In this document: in pieces, positions 1-64,000 of the stretch
Layout: the number at the start of each line of letters is the position of its first letter
How positions within the stretch are numbered: the stretch's first letter is position 1
Source of the DNA: Pseudomonadota bacterium
GTDB taxonomy: Bacteria > Pseudomonadota > Gammaproteobacteria > Steroidobacterales > Woeseiaceae
Length of the DNA: 64,000 bases
Reading direction: 5' to 3'
Assembly (NCBI GenBank): GCA_027621915.1
Contig: JAQCAD010000002.1
Location: 62,001 to 126,000 of the forward strand
The notes under the pieces: generated by a model
The model's database searches: none
What the model saw: only the letters and a program-made list of their open reading frames with translations
Told to the model about the DNA's origin: nothing
Position numbers and translations under genes: made by a program

Positions 1-1
1 T

Positions 2-157
2 CTGAAGACAAACAATTGGCATTTGTTGCGTCGGGATCCGCCCTTTTTTGTTGGCGTCAGCGATGCATTGGAAAGCATGGATCTCGTTGCCACAAAAATG
101 CTGGCCGCAGTGCCACGAAAGCACTTGTCTTTACCGCCGGACCTGATGCCGAGCTAG
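2..157 (+). CDS. C-terminal fragment of an unidentified protein (runs off left edge)
   Basis: A reading frame open from the window edge to a TAG at 155-157 encodes the last 51 residues of a protein whose start lies outside the window. The translation has ordinary composition, with the segments RRDPPFFVGV and SDALESMDLVATKML, and looks more protein-like than the competing frames here. I do not recognise the family. It ends about 30 bases before the end of the oppositely oriented isomerase gene, so the two are convergent. The evidence is only an open frame and plausible composition. Confidence 0.4.
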   Translation: MKTNNWHLLRRDPPFFVGVSDALESMDLVATKMLAAVPRKHLSLPPDLMPS

Positions 158-185
158 GTGGAAAAGCCGCAGTTCGAATCCGTTC

Positions 186-764
186 TCAGTTGCGAAGGCG
201 CAGTGCCTTCTCGATGAAGTCGAAGCGATCATTGCCGAAAAACATTTCATCACCGACATAAAAAGTGGGTGCGCCGAATGCGCCTCGACTAATTGCTTCA
301 TCGGTGTTTTTCCGCAGTTCGTCCTTGATGGATTCTGTACCAATACCCTCAAAAGCAGCAGCGGACATGCCGGCGCTGGTCGCGATTTTCGCAAGGCACT
401 CCGTATCTTCCAGGTTTTTCCCATGAATCCACATTGCATCGAACAGCGCGCGGTGAATAGCCTCGAAGCAGCCCTCCCGTTGCGCGACGATCGCCAGTCG
501 TAAAGCGTTCACGGTATTCTGCGGAAACACCGGATTCATCTTGTACGGAATGGCATAACGTTCCACCCACCTGGCGACATCCGCATTGAGGTAGCTACCC
601 TTTGCTGCAACCGTCATTGGCGGGCTGTTTCCTGTCGCCCGCATGACGCCGCCGAGAAACATCGGTCGATACACAACTTCTGCGCGAATCGCTGCGACCT
701 GGCTGTTAGCGAGATACGAGTAGGTACTTACGTAGTCGAAGAAAAACTCCAGCTTGTGACTCAT
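186..764 (-). CDS. 2-hydroxychromene-2-carboxylate isomerase family (kappa-class GST/DsbA-like)
   Basis: This 192-residue protein has the DsbA-like thioredoxin fold of HCCA isomerases and kappa-class glutathione transferases, which use glutathione to isomerise 2-hydroxychromene-2-carboxylate in naphthalene catabolism. Visible marks are the N-terminal FFFDYVSTYSYLAN, where a Ser replaces the redox Cys of DsbA, and the C-terminal GAFGAPTFYV followed by FFGNDRFDFI. Its ATG overlaps the stop of the upstream glutathione transferase by 4 nt, so translation is probably coupled. No other naphthalene genes are nearby, so a general glutathione-dependent detoxification role is as likely as the named reaction. 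Confidence 0.85.
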   Translation of the reverse strand: MSHKLEFFFDYVSTYSYLANSQVAAIRAEVVYRPMFLGGVMRATGNSPPMTVAAKGSYLNADVARWVERYAIPYKMNPVFPQNTVNALRLAIVAQREGCFEAIHRALFDAMWIHGKNLEDTECLAKIATSAGMSAAAFEGIGTESIKDELRKNTDEAISRGAFGAPTFYVGDEMFFGNDRFDFIEKALRLRN

Positions 765-1372
765 TTCAACTCCATCGAAATATGGCCTGGACGTGACCGA
801 ATGCGGTCAATCCAGCCGCGTATCGCCGGATAACCCTGAAGGTCGAAGCCGCCCTCATCAGCCACGTGCGTGTATGCATACAAGGCGATGTCGGCAATCG
901 AAAATTTGTCGTCGACAAGAAATTCGTAGTGCTCCAGCCGTTGCTCCATTACGCGAAGTGCGGCGTAACCGCTTTTCTGTTTTTGTACAAGATCTGCCTG
1001 GCGTTCGACCGGACTCCCCAGATATCGAATGATGAATCTGGAAGTGGCGATGTAGGGTTCGTGACTGTATTGTTCGAAAAACATCCATTGCAGAATTTCT
1101 GCGCGGGAAAATGCGTCGTGTCCGAAAAAATCACCCCCATCCGCGACATAGCAAAGAATTGCGTTTGATTCTGCCAGGTGGCGGCCGTCCGGAAGCGACA
1201 GCAACGGAATTTTTCCATTCGGATTCATCGCCAGGAATTCCGGCGTGCGCGTGTCACCCGCGAGGATGTCCACTTCGTGCCACTCGTAGCTGATTTTCAA
1301 TTCCGAGAAAAGCAGCTTCAGCTTGTAGCAATTGCCCGAGCGCGAATCGCCGTATACTTTAAGTTTATCCAT
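761..1372 (-). CDS. glutathione S-transferase family protein
   Basis: This is a 203-residue soluble GST. The N-terminal thioredoxin-like half (about residues 4-78) carries the cis-proline segment MNPNGKIPLL and the gamma-glutamyl-binding ESNAI. The C-terminal helical half contains FSIADIALYAYTHVADEGG. I start it at 1372 (MDKLKVYGDS), because the upstream extension in the same frame reads as non-protein and would run through the neighbouring membrane gene. It is followed without a gap by the HCCA isomerase-like gene (4-nt overlap) and overlaps the end of the preceding membrane-protein gene by 8 nt, so all three probably form one operon. Its substrate cannot be read from sequence. Confidence 0.85.
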   Translation of the reverse strand: MDKLKVYGDSRSGNCYKLKLLFSELKISYEWHEVDILAGDTRTPEFLAMNPNGKIPLLSLPDGRHLAESNAILCYVADGGDFFGHDAFSRAEILQWMFFEQYSHEPYIATSRFIIRYLGSPVERQADLVQKQKSGYAALRVMEQRLEHYEFLVDDKFSIADIALYAYTHVADEGGFDLQGYPAIRGWIDRIRSRPGHISMELK

Positions 1373-1913
1373 CTCTAAACCTTTCGCCTGTGACCGGGGT
1401 GATTGTCCTGAGGCCCAGCACCTCATGTCTCTTGAGGCGCCTGTTGGCGAAAAACGCTGCCACGGCGCATGCGCAGATCGCGTAAATGTGATCGATCGGA
1501 CTGATAGCGTTGGAAAAAAAATACTTGATGGAATCCTGAGACAGCCCACTCACAACGCGCAAAGGTGCAGCCTCAATGTATCTCCCGGTCTCGAAAATGC
1601 CGATCATCAGGTTACCTGCATAAGCGGCGAAGGCGGCAACCACGGCAGCCAGTACCGGGAACCGCCAGTCAAGACCTCTGCCAAATCGTTGTACGGCGAT
1701 ACCGATCATCACCCCGATCAGCACTGAGAACCATGGGAAGACGCGTCCGGTTGCCACGGTGAACATTGCCCACAGCCAGCAAAGCAGTAGCGCGACCGCG
1801 ATACCAGCAGCGAACGCACGTGCGGCAGACTGCTCCGCAAGCAGTCGCCGGCCGTCGGCTGCCGGGCGTTTTTCGGCCTCTTTCTGCGAGTGCTTTTGCT
1901 TCAATCGAAACAT
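1365..1913 (-). CDS. hypothetical multi-pass membrane protein
   Basis: This 182-residue protein is of unknown function. A charged Lys/Glu-rich N-terminus (about 30 residues) precedes hydrophobic stretches near residues 33-55, 60-72, 84-105 and 140-156, suggesting four inner-membrane helices. The tail is basic. I recognise no catalytic motif. It is first in the short minus-strand operon with the GST and HCCA isomerase-like genes and overlaps the GST start by 8 nt. Upstream, it diverges from a lipoprotein gene starting at 2031. Confidence 0.65.
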   Translation of the reverse strand: MFRLKQKHSQKEAEKRPAADGRRLLAEQSAARAFAAGIAVALLLCWLWAMFTVATGRVFPWFSVLIGVMIGIAVQRFGRGLDWRFPVLAAVVAAFAAYAGNLMIGIFETGRYIEAAPLRVVSGLSQDSIKYFFSNAISPIDHIYAICACAVAAFFANRRLKRHEVLGLRTITPVTGERFRDG

Positions 1914-2030
1914 GGTTGAGTTTTGGAGGGTCTGTTCCGGACGAGGCGCAGTATATTACAGGCCGGGGAGACTTCGTGGGTAATGCGCCGGTGCATGACG
2001 CATGGTATATATTCATCTGTGGAGACGAGC

Positions 2031-2639
2031 ATGCAAATACGATACATATTGCCGATTTTCTTGTCAGTGATGCTATTCCTGGTTGCGTGTGCATCCGCGC
2101 CGTCACCTGCGACTGTTATTCGGACTCACCTGGGTCTCCCTGATGGGCACGCCGGGTTTAGCAACGTTCTCGTCATCAGTGTGGCCGGTGATTACGAATC
2201 TCGTGCCCTGTTTGAACGCCATATCGCTACCGCTTTTGCCGATACCCGGGGCAGCGAAACTGCTTATTTCACGGTCGTTGGGCGACAGCCACATCTGACT
2301 CGCAATGCGCTCGACACAGCGATTCTTTCTCGAAAGTTTGACGCCGTCATACTCACACGGCTGAAAGGGCAGGACCGGCAGGATCTGGTCGCGAACCGGC
2401 CGGTTGGACGATCGTTTGATCTGTTCGGTTACGACTATTCAGAATTGAATATGCCCGCGAAAATTGAACAGGCAAAATCAATTACGTTCGTTACCGAAGT
2501 TTATTCGACATCAACGAAGAGGAAGGTCTGGTCGATCGATTCCTTGAGTTTTAACAAAGTGACGGCGGTTGAGCTGATCAATGAACAAGCCGCCACAATC
2601 GCCGCGCAGCTTCGCAAGGATGGTGTTCTGTCGCGCTGA
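2031..2639 (+). CDS. hypothetical lipoprotein
   Basis: This 202-residue predicted lipoprotein has a short signal peptide ending in the lipobox LVAC (Cys about residue 19), so it should be lipidated and exported. I choose the start at 2031 because a GGAG ribosome-binding site sits 6 nt upstream and the signal peptide begins there; an upstream in-frame ATG at 1923 would bury the signal. The mature part alternates beta-like and helical segments (for example VLVISVAGDY and FDAVILTRLKG) and ends in a helix rich in Ala and Gln. Such proteins are often envelope-associated, but I cannot assign a function. It is convergent with the ornithine-cyclodeaminase family gene. Confidence 0.7.
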   Translation: MQIRYILPIFLSVMLFLVACASAPSPATVIRTHLGLPDGHAGFSNVLVISVAGDYESRALFERHIATAFADTRGSETAYFTVVGRQPHLTRNALDTAILSRKFDAVILTRLKGQDRQDLVANRPVGRSFDLFGYDYSELNMPAKIEQAKSITFVTEVYSTSTKRKVWSIDSLSFNKVTAVELINEQAATIAAQLRKDGVLSR

Positions 2640-2701
2640 TTGCGAGACGGGACTCGGCCAGGCAACGACCGTTCACGACCAGGATCATGCAGTAGAAAAC
2701 G

Positions 2702-3649
2702 TCAACTGCCGTTGTTGTGATTTCGAACCGCGAGTTCGGCCGCCGCTAAGTCTTCAAGTGCCGTACCGACGGACTTGAACAGGGTTATTTCGTCCACAGC
2801 TGATCTTCCCTTTGCGCGACGCATGGCCAAATCGCGGAGCGAGCCACGAATGTCCGTCTCAATGATCGCGCCGCATTCAATCGCCTGAACAATTTCACCT
2901 GACTCGGCCAACGCGCCGGCCCTTGTGTCAACGTAAAGATCCGCTCGTGCGATCGCGAGTGAATCTGCCTCGGCCATGCCGGGTGTGAATGCACCGACGA
3001 GATCGATGTGCTGCCCTGCCGTGAGCCATTCACCCTTGAGCAGTGGCTCCGTCGCCAGCGTTGCGCAACTGACGATGTCCGCATCGCGACATGCTTCTTC
3101 CAGATTGTCTGCCACGGAAATTTCAAGAGATGAGCCGGACAGTTTATCAGCAAGCCGTCGCGCAGCATCGGGACGTCTGCCCCAAATGGTAACGGTCTTT
3201 ATCGGCCTGGCGGTCGCATGCGCGCGAACAAGGTGTGGCGCGAGGTTGCCGGTTCCGACCATGAGCAGTTTCGTCGCGTCTTTTCGTGACAGATAGGTCG
3301 ACGCCAGTGCCGAGGCCGCCGCGGTCCTGCGTAGCGTGAGCTCAGTGCCATCAAGCAGAGCAACCGGCATTCCGTTTTTAGCGCTCATGAGCAGGTAGCT
3401 GCCAAACACGGCCGGATTGCCTTGCTTCACATTGTCCGGAAAAACGGTCACGATCTTGACGCCCATGTTGGCGCCTTTGCGCCACGCAGGCATCAGCAAC
3501 AAGATGCCGGCGTTGCCACCCGGCACTGACACTTCGTGATGGGCGCGCGCAGGCACCTCAACATCACTCGCAAACGCTTCGTTTAGCGCTTCGATCAGCT
3601 GCTTGATCGGCAATGCAGCCGCCACCATTTTCGCGTCGAGATTCAGCAT
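2702..3649 (-). CDS. ornithine cyclodeaminase / mu-crystallin family protein
   Basis: This 315-residue NAD(P)-binding protein belongs to the OCD/mu-crystallin family, whose members deaminate ornithine to proline or reduce ketimines and opine-like compounds. Visible marks are the substrate-side GVKIVTVFPDN (with the conserved Lys), LLDGTELTLRRTAA, the dinucleotide-binding GTGNLAPHLVRAH near residues 132-144, and DIVSCATLATEPLL. The length is typical. It is divergent from the APC permease operon, with only 45 bp between starts, so shared regulation is plausible and the two may act on the same amino-acid-like substrate. The exact reaction is not determined. Confidence 0.85.
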   Translation of the reverse strand: MLNLDAKMVAAALPIKQLIEALNEAFASDVEVPARAHHEVSVPGGNAGILLLMPAWRKGANMGVKIVTVFPDNVKQGNPAVFGSYLLMSAKNGMPVALLDGTELTLRRTAAASALASTYLSRKDATKLLMVGTGNLAPHLVRAHATARPIKTVTIWGRRPDAARRLADKLSGSSLEISVADNLEEACRDADIVSCATLATEPLLKGEWLTAGQHIDLVGAFTPGMAEADSLAIARADLYVDTRAGALAESGEIVQAIECGAIIETDIRGSLRDLAMRRAKGRSAVDEITLFKSVGTALEDLAAAELAVRNHNNGS

Positions 3650-3694
3650 AGGATGCGCGAGGATAGCACTTCCCCACGATGATCAAGACCTGTA

Positions 3695-5104
3695 ATGTCT
3701 GAGCGCAAACCATCTTCAGCGAGCTCAAGAATAATAATGACGCTGCAACGAAAACTCGGCCTGTCGGCGGTGTTGGCCGTCGTGATCGGCGACATGATCG
3801 GCTCCGGCATTTTCTTCACCCCGGGGGAACTTGCCGTCGTTGCGTCTGCCGAGTGGCAAGTCTATTTTTTCTGGTCCCTGTGTGGAGTCATTACCCTCTG
3901 CGGCGCGCTGACGCTTGCGGAACTGTCGGCACTCATCCCCAGGGCTGGTGTGGCCTACCACGCGCTTAATGAAGCTTATGGTCCGTTCGCCGGTTTCATG
4001 CAGGCATGGATGATGATACTGGTCAGTGGTCCTGGCGCTATCGCGGGTGTCGCAATATTGTTTGGCGAGCTCGCGAACCAGGTTTTCGGCACCGGGTCTG
4101 CCGGTATGCAGATCGGCTGGGCGATCATCGCGATCGCATTCTTTGTCGCTGTTAATCTGCGCGGCGCCGAATGGGGTGGCCGGACCCAGGTTTTTCTTAC
4201 GACCGTGAAAGTGATCGGTTTGGTCGCACTGATTGTTGGCGGTGTCTTTATCGCCTCACCGGCATCAGTCGCACAGGAGTCCATCGATGCGACTACAATT
4301 AAGGGCGGCGTGGTCGGTTTTTTACGTTTCATTGGATTGGGCGTCGCAATTGTCCTCTTTACTTACGATGGATGGATCGACGCGTCCAACGTTGCCGGGG
4401 AGGTAAAAAATCCCGGTCGCAATTTCCCCCTGGCGATGGGCATTGGTGTTGTAACCATTACGCTGATTTATTTGCTGGTTAACTTTGCCTTTCTCAGGGT
4501 CGTGCCACTCGAGGTGATGCGGGAGAATCCGTCTCTCGTTGCGCCGGCTGTTGCCAGGGCGGCGTTCGGCGATGCCGGCGGTACGGCATTGAGTTTCCTG
4601 ATGTGGATTTCAATATTCGGTGCTCTCGGCGGGTTGATCATGACATTGCCGCGTTTGTTTTATGCCGCAGCGTCGGAGTATGTTGAACGCGCTGAGCACA
4701 CGGTGCTTGGGCCCGTTTTCAAAGCTATCTCACATCTGTCGCCGATTCGCAGTGTACCAACCGGCGCGATTCTTTTTGCGGCGGGAATATCCATTGCAGC
4801 ACTTTTGTTCTTTGGCTCTTTTTCCCGGATAGTCACGTTTTTTCTCGTGCCGTTTCAGTTCATGAATATTCTGATGGTGTCATCAATTTTCAGATTGCGG
4901 AAACGATTGGCGACTGAAGTCTCGTTCAGGGTGCCCGGTTACCCGGTGGTGCCAGGCATTTTTATTTTCGTGATGTCATTGTTCCTAATCGCGGCACTGG
5001 TCTATAACCCGCTGGACAGCGTAATCGGTATTGCGCTTACCCTTGCCGGTGCGCCGGTATACAGAATGTTGGCGAAGGTAAACACGGAGCAGGAAAATGG
5101 CTGA
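3695..5104 (+). CDS. APC-superfamily amino acid permease
   Basis: This inner-membrane transporter of about 469 residues belongs to the amino acid-polyamine-organocation superfamily. The first helix carries the family signature DMIGSGIFFTPG, and about 12 hydrophobic segments follow. A second in-frame ATG at 3737 (MTLQRKLG) would also give a normal N-terminus; neither has a strong ribosome-binding site. Its stop overlaps the start of the BtpA-family gene by 8 nt, followed by a PfkB kinase, so the imported compound is probably phosphorylated and processed by these partners. FrlA, the fructoselysine permease, is a known relative with a kinase in its operon, but substrate identity here is inference. 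Confidence 0.85.
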   Translation: MSERKPSSASSRIIMTLQRKLGLSAVLAVVIGDMIGSGIFFTPGELAVVASAEWQVYFFWSLCGVITLCGALTLAELSALIPRAGVAYHALNEAYGPFAGFMQAWMMILVSGPGAIAGVAILFGELANQVFGTGSAGMQIGWAIIAIAFFVAVNLRGAEWGGRTQVFLTTVKVIGLVALIVGGVFIASPASVAQESIDATTIKGGVVGFLRFIGLGVAIVLFTYDGWIDASNVAGEVKNPGRNFPLAMGIGVVTITLIYLLVNFAFLRVVPLEVMRENPSLVAPAVARAAFGDAGGTALSFLMWISIFGALGGLIMTLPRLFYAAASEYVERAEHTVLGPVFKAISHLSPIRSVPTGAILFAAGISIAALLFFGSFSRIVTFFLVPFQFMNILMVSSIFRLRKRLATEVSFRVPGYPVVPGIFIFVMSLFLIAALVYNPLDSVIGIALTLAGAPVYRMLAKVNTEQENG

Positions 5105-5885
5105 CTTTCGGGCAGTTTTTTCAACACCCAAGCCCATTATCGGCATGATTCACCTGCCGGCCCTGCCCGGCTACCCGGGGTCGAAAGGGATCAACTATAC
5201 GATCAGGCGAGCTGTCGCAGATCTCCGGGCACTTGAGGACGGCGGGGCTGACGGGGTGCTGATTGAGAATGAGCACGACCGGCCGCACCGGGTGGAAGCT
5301 GCGCCGGAAACCATTGCGGCGATGACCAGGATTACTCGTGCTGTCGTGCAGGAAAGTGAGACAGTCGTCGTGGGATGTGAAATTCTTTTGAACGATCCGA
5401 GAGCATCTCTGGCCGTCGCACGGATGGCTGGCGCCCAATTTATTCGCACGGACTATTTCGTCGACAGAATGACACGCCCTGAGTACGGCGAGTTTGCGAT
5501 TGATCCGGACGCGTTGCTGAAATATCGTTCACAGATCGGCGCCGAAAGGGTACTGATACTGGCTGACATTCAGGTCAAGTACGCGTCGATGGTGACCCCC
5601 AGGTCATTACGGGAGTCAGCAGCGCTGGCGCGGATTAAGGGAGCGGATGCTGTGATCGTCACTGGCGATGCGAGCGGCGATGCACCGACGGTGGAACATC
5701 TGCGGGAGTCTGCCGGTCATGGCCTGCCTGTTCTTATTGGCAGCGGCCTGAGACCCGACAACGCCGAAGCGCTACTTGCCGAATGCGACGGCGCTATCGT
5801 CGGCACATCGATAATCAAAGACGGTTCGGTGAATCCTGACTCTCTCGAGTTGTTAATGTCTCATGCGAGAAGGCAACGGAAGTGA
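5097..5885 (+). CDS. BtpA/SgcQ family TIM-barrel protein
   Basis: This 262-residue protein of the BtpA/SgcQ family opens with IIGMIHLPALPGYPGS, the typical first strand and loop. Further marks are DGVLIENEHDRP, GAQFIRTDYF, ADIQVKYA, ADAVIVTGDASGD and the phosphate-binding-like end VLIGSGLRPDNA with GAIVGTSIIKDG. The last two resemble the phosphate grip of (beta/alpha)8 enzymes such as phosphoribosyl isomerases. Family members have been linked to photosystem I biogenesis (BtpA) and to an uncharacterised sugar operon (SgcQ), with no settled reaction. Overlaps with both neighbours (8 nt and 4 nt) indicate translational coupling. A TIM-barrel enzyme acting on the kinase product is a reasonable inference. 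Confidence 0.85.
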   Translation: MADFRAVFSTPKPIIGMIHLPALPGYPGSKGINYTIRRAVADLRALEDGGADGVLIENEHDRPHRVEAAPETIAAMTRITRAVVQESETVVVGCEILLNDPRASLAVARMAGAQFIRTDYFVDRMTRPEYGEFAIDPDALLKYRSQIGAERVLILADIQVKYASMVTPRSLRESAALARIKGADAVIVTGDASGDAPTVEHLRESAGHGLPVLIGSGLRPDNAEALLAECDGAIVGTSIIKDGSVNPDSLELLMSHARRQRK

Positions 5886-6736
5886 GGGTCGTTTGCGTCG
5901 GCGATTGCGGAATCGATCACTACGTCCCATCGAATGAACGTCGTTGCGGAGGCATTACAGCTAATTTTGCAAGGCACGCGCGACGCGAATTCCCGGCTGA
6001 CGACAGAATTGAGATCGTGTCCTGCGTTGGGAGCGATGACGGTGCTGCGTTGGTTAAGGCTTCGCTCGCGAACTCCGGGATCAGTTGCCATATTTCAGAA
6101 CTGCCGGGAACAACGCCGGTGCAGACCATTGAGATCGATTCCAGCGGCGAGAAAAATTTCGTTCGTTACGACGAAGGCGTGTTGCGGGATTTTACTTTCG
6201 GTGCCAACGAGCGTGAAATGATCGCATCGTGCGATTTGTTAGTCGCGCCCGTCTACCTGCAAATTGTTGATTTGTTTGATGATTTGATGATGGTGCAGCG
6301 AGCCGGTTTGACCGCTGTCGATTTCTCCGATTTCCTGCAGCATCCTGATTTCGCTTTGCTGGAGCGGCATCTCGATTGCATCGACATAGGTTTTTTCGGT
6401 TTGTCCGTGGGCGACGCCGATGCGATTGACCGACTCGCTGACTTGGCGGCGAGTAATAAAAAACTGTTTATCGTTACGCTGGGTGCGGACGGCAGTCGCG
6501 CATTTCACGGCGCGTCACGATTCGAATGCCTGGCGACCCCGGTGGAGAAAGTTGTTGATACGACCGGAGCGGGCGACGCATTTGCAGCTGCGTTTCTGGC
6601 GAGTTACTGTCATGGCGCGGGCGTACGTGATGCCATGAAGAGGGGTGCTACGCTGGCGGCAGAAGTGGTTGGCTACTGCGGTAGCTACGTACTGCCAACT
6701 TCCGCGATGACCAGTACGATCAAAATGAGGAGGTAG
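5882..6736 (+). CDS. PfkB-family carbohydrate kinase
   Basis: This 284-residue ribokinase-like sugar kinase starts at a GTG that overlaps the preceding stop by 4 nt. It has the N-terminal sugar-binding region GDCGIDHYVP with GGITANFARHA, and the diagnostic C-terminal DTTGAGDAFAAAF (near residue 222), which provides the anion hole and catalytic Asp. It would phosphorylate a sugar or sugar conjugate with ATP in the cytoplasm. FrlD, which phosphorylates fructoselysine, is a similar small kinase found with an APC permease, but no FrlB-type deglycase is present here. The substrate is unknown. Confidence 0.85.
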   Translation: MRVVCVGDCGIDHYVPSNERRCGGITANFARHARREFPADDRIEIVSCVGSDDGAALVKASLANSGISCHISELPGTTPVQTIEIDSSGEKNFVRYDEGVLRDFTFGANEREMIASCDLLVAPVYLQIVDLFDDLMMVQRAGLTAVDFSDFLQHPDFALLERHLDCIDIGFFGLSVGDADAIDRLADLAASNKKLFIVTLGADGSRAFHGASRFECLATPVEKVVDTTGAGDAFAAAFLASYCHGAGVRDAMKRGATLAAEVVGYCGSYVLPTSAMTSTIKMRR

Positions 6737-6741
6737 TCTGT

Positions 6742-7308
6742 ATGTCTATGTTGATTGCAGGTGTCCTGGTGTGGGTCGGCGTCCATTTGATCCCTGTTTT
6801 GGCGAGGGCTTTTCGGCAGAATTTCATCGATTCGAAAGGCAAGGGTACTTATCGCGGCATATTTGCGTTGGCGATATTCGCGTCTTTGGCGCTTATCGTG
6901 CTTGGCTGGCGTTCGTCTCCCGAAGTCTATTTGTATGTACTGGAGCCACCGGTTAAGACGGTCGCGTTCATATTAATATGTGTCGCCTTTATCATTTTCG
7001 GTTCGGCGCATCATCCATCGTCGATAAAACGATTCGTTCGGCATCCGATGCTCGTCGGCGTCGCAGTCTGGGCGCTGGCCCACCTGTTGACGAATGGCTC
7101 GACCCGCGCGCTTGTATTGTTTGGTGGTATGGGTGCCTGGGCGTTAATTGAAATTCTCCTCATTAACAGGCGCGATGGCGTTTACGTGAAACCTGAAGCC
7201 CCCGGGTTCAACGAAGAGCTCAAAGGACTGTTTTTCAGTGCCGGGATTCTGTTGCTGGTGCTGTTGGCACACCCCTACTTCACGGGCGTCACCCCTTTCC
7301 CGCGCTAG
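6742..7308 (+). CDS. NnrU family membrane protein
   Basis: This 188-residue polytopic inner-membrane protein of the NnrU family has about six hydrophobic segments. The conserved parts are LVWVGVHLIPVLA near the start, RHPMLVGVAVWALAHLL in the middle and HPYFTGVTP at the end. An AGGAGG ribosome-binding site lies just upstream of the ATG. NnrU was named from denitrification gene clusters and is related to isoprenoid/haem-O metabolism proteins; its biochemical role is not settled. It lies 5 nt after the PfkB kinase and is probably co-transcribed, though the functional link is unclear. Confidence 0.85.
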   Translation: MSMLIAGVLVWVGVHLIPVLARAFRQNFIDSKGKGTYRGIFALAIFASLALIVLGWRSSPEVYLYVLEPPVKTVAFILICVAFIIFGSAHHPSSIKRFVRHPMLVGVAVWALAHLLTNGSTRALVLFGGMGAWALIEILLINRRDGVYVKPEAPGFNEELKGLFFSAGILLLVLLAHPYFTGVTPFPR

Positions 7309-7376
7309 GCAGGTCGGTGGCAGGCTGGTTATCGGCTTGTTTTCGGATTCGGCCAGCAGCAAATTCCGTGAGGATT

Positions 7377-8108
7377 TCAGGATCCCTGGTGCGGTCGATA
7401 AGGTTTTCTGAAATGAACAAACAGGGCGAGTAGTAACACGCCCAGGGAAGCAAACATCGATATACGCCAGTAGCTCGTTGCCAGCCTGATAATTTCGAAT
7501 TTCTCAACAAACAAGGTTTCGCATGCACCGTCTCCGGTATCGAGTCGCGTCGTGCTGGTGCCGCGTTTTCCTCCGCCCTGGGTGCCGTAACTCGCCAGAT
7601 AACCCCGGACTCGAATCTGGTCGCCGATGTTTACGTCCTTGACCGTGTCCCGAATGTAATCGTCATCGGAAATCAGGTGGTTGTTTGACAACTGGTACAT
7701 GTCGAAGGCATCCCATGCAGCCATGTCCCTGGTGCTTGCGTTGCAGGTGAAGATGCCATTCCAGAATTTTATTTTGTCGAGGTGAGGGTTGGTCGTGTTG
7801 TCGCCCCAGATGACACACACATCCAGCATGTTCAGGTGATCGTTCGAACGCAGGTGCATGCGACTGTCGCCGTCATGATGACGGAACGATACAACCATTC
7901 CATACAGATCGTACGCAAACTGCGGGTCGATCTCGTACCTTACGTCTTCGAACAGAGTTTCGAACGGGCGCCTTTGCGTCGGCGTTTGCGTCGGTTCGTT
8001 TCGGACCTGTGCCACATAGTCGATGTTTCCGGGCAGATCGTTCCTGTTCCAGAAAGACACCAGCAACCAGATGAATGAGGTTGCGACGAGGATTCGATTG
8101 GCGCTCAT
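7377..8108 (-). CDS. hypothetical membrane-anchored periplasmic protein
   Basis: This 243-residue protein has a hydrophobic helix at each end: about residues 5-20, and about 214-233 before a basic tail. The central part of about 190 residues is therefore probably periplasmic. That part contains LDVCVIWGDN, WNGIFTCNASTRD and NIGDQIRVRGYLASYG; the last looks like an OB-fold-type strand pair. It has three central Cys residues, spaced so that a disulfide is possible. I do not recognise the family. It is convergent with the NnrU gene. Confidence 0.65.
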   Translation of the reverse strand: MSANRILVATSFIWLLVSFWNRNDLPGNIDYVAQVRNEPTQTPTQRRPFETLFEDVRYEIDPQFAYDLYGMVVSFRHHDGDSRMHLRSNDHLNMLDVCVIWGDNTTNPHLDKIKFWNGIFTCNASTRDMAAWDAFDMYQLSNNHLISDDDYIRDTVKDVNIGDQIRVRGYLASYGTQGGGKRGTSTTRLDTGDGACETLFVEKFEIIRLATSYWRISMFASLGVLLLALFVHFRKPYRPHQGS

Positions 8109-8216
8109 TTACTCCATGCACAGGCGTTTTTACGTGCGGACTATTGTAGGTGCAGCCGGCTGCGGAAGAGTTGAACCACGACTCATTTTGGTTGGCGCCG
8201 CGCTAATCCGCAGTTC

Positions 8217-8245
8217 CCGGGCAGGCTACCCGGGTCGCTGCCCGG
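8217..8245. repeat. GC-rich inverted repeat
   Basis: Arms CCGGGCAG (8217-8224) and CTGCCCGG (8238-8245) are perfect inverses around a 13-nt spacer that itself contains ACCCGGGT. It lies between the cupin stop and the next minus-strand gene. It has no U-tract, so I do not call it a terminator. Confidence 0.4.
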
Positions 8246-8254
8246 ACGGGGTGT

Positions 8255-8602
8255 TCAGGCTTCGTAAATGACGAAGTTCTTCTTCGTCGGCGTCACTACT
8301 TCCCAGGTCCCAACGAATCCCCGAGGAATGACAAAACTATCGCCTGGGGCGACCGTAGTCGAATTGCCAGAGTCGTCAGTGATGATGCTTTCTCCTTCGA
8401 GGATCTGACAGGTCTCCTCTTCTGTATATGAGATCTTCCACTTCCCTTTCTCGCTATGCCATATGCCGACGAAAAACTTGTTGGTCGGATCCGTGTACTG
8501 CACCCAGACAGTTTGCCTGGGGTTTCCGGCAATCAGTTTTTCCGGGGCGAGGAAGTACTCTTCTTTTTCGATGGCGGCATCGGCGAGCATGCGTAGATTC
8601 AT
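8255..8602 (-). CDS. cupin-domain protein (EutQ/DUF861-like)
   Basis: This is a 115-residue single-domain cupin. The double-stranded beta-helix is visible as FVGIWHSEKGKWKISYTEEE, then CQILEGESIITDDSGNST, then VAPGDSFVIPRGFVGTWEV. The PGDSFVIPRGFVGTWE block is typical of the cupin_3 (DUF861) group that includes EutQ-like and ureidoglycine-aminohydrolase-like proteins. The classical His metal ligands are largely absent, so metal-dependent catalysis is doubtful. I start at 8602 (MNLRMLAD), since the longer frame would overlap the divergent membrane gene. Function unknown. Confidence 0.75.
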   Translation of the reverse strand: MNLRMLADAAIEKEEYFLAPEKLIAGNPRQTVWVQYTDPTNKFFVGIWHSEKGKWKISYTEEETCQILEGESIITDDSGNSTTVAPGDSFVIPRGFVGTWEVVTPTKKNFVIYEA

Positions 8603-8733
8603 GGGCGAAATTCCGGTTGAGTAGATTGGCGAAGCAGGCATCAATTCTAGAAGCGATTGCGATGAGTAGCCATTTAATCGACCATGCAGGTATCGAAATA
8701 TAGTGGCGGAAAAATTGTGATTAGGGGAATACG

Positions 8734-9162
8734 ATGAATGACAAGATCGTTGGGCCTGTTCACTGGAGTTTTTGGGCAATCGGTGCGATCGGACTGGTTT
8801 GGAATGTGCTCGGCTGTCTCAATTTTTTCTTGCAGATGAATGCAGAAGCGGTCGCCGGGATGCCGGAATCGTATCGCGCGATAGTAGAAAGCCGATCCGC
8901 ATGGGCAACGGGGGCTTTTGCAATAGCCGTATTCGGCGGCACACTTGGGTCCCTTTTGCTTCTGCTCAGGAAGCCCGCTGCGTACTATTTATTTATCGCA
9001 TCGTTATTTGGCGCGGTTGGCGCACAACTGCCCCTACTTGGTATGGCTGACTTCCCCGTCGCGGCGTTGATAGGCGGTTTGATGCAACTGGCAGTGACAG
9101 CATTCCTGATCTGGTACTCGAAGCATGCCGAAGGCAAAGGCTGGATCCGCCGCGAACAATGA
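8734..9162 (+). CDS. hypothetical four-helix membrane protein
   Basis: This 142-residue integral membrane protein has hydrophobic segments near residues 10-30, 52-72, 79-97 and 103-127, and a short basic tail. An AGGGGA ribosome-binding site precedes the ATG. The N-terminal VHWSFWAIGAIGLVWNVLG is typical of small uncharacterised inner-membrane proteins common in marine Proteobacteria. It has no recognisable catalytic motif. It is divergent from the cupin gene and convergent with the DUF6152 gene. Confidence 0.7.
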   Translation: MNDKIVGPVHWSFWAIGAIGLVWNVLGCLNFFLQMNAEAVAGMPESYRAIVESRSAWATGAFAIAVFGGTLGSLLLLLRKPAAYYLFIASLFGAVGAQLPLLGMADFPVAALIGGLMQLAVTAFLIWYSKHAEGKGWIRREQ

Positions 9163-9180
9163 ACGAAACGAACTAACTTC

Positions 9181-10413
9181 TCAGTTCCCCATACCTGGCA
9201 ATGAGAGGTTGTCAGTGTAAATGCAGTTGGCTTCACGAATATCCGAGCGCAAAACGCGATCGCGGAATTTGACATGCTTCCATTCGCCAACCCAGTGTTC
9301 CGGATCGGTAAACGTGAATTCGGTCACCAGCGTATTGCCGTTGTTGATCATCTGAATACGCTCTACGATTTTTAGTTTCGCACCGGTAATCACGCCGGCC
9401 TGAATCAGGTGATTGTCATCGGTGAATCCGGTTGTCTCGACGACCAGCGTGTCGTCTTCCCAGTGGCCCAGTGATTCGCCGCCCCAGTTCCTGTCCAGCT
9501 TGCTTTCGGGTACGCGCTCCCGCCCGTCAGTGAATATGACGCGGTATTCATTATTCAAACGGGACACCATGTAAATCGCAGTCGGAAACTGGATCATCAT
9601 CATTGATCCGTAGCGCGTCATGAAACGAGGCATACCTGCCGGATAACACAGCGCGGTAGGGTCTCCGAATCGCTCGCCCTTTTTCGACGCTTCCAGGTAA
9701 GTTTCGTGAAATTCCTTACCTTTTGCCGTGAATTCCGGGCCCGGCTTGAATTCGAATGAACCGTAGTTTGCGCGCCATTGATCCTCGCCACGGAATTGCC
9801 AGACGCCCGTCAGATCGAATCCAGCGGGAGGCCGCTTCTTCGCAAGATTTTCCGGGTCGAATGCGCCGTCGGTGAAACCGGCTGCAGACCCGTCACCCGC
9901 AGAAGAGCCGTCGGATACGATCGGCAGTGCCGGCGGCCGCGTTTTCTTCTCGCGCATCTGCCAGGTTTCTCCTTCCGGCGGCGGTTCCCAGGGCATCAAT
10001 GCGGGGTAAACCAGCCGCCTTCGCTCCGGAGCATCCGATCCATCCATCGAGTAGGACTTGCCGTTGGCACCGATCATTCCCTGGATGAGCCCCCCCGGTT
10101 CCCCATTTTTTAATGGGTGCATCTTGATCGTTACCGTGTCACCCACCGCGAGTGACTCACGATCAAAACCACTTGCACGCATCGCGGCAATACTTTGCCC
10201 CTCAATTTTCCACACTTCAGGATTGCCCGAGTCGTCGGTGACTTCCAGTGTGATGATGAGATGGGGGTTGCGGTAAATGAACTGCGTAACCTTGCCGGTC
10301 TCTTGTACGGATGCGGCTTCGTCAAAAACGACGGCGGAATGATGAGCTATTGCCCGTCCGGCCATCAATCCAAGAATCACTGTCATCAAAAAAACGTTTC
10401 TACGGGAATGCAT
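9181..10413 (-). CDS. DUF6152 family secreted protein
   Basis: This 410-residue exported protein has a signal peptide ending at about GRAIA, directly followed by HHSAVVFDE; an AHHS start to the mature chain is characteristic of DUF6152. The N-terminal part (to about residue 120) is a small beta domain (VTQFIYRNPHLIITLEV, LAVGDTVTIKMHPLKNG). A Pro-rich linker follows, then a second beta-rich region with LTGVWQFRG, GHWEDDTLVVETTGF and MINNGNTLVTEFTFTDPEHW. The biochemical function of the family is unknown. A paralogue lies 76 bp upstream and a TonB receptor diverges from it, which suggests a shared envelope process. Confidence 0.8.
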   Translation of the reverse strand: MHSRRNVFLMTVILGLMAGRAIAHHSAVVFDEAASVQETGKVTQFIYRNPHLIITLEVTDDSGNPEVWKIEGQSIAAMRASGFDRESLAVGDTVTIKMHPLKNGEPGGLIQGMIGANGKSYSMDGSDAPERRRLVYPALMPWEPPPEGETWQMREKKTRPPALPIVSDGSSAGDGSAAGFTDGAFDPENLAKKRPPAGFDLTGVWQFRGEDQWRANYGSFEFKPGPEFTAKGKEFHETYLEASKKGERFGDPTALCYPAGMPRFMTRYGSMMMIQFPTAIYMVSRLNNEYRVIFTDGRERVPESKLDRNWGGESLGHWEDDTLVVETTGFTDDNHLIQAGVITGAKLKIVERIQMINNGNTLVTEFTFTDPEHWVGEWKHVKFRDRVLRSDIREANCIYTDNLSLPGMGN

Positions 10414-10489
10414 ACACTGCTCTCCTGAACTACCTGTTCCGACGCCGCCTCGTTTTGACCGGCTTACCGTCGACCGTCGAATGCGGTCA

Positions 10490-11551
10490 TCATTGTTTCG
10501 GGCTCAGACCCGCCTCGAGATACAACCTGGCATTTTCCAGCGTGCATTCGACGTCGACCAACTCGCGATCTGAAAGTTTGGCCATGAAATAGTCGATGGT
10601 AACCGGTTCAGTCAGATAGACCGGGTCGGTCACTATCATCTGAATCTCCAGCGCAAGACCATCGTCTGAAAGCGAGTACCGTTCGAGTAAATGTTTCTGA
10701 TCGCTCGAATCCACGCCCGTGTGAATCCCCCACCGGTCAGCCACAAAGTTAGTTGTTTCGACAACCAGCGTATCCCCTTCGAACCAACCGACAGAGTGTC
10801 CCAGCGAAGAGGGCTTTCCTGCAGGCAGGTTGCGGTCGAGATAAATAGTGCGCGGCGCGTCACGAAGCTCGTAATCCAGAAAAACGGTCTTATCATCAGG
10901 TCGACTGATCTTCATCGGATACGGCAGCAACGTGGCTTTCGGTGGGCCGGGGTTCTGACACGAAACCTGGGGGTTTTGACTTTCATCAAAATTGTCCACC
11001 AGCGCTTGCGCCATTTTAGTGTATGGCCAGTCCGAAGGCGGATAGTAGTGCGCCTTTCCGCCGCGCAGATCTCTTACCCACAATCCGGTCAGGTCAGTGG
11101 ATGGATCGAGCACCTCGTCTCGCTTCGCCATCGCAAGACGGGTACCGTCTGATTTCTCGAGCCAGTTCAATCCGGAAAACGCCCGATCCGGATCCTTGTC
11201 GGCAGCGCCCTCCCAGGTGATCTGATCGCCTACCTTGAGAGAGTCTTTGCCCCAGCCGCGTTCCATCATCGCCGGCGGATGAAGGAGCTCGATGCTGTAT
11301 TCAACTACCTCGCCGGCAGGGTTCGGCGCCATAGCTTTTATGAATACATGCGGCATGCGCCAGTCGTACTTTGTCACCGTGCCCCGATGAGCCTGTATGT
11401 TGTTTCGATCAAGACTGGAATGGGAATGGTGCGCGCTCAATGTTACGGCGACCAACAGGGCGAATGCACATCGCGCCCACACGCCAAAGTGCCGCCCGAT
11501 TGAGCGTTCGTTCGAGCGACCATCCACAGACTTTGAGTTTAGTGTCAGCAT
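10490..11551 (-). CDS. DUF6152 family secreted protein (paralogue)
   Basis: This 353-residue paralogue of the next gene has a hydrophobic export signal (CAFALLVAVTLSA, about residues 27-40) followed by HHSHSSLDRNN. The same blocks occur in the same order: VTKYDWRMPHVFIKAMA, LKVGDQITWEGAADKD, LTGLWVRDLRGG, GWFEGDTLVVETTNF and a C-terminal YLTEPVTIDYFMAKL. The shared architecture and tandem arrangement point to an old duplication. No enzyme motif is recognised. It heads the minus-strand pair and shares a 525-bp divergent region with the TonB-dependent receptor. Confidence 0.8.
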   Translation of the reverse strand: MLTLNSKSVDGRSNERSIGRHFGVWARCAFALLVAVTLSAHHSHSSLDRNNIQAHRGTVTKYDWRMPHVFIKAMAPNPAGEVVEYSIELLHPPAMMERGWGKDSLKVGDQITWEGAADKDPDRAFSGLNWLEKSDGTRLAMAKRDEVLDPSTDLTGLWVRDLRGGKAHYYPPSDWPYTKMAQALVDNFDESQNPQVSCQNPGPPKATLLPYPMKISRPDDKTVFLDYELRDAPRTIYLDRNLPAGKPSSLGHSVGWFEGDTLVVETTNFVADRWGIHTGVDSSDQKHLLERYSLSDDGLALEIQMIVTDPVYLTEPVTIDYFMAKLSDRELVDVECTLENARLYLEAGLSPKQ

Positions 11552-12076
11552 TTCTCGAATACCCCCGAATGAATTGTTTCTGCCAGCGAGTATCGGAGTT
11601 CTTGGGGACTCAAAATTCCGGAAACGATGGCGAACGCGAGAAAACTCGATTCTCCCTGAAATTACGCTAAGACTGACACAAATCCCCGGGGCGAGCGGTT
11701 ACTGATTACGAGTAGCGAAACTCTCATTTCGGGGGGGGTAAACAGGTCACAACCTCGCCACGCGCCGGATCTGCATTGCGGCTTTCAACGCGTGTCCGGG
11801 GGAGGCGCGGCTGACCTTGAGTTCGGGCGGTTTCATTGATCTGTCAGGAGACTAATCGTTGCACCCTATGAAACAAGCCGTTTCGGTGAACTCGTAAGCT
11901 TTTGTTTCGGAGATTAATTTGCACCAAATCGCTCGATCTCGCATGTCGTAACAGGTTTCCCAGCTCTGATTTTTGGCGTGCTAGCTTTAAGGTAGGAATA
12001 TCAGCGGGCGAGGAAAACCAACAATTTCCGGCGTCTTGCGAGGCGAACAGTCACAATACATTTCGGTGGGGGTGGG
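11552..12076. other. 525-bp divergent intergenic region
   Basis: This long non-coding stretch separates the DUF6152 pair (minus) from the TonB receptor gene (plus) and must hold both promoters. I see a G-run of eight near 11731 and a purine-rich GGTGGG just before the receptor ATG that may serve as its ribosome-binding site. I could not assign convincing -35/-10 pairs or an operator. Confidence 0.5.
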
Positions 12077-14530
12077 ATGATGTCGAAACGAATACTGGCA
12101 ACACTATTGGGCACGATCGTCGCTGCGGTGCTTTTCGGAACGCCTGCGATGGCTCAGGAGGACGACGGTGTCGGCCTTGATGAAATAACTGTGTCAGCGC
12201 AGCGCCGCGAGCAGAGTATCCAGGACACGCCGATCTCCATCACGGCGTTCACTTCGAACAGGCTTGACGAGCTGGGAATTAATGACCCGGTAGCCATGAT
12301 GGACTTTGTGCCAAATGCAATGGTGAGTTCGGGTACCGGACGCGGTGGAGAGGTCGCACAATTTTCCATTCGCGGCGTCAATGAAGCCCGAATCAGCCCG
12401 GTACTGGATCCTGGTGTTGCAATTTATATAGACGATGTTTACTACGGCCGCCCGCAAGTGGGCTTCCTGCAGTTTGTCGACACCGAGCGTGTCGAAGTTC
12501 TGCGTGGTCCGCAGGGAACGCTGTTCGGCAAGAACAGCACCGGCGGTGCCGTGCGTTACATCACAAAAAAACCTGATCTTGACGGCAATCACGGTTATGT
12601 CGACATAGCAGTTGGTGACTATGATCGCGTCAATGTGAAGGGTGCGTTCAATGCTGTTTTGTCGGACACCACGGCTGTTCGCATTTCGGCCGCCAGTTTC
12701 GAACGTGACGGATACGTGAAACGCCTCGCCGACAATATTGATCTGGGCAACCAGGACTCGCGCGCGTTTCAGTTTCAGATTCGGCACCAGCCATCAGACA
12801 GGTTGACTGTCGATGTTCGCGCTGATGTCTCCGTCTCTACCGACGACAACGGCGCTGTCAAGCTGATCGATTATTACAACTTCAATACGACGACCGACCT
12901 CGCGACACCGGGAGGTCCGAGCAATCCGGCCAGCCCGGGTTCTAGCGCCATTGCTGCCTGGAATAACCAGTGGGGTGGGACTGCGATGGAGTACGCCGCA
13001 GAGATTCCCCGCAGCCTTTACCAGATTGCCGGTACGGGTCTTCTGCCCTGGACGGACAATGAAAGTACGGGCCTCGCGCTGGACATCGACTATGAGCTCA
13101 ATGACACAATCTCGCTACGCTCAATAACCGGATACCGGAAGATGGACTCAACCGCGTTTCGTGACCCGGATGATGTAGCACATGCGACAACGTTCTTCGA
13201 TGACTATGTTCTTACCACGGTCGATTTCTGGTCGCAGGAATTCCAGCTCAACGGTCTGAGCATGAACGACCGACTGAATTGGGTCGCCGGTTTGTTTTAC
13301 TCAAACGAGGAAAACGGCGCAATTGAGTACGCCGATGCCGACGGGAGGAGTACATCCCAGTACGGCGCCTTGTTGCTGAACGATGATCAGCTGCAGGAAA
13401 CCAAGAGTCTCGGTCTGTTTGTACAGGGAACGTATGCGGTGACTGACTCGCTCTCACTGACTCTGGGTGTCCGTTACACCGAAGACGACAAGACTTATAC
13501 GGTTGGCCAGGTTGCTGTCTGGGATGATCGACTCGATCAGATGGCTGATGACCTGGGGTTACCTGATTTGGTGGCGCCGCTCTATGAGGGTGGCACTTGT
13601 GATCCCTCTATCGACGCCGTGTGTACCGTCGTTGCGCCACTCTCGGGCGGCGACACATTCGACGCTGTTACACCGCGCTTCGCCCTTGAGTACAAAGTCA
13701 ACGACGACATCATGGTTTACGGCTCTTACTCAGGCGGCTTTAAAGCTGGCGGGACCAACGACACCGTTGGCGACATTAATACGCCATTCCAGGAAGAGAC
13801 TCTTAATAGTTCGGAGTTGGGTATTCGCACGACGCTGTTCGATGGGCGTGTGCGCGCGAACCTGACGGCGTTCAGCATGGATTACGAGGATAAACAGATA
13901 ACGGTGACAACCTCTCCCGTCTGCAACAACCGCTGCACAACCAATGTGGGTGACGGCAAGATCACCGGTTGGGAGCTCGACGGCATGGCGGCGTTAACCG
14001 ACAACATCATCTGGAATCTGGGTGTCGGTATTCTGGATGCGCGGTGGGATTCGATTACGAATCCCTCTGCCGGTGTAACGACGTCTTCGCCGTTCAGCGC
14101 CGCACCGGACCTGACGTGGAATACGGGACTCCGGTTTACAGCGGACCTCTCGAGTGGCGCCAGCGTCGTGACCAGTCTCGATTATTCGTACACGGATGAG
14201 CATGCGACCTCACCGCAAGACAGCACGACGCTTTACATGCCCGAATATGACCTGATGAACGCACGGGTCAAGTGGGTGTCGCCCGATGGCGAATACGAGA
14301 TGTCCCTGTTTTGCAGCAACTGCCTTGATGAAGAGTACGCTCGCTCAGGCAACGGTTGGGCCGGCGGCACATCGAACACGTTCTTCCCTTACAAGGAAGA
14401 CAATACACCGGCATTCACGGCAGGCGGGCAGGATCCGAGGCGAAACGCCGCACCGGGTATCACGATCGTGCAGGTTGGCGCACCGAGAATGTGGGGCGTG
14501 CAATTTCGTTACAATTTTGGTGATGGTTAA
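12077..14530 (+). CDS. TonB-dependent outer-membrane receptor
   Basis: This 817-residue TonB-dependent receptor comprises a signal peptide (cleavage after about PAMA), a TonB-box-like segment DEITVSAQRR, the plug domain with GPQGTLFGKNSTGGAVRYI, and then a 22-strand-type barrel ending in VQFRYNFGDG. The plug wording is that of the large receptor class common in marine Proteobacteria, Sphingomonads and relatives, which take up diverse ligands and not only siderophores. It is monocistronic, with a strong terminator after it, and is divergent from two DUF6152 genes. The ligand is unknown. Confidence 0.9.
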   Translation: MMSKRILATLLGTIVAAVLFGTPAMAQEDDGVGLDEITVSAQRREQSIQDTPISITAFTSNRLDELGINDPVAMMDFVPNAMVSSGTGRGGEVAQFSIRGVNEARISPVLDPGVAIYIDDVYYGRPQVGFLQFVDTERVEVLRGPQGTLFGKNSTGGAVRYITKKPDLDGNHGYVDIAVGDYDRVNVKGAFNAVLSDTTAVRISAASFERDGYVKRLADNIDLGNQDSRAFQFQIRHQPSDRLTVDVRADVSVSTDDNGAVKLIDYYNFNTTTDLATPGGPSNPASPGSSAIAAWNNQWGGTAMEYAAEIPRSLYQIAGTGLLPWTDNESTGLALDIDYELNDTISLRSITGYRKMDSTAFRDPDDVAHATTFFDDYVLTTVDFWSQEFQLNGLSMNDRLNWVAGLFYSNEENGAIEYADADGRSTSQYGALLLNDDQLQETKSLGLFVQGTYAVTDSLSLTLGVRYTEDDKTYTVGQVAVWDDRLDQMADDLGLPDLVAPLYEGGTCDPSIDAVCTVVAPLSGGDTFDAVTPRFALEYKVNDDIMVYGSYSGGFKAGGTNDTVGDINTPFQEETLNSSELGIRTTLFDGRVRANLTAFSMDYEDKQITVTTSPVCNNRCTTNVGDGKITGWELDGMAALTDNIIWNLGVGILDARWDSITNPSAGVTTSSPFSAAPDLTWNTGLRFTADLSSGASVVTSLDYSYTDEHATSPQDSTTLYMPEYDLMNARVKWVSPDGEYEMSLFCSNCLDEEYARSGNGWAGGTSNTFFPYKEDNTPAFTAGGQDPRRNAAPGITIVQVGAPRMWGVQFRYNFGDG

Positions 14531-14573
14531 CCGCCGCGAAACAGGAACTCGTTATTCGTAAGATTTGTGATCA

Positions 14574-14604
14574 ACGCCGGAGGTGCAATCCTCCGGCGTT
14601 TTTT
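14574..14604 (+). terminator. intrinsic terminator of the TonB receptor gene
   Basis: A perfect 10-bp stem (ACGCCGGAGG / CCTCCGGCGT) closes a 6-nt loop and runs into six T residues, 44 nt after the receptor stop. This is a textbook Rho-independent terminator. Confidence 0.9.
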
Positions 14605-14627
14605 CATCGGCCCCGATCCGGACTCGC

Positions 14628-15249
14628 CTACTCATCCATTTCTTGCAGTGCCGCCAGATTGTCGCGCACCTGGTCACCAAACCGAAGAAAAGCTGCGCCT
14701 TGATTGAGCTGCTTGTAGACGCGTTCTCTTCTAAGCGATTTCTTTGACCACAGTTGCCGCAGGCCGGGATTGTCGTAGAGCATAAACGTAAAAGCAATGA
14801 CTGGCCCACTCCAGTTACCGTCGTCAATTCTTTCTGCGGACAGGACTTCGAAGAATGCACGCGCAACCCACATATCGATCAATTCTTCAATAATTTCTAT
14901 TTATGTCTCGCTCAGTTCGTCCATGTTGCGGGCTTTCACCAAGACATCAGCATGCTCAGCCATGGCAATATGAATTTCAATTAGTGTAATTGTAGAAAGC
15001 ATTCAGTGAATCCATCTGCTCGCCGGTGAGAGCCTTTCCGGCGCTCCCCTCATGAAGTGCTTGTACTAAATGGGGATTGTTGGCGAGTAATTCACTTGGT
15101 CGTAGTCGATTGTCAGTCCTTTGGGATCGAACCTGGGCTTCTAGCATTTCATTGTTCTGCTGAATCTCGAACGCCAAAAACACGATTCCGGCAATTACAC
15201 CCAGATTTGCTCCTATAGCGATCCAATGACTCAGGCTTTCTGCTTTCAT
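14628..15249 (-). pseudogene. decayed membrane-anchored hypothetical protein
   Basis: The 5' part (15249 down to about 14985) encodes a membrane anchor, SHWIAIGANLGVIAGIVFLA, and FEIQQNNEMLEAQVRSQ, the typical start of an uncharacterised protein family of marine Gammaproteobacteria. After FYNY the frame breaks, and the sense continues in the next frame as IAMAEHADVLVKARNMDELS. That frame meets a TAA at 14901-14903, beyond which it continues as VARAFFEVLSAERID down to 14628. One frameshift plus one in-frame stop indicate a pseudogene. It abuts an IS30-family element. A sequencing error could explain one lesion, but hardly both. Confidence 0.7.
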
Positions 15250-15299
15250 TGCCTAGTTGCATCCTCCATTGGAAAGGTGAGGCAGGCGCTCTAAGTTGG

Positions 15300-15339
15300 G
15301 GCCGCTTTTGGCTGCGGTTTCAATGGATCGTCGCAACAC
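15300..15339 (+). repeat. left terminal inverted repeat of the IS30-family element
   Basis: It begins GGCCGCTTTTGGCTGCGG and matches the reverse complement of the right end at 32 of 40 positions. The best-conserved core is TGCGGTTTCAA, and the inner end is GCAACAC. Confidence 0.85.
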
Positions 15340-16246
15340 ATTCATTAAATTTTTCAGCCGGCGAGTAAAATTGTAGCGTTTTTCGTGGTCGTTCGTTGAG
15401 CTGTCTGGCTACCGCGTTGAGCTTTGCTTGAGAGTGCACCGACAAGTCTGTTCCCTTTGGAAAGTATTGCCGAAGAAGACCGTTCGTATTTTCGTTCGAG
15501 CCTGTTTGCCAGGGGCTTTGTGGATCACAGAAGCAGACTTTGATGTCCGTCGCTAGCGTGAAGCGTTTATGATCGGCCAGTTCACTACCACGATCCCAGG
15601 TCAACGACTTGCAAAGTTCTCGCGGCAGTTTGTGGGAGTGCTTTATCAGCGCGTTGGTCTCGGTCTCTTTGCTGTCCACTTTCATCAACATTACGTAGCG
15701 TGTATGGCGTTTCACCAGGGTAGCGATCTGCCTATCGTAAGTGCCGAAGATGGGGTCGCCCTCCCAGTGCCCGGGCAGTGCTCGATCCGCAACCGAAGCT
15801 GGCCTTTCGCGGATCGAGACGGCATCGGTGATCTGTCCCGGACCTTTGCCCTTCAGGGTTTTATGCCTCGAACGACGCATCGCGCGTGTCTTGCGCAGGT
15901 GCTGTTGCAGCTCTTTCTTCAAGGCGCCGCGGACCTGGATGAAGAGGCTTTTGTAGATCGTCTCGTGTGACACCTGGGGGTTCTCGTTGTTCGGGTGCCT
16001 GCGCTTCAACCAGCCGGCTATCTGTTCGCGTTCCGCCATCGTCAACGTTCTTTGCGAACGTCTTCGCTTGGGCGGACGAATACCACCTGTCTGAGCAAGA
16101 ATGTTCTGTATCGACGAATGACTGCGACCAAAGTGACGACCAATCGCGTTGAGTGACTCGCCTTTCCGCCAGCGATCCCCCATCAACGACTTATCCGCTT
16201 CCGTGCAATAAATCCTCGTTGGATACTTCATTTCCAACACCTCCAT
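15320..16246 (-). CDS. IS30-family transposase lacking an internal DNA-binding segment
   Basis: This 308-residue transposase retains the DDE catalytic core: GHWEGD (Asp about 164), LTWDRG (Asp about 218) and SNENTNGLLRQYFPKG (Glu about 252). The N-terminal helix-turn-helix (about residues 17-52) is present. In full-length relatives of about 390 residues, the motif after the Arg-rich linker is followed by a second HTH and about 80 residues before SPEQIAGWLK. Here AEREQ is joined directly to IAGWLKRRHP (residues 71-83), so that segment is missing in frame. Catalytic residues are intact, but sequence-specific binding is probably impaired. The relative's length is from general knowledge of the family. 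Confidence 0.88.
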   Translation of the reverse strand: MEVLEMKYPTRIYCTEADKSLMGDRWRKGESLNAIGRHFGRSHSSIQNILAQTGGIRPPKRRRSQRTLTMAEREQIAGWLKRRHPNNENPQVSHETIYKSLFIQVRGALKKELQQHLRKTRAMRRSRHKTLKGKGPGQITDAVSIRERPASVADRALPGHWEGDPIFGTYDRQIATLVKRHTRYVMLMKVDSKETETNALIKHSHKLPRELCKSLTWDRGSELADHKRFTLATDIKVCFCDPQSPWQTGSNENTNGLLRQYFPKGTDLSVHSQAKLNAVARQLNERPRKTLQFYSPAEKFNECVATIH

Positions 16247-16265
16247 CTCTATAGGCAGAGTTTAG

Positions 16266-16305
16266 GTGTTGCATCGACCCTTTGAAACCGCAACCCGAAG
16301 CGGTC
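16266..16305 (-). repeat. right terminal inverted repeat of the IS30-family element
   Basis: Its reverse complement begins GACCGCTTCGGGTTGCGG and pairs with the left end. It lies 20 bp upstream of the transposase start, where an outward-facing IS30 end is expected. Confidence 0.85.
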
Positions 16306-16347
16306 ATTCAATTCTCAAATTCCAAGATCCATCTGCACGAATTTTTT

Positions 16348-18180
16348 CTACTCCACGGTCACCGATTTCGCCAGGTTTCTCGGCTGGTCCACGTTAGTGC
16401 CCTTAAGGAGAGCAACGTGATATGCAAGCAGCTGCAGCGGAATCGTGTACACAATCGGTGCGATGAGGCGGTCCGCATGCGGCATCGCAATCACTTTCAT
16501 TCCGGGCTCGCTTTGGATGCCGGTTTTTTGATCCGCGAAAACGTACAGCTGTCCGCCGCGCGCCCGAACCACCTGCATGTTGGACTTTAGCTTGTCGAGC
16601 AACTCATTGTTGGGTGCCACGACGACGACAGGCATCTCGTCATCAATCAGCGCCAGCGGGCCGTGCTTGAGCTCGCCCGCGGCATAGGCTTCCGCGTGAA
16701 TGTAGGAAATCTCCTTGAGCTTTAATGCCCCCTCCATCGCGATCGGCCACATGGGTCCGCGCCCGAGAAACAGCGTGTGCTGCTTGTCGGCAAAGTCCTT
16801 TGCCAGTTCCTGCAACTGATCGCTCATCTTCAGTGTGAGGTCAGATGCGGCGGCAGCATGTGTGAGGTTAGCAACAAATTCTCTTTCCCGCTCTTCGGAC
16901 AAGCCACGATGCTTCGCCATCATCAACGTCACGAGGAGTATTGACAGCAACTGCGTGGTAAACGCCTTGGTGCTTGCGACGCCGATTTCCGGTCCCGCCT
17001 GCGTCATCATGACGAGGTCAGACTCGCGCACCATCGAACTGTGCGCGCTGTTGCAGATTGTCAGCGTGCCGAGATAACCCAGTTCCTTGGCCATGCGCAG
17101 CGCTTCCAGCGTATCCGCAGTTTCGCCGGACTGGGACAGCGTTACAAACAGGGTCTTTGCCGGCACCACAACGTGGCGATAGCGATACTCGCTTGCGATT
17201 TCGACCTGGGTAGGCACACCTGCAATCGATTCAATCCAGTACTTGCCAACGCAACCGGCATGGTAGCTGGTGCCACAGGCGACGATATGGATGTTCTCGA
17301 CCTGGTTCAGTAATTCGTTTGCCTTGGGGCCCAGTGACTCGGGCAGGACGCGCTGATTCGAAACGCGGCCGTAGAGCGTATCGGCCAACGCACTCGGCTG
17401 GTCGTGTATCTCTTTCAGCATGAAATGATCGTATGGCGCTTTTTCTGCGGACGCACTGTCCCACTCTGTCTCGTGAATTTCGCGCGTGACCGGCTCACCA
17501 TCTGTGTTGACGATGCTCACACCGTCGCGTCGAATTTCAGCAAGATCTCCCTGCTCGAGATAAATGAAGCGCCGCGTTACCGACAACAGCGCAGGCACGC
17601 CGCTGGCAACAAAATTTTCACCATCACCAAGCCCGATGACGAGCGGACTCGCGACTCTACTGACGACAATCCGATCGGGATCTTCCGCGTCGATGACGAG
17701 CAGTGCATAGGCACCCGTAAATCGCTCGACGGCTTTGCCAACCGCGTCAACCAGGTCAAGCCCCTGCTTGAGGTAGTCGTGAATGAGGTGCGCCGCGACT
17801 TCTGTGTCCGTCTCCGATTCGAACACGTAACCTTTTTGCAGCAACTCATCTTTGATTGGCTGAAAGTTCTCGATAATGCCGTTGTGAATGACGGCAACGC
17901 GGGCGCCCGAAACATGGGGATGCGCATTCGCCTCGGTAACGCCGCCGTGTGTCGCCCACCGTGTATGGGCAACACCAACCTGTCCCGACAGTGATTTTTT
18001 GGCGAGCTTTGCTTCGAGCTCGGCAACTTTGCCGACCGTCCTGCACAGACCTAGCAATCCGTCGTCGCTGACAACTGCCACACCTGCGGAATCGTAACCG
18101 CGATATTCAAGCCGCCGCAGCCCCTCAACCAGGATCGGGACGATGTTTCTTTCGGCGACGGCGCCGACGATTCCGCACAT
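16348..18180 (-). CDS. glmS: glutamine-fructose-6-phosphate aminotransferase (isomerising)
   Basis: This 610-residue cytoplasmic enzyme makes glucosamine-6-phosphate from fructose-6-phosphate and glutamine, the first step of UDP-GlcNAc synthesis. The glutaminase domain begins at Cys2 (MCGIVGAVAE) and contains AHTRWATHGGVTEANAHPH. Two SIS sugar-isomerase domains follow, with GTSYHAG, SQSGETADTLEALR and the end PRNLAKSVTVE. The length matches E. coli GlmS. It lies downstream of glmU with a 149-bp gap, the standard gammaproteobacterial order, so the two enzymes supply the same pathway. An IS30-family element lies just downstream. Confidence 0.97.
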   Translation of the reverse strand: MCGIVGAVAERNIVPILVEGLRRLEYRGYDSAGVAVVSDDGLLGLCRTVGKVAELEAKLAKKSLSGQVGVAHTRWATHGGVTEANAHPHVSGARVAVIHNGIIENFQPIKDELLQKGYVFESETDTEVAAHLIHDYLKQGLDLVDAVGKAVERFTGAYALLVIDAEDPDRIVVSRVASPLVIGLGDGENFVASGVPALLSVTRRFIYLEQGDLAEIRRDGVSIVNTDGEPVTREIHETEWDSASAEKAPYDHFMLKEIHDQPSALADTLYGRVSNQRVLPESLGPKANELLNQVENIHIVACGTSYHAGCVGKYWIESIAGVPTQVEIASEYRYRHVVVPAKTLFVTLSQSGETADTLEALRMAKELGYLGTLTICNSAHSSMVRESDLVMMTQAGPEIGVASTKAFTTQLLSILLVTLMMAKHRGLSEEREREFVANLTHAAAASDLTLKMSDQLQELAKDFADKQHTLFLGRGPMWPIAMEGALKLKEISYIHAEAYAAGELKHGPLALIDDEMPVVVVAPNNELLDKLKSNMQVVRARGGQLYVFADQKTGIQSEPGMKVIAMPHADRLIAPIVYTIPLQLLAYHVALLKGTNVDQPRNLAKSVTVE

Positions 18181-18329
18181 TAAGTTCTGCTCCCGGGGGT
18201 AGGTGGACGTGATGGCCGGATATTCTCTCAGCTTTTTCGTCCGGCCAGAGTGTAAGAGTTCGCAGTCTCGGGTACCAAGTCGATCACGCTTCGACCTGAC
18301 GCCTCATAACAAATTGTTTTTATTAAGGT

Positions 18330-19691
18330 TTACTTCTTTTTGATCGGGGGCTTCCAACCAGGAACCGTGACTTGCCTGGCGCGTCCCAGCGTTAATTTTC
18401 CCTCGGGGGCTGACTTCGAAATCGTTGACCCCGCGCCAATCGTCGCACCCTTGCCAATTTCGACCGGCGCCACTAACTCGACACCAGACCCGATGAAAAC
18501 ACCGTCACCGATGATCGTCTGGTGTTTGTTCGCGCCGTCGTAATTACAGGTAATCGTGCCCGCGCCGATGTTCACGCCCGATCCGATGACTGCGTCACCG
18601 ATGTATGTCAGGTGATTCACTTTGCTGCCGTCGGCAATAGTGCTTTTCTTGACCTCGACAAAATTTCCGATCTTTACGTTATTCGCAAGCTCGGCGCCCG
18701 GTCGTAGACGTGAAAACGGACCAATCTCACAGGCATTGCCCGTTGTCGCGCCTTCGATATGACAGTTGGAGTGGATGATGTTGCTTGCACCGATATTGCT
18801 ATCACGTACCAGGTTATTGGACTCGACTTTCGTATTGTCTCCGAGTATCACGCTGCCCTCGAAGACAGCGTTTACATCGATGAACACATCGCGGCCACAT
18901 TTGAGTTCGCCGCGAATATCGACGCGCGCCGGATCCGCGAATGTGACGCCCTCTTCCATCAGTGCATCTACCAGTCGCCGCTGTAGCGCACGCTCAGCAT
19001 CAGCAAGTTGTTTTTTGTCGTTTACGCCCATGACCTCTGCCTGATTGTCCGTCATTACGCCGTGCACGACAACGCCGTCGGCGACTGCCATTGCAAGCAC
19101 GTCGGTCAGGTAGTATTCCCCCTGACTGTTGTTGTTACTCAGGCGACCCAGCCAGTTTTTAAGTCTTGCCGCAGGCGCACACATCACTCCGGTATTGGCT
19201 TCCGTGATCGCTTTCTCAGCGTCGGTCGCATCGCGCTCTTCGATACTTTTAATGACGGCTCCATCTTCTCGAATAATTCGCCCGTAGCCGAACGCGTCAT
19301 CCATATCGACAGTCAGCACGCCGACTTCATCATGTCCGCAGGATGAGAAAAGCCTGATCAGTGTTTGCGGTCGAAGCAGCGGAACGTCGCCATACAACAC
19401 AAGAACACGGTTACCGTCCGGTGTTCCGGCCATCGCCTGCTGAACCGCGTGACCAGTACCCAATTGTTCAGCCTGCAGCGCCCAGCGAATATTTTCACCC
19501 TCGAAAACCGCCCGTACCTCGTCTCCACCATGCCCGTAAACAACGCAGATATCGTCTGCACCAACCGCGCGGGAGCCCTCGATGACGTGGCGCAGCAAAG
19601 GACGGCCGGCAAGTGGCTGCAATACTTTGGGCAAGGCCGAGTTCATCCGTTTGCCCTGGCCGGCCGCGAGAATGATGATGCTGGTGGTCAA
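18330..19691 (-). CDS. glmU: bifunctional UDP-GlcNAc pyrophosphorylase / GlcN-1-P acetyltransferase
   Basis: This enzyme of about 453 residues converts glucosamine-1-phosphate to UDP-GlcNAc for peptidoglycan and LPS. The N-terminal uridyltransferase has the nucleotide loop LAAGQGKRMNSALPKVLQ and LYGDVPLL. The C-terminal left-handed beta-helix acetyltransferase has hexapeptide repeats, NFVEVKKS, LTYIGDAVIGSGVNIGAGT and NYDGANKH. I favour the TTG start at 19691 because GAGGGAG lies 8 nt upstream and the protein then begins at the conserved strand; an ATG at 19724 has no ribosome-binding site. glmS lies downstream. Confidence 0.95.
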   Translation of the reverse strand: MTTSIIILAAGQGKRMNSALPKVLQPLAGRPLLRHVIEGSRAVGADDICVVYGHGGDEVRAVFEGENIRWALQAEQLGTGHAVQQAMAGTPDGNRVLVLYGDVPLLRPQTLIRLFSSCGHDEVGVLTVDMDDAFGYGRIIREDGAVIKSIEERDATDAEKAITEANTGVMCAPAARLKNWLGRLSNNNSQGEYYLTDVLAMAVADGVVVHGVMTDNQAEVMGVNDKKQLADAERALQRRLVDALMEEGVTFADPARVDIRGELKCGRDVFIDVNAVFEGSVILGDNTKVESNNLVRDSNIGASNIIHSNCHIEGATTGNACEIGPFSRLRPGAELANNVKIGNFVEVKKSTIADGSKVNHLTYIGDAVIGSGVNIGAGTITCNYDGANKHQTIIGDGVFIGSGVELVAPVEIGKGATIGAGSTISKSAPEGKLTLGRARQVTVPGWKPPIKKK

Positions 19692-19814
19692 ACGGTGATC
19701 TCCCTCTAAGTCTGGCCGCATCATACCGTATGTACATCATTGATAAATGTGAAAAAGGTCGAAAACGAGAACCGCTTCAGTGGCAATTCATCCGGCGTTT
19801 CGTATGCTGCCGAA

Positions 19815-20321
19815 ATGCGAGTACTCGTCTTTTTTTGCCTTATTTCCATCGCCGCCTGCAACAGTGAGATTTACGTTCGCGACGGGGTCACGGATGGCGA
19901 TACTTTCTATCTTGCCGATAGGGCGCTGACAGAGGATGACGCCGCCCTGCAAAGCTGGGTCAGTTACAGCCTGACGAGAAGCGCGTGCCAGCTGCAAATC
20001 GGTGGTACCAACCCGGCGCGATCGAATTCGTTTGACTGTGAACTGACGGCGCGACGCCTGCTTCTTGAAACCTGGACGGAGAAGCAGATTATCAACCCGC
20101 TGGTTGCCGACGAGTACCTGGATGACCTCGTATTGATTCAGCGCGCGGGCTATCTGGACGAATATGTCGCCCGGTATTTTCGTAAATCAGGCTGGCTGGT
20201 ACCGGATGATATTGATATCCGGGCATACCGCCGCTGGCAAGCGACAACTTTGCCATCGCACAAGCCAGAAACACGAATCATAGGATCGTGGAACTACGCG
20301 AGAAACGTTAACCGGAGATAA
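19815..20321 (+). CDS. hypothetical lipoprotein
   Basis: This 168-residue predicted lipoprotein starts MRVLVFFCLISIAAC (lipobox IAAC, Cys about residue 15). I use the ATG at 19815 because it places the signal peptide at the N-terminus. The mature chain has three further Cys residues flanked by SLTRSACQLQ and SFDCELTARRLLLETW, and a helical C-terminus with a basic end. I recognise no family. It is divergent from glmU and precedes, on the same strand, a metallo-beta-lactamase-fold gene 112 bp downstream. Confidence 0.6.
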   Translation: MRVLVFFCLISIAACNSEIYVRDGVTDGDTFYLADRALTEDDAALQSWVSYSLTRSACQLQIGGTNPARSNSFDCELTARRLLLETWTEKQIINPLVADEYLDDLVLIQRAGYLDEYVARYFRKSGWLVPDDIDIRAYRRWQATTLPSHKPETRIIGSWNYARNVNRR

Positions 20322-20433
20322 CAGTTGCTGTTTGAGCAACGAGTTCTAAACTGAGCCCAGGTTACTTCGGAATGAACCGAAACGAGCGACACTGGTCAGT
20401 ATCAATACAATTCTTTGACGTGGCGGACTAATA

Positions 20434-21255
20434 ATGTATCGACGACTCTGCATACTGCTTTTCGCTTCTTCAGCTTCCCTCGCTCAGGAAACATCGACTA
20501 TCCAGTACCTCGCCAATGAAGGCGTTATGGTCACTCACGGCGATACAAAAGTTCCGTTCGACCCACTTTATCAGAACGGTTTCAATAATTATCAGATGGT
20601 TCCAAACGAAGTTCGCGAAGCGATGTTCGCCGGGACTGCACCGTTCGATGGTGTCGATGCAGTATTCGTCAGTCACTACCACGGCGACCATTTTTCGGCG
20701 GAAGACATCCTTCGTCTTCTCAGGTCGCAGATCGATACAAAGCTCTATGCGCCGGCGCAGGCCGTTAGGGAAATCAGGCAGGTTGCAGGTCCCGATGATG
20801 AGTCCATTTTTGATCGTGTGATCGGGCTCGATCTTGATTACGGAGACGCACCAGTCGGCATTGATAGGGGCGCTCTGACCATCGACGCCGTACACATTCC
20901 GCACTCCGGATGGCCAACCGCGAGAACAGACGTGCAAAACATTGCATTTCGCGTCACGCTGGAGAACAACAGTACCGTGTTACATCTTGGTGACGCGGAT
21001 GCGCGAATTGTTCATTTTGCAACTGATGCCGAATACTGGGAGGAGAGAACGATCGATGTCGCGTTTCCTCCTTACTGGTTTCTCGGCAGCGATGACGGCA
21101 TCGAGATACTGGAGAATCGGATGAGCGTCGGGCATTCGATCGGAATTCACGTGCCGGCGAATTTTTCCGACCCTGCAAACATTCCCGGCGAGTTTAGCGG
21201 TGTCGATCTCTTTACCAAGCCAGGCGAAGGACGGCGATTCGCCGGAAAACAATAA
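20434..21255 (+). CDS. secreted metallo-beta-lactamase-fold hydrolase
   Basis: This 273-residue protein has a short signal peptide (cleavage after about ASLA) and a metallo-beta-lactamase fold. The metal motif SHYHGDHFSAED (HxHxDH) lies near residues 80-91, with later conserved points at VHIPHSGW and STVLHLGDAD. The pattern resembles the UlaG-like/L-ascorbate-lactonase branch rather than true beta-lactamases. The mature protein is expected in the periplasm. The substrate is unknown. A REP-type palindrome follows directly after the gene. Confidence 0.8.
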   Translation: MYRRLCILLFASSASLAQETSTIQYLANEGVMVTHGDTKVPFDPLYQNGFNNYQMVPNEVREAMFAGTAPFDGVDAVFVSHYHGDHFSAEDILRLLRSQIDTKLYAPAQAVREIRQVAGPDDESIFDRVIGLDLDYGDAPVGIDRGALTIDAVHIPHSGWPTARTDVQNIAFRVTLENNSTVLHLGDADARIVHFATDAEYWEERTIDVAFPPYWFLGSDDGIEILENRMSVGHSIGIHVPANFSDPANIPGEFSGVDLFTKPGEGRRFAGKQ

Positions 21256-21263
21256 GACTACCG

Positions 21264-21286
21264 GGGTCAGAGCCCGGCTCTGACCC
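21264..21286. repeat. REP-type palindrome 1 (short-loop form)
   Basis: Perfect 11-bp arms GGGTCAGAGCC / GGCTCTGACCC surround a single-base loop. It sits between convergent genes and uses the same arm sequence as three palindromes around the RAYT gene at 31.3-32.1 kb. It could also act as a bidirectional hairpin for transcript ends. Confidence 0.8.
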
Positions 21287-21314
21287 GATCGGGAATGCGG
21301 CTTAACCGTAGTTT

Positions 21315-22661
21315 CTAGCGAGCAATCTCTTTGCCCGCGATATAGACGCTCTTAATTGAACGCGTCGCCTTGATGTCCCGAGTTGGATCCTGGGTGAGTA
21401 CAATGAAGTCTGCCCACTTGCCTGCTTCCAGCGTGCCAACGTCATCGAGATGAACACAATTGGCAGCAACCGACGTCGCACTGAGCAGAATCTCGCGCGG
21501 TGTCATACCTGCCTCAGCCATCAGCTCGAATTCCATGTGCTCGAAATAGCCCGGGAATCGTCCGCCAGGACCTGAATCCGTGCCAAACGCGACAGGCACA
21601 CCCGAGCCAAGAATCACTCGAAGATTATCTTGCGCCTGGATAAGTGCCAGCTTATATGCCGCCGCAGATGGACTTGCCGCCACCTGTGCCATGAAGTCCG
21701 GTTGACTCACACGATCAATCTCGCTTTGCTTCGCAGCCTCAAGGAAGAACGGATCGTCAAACCATGCCGGGCGCGATGCATAAACAAAGGTCGACACTTC
21801 CCTGGTCAGGGTCGGTACATAGCAGACAGCTGTATCGAGCATCGCCTGCACGAAATCGTCTGTTATTGCCCGATCACGAACGGAGTGCGCGATCAGCCCG
21901 GAACCCATCGCCAGGAGTCTCGCGGCATCGTCCATGTAAAAGATGTGTGTGGCGACAGGAATTTCAGCGGCCTTCGCGGCATTCATCACAACCTGCACTG
22001 CATCCCAGGGCATTTTTTCGCCCGTGCCGAGATTGTCATCGACACGCAGCTTGATCCAGTCGACGCCTTTCGCAATATTGGCGAGTGCAATGGCAGCCGC
22101 TTCCTGTGGTGTATCGCCGACGGCCACCTCACCTGCCAGTCGGAGCCTCGCGTGAGAAATGGATGGGTCGCTGTTCATCGCTCTGAGTGCAAACGCTTCC
22201 GGCGGCTCGCCACCGAGGCTGATTACGCTGGTCACGCCATAACGGGCGTAAAGCGCCAGATCCCCTATCACTTTCTCGGTCGGATCGGTGATGTCGTCCG
22301 GCGCCCAGTTGCCGGTGATGTGGCCATGCGCGTTAACGAAGCCGGGCACGATCCAGTTTCCCCCGACATCGACGATGTCGGCTCCATCCGGTACTTCCTC
22401 GGAATAGCCCACGATGCGACCGTCTTTTACCAGCAGGTGCTGGTTGAATTTCGTTGCGCCGCCGGTGCCATCCCAGATCGCTGCGCCTTTGAACACAACC
22501 ATGCCAGCTCCCGGCAAAGGCGTTTCTGCTACGGCCGCCGGCATGTCTGCTTCCGTCTGGGCCGGCTCGGGAGAACCCGCGCCGCAGGCAATGAAAAGAA
22601 GAAACGCTGGGAATAGACAGACAATTCGGTACACGACGGTCTCCGGCATGGTTTGAGGCAA
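21315..22661 (-). CDS. amidohydrolase-family lipoprotein
   Basis: This 448-residue metal-dependent hydrolase belongs to the amidohydrolase superfamily (imidazolonepropionase/prolidase-like branch). It has a lipobox FIAC (Cys about 26), so it is membrane-tethered outside the cytoplasm. The first metal motif is NAHGH (His about 112 and 114). Later motifs include VATHIFYMDDAARL, GLIAHSVRD and AFGTDSGPGG, and the typical C-terminal GTLEAGKWADFIVL. Related enzymes hydrolyse cyclic amides or Xaa-Pro dipeptides, but the substrate here is not known. A second, distant member lies at 27.5-28.9 kb. Confidence 0.85.
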   Translation of the reverse strand: MPQTMPETVVYRIVCLFPAFLLFIACGAGSPEPAQTEADMPAAVAETPLPGAGMVVFKGAAIWDGTGGATKFNQHLLVKDGRIVGYSEEVPDGADIVDVGGNWIVPGFVNAHGHITGNWAPDDITDPTEKVIGDLALYARYGVTSVISLGGEPPEAFALRAMNSDPSISHARLRLAGEVAVGDTPQEAAAIALANIAKGVDWIKLRVDDNLGTGEKMPWDAVQVVMNAAKAAEIPVATHIFYMDDAARLLAMGSGLIAHSVRDRAITDDFVQAMLDTAVCYVPTLTREVSTFVYASRPAWFDDPFFLEAAKQSEIDRVSQPDFMAQVAASPSAAAYKLALIQAQDNLRVILGSGVPVAFGTDSGPGGRFPGYFEHMEFELMAEAGMTPREILLSATSVAANCVHLDDVGTLEAGKWADFIVLTQDPTRDIKATRSIKSVYIAGKEIAR

Positions 22662-22687
22662 CCCCCACTCTAACCCAGAGGACAGGC

Positions 22688-22713
22688 AAAAAAAACGCCG
22701 CCTCGTGGCGGCG
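22688..22713 (-). terminator. intrinsic terminator after the TonB receptor gene
   Basis: On the minus strand, a perfect 7-bp GC stem (CGCCGCC / GGCGGCG) with a 4-nt loop is followed by eight T residues. It lies 24 nt beyond the receptor stop at 22737 and should end the lipoprotein-receptor operon. Confidence 0.88.
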
Positions 22714-22736
22714 CGTTGGAATTCACTTATTGCGGG

Positions 22737-25478
22737 TTAAAGTGACCAGTTGAAGCTCAGTGAAATGGTAGTGCCGGGGTCCTCTTCAAATACAACAACC
22801 CCGTCGCGCTCGATCGTTATTGTTTCATTGAGCACATTTTGTGCTTTCAATTTCAATGTCATTGTATCCGTCGGGTACCAGAAGTAGGTGAGGTCCAGCG
22901 AATTGAACGGTTGCTCATAACCATCAGGTGATCCATTACGTCCAGCAACATAAAGTCGTTCGCCAAACACATTAAACATGATCGATGCAGTGTGTTTCGA
23001 ATCCGGCGAATCAAACCCCAGCATGAAGTTCGCAACATAGTCGGAAGCCCCGCTCAGTGGGCGAACGGGGTTCGTCGGCGCATCCGCCTCACAGGCGAAG
23101 TCCGCCGCATTCGCATCGCATACCAGCTCCGAGTTCTGCATAGTCACATTGCCCTGCACAAACAGTGTCTCGAACGGCCCGCCAATAAATCCGAGCGCCT
23201 TCAGGAATTCGACCTCAAGGCCTTCGACTGTCGCTTCGTTCGAGTTAAGAATCTCACGCGCAATGGTCGTGTCACTCGCCGCTGATTCGAAAAATTCGAT
23301 CGGCTTGTCAATGTCCTTCTTGAACAGGGTCACGGTCAGGTTATCGCCATTGCCGAAAAACCACTCTCCGCGCACATCGTAGTTCGTGACGGCCGATGGC
23401 GTGACACCGGGGTTGCCACGAGTCAGGTCGCCGGTAATCGGGTCGATGTAGCTGGAGCCAGTGATTTCACGAAGGTCCGGACGGACCGCCGTTTCACTCC
23501 AGCCGAAACGGAGCTGAAAGGTTTCTGCCCAGAGGTCCGACATATAGGTTAATGCTGCCGAGGGATACACTTTGTCTTCAGTGACTACACCCTGCCTCAG
23601 CTCTTCAGGATCGGTAGTGACCTGGGGATCCGCTTCGGAATAACCGAATGGATTCCAGTTAACGGCAGCCTGGCGGTAGTCTTCCCATCGGGCGCCGGCG
23701 GCAATACGCCACGTGTCATCCAGCGTCCAGTCTATCGCACCGAAAACTCCATCCGTCATGGTTGCCGCGAAATAGCTCTCGTTGTTTGCCCCCTGCCGAT
23801 CAAAAACAAAATTGTTAGCCGGGTCCTGAATTACGGAATCGGAAAACACCTGGTCGAGCGGTAGCTCGAGAGTCGCCGGGTCTGCGACCGATAGCGCACC
23901 GAGGCTGAATTGCGTTTGCTGGTAGGTGCGCACCTTTCTGGCGTGCTGCCAACCACCACTGAGTTCAATTCGTGTCCTTCGCGTCTCGAACGGCACCGTC
24001 GCCGCCCAACCGTAATTCTGCACCTCATCATCGAGGTCCGTAAAGCGGAAGGCTGCTGCCTGGGAGGAGAGCGTTACTGCCTCGTTCAGCACGGCACCCG
24101 TTGCCGGATCCGTGGTCGTCTGCGATGCAATGTCGAGTTGGTTTGGTATTTCGGTTTGCGCCGTCGAATCCGAAAAGAACCAGGTGATTTCAGTCTCCGT
24201 TGGTAAACTGCCAACAAGCCCGCTAACAAAGTCGGGCAAGCGATCGCGAGTTGAATCACTAAGATAATGTGAGCCCCTGATCTGATTCGTCAGCATACTT
24301 CGCTCTTCAAGCTGGAATCGATAGTTGCGCCAGCCAAGGCCGTCGGACTTTTCACGATTTTCATTGAAGTAGTCTGTTACGGCAGTCTCATCGTCTGTAT
24401 TACGCAGCCACAGTGTCGTTGTTTCGATCTCGTGTTCGTCGAGAAACTTGAGTCCGAAGCTGGCTGTACCAGCCATCGTCACTGATTGGGTGGTTTCCTT
24501 TTCGGTGTCTGTTCGCTCGTCCGGGAAGTTGAAATTTCTTGCTTCGGCGATCGTATTACGCCAATTTGTCTGATATGCAGCACTTACAATCGCACCAAAT
24601 TCCCAGTCTTCTCTGAGCATCCAGTTGTTGCCGATGCTGCCGCGGAGGCTGACATCCGCCGGCAGGCTTTTGTCCTGCGGTGCGATATTTCTATTTAACT
24701 CGGTGCCGAGTGAGCGGTTGAGCGCCTGCGCGTCCGCAAGTGTTACGGTTTGATCGCTCCCGCGAAGAGTAGACAGCAGCGACTGCACGCCGATTTCGCC
24801 TTGATATAAATCGATGGAATTCTGCAGGTCGGTCGACAGGGCGCGGGTGCCGTCATCGGTGCCCCATTTGTCGTCACTGCCACCCTGATACGACAGGCCG
24901 GAACCCGATGCTTCGGAATTTGAACCGCTGCCCACTTCGAAGGAGGCGATAAAGCCATCCGGAATGCCCTTAGTGCGAATATCGATCGCACCCCCACCAA
25001 AATTTGCCGGCAGATCGGGCGACCAGGATTTTTGCACGCGCAATGACTCGACTATACTGGTCGGAAAAACGTCCAGTGGTATAACGTTTCGGGTCAGATC
25101 GGGTGACGGAATCTGCGCGCCACTCAATGAACTTGCCGAATATCGTTCGCCAAGACCTCGAATGTAGACGTATTTGTCGTCGACGAGTGACAAACCAGGT
25201 ATGCGACGAAGGGCGGCGCCTACAGTCGAGTCACCGAGCCGGGCGATGGTGTCCGCGCCGAGAAGATCGGTCGCGAATGCGTCTGTCATGCGCTCATTGA
25301 CAAGTTGCTGGCTCGAGCTAATGAATCGCCCGGTAACGACCACCTCTTCAATCGCTTCCTCAGTGTCGTCAACGGCGCCATTCTCTTCCTCCGCGCTTGC
25401 GGGAGACAGAAGTACCAGAATAGAGATCGCCGCAACGATGTGCGGCGTCCCTTTTTGGGTTATTGTCCTGTTATTCAT
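22737..25478 (-). CDS. TonB-dependent outer-membrane receptor (paired with lipoprotein)
   Basis: This receptor of about 913 residues comprises a signal peptide (to about PASA), an acidic N-terminal linker with TonB-box-like EEVVVTGRF, a plug with LRRIPGLSLVDDKYVYIRG and SSLSGAQIPSP, and a long barrel ending ISLSFNWSL. The plug contains the FGGGAIDIRTKG segment of the large receptors that are paired with surface lipoproteins. I start at 25478 (MNNRTITQ), which overlaps the preceding stop by one base (TGATG), implying coupled translation with the beta-helix lipoprotein. Together they probably form a surface capture and uptake system. The ligand is unknown; a PHO-box-like site upstream suggests phosphorus-related regulation. 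Confidence 0.9.
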   Translation of the reverse strand: MNNRTITQKGTPHIVAAISILVLLSPASAEEENGAVDDTEEAIEEVVVTGRFISSSQQLVNERMTDAFATDLLGADTIARLGDSTVGAALRRIPGLSLVDDKYVYIRGLGERYSASSLSGAQIPSPDLTRNVIPLDVFPTSIVESLRVQKSWSPDLPANFGGGAIDIRTKGIPDGFIASFEVGSGSNSEASGSGLSYQGGSDDKWGTDDGTRALSTDLQNSIDLYQGEIGVQSLLSTLRGSDQTVTLADAQALNRSLGTELNRNIAPQDKSLPADVSLRGSIGNNWMLREDWEFGAIVSAAYQTNWRNTIAEARNFNFPDERTDTEKETTQSVTMAGTASFGLKFLDEHEIETTTLWLRNTDDETAVTDYFNENREKSDGLGWRNYRFQLEERSMLTNQIRGSHYLSDSTRDRLPDFVSGLVGSLPTETEITWFFSDSTAQTEIPNQLDIASQTTTDPATGAVLNEAVTLSSQAAAFRFTDLDDEVQNYGWAATVPFETRRTRIELSGGWQHARKVRTYQQTQFSLGALSVADPATLELPLDQVFSDSVIQDPANNFVFDRQGANNESYFAATMTDGVFGAIDWTLDDTWRIAAGARWEDYRQAAVNWNPFGYSEADPQVTTDPEELRQGVVTEDKVYPSAALTYMSDLWAETFQLRFGWSETAVRPDLREITGSSYIDPITGDLTRGNPGVTPSAVTNYDVRGEWFFGNGDNLTVTLFKKDIDKPIEFFESAASDTTIAREILNSNEATVEGLEVEFLKALGFIGGPFETLFVQGNVTMQNSELVCDANAADFACEADAPTNPVRPLSGASDYVANFMLGFDSPDSKHTASIMFNVFGERLYVAGRNGSPDGYEQPFNSLDLTYFWYPTDTMTLKLKAQNVLNETITIERDGVVVFEEDPGTTISLSFNWSL

Positions 25479-27142
25479 CAGAGCGTCTCGAACCACAGCG
25501 CCTGCGCGCGACTTCCGGCGTGAATTCCGTAGGTCCAGTTGGCGGTCCAGTCATTTTGCCCGAGGCTCAGGGCGCCGAGGAACGTGCCGCTGGTCGGTGC
25601 GCTCGTTGCACCGGGTACCGCACCATCAACCTGCGCGATTGCGTAGTCGACCGAGTAAATCGGCACAGCGCCTTCAAGCAACTGCAACTCAGCGTCGTTC
25701 ATTGCCGTCGCGCTGGTTACGACACCGTCTGCCACCGTCGCGGCAATCGCGCCCTCATCTTGGGCGAAGGTTTGATTGAAGGCGTCGCGATAGGTTTCCT
25801 GGCAGGCGAATACCACAGAGTTCAGGTTGAGGTCGCCGTTGGTCGCAGCATCGAGCGATTCCTGATCCTGAACGCGAAGGCAGTAGTTGTCGTTCGCACT
25901 GATCGTGTCGTTGGCGGCAAATGATGAAATCAACAGTGAATCGTTGATGTCAATCCAGAGACCTTCCCGCAGCCGCCAGCCGGCGCCCGGATCGTGCGTG
26001 GCTGTCGCCGCTCCGTTCGGTGACACGATACAGGTCAGGTTGCTTATAATCGCGCGACTGTTGAGATTTCGTGCCACGACGTCGGCGCGGGCAATTGCAT
26101 CAAGAGTGTCATAGGAGCCAATTCCATCCGCTTCAATACAATGGTTGCCGTCGGTTGCTGACTGGATGGCAAGAGCATTGGTGATCGTGCCCTGCCAGCC
26201 CTCGTCGATGTCGATCGAGTCGTCACGCACATAGAGTGCAACGTAATTGTTGAAATTGACGGCGCCTCCGAACATTTCGATGCCGTCATCATACGATGAG
26301 TAGATTTCGAGGTTGTTGACGATCGTGTTACTACCGACGGCACCAAATGAAATACCGTTCAGTTCGTCGCCGTTACCCACCGTCGCACCGGGATGCTTCA
26401 CGACGACGTATTCAAGGCGGCCGGAGCTGTCTTCGTCGTTTTCACCACCATATTGCGACTCATCCAGGCCTGCAGCGCCTTCGGCAGCGACATGGCACTC
26501 ACCGACCAGTGCAAAGCCGGGTTGCCCGCGTGTACCCGTATAGGCACATTTGTTGGTTACGGCGAATCCATTGATGACTACTCCGCCCCACTGTTGAACA
26601 TCTTCCGGGCCGGCAGTGCCGTTGACATCAGATACCGATGTCAACGTAATTGGTGCGGTCTCTGTGCCTACTGCAAATATCTGCGAACCACGGTTGATTA
26701 TGATGAAGTCTTTGCTAGTCTGGAAAGCGAGTGTTGCTCCGGCCTCGATCGTCAGGACCGGTCCGTCTCCCCCGCGAGTAATGCCTGCTGCCGACAGTTC
26801 GGCATTAGTGCGGTACGTTTCACCGACAAACAGACTGCCTTCGAAAATATGTGCACCACCATTCGGCAGCGTCGGAATTGTCATGTCGACCGTAAGGTTA
26901 TTGCCAGCGGCAACGAAAGCCTGTGAGTACGTGCAGTTCGTGCCGTCGGAAACACCCTGGATCGTCTGTCCGCCGCTGTTGACGTAGGAGGCGCATACAT
27001 CGTTGGCACTGCCGCCTCCCGACTGAACCGTGTTGTTGCTGTTCGAGACCGAGGTTGTTGGTTGAATATTGATGTCACCGCTTGAACATCCGGCAAGTAC
27101 GGCGCCGGCAGGTACGGTAATCATGGTTTGTTTGTAGTTCAT
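25478..27142 (-). CDS. beta-helix-like surface lipoprotein
   Basis: This 554-residue predicted lipoprotein has a signal peptide ending VLAGC (Cys about 19), followed by a flexible Ser/Asn-rich linker. The body has repeated short beta-strand turns typical of right-handed parallel beta-helices: LTIEAGATLAFQ, FIIINRGSQIFAVG, PITLTSV, WGGVVINGFA, LEYVVVKHPG, TIVNNLEIYSSYDDGIEMFG. I start at 27142, where a GGAG site lies upstream. It is probably displayed on the outer membrane as partner of the receptor whose start overlaps its stop. Several acidic turns (DDSIDIDEGW) could bind metal. No enzymatic motif is certain. Confidence 0.8.
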   Translation of the reverse strand: MNYKQTMITVPAGAVLAGCSSGDINIQPTTSVSNSNNTVQSGGGSANDVCASYVNSGGQTIQGVSDGTNCTYSQAFVAAGNNLTVDMTIPTLPNGGAHIFEGSLFVGETYRTNAELSAAGITRGGDGPVLTIEAGATLAFQTSKDFIIINRGSQIFAVGTETAPITLTSVSDVNGTAGPEDVQQWGGVVINGFAVTNKCAYTGTRGQPGFALVGECHVAAEGAAGLDESQYGGENDEDSSGRLEYVVVKHPGATVGNGDELNGISFGAVGSNTIVNNLEIYSSYDDGIEMFGGAVNFNNYVALYVRDDSIDIDEGWQGTITNALAIQSATDGNHCIEADGIGSYDTLDAIARADVVARNLNSRAIISNLTCIVSPNGAATATHDPGAGWRLREGLWIDINDSLLISSFAANDTISANDNYCLRVQDQESLDAATNGDLNLNSVVFACQETYRDAFNQTFAQDEGAIAATVADGVVTSATAMNDAELQLLEGAVPIYSVDYAIAQVDGAVPGATSAPTSGTFLGALSLGQNDWTANWTYGIHAGSRAQALWFETL

Positions 27143-27456
27143 TGCTTTTCTTCTCCAGCCAAAGGCCATCGTTTGTGTCTGTTATGCATGTATGACGATT
27201 GCTTCGGAGCTAAAGAGCAATGCAAGCAACGCGCCTCAAGTAACAGCAAGGCTAGAGATGCACTGTGTAAGTGCTGTGACAGAATTGTGAAGAGATTATT
27301 ACAGCCGAGGCAGCGATCAGCTATAGCGCAAGTCTTTGTTTTTTCTAATCAATGGTAAACAGCGCCGGCAGTCGCTGCCTAGTGTTGCACTTTTCTTACG
27401 CGGATCTCGCGACTATTAAGAATTAATGACCGGATGTGCTGACTTAATCGGTGCAA
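27143..27456. other. 314-bp intergenic region upstream of the lipoprotein-receptor operon
   Basis: It separates two minus-strand transcription units. It holds the PHO-box-like repeats at 27263-27293 and AT-rich sequence on either side (for example around 27337-27360). I see no reading frame of coding character and no clear terminator for the amidohydrolase gene ending at 27457. Confidence 0.5.
27263..27293 (-). promoter_or_regulatory. PHO-box-like triple direct repeat
   Basis: Read towards the lipoprotein gene, three heptamers occur with an exact 11-bp period: TCTTCAC (27287-27293), CTGTCAC (27276-27282) and CTTACAC (27265-27271), separated by 4-nt AT-rich or mixed spacers. The PhoB-binding PHO box consists of CTGTCAT-type heptamers with 4-nt spacers, so the central copy matches well and the outer ones moderately. 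It lies about 120 bp upstream of the lipoprotein start. The role is inferred from sequence alone. Confidence 0.5.
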
Positions 27457-28881
27457 TTATCGCGCCCTGGAGGTCTGGACAAGCGCGCTCAGGTCGTCGC
27501 TGGTCAGCAATTTTCCTTTCGTGACGACTGCAAATATCCGTTTCGTGTTGCTTATGTCATCGAGCGGATTTGCGTTAAGCAAAACCATGTCCGCCTTTTT
27601 GCCAATGTCGATCGTTCCCATCTCATCCCGCAGCGAGAAATACTCCGCTGGTATAACTGTCGCAGACTGCAATGCCTCGAGCGGCGACAGTCCGGCGCGC
27701 ACGAGAAACTCCAGCTCCGAATGCAGGCTGTAACCCGGAACCGCCAACGCGATGGGCGTATCGGTGCCGGCACCTATCGGAACTCCTGCAGCATGCGCCC
27801 GGCCGGTCAGGAACAGGCCCCAGTCCGCATACGTGGTATCGATGTCCGGAGAAGGGTCATTGCGACGCTCGACAGTTGTCTCTTTCCACGGGTCCGCAGC
27901 GTCCGCAGGCAATCGGGATAACGCGTCGTCCCAGTCGTCGCGTAACCAGGGCGGCGCGAGAGTCATCGACAACAGACGCAGCGTCGGCACCTGCGTCGTG
28001 GATTCAAGCGCCTTCAGCGTCTGGTCGCATCGCTCCTGATCGTAGTTCGCAATCGCAGGCAGGCGTTGCAGGTTGTGCAAAGACGCTCGCAGCTCCGCGC
28101 CGGACAGGCCATCCGGATTCTTTAATCTTTGAAGGCGCTCTTCGTGCATTGCGGGCGTGTCGCGCGCGCAATCCATTTCGATATTTCGCAGGTGCTCGAT
28201 AGAGTCGACGAGCGGGCCGGCCGTGCTAGCCCGCATTGACAGCGGCACATGCGAGTCGATTGGCAGTTCGAGCTCATTGGCTACCTTTACCATTTCTTCA
28301 AAAACTTCCGGACTGACCATCTCATAAATCTTGATGAAGCTGACACCCTGTTCTTTCAGGCTCGTGATCTTTGCCCTGGCATCGGCCCGCGTCGAATTCT
28401 GCACGCCAATCTCCGGAATCCCCTCTCCGTTGTAGACAACGAAATTTCCGTCCAGCAAAGGGCCCGCATAAAATACGCGCGGAGCAATCGCACCGATCGC
28501 CCGCATTTTTTCCACGACCGGCAGCACTTTTCGCAGCAAGCCGCCGGTGTCACGCACACTGGTGATGCCATAAGAGAGGAACAACGCCGGCATGCTTGCA
28601 GTGAATCGATCGTCGTAAGTCAGGTGAACATGGAAATCCCACAGGCCGGGGATCAGGTACTTGCCGGAACCGTCAATTGACTCCGCAATATTCAAGTCGG
28701 TATCAGCGGGCTGAATTGCGGTGATTTCGTCGCCATTGAAAATAACGGTCTGATTTTCTCGCACACCATTCACGGCATCTATGACAGTGACATTTGTTAT
28801 TGCCGTACCGTTCGGCGGCGCTTCGGAGCACGCCGCGAGAATGGCCGAAAAAATCACCAGGATGAACGCAAGAGTTCGCAC
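27457..28881 (-). CDS. amidohydrolase-family lipoprotein
   Basis: This 474-residue exported amidohydrolase has a lipobox ILAAC (Cys about 18). Metal motifs are DFHVHLTYD (HxH), the region FIKIYEMVS (carboxylated-Lys position of the family), DSHVPLSM, IEHLRNIEMD, and AGTDTPIAL followed by HSELEFLVRAGLSPLEAL. The C-terminal strand IDIGKKADMVLLNANP is typical. It is probably a periplasmic or outer-membrane-anchored dipeptidase- or imidazolonase-like enzyme. It lies 3 nt after the M55 peptidase gene, so the two are co-transcribed and may act in turn on small peptides. Confidence 0.85.
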   Translation of the reverse strand: MRTLAFILVIFSAILAACSEAPPNGTAITNVTVIDAVNGVRENQTVIFNGDEITAIQPADTDLNIAESIDGSGKYLIPGLWDFHVHLTYDDRFTASMPALFLSYGITSVRDTGGLLRKVLPVVEKMRAIGAIAPRVFYAGPLLDGNFVVYNGEGIPEIGVQNSTRADARAKITSLKEQGVSFIKIYEMVSPEVFEEMVKVANELELPIDSHVPLSMRASTAGPLVDSIEHLRNIEMDCARDTPAMHEERLQRLKNPDGLSGAELRASLHNLQRLPAIANYDQERCDQTLKALESTTQVPTLRLLSMTLAPPWLRDDWDDALSRLPADAADPWKETTVERRNDPSPDIDTTYADWGLFLTGRAHAAGVPIGAGTDTPIALAVPGYSLHSELEFLVRAGLSPLEALQSATVIPAEYFSLRDEMGTIDIGKKADMVLLNANPLDDISNTKRIFAVVTKGKLLTSDDLSALVQTSRAR

Positions 28882-28884
28882 AGT

Positions 28885-29784
28885 CTAAGGCTCCAGGTCG
28901 ACGCGAAACTCGCCGATGAAAGTCAGAAAATTCGAGACCTCGATGATGTCTTTCCCGATAAACCTGATGGTGTGCGAGTTGATGCGCTCAACGTTGGGCA
29001 GATAGCCGAGCAGTTCTACCGGCGTATAGTTTTTCAGGGTCAATTCGAGCTCAATGGGGGTGTCGAGCACGTACGGCTCAAACTCTTCGATTCGATTGAT
29101 CGCGGACATCGTTCGCGTTCGGATAACTTCATAGGCCGCCTCAGGCGTCAGTGTTTCAGCAGAGTGAAATCCTTTCGCCCACTTCACTACGGCTCCCTCG
29201 ATATCACCAATAAGCACCTGGTTTTCGGCAACGGCTACGTCATCTCCGGAGATCATGATGACTGGTACGCCAAAATGCCCGGCGGCCGCTGCCGCCATGC
29301 TGCCCTCGGTCATTTCCCTGCCGTTAAGTCTCAGGCCCGTGATGTTGGCACTCGACATCGTATGTGCGCGAACGCCGCGGGTGTTGGCGGTGCTCGCGTG
29401 ATAGCCGATAAATATTACGCCGTCGAATGAGTCGTCAATGCCGGCCATCATGCTCAGCTCGCGTGGCCAGGAGCGAATCACCGTTACATCGACCGGTAGT
29501 TTGTCGATGAGCAGGTTCTGCCCATTGCCATGGGAATCGCTGATCACGAATTCCGTGGCGCCGGCGGCGCGCGCCGCATCGATGGCGGCATTCACTTCCG
29601 CGGTCATGAATTCACGAAAACGCTCGTACTCGAAACCGCCGGGCCCGAGCTGCTCGTCGGTGACAGCGCCGACAACGCCCTCCATGTCGGCGGAGATATA
29701 AATCTTTAGTCCGCGATCCTGGGCGTGGACGCTCATCGTCAATATAAGCAACGTGACAATGCAAAGCAGGTTTCGAGTCGTCAT
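28885..29784 (-). CDS. M55-family D-aminopeptidase (DppA-like), secreted
   Basis: This 299-residue zinc aminopeptidase of family M55 has the ligand set seen in Bacillus DppA: SADMEG (Asp about 33, Glu about 35), SDSHG (His about 85), IGYHA (His about 129) and MTEGSMAAAAAGHFGVP (Glu about 160). Unlike cytoplasmic DppA, it carries a signal peptide (to about SVHA), so it should act in the periplasm, where D-amino-acid peptides from peptidoglycan would be available. The co-transcribed amidohydrolase follows by 3 nt. Cleavage of D-Ala-type dipeptides is inferred from the family. Confidence 0.88.
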   Translation of the reverse strand: MTTRNLLCIVTLLILTMSVHAQDRGLKIYISADMEGVVGAVTDEQLGPGGFEYERFREFMTAEVNAAIDAARAAGATEFVISDSHGNGQNLLIDKLPVDVTVIRSWPRELSMMAGIDDSFDGVIFIGYHASTANTRGVRAHTMSSANITGLRLNGREMTEGSMAAAAAGHFGVPVIMISGDDVAVAENQVLIGDIEGAVVKWAKGFHSAETLTPEAAYEVIRTRTMSAINRIEEFEPYVLDTPIELELTLKNYTPVELLGYLPNVERINSHTIRFIGKDIIEVSNFLTFIGEFRVDLEP

Positions 29785-29806
29785 CTTTCTTTCCCCATTT
29801 TTTAAA

Positions 29807-29838
29807 GGGGTCAGAGCCCAATAAAGGGCTCTGACCCC
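29807..29838. repeat. REP-type palindrome 2 (loop AATAAA)
   Basis: Perfect 13-bp arms GGGGTCAGAGCCC / GGGCTCTGACCCC surround the loop AATAAA, with a T-tract after the right arm. It lies in the divergent region between the M55 peptidase and the phosphodiesterase gene, so it stands in a promoter region and not at a transcript end. Confidence 0.9.
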
Positions 29839-29961
29839 GTTTTTACGCTGTATTGTCCACCGATAATGCTGTCAGTGCTTTTGCCCAAGAATAGGCGGCT
29901 CACCGGGTGCCGTCAAAAGGAGACTGCTAGACTTGCGTACTCATTCAGCCAGGGGATTGGT

Positions 29962-31224
29962 TTGAGTCGAATTCCGAACCTTATTGTGACTCTTGTTTTG
30001 CTAGTCGCAGCCGGCGCCACAATGGCCGCAGGCTCCGGTGGCATCAACGCGCCTGGTCAGCATGATAAGCCTTACCTGATTCTGATATCCATCGACGGGT
30101 TCCGTTGGGACTTCCAGGATCTCGCCAGCACTCCGGCACTCGATCAAATTACTGCGAATGGCATTCGCGCCGAGCGAATGATTCCTGTGTTCCCGACACT
30201 GACTTTTCCCAATCACTATTCGATTGCCACCGGTTTGTATCCGGCCAATCATCGACTCATCGGTAACAAGTTTCCGAACAAGAGTCGGACGGGGTTTTAC
30301 AGTCTCACTGATAGAGAAACCGTGCAGGACGGATCGTGGTACGGCGGCCAACCAATTTGGGTCGCCGCCGAAAAAAGCGGCATGGTGAGTGCCGCCTATT
30401 TCTTCGTCGGAACGGAAGCGCCCGTCGACGACGTCCCGATGACTTACTGGCACCAGTTCGACGCGTCCGTACCGGGAATCACGCGCGTTGAGCAGGCGCT
30501 CGACTGGCTGGCAATGTCGGACGACAGGCGTCCACACCTGATAACGCTCTATTTCGAAGACGTTGATACGGCAACGCATCGCTATGCGCCGGGTTCGGAC
30601 CAGAGCCTGGCTTCAATCGAGCGTGTTGACAGTTACATCGCGGCGCTCATGGGCGGCATCAGTGACTTGCCATTCGCTGAGAATGTATATGTTGTCATCG
30701 TGTCCGATCACGGCCAGGCCGCGCGAAAACTTGATGAGGCACCTTTTATTATCGGCAACGTAACCGATCTCGACGGCCTGACGGTGGTCGACCACGGTGC
30801 TGCGACGTTCATTTATTTTCCGGAAGAAGATCGTGGACTCGCGACCGTTATTTGTGACGCCATCAACGATTCCTGGCAGCACGGATCGGCGATGCTTCGC
30901 AAAGACCTGCCCAAAAGCTGGCGGGCGACGGAGGAGGCCGGTTTCGCCGATATCGTGGTCCAGGCTGATCCCGGATACATGGTTTTCTCCACGCCGCTGC
31001 AGGCCCTGACTGCGTCGCGCGGAGATCATGGCTGGGCCCGTGAGTTCGAAGATATGCACGGAATTTTCATGGCTACCGGTCCCCGGCTGCCAAAAGGCGA
31101 AGTCGTTCCTGCTATCGAAGCCGTTGATGTTTATCCGCTGCTGATGAACATTCTTGAGCTGCCGATCACCACACCGATCGATGGCGATGCAATAAAGCTG
31201 GTTAGGCTGCTTTCTGACCAATAG
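29962..31224 (+). CDS. secreted nucleotide pyrophosphatase/phosphodiesterase (NPP family)
   Basis: This exported alkaline-phosphatase-superfamily enzyme has about 420 residues. The metal and nucleophile motifs of NPP enzymes are present: ISIDGFRWD, FPTLTFPNHYSIATGLYP (nucleophile Thr about 81 from this start), LYFEDVDTATHRYAP, VSDHGQA and GDHGWAREFEDMHGIFMATGP. I favour a TTG start at 29962 because AGGGGA lies just upstream and the signal peptide (ending about TMAAG) then begins properly; an in-frame ATG at 29866 adds a non-typical leader. Likely substrates are nucleotides or nucleotide-sugars in the periplasm, releasing phosphate sources. Confidence 0.87.
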   Translation: MSRIPNLIVTLVLLVAAGATMAAGSGGINAPGQHDKPYLILISIDGFRWDFQDLASTPALDQITANGIRAERMIPVFPTLTFPNHYSIATGLYPANHRLIGNKFPNKSRTGFYSLTDRETVQDGSWYGGQPIWVAAEKSGMVSAAYFFVGTEAPVDDVPMTYWHQFDASVPGITRVEQALDWLAMSDDRRPHLITLYFEDVDTATHRYAPGSDQSLASIERVDSYIAALMGGISDLPFAENVYVVIVSDHGQAARKLDEAPFIIGNVTDLDGLTVVDHGAATFIYFPEEDRGLATVICDAINDSWQHGSAMLRKDLPKSWRATEEAGFADIVVQADPGYMVFSTPLQALTASRGDHGWAREFEDMHGIFMATGPRLPKGEVVPAIEAVDVYPLLMNILELPITTPIDGDAIKLVRLLSDQ

Positions 31225-31314
31225 GGGCAGGCCGCCAATGCGGGATTGCCTGGAGCTCCTTGCGGCTCATCCTTTCGGTCATGCGATATCTGCCTGTCGA
31301 ATCGCAAAATTAAG

Positions 31315-31344
31315 GGGTCAGAGCCCAATAACGGGCTCTGACCC
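31315..31344. repeat. REP-type palindrome 3 (loop AATAAC), 3' of RAYT gene
   Basis: Perfect 12-bp arms GGGTCAGAGCCC / GGGCTCTGACCC surround the loop AATAAC, ending 2 nt before the RAYT stop. The loop and arms are the same as in the palindrome on the other side of the RAYT gene, and in the same orientation. Confidence 0.92.
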
Positions 31345-31346
31345 AG

Positions 31347-32042
31347 TTATTTGTATCTTGGTCGACCCGGTATTCCCGATCCAAGCGCGATGCCAAGATT
31401 GGATTCGATATGAATTCGAAACCGGCCGGAGCCAACGGGAAATCCTTTGTTCGTTGCAAAGCGGATTGCCGTTAAATCATCGTCGGACAGATCGACGCCA
31501 AACATTCTTCTGTAGTGACTGCATCGCTCGTAACTGTTCGAACCAAGATCCTGATATTCCTGACGCGGCGTTATCAGGTCACTCGTTGCTCCATACGCGT
31601 TCACGTTGAAACTTGACCATCTGTATTGCTCCGGCGTCTCTACCATGCCCGCCCGAACAGGATTGAGCTCAATGTATCGGTAGCACGCGAAAAGATAGTT
31701 GTCGGCGTCAACCAGTGATGAGTGGTATCTGCCCTCCCATAATGTGCCGGAGCGCTCGTATCTCTTGTTAAAGGTTTGAACGTACTGACGGCCTAACTGC
31801 TGCACCATCCGGGAAGCTCCGATCGTGCCACGGGGTGTCGCTAGCAAGTGTACGTGATTGGTCATCAGAACATAGGCGTGGATCTCGACCTCGTACCTTT
31901 TCGCATTGTCGGATAGTGCGTCGAGAAAACTCAAGTAGTCGCTAACCCGGGAAAAGCACTGTTGCTTATTGTTTCCGCGTTGCACGATGTGCATCGGAAT
32001 TCCCGGGATGCTAAGTCGTCTTATTCTTGGCATCCTCGGCAT
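31347..32042 (-). CDS. REP-associated tyrosine transposase (RAYT, IS200/IS605-like Y1 family)
   Basis: This 231-residue single-strand-specific HUH endonuclease is of the REP-associated type, a domesticated relative of IS200 transposases. It has the N-terminal GIPMHIVQRGNNKQQCF, the HUH metal motif in YVLMTNHVHLLATP, SLVDADNYLFACYRYIELNP containing the likely catalytic Tyr, and VRAGMVETPEQYRWSS. Identical REP-type palindromes lie immediately on both sides (31315-31344 and 32099-32130), which is the usual genomic signature of RAYTs. The gene sits just after atpC, but the palindrome between them probably separates the transcripts. Such proteins are thought to mobilise or maintain REP sequences. 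Confidence 0.93.
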   Translation of the reverse strand: MPRMPRIRRLSIPGIPMHIVQRGNNKQQCFSRVSDYLSFLDALSDNAKRYEVEIHAYVLMTNHVHLLATPRGTIGASRMVQQLGRQYVQTFNKRYERSGTLWEGRYHSSLVDADNYLFACYRYIELNPVRAGMVETPEQYRWSSFNVNAYGATSDLITPRQEYQDLGSNSYERCSHYRRMFGVDLSDDDLTAIRFATNKGFPVGSGRFRIHIESNLGIALGSGIPGRPRYK

Positions 32043-32098
32043 GATGTGGCCAGGTGCAACCGGTAGCCAACCTTCTAACTGGTCAAAATCTGAAAAAA

Positions 32099-32130
32099 GG
32101 GGTCAGAGCCCAATAACGGGCTCTGACCCC
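32099..32130. repeat. REP-type palindrome 4 (loop AATAAC), between atpC and RAYT
   Basis: Perfect 13-bp arms GGGGTCAGAGCCC / GGGCTCTGACCCC surround the loop AATAAC and are extended by A and T tracts (32093-32098 and 32131-32135). It is both a REP copy and a good bidirectional terminator; on the minus strand it would end the ATP synthase transcript. Confidence 0.92.
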
Positions 32131-32154
32131 TTTTTCACCCCTTTTTCTGGGTGG

Positions 32155-32571
32155 TTAGCGCTTGCCTTTGAGTTTCTGCGCCGCCTGGTAGCGGGCGCGG
32201 GCTTCAGCCAGCTCCAGTTGCGCGCGGGCGAGGTCCGTCTCGCCGGATACACCTTTCAGTGCTTCTTCCGCGTCCTGCTGCGCCTGCAATGCGGCTGCTT
32301 CATCCAGTTGCTCGCCGCGAAGCGCCGTGTCGGCAAGAATTGTTACAAGATGCGGTTGAATTTCCAGCATGCCGCCGGTGATATAAAAGAAATGTTCCTT
32401 GCCGTCCGTATCCTCGATTCGAACCTCACCTGGTTTTAACGCCGTCAACAGTGGCGCATGGCGCGGCGCAATGCCAACCTCGCCCATGCGAGCAGGGGCA
32501 AACACCATGTTGGCATTGCCTGAGTAGATTTCGCCTTCTGCGGAGACGATGTCGACTTGAATGGTTGGCAT
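32155..32571 (-). CDS. atpC: F1Fo ATP synthase epsilon subunit
   Basis: This 138-residue regulatory subunit of the F1 central stalk has the N-terminal beta-sandwich (IQVDIVSAEGEIYSG, GEVGIAPRHAPLLTALKPGEV, FYITGGMLEIQPHLVTILAD) and the two-helix C-terminal domain (residues about 90-138) that can inhibit ATP hydrolysis. It is the last gene of the atp operon, 67 nt after atpD, and is followed by a terminator-like REP palindrome. It is normal in length and motifs. Confidence 0.96.
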   Translation of the reverse strand: MPTIQVDIVSAEGEIYSGNANMVFAPARMGEVGIAPRHAPLLTALKPGEVRIEDTDGKEHFFYITGGMLEIQPHLVTILADTALRGEQLDEAAALQAQQDAEEALKGVSGETDLARAQLELAEARARYQAAQKLKGKR

Positions 32572-32638
32572 GAAACTCCTCTCGATCCCTATTTCATCGT
32601 GTCGAATCTATCCGACACATTCCTGGATTCAGGACTAC

Positions 32639-34905
<2,267 letters not shown>

Positions 34906-34966
34906 GTTCTTAGTAACCCTTATCTAGTCGGTGGGTGCAGTGCGAATCCATCGTAGCAATGCGAGC

Positions 34967-36508
34967 CTAATAAGCACCTTTCTCTGCGAATCCTTTGCAA
35001 ATCGCCCTCAACCCGGACTGAATTTCTTCAGAGTACTCGCCGGTTTTGTCAATTTGCTCGAGCAGGTTATTGCTGTTCGAGTGCGCAAAGTCATGCAGCG
35101 CAGCCTCGAACGCGCCGACCTTCGCAACTTCAACTTTGTCGAGGTAACCCTCGTTAACCGCATAAAGCGACAGCGCCATTTCAGAGACCGAGAGAGGCGA
35201 ATATTGCTTCTGTTTCATGAGCTCGGTAACACGCTGACCACGCTCGAGCTGCTTGCGGGTTGTTTCGTCGAGGTCCGATGCAAACTGGGCGAACGCTGCC
35301 AATTCCCGATACTGTGCCAATGCCAACCGAACGCCGCCACCAAGCTTTTTAATAATCTTGGTCTGTGCTGCGCCACCTACCCGGGACACCGAGAGGCCTG
35401 CGTTGATCGCAGGGCGAATGCCGGCGTTAAACAAATCGGTCTCGAGGAAGATCTGTCCGTCAGTAATTGAGATAACGTTCGTCGGTACGAATGCGGACAC
35501 GTCGCCGGCCTGCGTTTCAATTATTGGAAGCGCTGTTAACGATCCGGTCTTGCCTTTGACTTTTCCGCCACTGACTTTCTCTACGTGGTCGGCGTTAACG
35601 CGTGATGCGCGTTCAAGCAGGCGTGAATGCAGATAAAAGACGTCCCCGGGATAAGCTTCGCGACCTGGCGGGCGACGAAGCAGCAACGATACCTGGCGAT
35701 AAGCCCAGGCCTGCTTGGTGAGATCGTCAAATATGATCAGTGCGTCCTCGCCCTTGTCGAGGAAGTACTCGCCCATGGACGTTCCGGAATACGGGGAGAT
35801 GTACTGCATGGCCGGGCTGTCGGCAGCTGTTGCTGCTACGACAATGGTATGTGCCATCGCACCGGTTTCTTCGAGCTTTCTCACAACGCCGGCAACGGAC
35901 GATGCTTTTTGTCCGATTGCAACGTAAATACACTTAATGCCGGTTCCGACCTGGTTGATGATTGTGTCAACAGCAACTGCGGTCTTGCCGGTCTGCCTGT
36001 CACCGATGATCAGTTCTCGCTGGCCGCGGCCAATCGGCACCATGGCGTCGATGGCTTTCAGCCCCGTCTGAACCGGCTGATCAACAGACTTGCGTTCGAT
36101 AACGCCGGGGGCGACTTTTTCGATCGGTGCCGAAAGCTTCGTATCTATCGGTCCTTTGCCGTCGATCGGGCTGCCCAATGCGTCTACTACGCGTCCAAGC
36201 AACGCTTCGCCAATCGGTACCTCAAGAATTCGGCCGGTCGTCTTGACCGTATCACCTTCCGAAATATGCTTGTAGTCGCCGAGGACGACCGCGCCGACTG
36301 AATCCTGCTCGAGGTTCAGTGCCATGCCGAATGTATTGCCTGGAAATTCAAGCATTTCACCGTAACGCGCGTCGGCCAGTCCGTGAATACGAACGATACC
36401 GTCGGTAACGCCGATGACGGTGCCAACATCACGCGCTTCCGCTGATGACTCGAATTTCTCGATTCGCTCTTTAATCAGGTCGCTGATTTCAGAAGCTTTG
36501 AGTGCCAT
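34967..36508 (-). CDS. atpA: F1Fo ATP synthase alpha subunit
   Basis: This 513-residue non-catalytic nucleotide-binding subunit of F1 has an N-terminal membrane-proximal helix, the P-loop GDRQTGKT near residue 170, the segment [19 protein letters not shown], and [27 protein letters not shown] (written here in parts: [11 protein letters not shown] and [15 protein letters not shown]). The arginine-finger region VSRVGGAAQ is intact. It is positioned between atpH and atpG as expected. Confidence 0.98.
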
Positions 36509-36522
36509 TTCTTTCTTCCTTT

Positions 36523-37086
36523 TTAAGCGGTCAGCGCGTTCGCAAGGCCTTCGAGCCTCGCACGCAGTGATCCATCAATTACGACATCGCCGGCACGAAT
36601 TACCGCACCGCCGATGAGGTTTTCATCTATTTCTGTCGACAAATTCACATTGCGGCCGAGGCGTTTTTCAAGGGCTGCGACTATGGTTTTTTCCTGATCC
36701 GAACTCATTTTCGCAGCGGACGTAACAGTTACATCCACGGTGTTTTCCACTGCCGCCTTGAGTGCTTCAAAATGTCCGGCGATTTCGGGCAAAACAGACA
36801 CGCGCCCATATTCCAGCAACAATTTCACGAAATTTGTACCCTGCTGGTCGCCTCCTGCGAGCACGGATTTTTCGCCTGCCGCAGATCTAAAGAGGTCACT
36901 CAGGAACTCGAGTCTCTTTTCATCCGTCCGCGCCGGGTTAGCGAGGAACTTTGCGACTCGACCATCCGCCAGCAGGTCTCTCGCCGAATCAAGTGCCATC
37001 GACCAGCCGGCAAGAGCTTTCTTCTCGCTGGCGAGTTCGAATACCGCTCGTGCGTATGGTCTCGCTATCGTGTTGTTGTCAGCCAT
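36523..37086 (-). CDS. atpH: F1Fo ATP synthase delta subunit
   Basis: This 187-residue peripheral-stalk subunit links F1 to the b subunit. The N-terminal helical bundle begins with the conserved [14 protein letters not shown]. The C-terminal part contains [17 protein letters not shown] and the typical [20 protein letters not shown] with [13 protein letters not shown]. It lies 9 nt after atpF and 14 nt before atpA. Confidence 0.96.
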
Positions 37087-37095
37087 CGGTTGCTC

Positions 37096-37566
37096 TTACA
37101 GCTCCGCCGCAAGGCGGCTCAGAATATCTTCATGAGCTTTGCTGTCTATTTCGCGACGGAGGATTTTTTCAGCGCTGGCAACCGCGATAGCAGACACCTG
37201 ACCACGAAGTTCTTCGCGCGCGCGGTTGGTCTCTTGCTCGACCTCCGAACGCGCCGCAGCGATCTGTCGCTCCCGTTCTTTGACACCGTTCGCCTTGCCG
37301 TCAGCAACAATTTCGTTGGCGCGTGCATGCGCCTGATCGAGAATTGTCGTCGCCTGCTTGCGGGCATCGTCGACAATCTCGGCGGCTTCGGCTTTCGCTT
37401 TGTCCAGACTCTGTTGTCCACGTTCCGCAGCTGCCAGGCCATTGGCAATCTCAGTCTGGCGCTCCTCGATCGCATTCATGATCGGTGGCCAGATGAACTT
37501 CATACAGAACCAGACGAACACGAGCATCGCGATCGACTGGCCAATAAGAGTCATGTTGATATCCAC
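37096..37566 (-). CDS. atpF: F1Fo ATP synthase b subunit
   Basis: This 156-residue peripheral stalk subunit has one N-terminal transmembrane helix (about residues 5-26, including LIGQSIAMLVFVWFCMKFIW) followed by a long charged coiled coil rich in Ala, Glu, Lys and Arg. E. coli b is also 156 residues. It is located between atpE and atpH. No b' paralogue is present in the operon. Confidence 0.96.
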   Translation of the reverse strand: MDINMTLIGQSIAMLVFVWFCMKFIWPPIMNAIEERQTEIANGLAAAERGQQSLDKAKAEAAEIVDDARKQATTILDQAHARANEIVADGKANGVKERERQIAAARSEVEQETNRAREELRGQVSAIAVASAEKILRREIDSKAHEDILSRLAAEL

Positions 37567-37598
37567 TAGAGACTCCTCGTCCTTAGGTCGTTGAGCTT

Positions 37599-37892
<294 letters not shown>

Positions 37893-37906
37893 TTAATCAA
37901 AATAAT

Positions 37907-39143
<1,237 letters not shown>

Positions 39144-39508
39144 CGGTCGCTTCGCTCCGGCATGAAAAACGCCACGTCCATCGGCTAGCCGGCGGTGGGT
39201 GGCGTTGTGAAAACTAACAGTCCAAGCGGGCCCCTGCTCAGGCCGCGCATTATAGTGATGACAGTGGGTCATAGCAACAGAGGAGAACACTTCGAAAAAC
39301 CTTATTTGCAGGGAATTCATGGGGTTTCCAGCAGGTTTTTCAAGCGATTTACAGGACCCTGGTACGAAAATTCCTCGCATTGCGACACAAAGCACATCCG
39401 GCGTGTTGCGAGAGACGTATAAATGGTGACGCTATCAGGGCACCCAAAAGAATTGGGCGCGCATGGACAATGAACCTGTCGAGTGCAGTTACCTGGTCCG
39501 GAGTCGAC
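39144..39508. other. 365-bp divergent region between atpI and the EAL gene
   Basis: It contains the predicted atp promoter (39249-39277). The half towards the EAL gene carries possible alternative in-frame starts at 39380 and 39470, but no ribosome-binding site for them. I see no other element. Confidence 0.5.
39249..39277 (-). promoter_or_regulatory. predicted sigma-70 promoter of the atp operon
   Basis: On the minus strand, a perfect -10 TATAAT (39249-39254) is preceded at exactly 17 bp by TTGCTA (39272-39277), four of six matches to TTGACA. It lies about 105 bp upstream of the atpI start in the divergent region shared with the EAL gene. This is a sequence match only. Confidence 0.7.
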
Positions 39509-40672
39509 ATGCTAATTATCGTCAGCGAGTCCCTTGGGCGATCGCCCATCGTAATTGAAGTTGCCCGTGAACTGAGTCTGAATCTCAGCTATTTTGGCAG
39601 CGTTGGGTCACTGGATCGCCTGTTGAGCGGCGAGTCACGCCGGTTCGTTGTGCTCGGGGAGGAGGAAATTAACAACGAGGTAGTAGACGCCCTCGTTCGC
39701 GCAAAGCGGCACGCCGTGTTTGGCCTTATCGTTTGTGCTGACCCGAAAACCCTGCGGGCGAGCAACCGCGCCAGGGCAGCAAAAACCCTTGCCGCCTACC
39801 CCAATGTAGAGTGGCTTGCCAGGGACCACGACAGCAGCATGTTGAGTGCCGCACTTCGAAAGTGTCGGCGTCGCATGTTAAAGCTCGGCAAGGATGAGCT
39901 CGAAAAAGCGCTCCTCAATCGTGAGTTTTTCCTGCGTTACCAGCCCAAGGTCGAGCGAAGCGATGGTGCCGAGTGGAAGACCCATGAGGCGGAGGCACTC
40001 ATTCGCTGGCGTCATCCGGAAAACGGTCTGCTCGGACCGCTCGAGTTTCTGCCGGAAGCCGAGGCGTTCGAGCTCATTGGTCCAATCAGTGAGTTCGTGC
40101 TGTTTGAAGCCGGCACACAGCTTCTTCGCTGGCGGGAACAGGGTCTCGATCTGAAAGTATGTATCAACCTGTCTTCGAGCCAGCTGAACAACCCGCTCCT
40201 GGCGCATAATTATCAGCGCATCGTGAAAAAACTGGGCCTCGAGTGTGCAAGCTTTACGTTCGAAGTAGCCGAACAGGATGTCGCCAGTTCACAGGCTCCG
40301 CACCTTTTGGTCTTGAAAGAACTGCGCTCGATGGGATTTCGTATTTCGCTGGATGATTTTGGCGTCGCGGTGGCGTCTCTTGGCACTTTCGAACAGCTGC
40401 CTTTTGACGAGATTAAGATTCACGCTTCTGCACTTAAGCGAGCCCAGGAAAATCCGGTTGCCCTCAAAGTGCTGGCCGCCGTCACTGGCCTCGCACATAA
40501 CCTCGGCATATCCGTTTGTGCGGAAGGTGTCGAAGACCAGGAGACGTTCGAGTTTCTGAAGACCATCGAGTGCGACAAGATGCAGGGATATCTCATCTCC
40601 GAGGCGGTGATGCCGGAGATTATTCGCAAGGTTTACAATTCTTCGAAAAAGTCCATCGTCAGTGTCGCGTAG
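39509..40672 (+). CDS. EAL-domain protein with degenerate receiver-like N-terminus
   Basis: This protein of 387 residues has its start chosen at 39509, where GGAG lies 5 nt upstream. Residues 1-115 resemble a receiver fold without clear phosphorylation signature. The rest is an EAL domain of the c-di-GMP phosphodiesterase family: AEALIRWRHP (EAL at about 162-164), INLSSSQL, FEVAEQD, SLDDFGVAVASL, AEGVEDQ and MQGYLISEAV. Most catalytic acids and the Lys of FDEIKI are present, but the loop normally DDFGTGYSSL and the KID motif (KIH here) are altered, so activity may be reduced. It sits between parB and atpI, opposite in strand. Confidence 0.85.
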   Translation: MLIIVSESLGRSPIVIEVARELSLNLSYFGSVGSLDRLLSGESRRFVVLGEEEINNEVVDALVRAKRHAVFGLIVCADPKTLRASNRARAAKTLAAYPNVEWLARDHDSSMLSAALRKCRRRMLKLGKDELEKALLNREFFLRYQPKVERSDGAEWKTHEAEALIRWRHPENGLLGPLEFLPEAEAFELIGPISEFVLFEAGTQLLRWREQGLDLKVCINLSSSQLNNPLLAHNYQRIVKKLGLECASFTFEVAEQDVASSQAPHLLVLKELRSMGFRISLDDFGVAVASLGTFEQLPFDEIKIHASALKRAQENPVALKVLAAVTGLAHNLGISVCAEGVEDQETFEFLKTIECDKMQGYLISEAVMPEIIRKVYNSSKKSIVSVA

Positions 40673-40681
40673 TCCCGGATG

Positions 40682-41572
40682 TTACTTGATGTGTTTCAGG
40701 ATACCGTCCAGCTCTTCCAGCGAGTTGTACGCAATGATCAATTTTCCGTAACCCTTCTTTGAATGCTCGAGATGAACTTTCGCGCCTAACCTGTCCGATA
40801 CGTCCCGCTCCAGGCGTCTTATGTCGCCATCATTTGACGGTGTCGCGGCCTTTGTCGGTTTGACCGGAGCACCCGCCAGCAGTTGGCGCACCAGCTTTTC
40901 CGTATCGCGAACCGATAATTCTTTCTTCACCACCTGCCGCGCCGCATCGAACTGTTGCGTCTTGTTGGTGATGGCAAGCAACGCCCGAGCATGCCCCATT
41001 TCGATTTGACGCGACTCCAGCAGCGGTTTCACCTTGTCCGACAGTTCTTGCAGGCGCAACAAATTGCTGACCGACGCACGCGAGCGTCCCACAGCTGTCG
41101 CGGCCTCCTGATGTGTTAAATCGAATTCGCGGATCAAACGGTCGAGCGCCCGCGATTCCTCGAGCGGGTTCAGGTCTTCGCGCTGAATATTCTCAATAAG
41201 CGCCATCGCGATGGCCGCGTCATCGGGAATATTTCGGACCATTGCAGGAATTTCCTGCAGGCCGGCGATCTGCGCCGCGCGCCACCGCCGCTCACCCGCC
41301 ACAATTTCATACCGCTGGGTTCCGCCGGTCTTCTGGATGGGCCTCACAACGATGGGCTGAACTACGCCCTGCGCTTCGATTGATTTCGCAAGCTCCTCCA
41401 GCGTGTCCTGACGCATGTCGACACGCGGCTGGTACTGGCCGCGCTGCAATAGGTCCAGCGGAATATTCAGCAATCGCTCAGTGGCGTCCGGGCCGCTCGC
41501 GGCTGCCACTTTCTCTGCGCTGCTGCTCAGGAGCGCATCGAGGCCACGGCCCAGTCTCTTCTTTTTCACCAT
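40682..41572 (-). CDS. parB: chromosome-partitioning protein ParB
   Basis: This 296-residue DNA-binding CTPase centres on parS sites and loads condensin. Visible are the N-terminal ParA-interacting basic segment KKKRLGRGLDALL, the CTP-binding region QPIVVRP ... GERRWRAAQIAG, ALIENIQREDLNPLEES, the HTH (LTHQEAATAVGRSRASVSNLLR) given here by its core AVGRSRASVSNLL, and a C-terminal dimer domain. It is 41 nt downstream of parA. Its stop faces the EAL gene stop at close range. Confidence 0.96.
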   Translation of the reverse strand: MVKKKRLGRGLDALLSSSAEKVAAASGPDATERLLNIPLDLLQRGQYQPRVDMRQDTLEELAKSIEAQGVVQPIVVRPIQKTGGTQRYEIVAGERRWRAAQIAGLQEIPAMVRNIPDDAAIAMALIENIQREDLNPLEESRALDRLIREFDLTHQEAATAVGRSRASVSNLLRLQELSDKVKPLLESRQIEMGHARALLAITNKTQQFDAARQVVKKELSVRDTEKLVRQLLAGAPVKPTKAATPSNDGDIRRLERDVSDRLGAKVHLEHSKKGYGKLIIAYNSLEELDGILKHIK

Positions 41573-41613
41573 TGTCTTTCTCAGCTTGCCTGTACTTGTC
41601 TGGTCAGTTTAGT

Positions 41614-42399
41614 TTAGCCGCCAACAGCCGCCCGCTCATCTTCTCTTCGCAGTACTTCGCCGGCCAGCGCAAGGTACGCGAGCGCGCCGCGCGATGTTCT
41701 GTCATGGAAGAGTACGGGCCGGCCGAAACTGGGCGCCTCTGCCAGGCGTATGTTGCGCGGCACGACAGTGCGAAATACTTTGTCATGGAAATGATTGACG
41801 AGTTGATCGGAAACCTCGTTCGACAGATTAATGCGCGGATCGACCATTGTTCGCAACAACCCGTAGACCTCAAGGTCGGCGTTGACCGAATCCCTCACCT
41901 GTTCAATCGTGTTCAGAAGGGAGCTCAGTCCCTCAAGTGCGTAGTACTCGCATTGCATCGGAATCAGCACGCCATCCGCGGCCGTTAATGCATTGACCGT
42001 CAGCATGTTGATCGATGGCGGACAATCGATCAGGATAAAATCGTACAGGCCCGTGACCGGAACCAGCGCTTTTCGCAGGCGCATTTCCCTGCCGATTTCC
42101 TGCAACAACCTCACCTCAGCCAGCGTCAGATCTTCGTTGCCTGGCATTACTGCAAAGCCACCCTCGGGGGCGGAAATAATCGTATCCGCAGCCGTCGCAT
42201 CTCCGAGCAGAACATCACAGGTTGTTAACTCAAGGTTCATCTTGTCGATGCCGCATCCCATCGTTGCATTACCTTGCGGATCGATATCGATCAACAACAC
42301 GCGCCGCTGCGTGGCGGCCAGCGAGGCCGCAAGGTTGACGCACGTTGTAGTCTTTCCAACGCCGCCCTTCTGGTTCGCAATCGCGATAATGCGTGTCAT
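41614..42399 (-). CDS. parA: chromosome-partitioning ATPase ParA (Soj)
   Basis: This 261-residue deviant Walker ATPase drives origin segregation with ParB. The deviant P-loop is NQKGGVGKTTT near residue 9; Walker A' is LLIDIDPQGNAT and Walker B is DFILIDCPPSINMLT. It has typical chromosomal ParA length without an N-terminal HTH. It follows rsmG by 5 nt and precedes parB, the conserved order near oriC. Confidence 0.97.
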   Translation of the reverse strand: MTRIIAIANQKGGVGKTTTCVNLAASLAATQRRVLLIDIDPQGNATMGCGIDKMNLELTTCDVLLGDATAADTIISAPEGGFAVMPGNEDLTLAEVRLLQEIGREMRLRKALVPVTGLYDFILIDCPPSINMLTVNALTAADGVLIPMQCEYYALEGLSSLLNTIEQVRDSVNADLEVYGLLRTMVDPRINLSNEVSDQLVNHFHDKVFRTVVPRNIRLAEAPSFGRPVLFHDRTSRGALAYLALAGEVLRREDERAAVGG

Positions 42400-42404
42400 T
42401 GATG

Positions 42405-43040
42405 CTAAGTCTTTATCCTGCGAACACTGACGGCATGCCGCGCATGCGCCTCGAGGAAAGGCACCGTCAGTTTAGTCACAATAAATTCCCATTCGGGAGA
42501 TGCTGTTATCTCTTCCAGCTCTTTGGCCGGATATTTCCCTTTGAGCGCCAGCAACTGTCCGTCCTCTCGAATTAGATGAGCTGAAATCTCAACCAGTCGC
42601 GGTACGGTAGCCAATGCCCGGGCGATCACCGTATCAAAGCGTTTGCCGGGTGCATAGTCCTCGACGCGTGCTTTTACGGCTGTGACGTTCGATAAGCCCA
42701 GTTCGCCAATCATGTGGCTCACGAAACTGATCTTCTTGCCGTTGCCATCCAGCAATGTGAATTCGACGTCCGGCTCGGCGATCGCCAGAGGCAAACCGGG
42801 AAATCCCGCGCCGGTACCGATATCAATGATTGCCGGACCCTCTATACAGGGTCTGGTCGCCAGGCTATCGAGCACATGACCACTGACCATTTCGTCCGGA
42901 TCCAGAATGGCAGTCAGGTTGATGCGCTTCCCCCAGCGCCCCAGCTCATTGAGTAAGGTTGCCAGCTGTGAGACGGCATGGTCCGGCAGTTTCTGCCCCA
43001 GAAGCGCTACGCCGGCCGCGATTTTTTCCGTGGACGACAA
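42405..43040 (-). CDS. rsmG: 16S rRNA m7G527 methyltransferase
   Basis: This 211-residue SAM-dependent methyltransferase modifies G527 of 16S rRNA. The SAM-binding loop is IDIGTGAGFPGLPLAI, with FTLLDGNGKKISF and FDTVIARALATVPRLVEI further on. It is the gene once called gidB, which normally follows mnmG directly; here prpD lies upstream, about 100 bp away, and mnmG is 14 kb further. parA follows after 5 nt. Confidence 0.96.
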   Translation of the reverse strand: MSSTEKIAAGVALLGQKLPDHAVSQLATLLNELGRWGKRINLTAILDPDEMVSGHVLDSLATRPCIEGPAIIDIGTGAGFPGLPLAIAEPDVEFTLLDGNGKKISFVSHMIGELGLSNVTAVKARVEDYAPGKRFDTVIARALATVPRLVEISAHLIREDGQLLALKGKYPAKELEEITASPEWEFIVTKLTVPFLEAHARHAVSVRRIKT

Positions 43041-43140
43041 GGGGTCAGCGTCGGTCTTTGATCCCGCAGGATCCGGTGCAGACGAACCCGCGAGCCAACT
43101 TCAGAAATGGGCGCATTATCCAGCCTCTTTTTAGTTTGCT

Positions 43141-44589
43141 TCAGACCACCAGCAAAGCCATGAAGTCGTCGACAGCCATGTGCGCGAGCAGCTCTCGGTC
43201 GGCACAGACAGTGTCGAGCGTTTTCCACTGGCCGGCTTTGAGTTTCGCCGACACGCTGTCTTTGAATTTCTGCTTGAGTACCGGGATACCTTCGCCTCGA
43301 CGCTGCCGGTGTCCAATCGGATAATCGACCGCAATATTCCCGGTACTCGAGCCATCACTGAAAAACACCTGTATTGCATTGCCAATATAGCGCTTGTCCG
43401 GATCAAAATAGTCTTTTGTGTAGCCTTTGTTTTCCGACACTTCCATTTTCGCGCGAAGCGCGTCGATTCGCGGATCGCTGGCGACACTGTCTTCGTAGTC
43501 CGCCGCTGTCAGTCGCCCGAAGATCAACGGAACCGCCACCATGTACTGAATACAGTGGTCGCGGTCAGCCGGATTATTGAGTGGGCCGGTCTTGTCGATG
43601 ATGCGCACTCCCGGCTCCTGCGTTTCAATGACGATCTTTTTAATATCGCCGAGGCGATCCCTGACTTCACTGTGCAACGTCATCGCGGCCTCAACAGCGG
43701 TTTGTGCGTGGAACTCCGCCGGGTAAGAGATTTTGAAAAGAATGTTCTCCATAACGTAGCTGCCATAGCCCTGCGAAAACGAGAATTCGTTGCCTTTGAA
43801 AAGGACATCGTAATAGCCCCATGTCTTCGCGGTCAGTGCCGAGGGGTAACCCATCTCCCCGGTCATTGCGATCAGTGCGAGCCGGACGCCTCGACTGGTC
43901 GCGTCGCCTGCGGCCCAGCTCTTGCGTGAACCGGTATTCGGCGCGTGCCGGTATGTTCGCAGGGAACAGCCGTCGAGCCAGGCATGCGATACCGCATTGA
44001 TGACTTTCTCCCTGTCGCCCCCAAGCATGCGGGTTACGACTGCGGTTGTTGCCACACGGACCAACAGAACGTGATCGAGGCCGACGCGGTTGTAGCTGTT
44101 CTCGAGTGCAAGAACACCCTGGATCTCGTGTGCCTTGATCATCGCGATTAGAACAGCCTTCATGACCAGCGGGTTTTTCCCCTGTGCCCTGGCCATGCGA
44201 CTCAGGTAATCGGCGGTCGCAAGAATGCCGCCGAGATTGTCGGATGGATGCCCCCACTCCGCGGCCAGCCAGGTGTCGTTGAAGTCGAGCCAGCGAATCA
44301 TTGCACCGATATTGAACGCGCCCATTACGGGCTCGAGTTCGTAGGACGTTCCGGGCACCCTTGCGCCGCCGGGAAACGTGGCGCCAGGAACGACCGGGCC
44401 CAACAACTTGGTGCAGGCCGGATAGTCCAGCGCCTGGAATCCGCAGGCAAGTGTGTCCATCAGGCAGTAATGTGCGGTCTCGAACGCGACGTCGCTGTCG
44501 ATATCGACATCGCAAACGTAGTTCGCAATATCGATGAGTACCTGGTCCGGCGCCGGCCGTTCAGCCGAGCGAATATCGTGTTGTGACAT
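43141..44589 (-). CDS. prpD: 2-methylcitrate dehydratase
   Basis: This 482-residue MmgE/PrpD-family enzyme dehydrates 2-methylcitrate in the propionate-degrading methylcitrate cycle. Visible blocks are [40 protein letters not shown] and [10 protein letters not shown]. The length matches E. coli PrpD (483). I start at 44589 (MSQHDIRS), with AGGAAG 4 nt upstream; a palindromic repeat lies in front of it. It is third in the order prpB-prpC-prpD. No prpR regulator or prpE ligase is present in the window. Confidence 0.93.
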
Positions 44590-44633
44590 GTAGCTTCCTG
44601 GAAATTTCATTATTACTCGTGAATTAGAACACC

Positions 44634-44704
44634 TGGATTGCTTCGCTGCGCCAGAAATGACAAAGACGGAGTCTTTGCGAGGAGCATAGCGACGAAGCAA
44701 TCCA
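44634..44704. repeat. 71-bp palindromic interspersed-type repeat
   Basis: Perfect 12-bp ends TGGATTGCTTCG (44634-44645) and CGAAGCAATCCA (44693-44704) enclose a partly self-complementary middle with TCTTTGCGAGGAGC. This pattern of sequence is common as dispersed non-coding repeats in many Proteobacteria. It sits between prpC and prpD and could form a long hairpin in the transcript. Only one copy is in the window. Confidence 0.6.
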
Positions 44705-44761
44705 TCCGATCTGTGAACTTTGGCATGCCTCGTTTAACTGCGCTCTATTTAGCCGTTGCGA

Positions 44762-45886
44762 CTATTTTCGTTCGTCGATAGGTACAAATTTCTGCAATCC
44801 CGGACCGATGTAATCGGCAGCCGGCCGGATCAGTTTATTGTTCGCTCGCTGCTCCATGACGTGAGCGGTCCACCCGGTAATTCTTGAACAAACAAAAATC
44901 GGCGTGAACAGGTAAGTAGGGATACCCATGAAGTGGTAGACACTGGCTGCAAAAAAGTCCGCATTGGCAAACAACTTCTTCTCGTCCCACATCACTTTCT
45001 CAACCGCCTCGGAGACATCGTATAAGGTCATGTCGCCGGCCTCATTTGCCAGCATTTTTGACATCCTCTTGTTTACCGCATTGCGCGGATCCGATGTCGT
45101 ATAAACACGATGTCCAAAACCCATGATCAGCTCCTTGCGCGCGAGCATGCCGAGGACGCCGGCCGTTGCCTCGTCCGCAGAGCTGAACTTTTCGATCAAC
45201 GCCATTGCAGCTTCATTGGCGCCACCGTGCAACGGGCCTCGTAGTGCGCCGATCGCTCCGGTAATCGCGGAGTGCATATCGGAGAGCGTGCCTGTGATTA
45301 CCCGACCTGCGAAAGTCGATGCGTTGAACTCGTGTTCCGCATAAAGAATGAGGGTCGTATCGAGGCACTTCCTGTGGCGCTCGCTCGGCGGCTTGTCGTG
45401 TAACAGGTGCAGGAAGTGTCCGGCAACGCTGTCATCATCCGTTTCGGTTTCAATTCGTGTTCGGTCCTGATGAAATCGATGCCAGTAGAGCAGCATGGAC
45501 GGCAGGCACGCCAGCAACCGATCCGCCACGGCGACCTGGTTAGAGAAATCTCCCTCCGGTTCAATGTTGCCAAGGAATGAAACGCCGGTGCGTTGCACGT
45601 CCATCGGATGTGCATTCGCAGGAATCATCTCGAGGACCTGTCTCAGTTTTTCAGGCAGCCCGCGTAATGTTTTTAACCTGGCGATATAGGCAGCCAGTTC
45701 AGCAGGATTTGGCAACTTCCCGTGCGTCAGCAGGTATGCGACTTCTTCGAAGCTTGCATTGTCCGCGAGATCGTAAATGTCGTAACCGCGATAGGTGAGA
45801 CCCGCGCCTTCCTTGCCGACCGTACAAAGCGCCGTGCTACCCGCGGTCACACCGGCAAGCCCGCCGGTTTTCTTGCTTGCTGTCAT
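44762..45886 (-). CDS. prpC: 2-methylcitrate synthase
   Basis: This 374-residue citrate-synthase-family enzyme condenses propionyl-CoA with oxaloacetate. Visible are the early GSTALCTVGKEGAGLTYRGY, the catalytic His region GPLHGGANEAAM, GFGHRVYTTSDPRN, and SRITGWTAHVMEQ near the C-terminus. The short length and RGYDIYDLA motif fit methylcitrate synthase rather than TCA citrate synthase. It lies 19 nt after prpB and 172 bp before prpD. Confidence 0.94.
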   Translation of the reverse strand: MTASKKTGGLAGVTAGSTALCTVGKEGAGLTYRGYDIYDLADNASFEEVAYLLTHGKLPNPAELAAYIARLKTLRGLPEKLRQVLEMIPANAHPMDVQRTGVSFLGNIEPEGDFSNQVAVADRLLACLPSMLLYWHRFHQDRTRIETETDDDSVAGHFLHLLHDKPPSERHRKCLDTTLILYAEHEFNASTFAGRVITGTLSDMHSAITGAIGALRGPLHGGANEAAMALIEKFSSADEATAGVLGMLARKELIMGFGHRVYTTSDPRNAVNKRMSKMLANEAGDMTLYDVSEAVEKVMWDEKKLFANADFFAASVYHFMGIPTYLFTPIFVCSRITGWTAHVMEQRANNKLIRPAADYIGPGLQKFVPIDERK

Positions 45887-45905
45887 GATCGTCTCTGAAT
45901 CCCCG

Positions 45906-46799
45906 TTAGTCTTTTTTGTCCGTTAGTCCTCGCTCCGCGAACAGCTGATCGAGTTTCTCCTCGTACTCGTGATAGCCAAGCACGTCGTAGAGCTCCATGC
46001 GCGTTTGCATCGTGTTGACGACACCGGCCTGTGTGCCATCCACGCGCAGCGCCCGGTAGACCTTTTCTGCAGCCTTCGACATCGCACGGAACGCTGATAG
46101 CGGATAAAGCACCATGCTGACGCCGACCTCCGCGAGCTCCGATGTCTTGAACATCGGCGTTTTCCCGAACTCCGTCAGGTTTGCCAGCACAGGGACATCG
46201 ATCGCCGACGTGAATTGCCGGTATTCGTCCAGTGTTGTCAGCGCCTCTGCGAAGATCATGTCTGCACCGGCCTCCACGTAGGCGGCTGACCTGGCGAGCG
46301 CCGCAGTTTGACCCTCGACGGCATATGCGTCGGTACGCGCCATGATCGCGAAATCATCGTCCGTCCGACTGTCGACTGCGGCTTTTATTCGATCAACCAT
46401 TTCCGCGGTTTCCACCAGCGCCTTGCCAGGCCGGTGTCCACAACGCTTGATGCCGACCTGGTCTTCGATATGGCAACCGGCAGCGCCGGATCGTGCCATC
46501 TCCCGAACTGTCCTGCCAATCATGAAAGCGCCACCCCAGCCGGTGTCAGCATCGACCAGCAACGGAACTTCGGTGACGTAACTGATGCGACGAATGTCTT
46601 CGCAAACATCGTTCAATGTCGTCATGGCCAGGTCCGGCAGGCCAAAGGATGCGTTGGCAACACCAGCGCCGGACAAATAAATTGTCTTGAAGCCAGCCTT
46701 TTCGGCAAGAAGGGCTGAATAAGCATTGATGGTGCCGGCGATCTGCAGCGGTCGCTCATTTTTCAAGGCCTGCCGGAATCTCGCGCCAGCGCTCATCAA
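45906..46799 (-). CDS. prpB: 2-methylisocitrate lyase
   Basis: This 297-residue isocitrate-lyase-superfamily TIM barrel cleaves 2-methylisocitrate to pyruvate and succinate. The metal-binding DADTGWGG and the catalytic loop [16 protein letters not shown] are intact, as is [11 protein letters not shown]. It is first of the prpBCD genes, so its upstream 143 bp should contain their promoter, in part overlapped by a terminator-like hairpin from the preceding gene. Confidence 0.95.
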
Positions 46800-46895
46800 T
46801 CACCTCATTTCAATGGTTTCAGGCGAAAATTTTAATCTGAATTAAAATTTTTCGAGAGGCGATTCTAAACCACCGAAGGGGCGTTTCCCAAATTG

Positions 46896-46937
46896 ATAAA
46901 AAGCGGGCGAATCCAATTTGGGATCCGACCCCTTTTT
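46896..46937. terminator. imperfect hairpin with A/T tails (degenerate REP-like)
   Basis: On the minus strand, CGGATCC pairs with GGATTCG (one G-U pair) over a CAAATT loop; outer G-C pairs and A/T tracts complete the hairpin just after the serine hydrolase stop. The outline (G-rich arm, A/T-rich loop, C-rich arm, T-tract) resembles the REP palindromes but the arms differ. It probably ends transcription before prpB. Confidence 0.6.
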
Positions 46938-46942
46938 GAGAA

Positions 46943-48205
46943 TTATTCGAGGGCCTGGTAAACCAGCGTCTTGAACCGATCCGTAATGTCGCTCTTATTG
47001 GGTCGCTGTTGCGTCATGATGACGGCGACCAGGTTTTCCCGTGGGTCTATCCAGTACGACGTCGCGAAAGCGCCTCCCCACTGATAGAGGCCCTCGGAGC
47101 CCAGCTCGCCGCTCTCGCCCAGATCTCCGATCACCTCAAAACCCAGCCCGAAATCTGCATCTCCGTCATCGTCCCAGTCGATTCTGGCGGTGCGCATCAA
47201 CTCGACGGATTTCCGACCGAGAATACGTTTGCCGCCCAGTTCGCCGTCGTTCAACAACATCTCGATCAGCCGGGCGTAGTCCCCGGCCGTCGAGGAAAGT
47301 CCGGCGCCACCTGAAAAATACGCCCTGGCACCTTCAACCGGGTACATCGGGTTGTCGAGATAGATGGTCGATTCGTCGCCGACCGACACGCGCAGGCCAT
47401 CGACGTCCGCGTATAACGTAACCAGGCGATTGGCTTTGCTGTCAGGGAGATAGAAATACGTATCGTCCATGCCGAGCGGCGCAAAAATTTCTGTTTCAAA
47501 AAACTTGTCCAGCGGCTTGCCGGACACAACCTCAATCAGATACCCGAGCAGGTCTGTGTTCAAACCGTAAGCCCATGCGGTCCCCGGATCGAACAGCAAC
47601 GGCTGTTCGGCAAGTTTCACCATTACCGTCTCAAGCTTGATGTCTTTTTCCGTCAGGCCGTCAATGACACCATTTCGTTTGTAAACCTGCTGTAACGGCG
47701 TTTCAATAAACGCGTAACTGAGACCCGATGAATGCGTCAGGAGATCGATTATCCTGATCTCCCCGGCGGCAGACCGCGTTTCGGTAACCACCCCCCTGTA
47801 GTCAGCGCTGACCAGAACCTGTGGCTTCGCGAATGCGGGTATGTATTTGGATACGCTGTCACTCAGCTGAAAATAACCTTTTTCATAAAGTGCCATGACA
47901 CCAATGGTGGTCACGGCTTTGGTCATCGACGCAATGCGAAAGATGGAATCGTTTTGCATGGGCGTCTTCGAGGCAATATCCGCGTATCCGAAGCTCCTGT
48001 GATAGACAGTTCTGCCGTCTTTCACAATAATCGCAACTGCACCGGGGATTTTTCCCGCGGCAATTTCCGAGTTGATCGCGTCATCAATGCGGTCAAGGCG
48101 TTCAGTGACGAATCCCGTTGAGTCGCCCGAGTCGAAACTGAAGGCGCCCGCCGCGAGGCAGCAGACCAGCAGGAGAGTCGTCACAAACCGCATTTGGATC
48201 TTCAT
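46943..48205 (-). CDS. secreted serine hydrolase (beta-lactamase/penicillin-binding class C-like)
   Basis: This 420-residue exported protein has a signal peptide (to about AAGAFS) and a beta-lactamase-type serine hydrolase fold. The nucleophile motif is SMTK (Ser about 93). WAYGLNTDLLGYLIE occupies the position of the Tyr motif, and the last strand is near QWGGAFATSYWIDP. Family members include esterases, D-aminopeptidases and PBP-like proteins. Its start overlaps the acrylyl-CoA reductase stop (ATGA), so it is translated with that gene. The substrate is unknown. Confidence 0.85.
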   Translation of the reverse strand: MKIQMRFVTTLLLVCCLAAGAFSFDSGDSTGFVTERLDRIDDAINSEIAAGKIPGAVAIIVKDGRTVYHRSFGYADIASKTPMQNDSIFRIASMTKAVTTIGVMALYEKGYFQLSDSVSKYIPAFAKPQVLVSADYRGVVTETRSAAGEIRIIDLLTHSSGLSYAFIETPLQQVYKRNGVIDGLTEKDIKLETVMVKLAEQPLLFDPGTAWAYGLNTDLLGYLIEVVSGKPLDKFFETEIFAPLGMDDTYFYLPDSKANRLVTLYADVDGLRVSVGDESTIYLDNPMYPVEGARAYFSGGAGLSSTAGDYARLIEMLLNDGELGGKRILGRKSVELMRTARIDWDDDGDADFGLGFEVIGDLGESGELGSEGLYQWGGAFATSYWIDPRENLVAVIMTQQRPNKSDITDRFKTLVYQALE

Positions 48206-49188
48206 ATTTTCACCACGACCCTGCCGGTAACCTTTCCATCCACAAATGCCTGAAACGCGCCTGGCAATTGATCGAAGCCAATCACGTTCGATGCAATTTT
48301 GTCCAGGTGCCTCGGCTTCAGATCACTTCCGATTCGTTTCCAAACCTGAAGTCGTAACAGTCGCGGCGTATCAACCGAGTTGATGCCAAGCAGGCAAACC
48401 GCTCGCAGGATGAAAGGCAGAACTGTTGTGTTCAGTTCGTGGCTTGCCGCCAGGCCGATACTCGCGATGTTGCCGCCGTAGTCAACCGTGCGCGTCAACC
48501 AGGTCAGGACATCACCGCCGAGATTGTCGATCCCGCCTGCCCACTGCGCTTTTTCCATCGGCCGCTTGCCAAAATCCAGCTCATCGCGCAGCAATACGCT
48601 TCGGGCGCCAATGCTTTTGAGGTAATCCGTCTCCGTTGCCTTGCCGGTTAGGGCCACCGCTTCATATCCCCTGGCATCCAGCATATCGATTGCGATACTG
48701 CCGACGCCGCCGGTTGCTCCGGTCACTACAACCGGACCGTTTTCCGGCAGCTGTCCATTCTGTTCCATGCGATGAATTGCCAGCGCTGCGGTGTAACCGG
48801 CCGTGCCCAGCTGCATCGCTTCTGCCGCGGTCATTCCAGTGGGAATGGGCACAACTGCGTCCGCCGGAACGCGGGCATATTCAGCATAACCACCGTCGCG
48901 GGATTCGCTCAGGCCGCAGCCGTTTACCAGTACTGAATCGCCTGCCGCGAACTCGTCGCTCTCGGAGCTCTCGATCGTCCCCGCCAGGTCTATGCCTCCC
49001 ACCAGCGGAAAGCTGCGCAATATTCTGCCTGCTCCTGTAGCCGCCAAAGCGTCTTTGTAATTGATCGTCGAATGACTCACCTTTATGACAACGTCACCGG
49101 GAGACAAATCATCCAAAGTCAGTCGCTTGAATCCGGCGACGACTTTTCCGTCTTCCTGATCAATGCGAAAAGCACGAAAATCGTTCAT
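48202..49188 (-). CDS. acuI: acrylyl-CoA reductase (AcuI/YhdH family)
   Basis: This 328-residue zinc-independent medium-chain reductase of the AcuI/YhdH family reduces acrylyl-CoA to propionyl-CoA with NADPH. Visible are STINYKDALAATG, FPLVGGIDLAGTI, YAEYARVPAD, AMQLGTAGYTAALAI, the nucleotide loop VTGATGGVGSIAIDML, and the C-terminal GKVTGRVVVKI. The length is typical. It lies 10 nt after the MBL hydrolase and 4-nt overlapped with the serine hydrolase. Its product, propionyl-CoA, is the substrate of the nearby methylcitrate cycle, which supports the assignment. Confidence 0.88.
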   Translation of the reverse strand: MNDFRAFRIDQEDGKVVAGFKRLTLDDLSPGDVVIKVSHSTINYKDALAATGAGRILRSFPLVGGIDLAGTIESSESDEFAAGDSVLVNGCGLSESRDGGYAEYARVPADAVVPIPTGMTAAEAMQLGTAGYTAALAIHRMEQNGQLPENGPVVVTGATGGVGSIAIDMLDARGYEAVALTGKATETDYLKSIGARSVLLRDELDFGKRPMEKAQWAGGIDNLGGDVLTWLTRTVDYGGNIASIGLAASHELNTTVLPFILRAVCLLGINSVDTPRLLRLQVWKRIGSDLKPRHLDKIASNVIGFDQLPGAFQAFVDGKVTGRVVVKI

Positions 49189-49198
49189 CTGTTCTCCG

Positions 49199-50149
49199 TT
49201 ATGGGTGGTCGAGCCAGTACTCGAGACCCATAGTATTGAGCATTACATCAATTTCAACTATTGCGCGCATCTCCCCGGCGGATCCCTGGTATCCGTGGGC
49301 ATCAAGCTCGCCGGCAAAATACTCATTCAGGCTCTTGTGCATATTCGTTGTGCGCTCCGCATCGCCGGCGTGACGGCGCGCGAGATCCACAAAATCATCA
49401 ATGCGTCGATGCATATCAACGGCAAGTCGCTGAAGGTCCCTTACGCGACTGTAGTGCGTCAGGAAGAGTTGCGCAGGTTGCAGGTTCATAATCCGATCAA
49501 TCGCTTTGTGTGCTTCAGGCGGGTCGAAGTGAATCGGCGTCGTCGTTGGATATATGAATTCGCCCTTGGCAGTATCCAGTTCCCGATACGAAAGACCGAA
49601 GCTGTCACCGGTAAAAACGCCGCTCGATTGCGGGTCATGCAATACATAATGATGGCGAGCGTGGCCCTCCGTAAACAGGAAATGTACTTTGCGACCGGCG
49701 AAATTTATTTCCTGTTCGTCGTCGACGACGATTACTCGATCTTCGGGAATCGGAACAATGTTGCCGTATTCTCTGGTGAATTTTTCTTCGCCGTAGACCG
49801 CCTTCGCGCCTCGAACTAATTTCGTCGGATCGATCATGTGCGGCGCACCACGCGGGTGCAATACCGCACTCGCATTTGGCAAAGCCTGCATCAGAAGCCC
49901 GGCGCCACCGGCGTGGTCCAGGTGAACGTGTGTGAGAAACACATAGTCAACATCTGCGACGTCGATGTCTTTCTGTTCCAGCGCAGCAAGCAGAAGTGGC
50001 ACACTCGAATTTGCCCCTGTGTCAACAAAGGCAGCGCGGCCGTTTTCGAGGATCAGGTGACTCGCGTCGAACAGCGGCCGCAGATGATCAGTATCGATGG
50101 CGGTGATGCCATCGCCAAGCTCGATTGTTCCAGGTACCACGTTGACCAT
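49199..50149 (-). CDS. metallo-beta-lactamase-fold hydrolase
   Basis: This 316-residue cytoplasmic MBL-fold hydrolase has no signal peptide. Metal ligands: FLTHVHLDHAGG (HxHxDH), the downstream His in FTEGHARHHYVL, the Asp in GVFTGDSFG, and the C-terminal LFLTHYSRV. The wording resembles hydrolases of acyl-thioester type (glyoxalase II-like subgroup). It is second in an operon with a cytochrome c before it (24 nt) and AcuI after it (10 nt). A CoA-thioester or lactone substrate would fit but is inference. Confidence 0.85.
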   Translation of the reverse strand: MVNVVPGTIELGDGITAIDTDHLRPLFDASHLILENGRAAFVDTGANSSVPLLLAALEQKDIDVADVDYVFLTHVHLDHAGGAGLLMQALPNASAVLHPRGAPHMIDPTKLVRGAKAVYGEEKFTREYGNIVPIPEDRVIVVDDEQEINFAGRKVHFLFTEGHARHHYVLHDPQSSGVFTGDSFGLSYRELDTAKGEFIYPTTTPIHFDPPEAHKAIDRIMNLQPAQLFLTHYSRVRDLQRLAVDMHRRIDDFVDLARRHAGDAERTTNMHKSLNEYFAGELDAHGYQGSAGEMRAIVEIDVMLNTMGLEYWLDHP

Positions 50150-50173
50150 CGGGCCCGCCTTTGATCTGTCGAT

Positions 50174-50785
50174 TTACCGGTCAAGCGTTTCGAGACCATC
50201 CTGCGAGGCGTAGTAGTTGGCAATTATCTCGATCTCTTCTTCGCTTAATGAGGCAGCAAAAGCGACCATGACGTTACCTGATCGTTTACCGCTTTTATAT
50301 TCGTGCAGTGCGCGAACAAGATAATCTGCGTGCTGACCAGCCAGCACCGGTGGCTGAGGAACAACACCTTGACCATCCGCCCCATGGCAGGTCACGCAAA
50401 TCTTTGCCGCAGCAACACCCTCGACCTGCTCGGCGGTAGCAATGTCGCTTGCCGAACCGCTTGTCTCCAGCCAGGCCAGCAAACTATCGATGTTATCGTC
50501 ACTTAAAGAGCTTGCGTGAGCATGCATGGTCGGATGCGACCGCGTGCCGTCGCGATAATGCCGTAAGGCGGTTGCAATGTAATCACTGCCCTGGCCACCA
50601 AGTCGCGGCACATGAAAAGTAGGATAAGCGTTTCGTTGGCCTTCGATCCCATGACACCCGAGACAAGTAAAGCCGAGCTCACGCCCCTGTTCTGCGTCGC
50701 CCTCTGCAGCGACGGGTTGTGTCACTAACAACGCAGCAATTATAAGGAATGCTGCGCTGGTGCGAATATTGATAAGGATGTCCAT
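50174..50785 (-). CDS. dihaem c-type cytochrome (c4-like)
   Basis: This 203-residue periplasmic cytochrome has a signal peptide (to about QPVAA) and two c-type haem sites, CLGCH (about 41-45) and CVTCH (about 130-134), each with a likely distal Met (PTMHAHA and GNVMVAFA). The two halves repeat the same pattern, as in cytochrome c4. It would carry electrons to a terminal oxidase. It heads the operon with MBL hydrolase, AcuI and serine hydrolase. Confidence 0.9.
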   Translation of the reverse strand: MDILINIRTSAAFLIIAALLVTQPVAAEGDAEQGRELGFTCLGCHGIEGQRNAYPTFHVPRLGGQGSDYIATALRHYRDGTRSHPTMHAHASSLSDDNIDSLLAWLETSGSASDIATAEQVEGVAAAKICVTCHGADGQGVVPQPPVLAGQHADYLVRALHEYKSGKRSGNVMVAFAASLSEEEIEIIANYYASQDGLETLDR

Positions 50786-50919
50786 TTTCGGTGTTCTTGG
50801 CTGCGTTTAACGGGAGGCGGCTATGGTAGTGACTGTGGGCGGTCTTTTCCACCGGGAACACCTGCCAACAGAGGCTGCGTGCTAGGATTCGGGCTGGTTT
50901 ACTGATCAGAGGTAATGCC

Positions 50920-52254
50920 ATGAAGCGGTGGCTTGTGATTCTGCTCGTGCTGCTCGCGTTGGTCATCCTGGTTTCACCCGGGATTATCGGGCGGCTCGCC
51001 GAGCAAAATATGGAAGAGAATATTCAATGGGCCAAAAACGAGAGCCCGGGTTTGAATATTACGACTGAAGCTTTCGACCGGGGCTGGTTTACCTCCGAGG
51101 GCAAGCATAGAGTCGTCTTTCAGGGTGGCCGGTTTCGGGACGCGACAGAGAAATACGCGGCCGTAACCGGAAACCCGGAGCTGCCTTCATTGATTATCGA
51201 TACGCGCTTCGATCACGGACTGGTGCCGGTCACCTCCTTGTCCCGCCACGCCGGCAGTCTCGCTCCCGGCCTGGCGAGCACCCTGTCAACTTTTCATCTC
51301 GACCCCGGCAATGGCGAGCCGTTGCCTTTGCCCGGCACGCTTTACAGCAATGTTTCCCTGACGGGCGCCACCGATTCACGGCTGCTCGTTGAAACCGGGA
51401 GCTATGAGCACGAAGACATCCAGGTCGACTGGGACGGCGCCGACCTCAAGATTTATTCCAACCGGGGCTCCGGCGAGATGTCTGTGCATGGCACGATTGA
51501 CCCGGTGACAATATCGGGCGAAGACGGTCGTGCCAGCATAGGCGTGATTCGGATCGACGCTGATCAGGTCCGGACTGAATATGGCTTTAACGTGGGTCCC
51601 GCCAACCTCACCGTCGGTGCGATGACGCTCGAAGATAGTGGCCAGAAATTTGTGCTCGGCGGAATGGATGTGAAGATGGATTCCACGCTGGAGGATGGTC
51701 GGGTTGACAGCACTGGCACAGTGGCAATCAGGGACGTTTCAATTCCCGGATTCGGCGACGTGGCGCTGGTCATGGATACATCGATGAACGGTTTTCATGC
51801 AGCGTCTCTCGGCGCTATCGTCAAGGCGCTTCGCGAGGCACAGGCAGCGGATGACCCGAACATGGCGCTGCAGATGCTTTATCCGGACATAGAGGGTGAT
51901 CTGCAGACGCTCGCCTCTTCCGGCGCCGAAATTCGCTTCGACCAGTTTGATATCACCCTGCCGCAGGGCACTGTAGCAACAAAAATAGCCGTTGCCGTGC
52001 CGGAATCGGATGGGGGTGCCGATTTCTCCTGGCCCGCGGTTCTGCTTGGAATGACCGCCAGTATCGACATCCGGCTTCCGGCGGAGCTCTTTGATATGGC
52101 GACGATGATGAATCCTCAGGCTGGTGCGTTGCTTGCAATGGGCATCCTGCAAAAGGAGGGCAATGATTACGTAATGGCTGCCGAGTACGCGCAGGGTCTC
52201 GTCAGCGTCAATGGCGTGCCAATGCCCATTCCAATTCCAGGACTGTCGCCCTAG
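50920..52254 (+). CDS. DUF945 family protein (YdgA-like)
   Basis: This 444-residue envelope protein has an N-terminal membrane anchor (about residues 4-22) and a long beta-rich periplasmic part. The start MKRWLVILLVLLALVILV and the following RLAEQNMEENIQWAKNESPG and ITTEAFDRGWFTSEG are the hallmark of DUF945, of which E. coli YdgA is the known member. Function is not established. It diverges from the cytochrome c gene and its stop overlaps the end of the ABC transporter gene by 4 nt. Confidence 0.85.
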   Translation: MKRWLVILLVLLALVILVSPGIIGRLAEQNMEENIQWAKNESPGLNITTEAFDRGWFTSEGKHRVVFQGGRFRDATEKYAAVTGNPELPSLIIDTRFDHGLVPVTSLSRHAGSLAPGLASTLSTFHLDPGNGEPLPLPGTLYSNVSLTGATDSRLLVETGSYEHEDIQVDWDGADLKIYSNRGSGEMSVHGTIDPVTISGEDGRASIGVIRIDADQVRTEYGFNVGPANLTVGAMTLEDSGQKFVLGGMDVKMDSTLEDGRVDSTGTVAIRDVSIPGFGDVALVMDTSMNGFHAASLGAIVKALREAQAADDPNMALQMLYPDIEGDLQTLASSGAEIRFDQFDITLPQGTVATKIAVAVPESDGGADFSWPAVLLGMTASIDIRLPAELFDMATMMNPQAGALLAMGILQKEGNDYVMAAEYAQGLVSVNGVPMPIPIPGLSP

Positions 52255-54026
52255 TAACGAAGGTCCAGCTCAGTCGCGCGATGGCAGGCGACAATTGTAC
52301 CGCCGTACGCTGCCGGCTCGGGCACCGACGCGCTGCACGCGCCGACCGCATGCTGACAGCGCGGATGAAACGGACACCCTGCGGGCGGGCGAAGAAGAGA
52401 TGACACTTCCCCGGGCAGCGGTGCGTTGGCCGGTTCTGCATTCGGATCCGGCGATGGCACCGCATTCAACAAAGCCCGGGTGTATGGATGTCGCGGACGG
52501 CCAAAGAGCGCATTGTTGGCCGCAAGCTCGCACAACCGGCCCATGTACATGACGAGTACGCGATGACTGATTTGCCTGACAACGGCCAAATCATGCGTTA
52601 TGAAAATAATCGAAAGGCCGGTTCGCTGCTGGGCAGCCTGCAACAACAGCAGAATTTCGCTTCTCACCGTTCCATCAAGCGCCGCGACCGCTTCGTCGCA
52701 AATAACGACTTTCGGTTTCAGGATGAGCGCTCGCGCAATGGCAACACGCTGCGCCTGTCCGCCTGATAACTCGTGCGGATAACGCTGGCTCAATTCCGGA
52801 GCAAGCCCAACCTGTTCGAGCATTGCCTCAACGAGCGCCGCATGATTTTTACGACCGGACTCGTGAACTCGCAGCGGCTCCCCGACAATCGAAGAAACAC
52901 GCATAGCGGGATTGAGCGATGCGAGCGGATCCTGGAACACCATTTGAAGATCGCGACGGCTGTCGTGACGGCGCCTGCTCACGGCGGCCGGCAATTGCTT
53001 GCCAAGAAAAGTAACCCGGCCGCTATCAATGGGTATCAACCCTACTATGGCGCGCGCCAGGCTGGTCTTGCCGGAGCCTGACTCACCAACGACCGCGACG
53101 GTTTCAGCTTTCTGAATTGTCAGGCTGATTGGGCGTACCGCCAGAAGTCGCTCGCGACCACGCAGCCGCCCTTCGCTGAAACTGACAGACAGCTCGGAAA
53201 TATCCAGCACGGGATCACCGCCCTCAGGTAAAGCGCCGGACATTCCGATAGCGCTGAGGGTCGGCGCATTTGTCAGCAGCGCGCGCATTTTGTCACTGTC
53301 GGGTGTGGCGAAGACTTGCCGGGTCGTCCCTTCCTCCAGCATTTCGCCACGATCCATTACGAACATTCGCTCGCAATTGCCGGCTATAACGCCGAGGTCG
53401 TGCGTGATCAGCAAAAGAGCCGCTTTCGTTTCGGCCCTGAGTTGTCTCAGCAAATACAGAATCTGCGCCTGCACCGTTACATCCAGCGCCGTCGTCGGCT
53501 CATCCGCTATAAGAACATCCGGTTCGCCAAGCAGAGCGGCGCCAATCATCACGCGTTGCCGCATACCGCCGGAAAGTTGGTGCGGAAACGCCCTGTACTG
53601 ACGCTCGGGATCGGGCAAGCCGACCTTCTTCAACATGAGAAGCGTACGTGCGCTTGCCTCGTCCGCAGCGCAAAGCTTGTGCTCCAGCAAAATTCGTCTC
53701 AGTTGATCGCCAATCCGCACGTACGGGTTCAATGCTGCCATCGGATCCTGGAAAACCATTGCGATACGTCGGGCTCGATACTGGTTCAGCACGGCAGCGC
53801 CGGCACCAATCAATTCTGCGTCGTCAAATCTAACGCTGCCGCTGATTTTCGCGTTGGCTGGCAGCAAACCCATGATCGCCAGCGCTGCTTGCGTCTTTCC
53901 CGAACCGGACTCACCGACGATGCCGAGCGACTCGCCGCGCGCCAGCGCAAAGCTCAGGTTTTCGACGGCGGGACTTGCAGAACCTGCATAACGGATCGTC
54001 AGATTTTCGACATCCAGGAGCGCCAT
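52251..54026 (-). CDS. oligopeptide ABC importer, fused dual ATP-binding protein
   Basis: This 591-residue cytoplasmic protein has two complete ABC ATPase domains in tandem. Each holds a P-loop GESGSGKT (about residues 39 and 315), the signature (LSGGMRQR and LSGGQAQR) and Walker B (VLIADEPTTALD and VVICDEAVAALD). The second half ends with the Dpp-type RPPAGCPFHPRC segment. Fused DppD-DppF pairs of this sort occur in YejF and GsiA. I start at 54026 (MALLDVENLT), one base overlapping the permease stop. It powers the permeases next to it. Confidence 0.93.
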   Translation of the reverse strand: MALLDVENLTIRYAGSASPAVENLSFALARGESLGIVGESGSGKTQAALAIMGLLPANAKISGSVRFDDAELIGAGAAVLNQYRARRIAMVFQDPMAALNPYVRIGDQLRRILLEHKLCAADEASARTLLMLKKVGLPDPERQYRAFPHQLSGGMRQRVMIGAALLGEPDVLIADEPTTALDVTVQAQILYLLRQLRAETKAALLLITHDLGVIAGNCERMFVMDRGEMLEEGTTRQVFATPDSDKMRALLTNAPTLSAIGMSGALPEGGDPVLDISELSVSFSEGRLRGRERLLAVRPISLTIQKAETVAVVGESGSGKTSLARAIVGLIPIDSGRVTFLGKQLPAAVSRRRHDSRRDLQMVFQDPLASLNPAMRVSSIVGEPLRVHESGRKNHAALVEAMLEQVGLAPELSQRYPHELSGGQAQRVAIARALILKPKVVICDEAVAALDGTVRSEILLLLQAAQQRTGLSIIFITHDLAVVRQISHRVLVMYMGRLCELAANNALFGRPRHPYTRALLNAVPSPDPNAEPANAPLPGEVSSLLRPPAGCPFHPRCQHAVGACSASVPEPAAYGGTIVACHRATELDLRY

Positions 54027-54871
54027 CAGGTATTGCCTTTCGGGTCCACCAGATCGCGCAGCCCGTCGCCAAGAAAATTGAAGCAGAGCAAGATCACAGC
54101 AAGTGCAACTGCCGGAATAACCAGCAGCCACGAGGCCTGTTCCATCTGGCTCACGCCGTCGCTAACCAGCGCACCAAGAGAAGTCTGCGGCGCCTGGATG
54201 CCGAGGCCGAGGAAGCTCAGAAAGGACTCCATCAGAATCGCCTGCGGAATTGCGAGCGTCATGTAAACGACGACGACCCCAAGCAGGTTTGGTGTGATAT
54301 GCCGAAAAATTATGCCGCGTGTCGATACGCCGATCAGTCTTGCTGCATCGACGAACGCGCGCTGCTTGAGGCTGATCGTTTGTCCTCTGACGATACGCGC
54401 CATGTCAAGCCAGTTGATCGCGCCGATAGCAATAAGGATCAGCAGCATGCTGCGCCCGAATGCGACCATGAGCAGGATAACGAAGAAAATAAACGGCAGC
54501 GCGTACAGCCCATCGACTATCCGCATCATGAAGCCATCGACCCGGCCGCCTATATAGCCTGCAACAGCGCCATAGAGTACGCCGATGCCGAGACTGACAA
54601 GACTTGCAATCACGGCCACCAGGAGCGTGACCCGGATGCCGGACAATGTTCGCGCCAGAAGATCCCTGCCGAGCTCATCTGTTCCGAAAAAATGTCCGCC
54701 CGTCATAGTGGGTGCGAGCATGCGGTTGTCAAAGTCTGCAGCGAAGTAACTGTGATTGCTGATGAGGGGACCGATCAGGGAGATCATAGCGATGACCAGC
54801 AGCATCGTCGCGCACACGGTAACCGCGCGGCTTGATCGGGCGTGTCGGACCAGCGAGCTCAGGGCGCTCAT
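54026..54871 (-). CDS. oligopeptide ABC importer permease (DppC/OppC family)
   Basis: This 281-residue inner-membrane permease has about six helices. The EAA loop, the contact to the ATPase, reads MDMARIVRGQTISLKQRAFV in outline (DMARIVRGQ, REAFV-like), and GTDELGRDLLARTLSGIRVTL is typical of DppC. It overlaps the DppB-type gene by 4 nt and the ATPase gene by one base. It forms the pore with the DppB-like partner. Confidence 0.93.
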   Translation of the reverse strand: MSALSSLVRHARSSRAVTVCATMLLVIAMISLIGPLISNHSYFAADFDNRMLAPTMTGGHFFGTDELGRDLLARTLSGIRVTLLVAVIASLVSLGIGVLYGAVAGYIGGRVDGFMMRIVDGLYALPFIFFVILLMVAFGRSMLLILIAIGAINWLDMARIVRGQTISLKQRAFVDAARLIGVSTRGIIFRHITPNLLGVVVVYMTLAIPQAILMESFLSFLGLGIQAPQTSLGALVSDGVSQMEQASWLLVIPAVALAVILLCFNFLGDGLRDLVDPKGNT

Positions 54872-55791
54872 CGCGTACGAACCCGCGGGTCAACAAATGC
54901 GTAGAGCAGGTCTACTACAAGATTCAAAAAAACGACCATCGCTGCATAAAAAACAGTGATGCCAAGCACGAGTGTGTAATCGCGATTCGCCGACGCCGTT
55001 ATCAGGAACCTGCCAACACCGGGGACACCAAAAACGTGTTCGACGACTACCGAGCCCGTTAGTACCGCAGCGAACGCCGGGCCCAGGTAAGAGATCAGCG
55101 GCAACATGGCCGGTCTGAACGCGTGGTAGCGAACGATCGAGAGTGTCTTCAGACCCTGCGCCTTTGCGGTTCGCACGTAGTCGCTGTTCATGACATCGAT
55201 AAGGCTCGCGCGGGTCAGGCGGGCGATAAAGGCAATCTGCGGCATCGCCAGCGCGATTACCGGCAACAGCAGTCGGTCGGCGCCGTCGCTGCCCGTGTAG
55301 CTGGCCGGGAGCCATTTCAGCGTGACCGCAAAAACAAGCACCATGAGCGGCGCGAAGACAAAGACCGGCACGGAGATACCGATCATCGCGATTCCCGTTA
55401 CCAGCCGGTCCAGAACTGTATTCCGCCGCAGTGCCGCGATCAGCCCGGCGCTGATTCCGACGATCAGCGCAAGCAGGATGGCAAGCGCGCCAATTCTCAT
55501 CGTAACGGGAATGGCACCTGCGATCAGTTCCGACACGCTGAAGTCGCGATAACGATACGACGGCCCGAGGTCGCCGCGAACGACACCTTTTATGTAACGG
55601 TAAAACTGCTGCGGCAATGTTTCATCGAGATGATAGGCCCTCTCGATATTTTCTTTTATGTCCGGCGGCAGAACGCGCTCAGAATCAAACGGTCCGCCGG
55701 GCGCAGCGTGAACCATCAGGAAGGCTATTGCGATGACCAACAGCAGTGTCGGTATCGCTCCGAGAATGCGGGCAAACGCGTAACGCAGCAC
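54868..55791 (-). CDS. oligopeptide ABC importer permease (DppB/OppB family)
   Basis: This 307-residue inner-membrane permease has about six helices. The N-terminal FLMVHAAPGGPFDSERVLPP, the central IALAMPQIAFIARLTRASL with the EAA-loop YVRTAKAQGLKTLSIVRYH (in part), and VFGVPGVGRFLITA are standard for DppB/OppB. It lies 5 nt after the binding-protein gene and overlaps the next permease by 4 nt. Confidence 0.93.
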   Translation of the reverse strand: MLRYAFARILGAIPTLLLVIAIAFLMVHAAPGGPFDSERVLPPDIKENIERAYHLDETLPQQFYRYIKGVVRGDLGPSYRYRDFSVSELIAGAIPVTMRIGALAILLALIVGISAGLIAALRRNTVLDRLVTGIAMIGISVPVFVFAPLMVLVFAVTLKWLPASYTGSDGADRLLLPVIALAMPQIAFIARLTRASLIDVMNSDYVRTAKAQGLKTLSIVRYHAFRPAMLPLISYLGPAFAAVLTGSVVVEHVFGVPGVGRFLITASANRDYTLVLGITVFYAAMVVFLNLVVDLLYAFVDPRVRTR

Positions 55792-55796
55792 CTTAT

Positions 55797-57431
55797 CTAT
55801 TCTTCAGCAGCAAGACTCAAATGCTGACTGTAGTGATAATTCAGCACATTGTCTCCCCAGCCCTGGACCCGTTTGCTCACCATGCTCTTGTTGACGTAAA
55901 AATAAATCGGTATCGCCGGGTGATCATTGAGCAGGAGGCCCTCCGCCTCCGCGAGAAAAACCTTACGGCGATCAGGATCGGTCTGTGCGGCCGCACGATC
56001 CATAAGGGAGTCGTATTCGACACTTTGATAGGCGGTCAGGTTCGATGGATTGTCACTTTCGAACATGCTCAGGAATGTGTGTGCATCATTGTATTCGCCT
56101 GACCAGTTCAGGCGAAAAACCTGGGTTATGTCTTTTTGCTCGACGTTCGCCAGCAGCACGTGAAATTCTTCGTTGATCAGGACAGTCCCTATGCCAAGCA
56201 CTTCTTTCCACATCGCCTGTACTGACGCCGCGATGCGCTGATGTACATTCGACGTGTTGAACCTCACCTCGATCGTCAGCGGGTTATTCTCGCCAAATCC
56301 CGCTTCGCGGTAGAGCTGTCTTGCCGTGTGGTGCCGCTCTTTCCTTGACATGTCCGCGTACGAAAAGCGGCGCGGCTGATAATTTGCGGTTCCGTCCGGC
56401 ACCCAGCCGTACGCGGCGGTTTCTCCGCGACCCATCACCTCGTCGGCGATTGTTTCCCGGTCGATCGCCATGGACAGCGCCTGGCGCAGCTTCGGATTGT
56501 CTCTGAAACTCGGTTTCGTCAGATTGAAGCCGTAATAGTAGACAGCCAGCGATGGAGAGGTCCGCACTTCGTCGGGTCGTTCATCCTTCATTTGCACGAA
56601 GGATTCCGGTGGAATGGTTCGGGTCATATCCAGCTCTCCGGCACGAAAGCGATTCAGCTCTGCCATGGGCTCCGGCGTGACGTAGTGCACGACCCGATCA
56701 ATCTTTGTGTTCTCGTTGTCCCAGTAGTACTCGTTGCGAACGAGTTCTACATGCGAACCTACCTGTCGCTCCTGCAATTTGTAAGCGCCGTTGCTGACGA
56801 GATTGCCCGCTCTTAAGTGTTCGTCGCCCAGCCGTTCGACTGACGCGCGATGAAGCGGAAACGTGCTTGGGTGAGTGAGGAGGCTCAGGAAGTACGGGAC
56901 CGGACTGTTGAGCCTGATCCTGAATTCGTGTGTTGAGACAGCTGCAACCCCAAGCGCCCCTGGTGACAGCTCGCCCGCAATAATCTTGTCGGCGTTTTCA
57001 ATATTGGTGACTGAGATTAAATAGAGTGCTGCGGTCGCCGGATCGACCAGGCGACGAAAGCTGTAAACGAAGTCTGCCGCCGTAACCGGCTCTCCGTTGG
57101 ACCAACGGGCCTCGGGCCGCAAAGAGAATGTATATTCCAGACCATCGTCCGAGATGACCCAGCGTTCCGCGGCGGCGGCGCGAAGCTCACCGGTTGGTGA
57201 GAACCCGAGCAAGCCCTCGCCGAGATCGCGCTGCACATCGCCGGCCTCGGTTGAGATCGCATTGTGCATGTCCAGCGACTCTGGTTCCGCACCATTGCCA
57301 CGACGCAGAACCGACTCCTGAACCGATGGTGGTCCGGAATCGCCACAAGCGACCAACAATAGCGCTAAGAAGAACCACGCAGGCAACAGCCCGCGCGCGG
57401 AAAATCTTTTGATGTGTGTGGAAGTCGTCAC
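55797..57431 (-). CDS. oligopeptide-binding lipoprotein (OppA family)
   Basis: This 544-residue substrate-binding protein of SBP family 5 has a lipobox LLVACG (Cys about 29), so it is tethered to the membrane. It has LRRGNGAEPESLDMHNAIS, AERWVISDDGLEYTFSLRP, SNGEPVTAADFVYSFRRL and IYFYVNKSM, as in E. coli OppA/MppA. It starts a four-gene importer operon and lies 62 nt after mnmG on the same strand, so it may be read through from there. Peptides are the likely cargo; a murein-peptide role (as MppA) cannot be excluded. Confidence 0.92.
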   Translation of the reverse strand: MTTSTHIKRFSARGLLPAWFFLALLLVACGDSGPPSVQESVLRRGNGAEPESLDMHNAISTEAGDVQRDLGEGLLGFSPTGELRAAAAERWVISDDGLEYTFSLRPEARWSNGEPVTAADFVYSFRRLVDPATAALYLISVTNIENADKIIAGELSPGALGVAAVSTHEFRIRLNSPVPYFLSLLTHPSTFPLHRASVERLGDEHLRAGNLVSNGAYKLQERQVGSHVELVRNEYYWDNENTKIDRVVHYVTPEPMAELNRFRAGELDMTRTIPPESFVQMKDERPDEVRTSPSLAVYYYGFNLTKPSFRDNPKLRQALSMAIDRETIADEVMGRGETAAYGWVPDGTANYQPRRFSYADMSRKERHHTARQLYREAGFGENNPLTIEVRFNTSNVHQRIAASVQAMWKEVLGIGTVLINEEFHVLLANVEQKDITQVFRLNWSGEYNDAHTFLSMFESDNPSNLTAYQSVEYDSLMDRAAAQTDPDRRKVFLAEAEGLLLNDHPAIPIYFYVNKSMVSKRVQGWGDNVLNYHYSQHLSLAAEE

Positions 57432-57492
57432 TGAACACAGAATACCTGAACAACGTTATCGTTCTGTGGTTTCGGTCACTTTTTCCCCGGGA

Positions 57493-59400
57493 TCAGGCGG
57501 ATCTCTGCAGGTGCCGTTTTTTCAGATGTATGAGCAGCAGCGAAACCGTGGACGGGGTGACCCCCTCCAATCTGGACGCGGACCCAAGCGTCAGCGGTCG
57601 CGATGCCTCAAGCCGTTGCCTTGCCTCGGTCGACAGCCCGGTAACGTTCGCGTAGTCGATGTCGTGTGGCAGTTCGAGGCGCTCCTGTTTTGCGTGCCGG
57701 TCAATTTCGCGCTGTTGGCGCTCGATGTATCCGGCGTACTTCGCACCCACTTCGAGCTGCAGTTCCACCTGTTCAACCTGTTCTTCAGGCATCCCGTCTC
57801 GCCACTCGCCGCCGCCAATCGCAGACAACGATGTTACGAGCTGATAGTTGAATTCGGGGCGGCGCAGTAAATCTAGGGCGCGACACTCGCGCTGCAGCTC
57901 GGCACCAAGAATCTCCCTGTCTGCCTCTTCAAGCTTGCCGGGATGTACGACGATCGACTCCAGGCGGCGCTCTTCTGCAAGGGCCGCTACCCGTTTGGTT
58001 TCAAATGTGGCCCAACGCGCATCCTTTACAATGCCCAGCGTACGCCCGATCGGCGTGAGGCGCAGGTCCGCATTATCTTCGCGCAATAACAAACGATATT
58101 CCGCCCGACTCGTGAACATTCGATAGGGTTCGCTAACCCCGCGGGTAATCAGGTCATCGACGAGCACGCCGATGTATGCCTCGCTTCTAGACGGATACCA
58201 GGCGTCTTTTTCCTGTGCCTTGCGCGCTGCATTGATGCCGGCGAGCAGGCCTTGCGCAGCTGCTTCCTCATACCCGGTCGTACCATTTATCTGGCCTGCG
58301 AAATAAAGTCCCGGCAGGTGCCGCGTTTCGAGCGTTGGGTGCAGGTCACGCGGGTCGAAATAGTCATACTCGATTGCGTAACCGGGCTGCGTAATGTGCG
58401 CTTGCTCAAACCCCTTGATTGAGCGAACAAACCGCACTTGTGTGTCGTAAGGCAAGCTGGTCGAAATGCCGTTCGGGTAAATTTCATGTGTATCGAGGCC
58501 CTCAGGCTCAACAAAGATCTGATGCGAGTCTCGTTCCGCAAAACGCACGACCTTGTCTTCGATCGAAGGGCAGTAGCGCGGGCCAACGCCCTCGATCAGG
58601 CCGGAGTACATCGGTGACTCAGACAGCGACCCGCGAATAATGTCGTGCGTTTCCTCCGTTGTGTGCGTGATATGGCAGCTGATCTGTCGCGGGTGATCCG
58701 CTCGCTTGCCGAGAAAAGAAAAAACCGGTGTGGGCGTATCGCCTGGCTGTTCCGCCATCACGGCATAATTAAGCGTCTTTCCATCGATACGCGGTGGCGT
58801 GCCGGTTTTCAGGCGCGCCACACGAAACGGGAGTTCACGAAGACGCGCGGCGAGTTGGTTCGAAGGGGGGTCGCCCGCACGGCCACCCGACTTTTCACTT
58901 TTACCAATCAGAATTCGCCCGCCGAGGAAAGTACCGACCGTCAGTACGACAGAGGGAGCAAGAAACTTCAGTCCCAGTCCGGTTACGACGCCCGATACGT
59001 GATCGCTCTCAACGACAAGGTCTTCAACCGACTGCTGGAATATCGAAAGGCCCGGCTGGTTTTCCAGGATCGAACGAATGGCCTGGCGATAAAGCACCCG
59101 ATCGGCCTGTGCGCGTGTCGCGCGAACGGCTGGCCCCTTGCTCGCATTCAGGGTCCGGAACTGGATGCCGGCAATGTCGATCGCTCGCGCCATCGCGCCG
59201 TCCATCGCATCGATTTCTTTGGTCAGGTGACCCTTGCCAATACCGCCGATGGCCGGGTTGCAACTCATCTGTCCCAGCGTGGCAATATTCTGCGTAATGA
59301 GAAGTGTCCGAGCACCGGCTCGTGCGGCGGCAAGGCTTGCTTCCGTACCTGCATGGCCGCCGCCTACGACGATGACGTCAAATGTGGACTCGATGGACAT
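57493..59400 (-). CDS. mnmG: tRNA uridine-5-carboxymethylaminomethyl modification enzyme MnmG
   Basis: This 635-residue FAD enzyme, with MnmE, makes the cmnm5 modification at the wobble uridine of certain tRNAs. The FAD-binding fold begins [21 protein letters not shown], which is read here in two parts ([12 protein letters not shown] and ASLAAARAG). [21 protein letters not shown] and [21 protein letters not shown] (in part) are diagnostic. The gene was known as gidA. It lies in the conserved minus-strand series but is separated from mnmE by 4.3 kb and from rsmG by 14 kb. Confidence 0.97.
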
Positions 59401-59526
59401 TGCTCAAAAATTGATCAGGTTTCAGGGTGCGCCATTCTAGCGGCAGGTGTTTCACAGCGCTATAAGCCTTTACTTATTTCAATCCTTTCAGGAATATGAC
59501 AACGCCTCTCGACCCTGGAATCCGAA

Positions 59527-61005
59527 TTGAAGAATTGTCCTGCTGTGGCAGCAACGCTGCTCGCCCTGATGGCCATGACGCCCGCTCATGCCCAGGATGG
59601 GGACCCGAGCCCGGCGCTTGACCTTACGGATTGTCGAATCCGCGCCGCAGAGGGCTTCCCGGGCATCAAAGCGCGTTGCGGGACACTCATGCGTCCTGAA
59701 AATCCGGCCGATCCCGACTCACCCTTGCTCGAGCTATTCGTCGCCGTCGTACCCGCGTTGAACCTCGAGCCCGAGTCCGATCCCCTGGTGCCAATCGCCG
59801 GCGGACCGGGGCAGGCCTCGACCGAGTTCTACGCTGCCACCGCGAATGCTTTTGAGGCTGTCGGGCGCAACCGCGATATCGTGCTGATCGATCAGCGCGG
59901 CACCGGTCGCTCGGCGAAGATGCACTGCGCTGCAAACAACGACTTCATAGAAGGGCGGTATTCCCGGGAACAGACGGTTGCTGAAACGCAAGCCTGTCTC
60001 GGTTCGCTGCCGCATGACCCGCGATACTTCACGACCAGTGTTGCCGTGCAGGATCTTGAGGCACTGAGGGTCGCCCTCGGCTACGATAAATTCAATCTGT
60101 ACGGAATTTCCTACGGCACGAGGGTGGCGCAACATTTTCTTCGCCGTTACCCCGACTCAACGAGAACCGTTGTGCTCGACGGCGTGGTCGCGCCGCAGAT
60201 TGCTTTAGGGCCGGGTATCGCGATCGATGCACAAAATGCCATTGATTTGATATTCAATCGCTGCGCCGAAAGCGTGCAATGTAATGAGCGGTTTCCGGCC
60301 ATCCGCAACGACTTTCGTGCACTCAAAACAAGGCTGTCCAGCGAGCCTGAAGTGGTTGTCATGGCAAACCCGACCAGCGGACAGCTGGAAGAGATTCGCT
60401 TCGGTGACACGGAAATGGCCGGTGCGCTGCGCCTGCTAAGCTATCACCCGACTTCCGTTGCATTGATGCCCCTGCTGATTGACGAGGCGGTCAAAGGAAA
60501 CTACGCGCCGCTCGCCGCACAATCCGCGATGATTGCCGAAAGCATGTCCGACGCATTGAGCATCGGCATGCACAATGCCGTCGTTTGTACAGAAGATGCT
60601 CCTTACTTTGAGGCCGAAGGTGTGTCGCGCGACGCCCTGGATGCGACCTACATCGGACCGGTCAACCTTGACACGCTGGAGGCTATTTGTTCGGTCTGGC
60701 CGAAGGGCATCCTGGACGAAGAATTCAAGGCGCCGGTGTCTTCGGATATTCCCGTTCTCCTGTTGTCCGGTGATGCCGATCCGGTTACGCCGCCATCGTA
60801 TGGTGATCTGGCAGCGGTTGCTCTGGGCAATGCACGACACCTCACCGGCAGGAACCAGGGTCATGGTCAGGCGCCGCGCGGTTGTGTATCAGACATCATC
60901 GGCGATTTCGTCGCTACCGCCAGCATCGACGGTCTTGAAACCGAATGCATGGAACGCCTGCACGCCATGCCATTTTTTCTCGACTTCTCCGGCCCGTCGC
61001 CATGA
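59527..61005 (+). CDS. secreted S33-family alpha/beta-hydrolase peptidase
   Basis: This 492-residue exported protein has a TTG start, a signal peptide (to about PAHA) and an alpha/beta-hydrolase fold of the tripeptidyl-aminopeptidase/prolyl-aminopeptidase group. Oxyanion region GGPGQAST, IDQRGTGRSA, nucleophile elbow GISYGTRVA (Ser), LSGDADPVTPP (Asp) and GHGQAPRGC (His) make a complete triad. The C-terminal part matches the TAP-like domain. It is the first gene of an operon with the NatAB-like transporter (4-nt overlap). It probably releases N-terminal residues from peptides in the periplasm. Confidence 0.87.
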   Translation: MKNCPAVAATLLALMAMTPAHAQDGDPSPALDLTDCRIRAAEGFPGIKARCGTLMRPENPADPDSPLLELFVAVVPALNLEPESDPLVPIAGGPGQASTEFYAATANAFEAVGRNRDIVLIDQRGTGRSAKMHCAANNDFIEGRYSREQTVAETQACLGSLPHDPRYFTTSVAVQDLEALRVALGYDKFNLYGISYGTRVAQHFLRRYPDSTRTVVLDGVVAPQIALGPGIAIDAQNAIDLIFNRCAESVQCNERFPAIRNDFRALKTRLSSEPEVVVMANPTSGQLEEIRFGDTEMAGALRLLSYHPTSVALMPLLIDEAVKGNYAPLAAQSAMIAESMSDALSIGMHNAVVCTEDAPYFEAEGVSRDALDATYIGPVNLDTLEAICSVWPKGILDEEFKAPVSSDIPVLLLSGDADPVTPPSYGDLAAVALGNARHLTGRNQGHGQAPRGCVSDIIGDFVATASIDGLETECMERLHAMPFFLDFSGPSP

Positions 61006-61733
61006 TTGAAGTAAAGGGTCTGTACAAATCTTTCGGCGACATAAAAGCCGTTCAGGGAATAACTTTTGCGGCTGACAACGGCAGGATCACGGGCCTGTTG
61101 GGACCTAACGGTGCGGGAAAATCGACCACACTGCGCGTGTTGTACACGGTGCTAAAACCCGACTCCGGCTCCGCCATTATCGACGGTATAGATGTTGTTA
61201 ACGACAGCCTGGCCGCGCGCAGAAGAATTGGCACGCTTCCGCATGGCGCCGGGCTTTATCCACACCTTACGGCTCGTGAAAACATCGCCTACTACGCGAA
61301 GCTGTACGAAATGCCGGCGCACACGATCGACGAAGCAGTGCAGACGGTCATCGACCAGCTCGATATCAACGATTTTGCCGACCGGCGTACCAAAGGTTTT
61401 TCGCAGGGGCAAAAGACGAAGGTGTCGCTGGCGCGGTCGCTGGTACATGGACCGCAGAATATTATTCTGGACGAACCAAGCAACGGCCTGGACGTCATGG
61501 CAACCCGTTCGTTGCGAGCGCTGATCCGCCAGCTACGGGATGCAGGCAAGTGCGTTCTTTTTTCGAGCCACGTGATGCAGGAAGTCGCTGCGCTCTGTGA
61601 CGAAATTGTCATCATCGCCGAAGGCAGGGTCGCGATTCAGGACTCCGCCGACGGCATCAGAAACGCCACCGGATGCGACGATCTCGAGGATGCCTTCGTC
61701 AAGGCGATCGGGATGGTGGGGAACACGGCATGA
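61002..61733 (+). CDS. ABC transporter ATP-binding protein (NatA-like)
   Basis: This 243-residue ABC ATPase has the P-loop GPNGAGKST, signature FSQGQKTKVSLARS, and Walker B IILDEPSNGLD followed by the switch His in SSHVMQE. It opens with VKGLYKSFGDIKAVQGI, like NatA and other single-domain exporters. It begins at 61002 and overlaps the peptidase stop by 4 nt (ATGA), and its own stop is overlapped by the permease start in the same way. Confidence 0.88.
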   Translation: MIEVKGLYKSFGDIKAVQGITFAADNGRITGLLGPNGAGKSTTLRVLYTVLKPDSGSAIIDGIDVVNDSLAARRRIGTLPHGAGLYPHLTARENIAYYAKLYEMPAHTIDEAVQTVIDQLDINDFADRRTKGFSQGQKTKVSLARSLVHGPQNIILDEPSNGLDVMATRSLRALIRQLRDAGKCVLFSSHVMQEVAALCDEIVIIAEGRVAIQDSADGIRNATGCDDLEDAFVKAIGMVGNTA

Positions 61734-62908
61734 ACACGATTCGTAATGTGTTCGTTAAAGAGGTTACCGACAATTTCCGCGATCGCCGGACGCTGATGTC
61801 CGCACTTCTGATGGGTCCGTTGTTCGGGCCCATTCTGTTTGCTTTTGTTATCAACCTTTCGGTGAAGCAATCGCTCAGCGACTCCAGCGAGGCACTTGAC
61901 CTGCCAGTAATCGGCCGCGAACATGCGCCCAATCTCATCGCGTTTCTGGAAAGTAACAACATCAACATCATCGACGGCCCAGAGACCCGCGAAGAGGCCA
62001 TCGCCGCGGTCGGCAACGGCGATCGTGATGTCGTCATTGTCATTCCGGAGACGTTTGGCAAAAACCTGGCAGACATGATTCCGGCAACTGTCGAGGTTAT
62101 TACCGACCAGGCGAATACGCAGGCCGAACGGGAAACGCGACGGGCTACGCATGCGCTGCGGGACTACGCGCAGGAACTTGCCGTGATGCGCCTTTCGTTG
62201 CGAGGCGTGAGCCCGCTGGTCATGCGACCGTTGAATATCGATGAGGTCGACGTATCAACACCCAGCGGGCGATCCGCAATCCTGCTCGGCATGTTGAGTT
62301 ATTTCTTCATCTTTGCGCTGCTGACCGGCGGTATGAATCTCGCGATTGATGCCACTGCCGGCGAGCGCGAGCGGGGGTCACTGGAGCCGCTGCTTTGTTT
62401 GCCCGTCAAGCGCGATGACCTGATTTTCGGCAAGATTCTCGCCGCGTGTTTATTCATGGCGATTTCGCTTTCCTTGAGCCTCACCTGTTTTCATTTCACG
62501 CTCAAATTCATGCCGTTGCAGGAACTCGGCATGACGCCCAACTTCGGACCGATGGTCGTGCTGGCAGCGTTTCTGCTGCTGGTTCCCTTCGCGCTCGTCG
62601 GCGCATCGCTGATGACGCTGGTCGCCTCATTTACCAGGAGCTTTAAAGAAGCACAAACCTGGGTCAGCGTTGTGTTACTCGCGCCGACGATGCCGATTCT
62701 GGTCGTGTCTATTCTGATGGTCCGTCCGAGCACCGCGTTGATGTTCGTGCCCTCTTTGAGTCAACACCTCTTGCTGGTTGGTCTGATCAAGAACGAACCC
62801 CTTGATATGCTGCATGTCGCGGTATCTGTTAGCGGCACGCTGCTCGTCGGTGGCCTGCTAACCTGGCTCTGCGCCCGGCTCTATCGTCGCGAGGGTTTGC
62901 TGGGCTAG
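61730..62908 (+). CDS. ABC transporter permease (NatB-like, ABC-2 type)
   Basis: This 392-residue ABC-2 permease starts with a cytoplasmic/first-helix segment (NTIRNVFVKEVTDNFRDRR) followed by a large extracytoplasmic loop (about residues 50-180). Six C-terminal helices include GMLSYFFIFALLTGGMNLA and the TAGERERGSLEPLLCLPV motif found in NatB. With the ATPase it resembles the NatAB sodium-extrusion system, though cargo is not proven. It is the last gene of the operon, and a GC-rich terminator follows. Confidence 0.87.
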   Translation: MNTIRNVFVKEVTDNFRDRRTLMSALLMGPLFGPILFAFVINLSVKQSLSDSSEALDLPVIGREHAPNLIAFLESNNINIIDGPETREEAIAAVGNGDRDVVIVIPETFGKNLADMIPATVEVITDQANTQAERETRRATHALRDYAQELAVMRLSLRGVSPLVMRPLNIDEVDVSTPSGRSAILLGMLSYFFIFALLTGGMNLAIDATAGERERGSLEPLLCLPVKRDDLIFGKILAACLFMAISLSLSLTCFHFTLKFMPLQELGMTPNFGPMVVLAAFLLLVPFALVGASLMTLVASFTRSFKEAQTWVSVVLLAPTMPILVVSILMVRPSTALMFVPSLSQHLLLVGLIKNEPLDMLHVAVSVSGTLLVGGLLTWLCARLYRREGLLG

Positions 62909-62950
62909 TCCGCACAATTGACAATTCATGGCTTTTCGCCATTCTGTAAA

Positions 62951-62984
62951 AAAACCCCCGCGTGTCGCGGGGTTCAATTTTTGC
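62951..62984. terminator. bidirectional intrinsic terminator
   Basis: A stem CCCCGCG / CGCGGGG (62956-62962 and 62966-62972) with a TGT loop has A-rich sequence on the left and a T-rich run on the right. It lies between the convergent natB-like gene and the outer-membrane protein gene, serving both. Confidence 0.8.
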
Positions 62985-62997
62985 GTGTCGTAATACC

Positions 62998-63558
62998 TTA
63001 CTCGAAGTACCACCTGGCATTCATCTGGAAAATATTGACGTCATCCCAGAAGCTTGCTTTCAAACCCAGGGCGAGCTCCCGGGTCAGGCTCAGCATGAAA
63101 CCGGCATTCGCGCGTGTTTCACCATCGGACCGATCGAAATCGATGTAATCCAGACCGCCGAACAATTCGACCGCATCGCTCACCGCTCCGCGCACACCGA
63201 GGCCCACCGAAAATCCGTCATCGCCGGCGCCACCGCCTGCATCGAAGTCGAGATAGCCCAGATTGGCGTAGAGATCCATTCTTGGCGAAACATTGGTGTG
63301 ATAGCCGATGCCAAGCTCCATCATGTCGAGGTCACCGCCCGGATCGAAACCTGCATTCTGGTATTCGCCATAGACGTGGAAGTTCGTGTCAAGCGCGAAT
63401 GAAGCGCTGATGCCCAGGCCCTCGCCGTCGACATCGAATCCCGACCCGTCGAGATCTACCCGACCATACGATCCCTGTACATAGCTGTAATTGCTTCCCT
63501 GCGCGTTAGCTGAAGCAGAAAACGCGACCAGCAGGATGATAAGTGTTGAACGCAACAT
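62998..63558 (-). CDS. small outer-membrane beta-barrel protein
   Basis: This 186-residue protein has a signal peptide (to about SANA) and a beta-barrel pattern of alternating hydrophobic strands: SYVQGSYGRVDLDG, LGISASFALDTNFHVYGEY, MMELGIGYHTNVS, MDLYANLGYLDFD, FSVGLGVRGAVS, VELFGGLDYIDF. The end ARWYFE has the aromatic residues typical of barrel C-termini. The loops are rich in Asp and Gly. It is probably an eight-strand barrel in the outer membrane; role unknown. Confidence 0.85.
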   Translation of the reverse strand: MLRSTLIILLVAFSASANAQGSNYSYVQGSYGRVDLDGSGFDVDGEGLGISASFALDTNFHVYGEYQNAGFDPGGDLDMMELGIGYHTNVSPRMDLYANLGYLDFDAGGGAGDDGFSVGLGVRGAVSDAVELFGGLDYIDFDRSDGETRANAGFMLSLTRELALGLKASFWDDVNIFQMNARWYFE

Positions 63559-63736
63559 GACGTTCTCCTAATTTGCCCAAGATGTTTTCTTAATCTGGCC
63601 CTCGCGGCGGCAGACTATCGTTATTTGATCGTATTCGGGCGCGCTTGTTCACGGCGCCATGCTGAAGCCGCGAAAAAAGCCGTCCCAGAGCAATTCAAAG
63701 CGGCTCGATGAGCCCGAACAACCATGGGCCAGGGCG

Positions 63737-64000
63737 CTATTTACCGATGCAAAATTCCGAGAAGATTCGCCCGAGAAGATCGTCGCTCGTGAATTCTCCG
63801 GTAATCCCTGCAAGCGCTTGCTGTGCCAGGCGCAGCTCTTCCGCCAGAATCTCGCCGGCCTTGTCTGAATCCAGGGCCGCCCTTCCCGCCTTGAAGTGCC
63901 CCGAGGCGCTCACTAACCCGTCGACGTGCCGCTTTCTCGCGGTGAATGCGCCTGCGCCGGCGTCTTCGTGGCCCGCAAGTTTCTTGATCGTCTCGCGAAG
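63737..64000 (-). CDS. mnmE: tRNA modification GTPase MnmE (3' end, runs off right edge)
   Basis: The last 87 codons of mnmE end at a TAG at 63737-63739. The translation contains RKRHVDGLVSA, GEILAEELRLAQQAL, AGITGEFTSDDLLGRIFS and the conserved C-terminus FCIGK, whose Cys is needed in the tRNA modification reaction performed with MnmG. The N-terminal and GTPase domains lie outside the window. It is on the same strand as mnmG, 4.3 kb upstream of it in the order of transcription. Confidence 0.95.
   Translation of the reverse strand, partial: LRETIKKLAGHEDAGAGAFTARKRHVDGLVSASGHFKAGRAALDSDKAGEILAEELRLAQQALAGITGEFTSDDLLGRIFSEFCIGK

Follow-up and report, generated by a model that had tools for sequence, protein, structure and literature searches.

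The window (the whole stretch of DNA that was analysed, 64,000 nucleotides long, from a Woeseiaceae genome) carries three overlapping genes for a permease, a BtpA/SgcQ-family barrel and a PfkB-family kinase, with a further gene on either side:

2702..3649, minus strand: OCD/mu-crystallin-family imine reductase (PRK06141 type), resident neighbour (OCD_Mu_crystall, 6.2e-62)
3695..5104, plus strand: APC-superfamily (LAT-type) amino-acid permease, cassette gene 1, start possibly at 3737 (Pfam AA_permease_2, 2e-52)
5097..5885, plus strand: BtpA/SgcQ-family TIM barrel, cassette gene 2 (PF03437, 1.9e-54; TIGR00259 above cut-off)
5882..6736, plus strand: PfkB-family kinase with a GTG start, cassette gene 3 (PF00294, 2.2e-29)
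6742..7308, plus strand: NnrU-family membrane protein, resident neighbour (PF07298, 2.8e-45)

Reading of the junctions confirmed the overlaps described previously, 8 nt between permease and BtpA and 4 nt between BtpA and PfkB. The OCD gene is indeed divergent and lies 45 bp from the first APC start. Homologues of the permease in L153, L154, L155 and L158 align only from residue 7–15 of the frame, so the gene may in fact begin with the ATG at 3737, which would give a divergent gap of 87 bp. The NnrU gene falls within the range covered by the preliminary description (3650–7308) and is unnamed in its text. A scan of the locus for promoters and terminators gave no more than was found in shuffled sequences.

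A recurrent three-gene cassette

The permease, BtpA and PfkB genes form a real, separable cassette. In the clade of BtpA proteins that includes the window's copy, a PfkB gene directly follows BtpA in 23 of 25 usable loci, which come from Pseudomonadota, Acidobacteriota, Bdellovibrionota and Patescibacteria (overall, 78 of 80 BtpA loci were counted, with L041 and L044 dropped for a BtpA piece of under 200 aa). Since the trio recurs across several phyla, its association exceeds chance, and the conserved neighbourhood looked for in other genomes is present. Among 13 extra stretches fetched through BtpA alone, the kinase adjoins in eight (a partial frame in L210) and is missing in four, one of which (L203) is probably the same record as L035; the remaining case is undecidable at a contig end. 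No kinase was found near the BtpA genes of L034, L035, L206 and L208, which carry 8–10 of the ten signature residues described below. The genes occur as APC–BtpA–kinase (L017–L028), as BtpA–kinase facing APC (L029–L031, L210, L211) and as kinase–BtpA–APC (L212), and distances between BtpA proteins are correlated with those between their kinases (r 0.84; 0 of 5000 permutations). Loci L032–L040 and L042 gave no match to the window's permease, and no permease adjoins the BtpA copies of Bdellovibrionota and Patescibacteria.

No fixed partner beyond the trio was seen among the neighbours scanned, whose genes were called mechanically, a procedure that is weak in G+C-rich loci. These neighbours vary from locus to locus: examples are EgtD/EgtB-like genes in L026, a Na/Ala symporter in L028, and in L027 PhyH, DDAH/ADI, an FAD-type oxidoreductase and an unknown protein of 463 aa. 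A kinase search of 398 sampled Pseudomonadota genomes found only the window's own genome (G000), and the cassette is therefore rare in that sample.

The OCD gene was previously considered a possible functional partner of the trio, a tie that the relatives do not support. Its product is of the P2C/Pip2C reductase (PRK06141) type (NF004793, 419.1 bits against a cut-off of 322). It is found in 27 of 60 relatives, the window's own genome included, and 14 of these 27 gave no BtpA match, with four of the 14 OCD matches being only 41–46% identical and possibly paralogues. In L161 the OCD and NnrU genes stand together without a cassette; L167 retains only an APC remnant between them, L156 has an APC remnant followed by a kinase remnant, and L157 has an APC remnant ahead of BtpA. 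These four cases come from draft genomes, so any single one could be an assembly fault. In G017, OCD and the cassette are on one contig but far apart, and NnrU lies upstream of the APC gene in L024, L025 and L028. Because OCD and NnrU remain at sites that lack the cassette or have only traces of it, we regard them as resident neighbours and not as cassette parts, and OCD was rejected as a member of the pathway.

An FrlD-like kinase without a recognised FrlB

The kinase belongs to the PfkB family (PF00294, 103.2 bits against a cut-off of 25.8) and has the C-terminal DTTGAGD motif. Its best NCBIfam match is the fructoselysine 6-kinase FrlD (NF007321) at 132.2 bits, the next best reaching 56 bits. 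This is short of the FrlD equivalog cut-off of 247 bits, and the kinase may therefore have another substrate; five other cassette kinases score 83–139 bits against the same model. In a kinase tree (a quick method with SH-aLRT support only and a midpoint root), 25 cassette kinases form one group (SH-aLRT 99), and a further branch (SH-aLRT 99) joins them with ten FrlD-like kinases against 26 other PfkB proteins, placing the cassette kinases beside FrlD and not within it. Partial kinases (L010, L025) and near-duplicate loci were left out, and sampling was not neutral, as the FrlD-like sequences were found through similarity to E. coli FrlD. One of these (L151) fell among the other kinases and was counted there for residues D8 and Y14. 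D8 is present in all 25 cassette kinases, all ten FrlD-like kinases and four of the 26 others; Y14 is present in 24 of 25, ten of ten and three of 26, respectively. The NCBIfam ranking and the tree thus rule out a standard ribokinase or fructokinase. With the neighbourhood conserved and the kinase FrlD-like, neither of the two findings named in the preliminary description as counting against its proposal was obtained.

The highest NCBIfam score of the permease is to a general LAT-type transporter model (TIGR00911, 171 bits), and FrlA (NF008466) follows with 107.7 bits; both scores are below cut-off, and the permease is 26% identical to E. coli FrlA. Its general character would fit a cassette that is genuinely linked yet scavenges an ordinary sugar or amino-sugar, with no relation to Amadori chemistry, and PfkB substrates switch easily. 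However, the kinase's place beside FrlD, the D8 and Y14 residues that they have in common, and the inclusion of an amino-acid permease in the trio make this highly improbable.

FrlB deglycase is the known partner of FrlD-type fructosamine kinases. The absence of a deglycase, described earlier for the locus, holds across the 95%-complete G000 genome as far as SIS proteins go, with no FrlB recognised among them. Its five SIS matches lie in four proteins, which we read from sequence and neighbours alone as GlmS, a KdsD-type CBS protein, a GmhA-type protein and an RpiR-type regulator. Nor was FrlB recognised in a further 19 genomes that carry a BtpA of the clade, although these are drafts and absence is accordingly not proven for each. 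In 15 of the 19, matches from the FrlB search were 20–27% identical in frames of 609–667 aa (the size of GlmS); the best match reached 42 bits, and there was one 36% piece in a broken frame. Among nine stretches with FrlD-like kinases from the phylum of L085, an FrlB match accompanies the kinase within the stretch in five, and four gave none.

Possible chemistry of the BtpA barrel

The cassette BtpA is a member of its family (PF03437, 185.2 bits against 30; TIGR00259, 181.4 against 153.4), which in the loci collected is spread across bacteria and archaea. An AlphaFold2 model (pLDDT 96.2, pTM 0.93) predicts a (beta/alpha)8 barrel of the ribulose-phosphate type, with a putative phosphate site of GSG plus VGT type at beta7/beta8. 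The C-terminal part has profile matches to TrpA and HisF, so that profile and predicted fold both back the phosphate-grip-like end proposed earlier. The near-invariant H19, E57, D61, D157 and K161 and the invariant N58 and R117 lie at or just after the C-terminal ends of strands. The structure alignment, A3, was made without L007, L013, L014 and L015. Ten residues near the active end form a signature common to the clade; the other 56 BtpA proteins of the alignment have at most three of them, in a comparison on the same set used to choose the positions. Cassette-specific residues include E95, D119 and R127, and an extra residue, Y130, stands in the beta4 loop. No solved chain of the BtpA/SgcQ family was recognised by sequence. 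Among the matches listed from open-licence PubMed Central papers, none gave a reaction for BtpA/SgcQ, and searching the same literature by family names and accessions brought no match except SgcQ.

In the fold search, 50 listed rows fell at Z 18.0–20.1, with isomerases, aldolases, synthases and epimerases hardly separated. BtpA could be an aldolase, or an isomerase feeding one, that cuts the kinase product between two sugar carbons, perhaps through a Schiff base on K161, leaving triose phosphate plus a small fragment such as an aminoketone. In its favour, D157 and K161 hardly vary, and the closely ranked best folds include KDPGal/KDPG aldolases and MJ1099 (methanofuran biosynthesis), but the fold discriminates little. 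KDPG-type aldolases have their lysine on beta6, whereas K161 sits in the loop after beta5 in the model, and the fragment would need a further enzyme, of which none was seen recurring in the cassette; we consider such a cleavage quite unlikely. The fold class is also common to ribulose-phosphate 3-epimerase and N-acetylmannosamine-6-phosphate epimerase, and in E. coli the putative epimerase SgcE shares an operon-like run with SgcQ. BtpA might thus merely epimerise or isomerise the phosphorylated conjugate, as FrlC does with psicoselysine, leaving cleavage to an enzyme elsewhere in the genome. With no FrlB recognised in the 19 clade genomes and no other enzyme seen recurring in the cassette, this is very unlikely.

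Other BtpA loci suggest a nucleoside, or a C- or N-ribosyl compound with an amino-acid-like part, which the kinase would convert to a 5'-phosphate for BtpA to act on as a nucleotide glycosidase or ribosyl-phosphate isomerase. BtpA stands with a PnrA-type ABC importer and PfkB in L070 and L072, and with ribokinase and RbsD in L082, L088 and L094; in L051, L053, L059, L060 and L078 it diverges from PsuK-like and PsuG-type genes. For each cluster, one or two members were searched with Pfam or NCBIfam. Operons of these ribose, nucleoside and pseudouridine types may have nothing to do with Amadori compounds. Three points make a ribosyl substrate unlikely for the cassette: in the tree its kinases go with FrlD and stand apart from those of the loci just listed, its importer is an APC amino-acid permease, and the signature is largely lacking in the other 56 BtpAs.

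The reading that we favour, tentatively and at somewhat less than an even chance, is that the cassette is a self-contained catabolic route for a glycated amino acid of the Amadori type, or for a similar aminosugar conjugate, with BtpA as the cleaving enzyme. From homology, the APC permease would import an amino-acid-like conjugate; the kinase's place in the tree and its shared residues suggest that it would phosphorylate the sugar end. The BtpA barrel would hold the sugar phosphate at the beta7/beta8 grip and split the sugar–amine link, either by retro-Amadori isomerisation and then hydrolysis or by direct deglycation, yielding a sugar phosphate and a free amino acid. We infer this cleavage step from BtpA's position in the cassette and the lack of a recognisable FrlB. 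If BtpA does deglycate, Amadori compounds would have a second type of enzyme to break them down, one without the SIS fold. A broader proposal is rather doubtful: that the cassette BtpA is a TIM-barrel deglycase (a retro-Amadori isomerase) replacing FrlB, and that BtpA/SgcQ proteins throughout the family, among them E. coli SgcQ, take as substrates 1-amino- or 1-base-substituted sugar phosphates supplied by a PfkB kinase or a PTS. Because a compact cassette with an FrlD-type kinase limits the possible substrates to a small, obtainable set, BtpA/SgcQ chemistry becomes directly testable, and the cassette offers a concrete way into what this enzyme family does.

Comparison with known systems

By analogy, the cassette would correspond in function to the frl/fra fructosamine pathway, its SIS deglycase replaced by a TIM barrel. 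In frl pathways the kinase phosphorylates at C6 and the deglycase releases, for example, glucose 6-phosphate and a free amine (PMC12632257). Like E. coli frlABCD and B. subtilis frlBONMD, the cassette combines an importer (of APC type in E. coli), a PfkB kinase from the same broader group and a single additional enzyme. It differs in having a BtpA/SgcQ barrel and no recognised FrlB, in a kinase that scores below the FrlD cut-off, and in the absence of an FrlC- or FrlR-type gene among the neighbours read.

Within the BtpA/SgcQ family (PF03437, TIGR00259), the cassette BtpA is a full match that keeps the family-wide conserved residues, yet it forms a separate clade set apart by its signature and Y130. 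E. coli SgcQ, in contrast, lies in a PTS-type operon without PfkB. Pseudouridine catabolism by PsuK and PsuG resembles the proposed route in that a PfkB kinase acts first and a second enzyme then splits the conjugate that it has phosphorylated; PsuG (PF04227) is of a different family from BtpA, and Flavobacteria-type loci have such genes adjoining BtpA. The phosphoribosyl isomerases HisA and TrpF run Amadori rearrangements. In the predicted model BtpA is of their barrel class, and TrpF and phosphoribosyl isomerase A are among the top Foldseek rows, in a search where identities were 12–16%.

Gene layout and the OCD-NnrU locus

The window carries a cassette of an APC permease, a BtpA/SgcQ barrel protein and an FrlD-like PfkB kinase, flanked by an ornithine-cyclodeaminase/mu-crystallin-family (OCD) gene and an NnrU membrane-protein gene. 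Pfam confirmed the family of each:

2702-3649, divergent, upstream of the permease: OCD-family gene
3695-5104, + strand: APC permease
5097-5885, + strand: BtpA/SgcQ protein
5882-6736, + strand: PfkB kinase
6742-7308, 5 nt downstream of the kinase: NnrU gene

The junctions, read in the sequence, bear out the overlaps claimed in the preliminary description (permease/BtpA 8 nt, BtpA/kinase 4 nt), and homologues suggest that the permease may start at 3737 instead. Elsewhere in the window, two adjacent ORFs (9181-11551) each appear to have an AHHS motif near the N-terminus, one ORF resembles a TonB-dependent receptor (12077-14530), and another, beside glmS-glmU, reads like an IS30-type transposase (15320-16246).

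An OCD gene was found in 27 of 60 relatives, 14 of which lack a BtpA match. Among loci from other genomes (L-numbers), the OCD-NnrU pair is present with the cassette missing in L161, and with the cassette shrunk to a short APC remnant between the two genes in L167. Beside OCD in L156, both APC and kinase survive as short remnants; in L157, also beside OCD, BtpA is preceded by a remnant of APC. Because OCD-NnrU persists with the cassette missing or eroded, the cassette behaves as a separable insert at this locus. The window, L017, L018, L020 and L021 have NnrU 3' of the kinase; L024, L025 and L028 have it 5' of the permease. L026, L027 and the relative G017 have cassettes without an adjoining OCD. 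The OCD gene is independent of the cassette.

Extra genes accompany alphaproteobacterial cassettes (L027:4797-12890, L022:2826-6119, L044). An FAD-type oxidoreductase and a 463-aa protein without a Pfam match lie downstream in L022 and L027; L027 also has a PhyH-type gene, and a DDAH/ADI-type gene 5' of the cassette, with the same cluster in L044. EgtD-like and EgtB-like (ergothioneine-type) genes stand directly 5' of the permease in L026 (4281-6556).

Recurrence of the cassette

A BtpA-only search of genome contigs provided 80 loci, the best 80 of 128. A BtpA tree built by a quick method places the window's protein in a group of 29 rows (SH-aLRT 96); in 27 of these an FrlD-type kinase is next to BtpA, and in L034 and L035 it is not. 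Counting only loci whose BtpA reaches 200 aa, a PfkB gene lies within 2.5 kb in 23 of 25 clade loci, each time immediately 3' of BtpA. A conserved neighbourhood, which the preliminary description had proposed to look for in other genomes, is found. The permease is 5' of BtpA in L017-L028, whose hosts are, by title, Woeseiaceae, other Gammaproteobacteria, Kordiimonadaceae and another alphaproteobacterium. In Acidobacteriota (L029-L031) it faces the kinase, and nothing matching the window's permease turned up in L032-L040 and L042, from Patescibacteria and Bdellovibrionota.

Another 13 stretches, picked by BtpA similarity, come from the phyla of L036 and L030. The kinase adjoins BtpA in eight (L200, L201, L204, L205, L207, L210, L211, L212; a partial frame in L210) and was not found near it in four (L203, L206, L208 and L209, of which L203 is probably the same record as L035); L202, cut off by its contig end, falls in neither group. 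Gene order is kinase-BtpA-APC in L212, and permease faces kinase about 1-2 kb away in L210 and L211. Distances correlate between BtpA and kinase (r 0.84, 0/5000 permutations, 25 loci; r 0.64, 1/5000, in a diverse 13), BtpA and APC (r 0.68, 0/5000, 17 loci) and kinase and APC (r 0.82, 0/5000, the same 17), and common ancestry by itself can also raise such values.

All 15 of the 60 relatives with a BtpA match (own genome counted) are inside the window's family; they include a distant paralogue (G011, 38% identity) and a gene interrupted by a contig end (G010). BtpA matches occur in 16/290 genomes from the phylum of L036 (E up to 1e-40) and 5/396 from that of L030 (E up to 1e-50). The only kinase match in 398 sampled Pseudomonadota genomes (E up to 1e-25) was the window's own.

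Kinase affinity and the search for FrlB

The top NCBIfam model for the window kinase is the fructosamine 6-kinase FrlD (132 bits; next model 56 bits), and the kinase falls below the FrlD cut-off of 247 bits, so it is not FrlD under that rule. FrlD is also the top model, again below cut-off, for the cassette kinases of L027, L029, L033, L036 and L039 (83-139 bits). Five kinases at other BtpA loci have ribokinase, ribose-1-phosphate kinase or pseudouridine kinase as top model, and that of L088 exceeds the ribokinase cut-off. In a kinase tree of 61 rows (quick method, SH-aLRT support only), the 25 cassette kinases form a single group (99), and a further branch (99) splits these and 10 FrlD-like kinases from 26 others. 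Residue D8 is present in 25/25 cassette, 10/10 FrlD-like and 4/26 other kinases, and Y14 in 24/25, 10/10 and 3/26.

FrlD-like kinases occur in 8/348 genomes from the phylum of L085. Five of nine fetched FrlD-like stretches contain a match to FrlB, the SIS-type deglycase of the frl pathway (L143, L144, L146, L147, L149), and four do not; matches beside FrlD-like kinases score 109-389 bits, with a different program from that used next. E. coli FrlB was searched against 20 genomes, namely that of L085 and those of 19 clade-BtpA loci, including L034 (no kinase neighbour) and the partial L044. Sixteen gave matches. Their identity is 20-27%, the frames run to 609-667 aa as in GlmS, and the top score within clade genomes is 42 bits; besides these there is one short piece, 36% identical, whose frame is broken. 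No FrlB was recognised in the 19 clade-BtpA genomes. The absence of a deglycase stated earlier agrees with the window genome's SIS matches, which read as GlmS, KdsD-type, GmhA-type and RpiR-type proteins.

The BtpA barrel and the proposed route

AlphaFold2 predicts BtpA as a confident (beta/alpha)8 barrel (pLDDT 96.2, pTM 0.93). The closest solved folds, with scores barely separated, include thiamine phosphate synthase, TrpF, phosphoribosyl isomerase A, ribulose-phosphate epimerase, KDPGal aldolase, HisF and MJ1099; a sequence search of solved structures recognised no BtpA/SgcQ-family chain. TrpA and HisF are among the matches to the family profile in its C-terminal part. Invariant N58 and R117, near-invariant H19, E57, D61, D157 and K161, and the predicted phosphate-site residues GSG and G236 all sit at or just past strand C-ends. 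The 29 aligned clade members all share ten signature residues (E95, D100, D119, Y120, D123, M125, R127, E132, Q159, A163), of which six carry a charge; these were selected on that same set, and the remaining 56 alignment rows have 0-3 of them. In a fresh test, the 13 later stretches have 6-10, except L209 with 4, which is the weakest BtpA match in the phylum of L036. Grouped round the beta3-beta4 loops, the signature residues may bind the substrate's amino-acid moiety.

Outside the clade, a PfkB gene lies within 2.5 kb of BtpA in 24 of 53 loci and is absent from that range in 29. Non-cassette loci were clustered, with family scans on one or two members per cluster. In Thermotogota (L070:4685-7283, L072:1600-4198), a PfkB kinase and genes for a PnrA-type ABC importer come after two tandem BtpA genes. 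The genes accompanying BtpA are ribokinase, RbsD and an Rbs-type importer in L082, L088 and L094; in L049 and L063 they are an importer, PfkB and an amidohydrolase. In Flavobacteria-type loci (L051, L053, L059, L060, L078, L090) BtpA diverges from a PsuK-like kinase, behind which lies a PsuG-type (pseudouridine-5'-phosphate glycosidase) gene in five of six; L090 ends at the kinase. Common to these contexts are import, PfkB and BtpA, which in general terms supports BtpA as a user of the kinase product, and they give no pointer specifically to Amadori (glycated amino-acid) chemistry. An AIR-synthase-related (PurL-like) gene adjoins BtpA in L046 and L048 (Anaerolineaceae), with a PfkB kinase nearby. 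BtpA very probably acts on what the adjacent kinase makes.

In the proposed route, which ranks as the most likely one, a glycated amino acid would be taken up, its sugar would be phosphorylated in the manner of FrlD, and BtpA would break the sugar-amine link; as a whole, this is a tentative reading, plausible but short of probable. Among the literature matches listed, none gave a BtpA/SgcQ reaction or a tie between BtpA/SgcQ and an FrlD-type kinase. In the known fructosamine pathway, FrlD phosphorylates C6 (PMC12632257). The cassette route would be a variation on this already known type of pathway.
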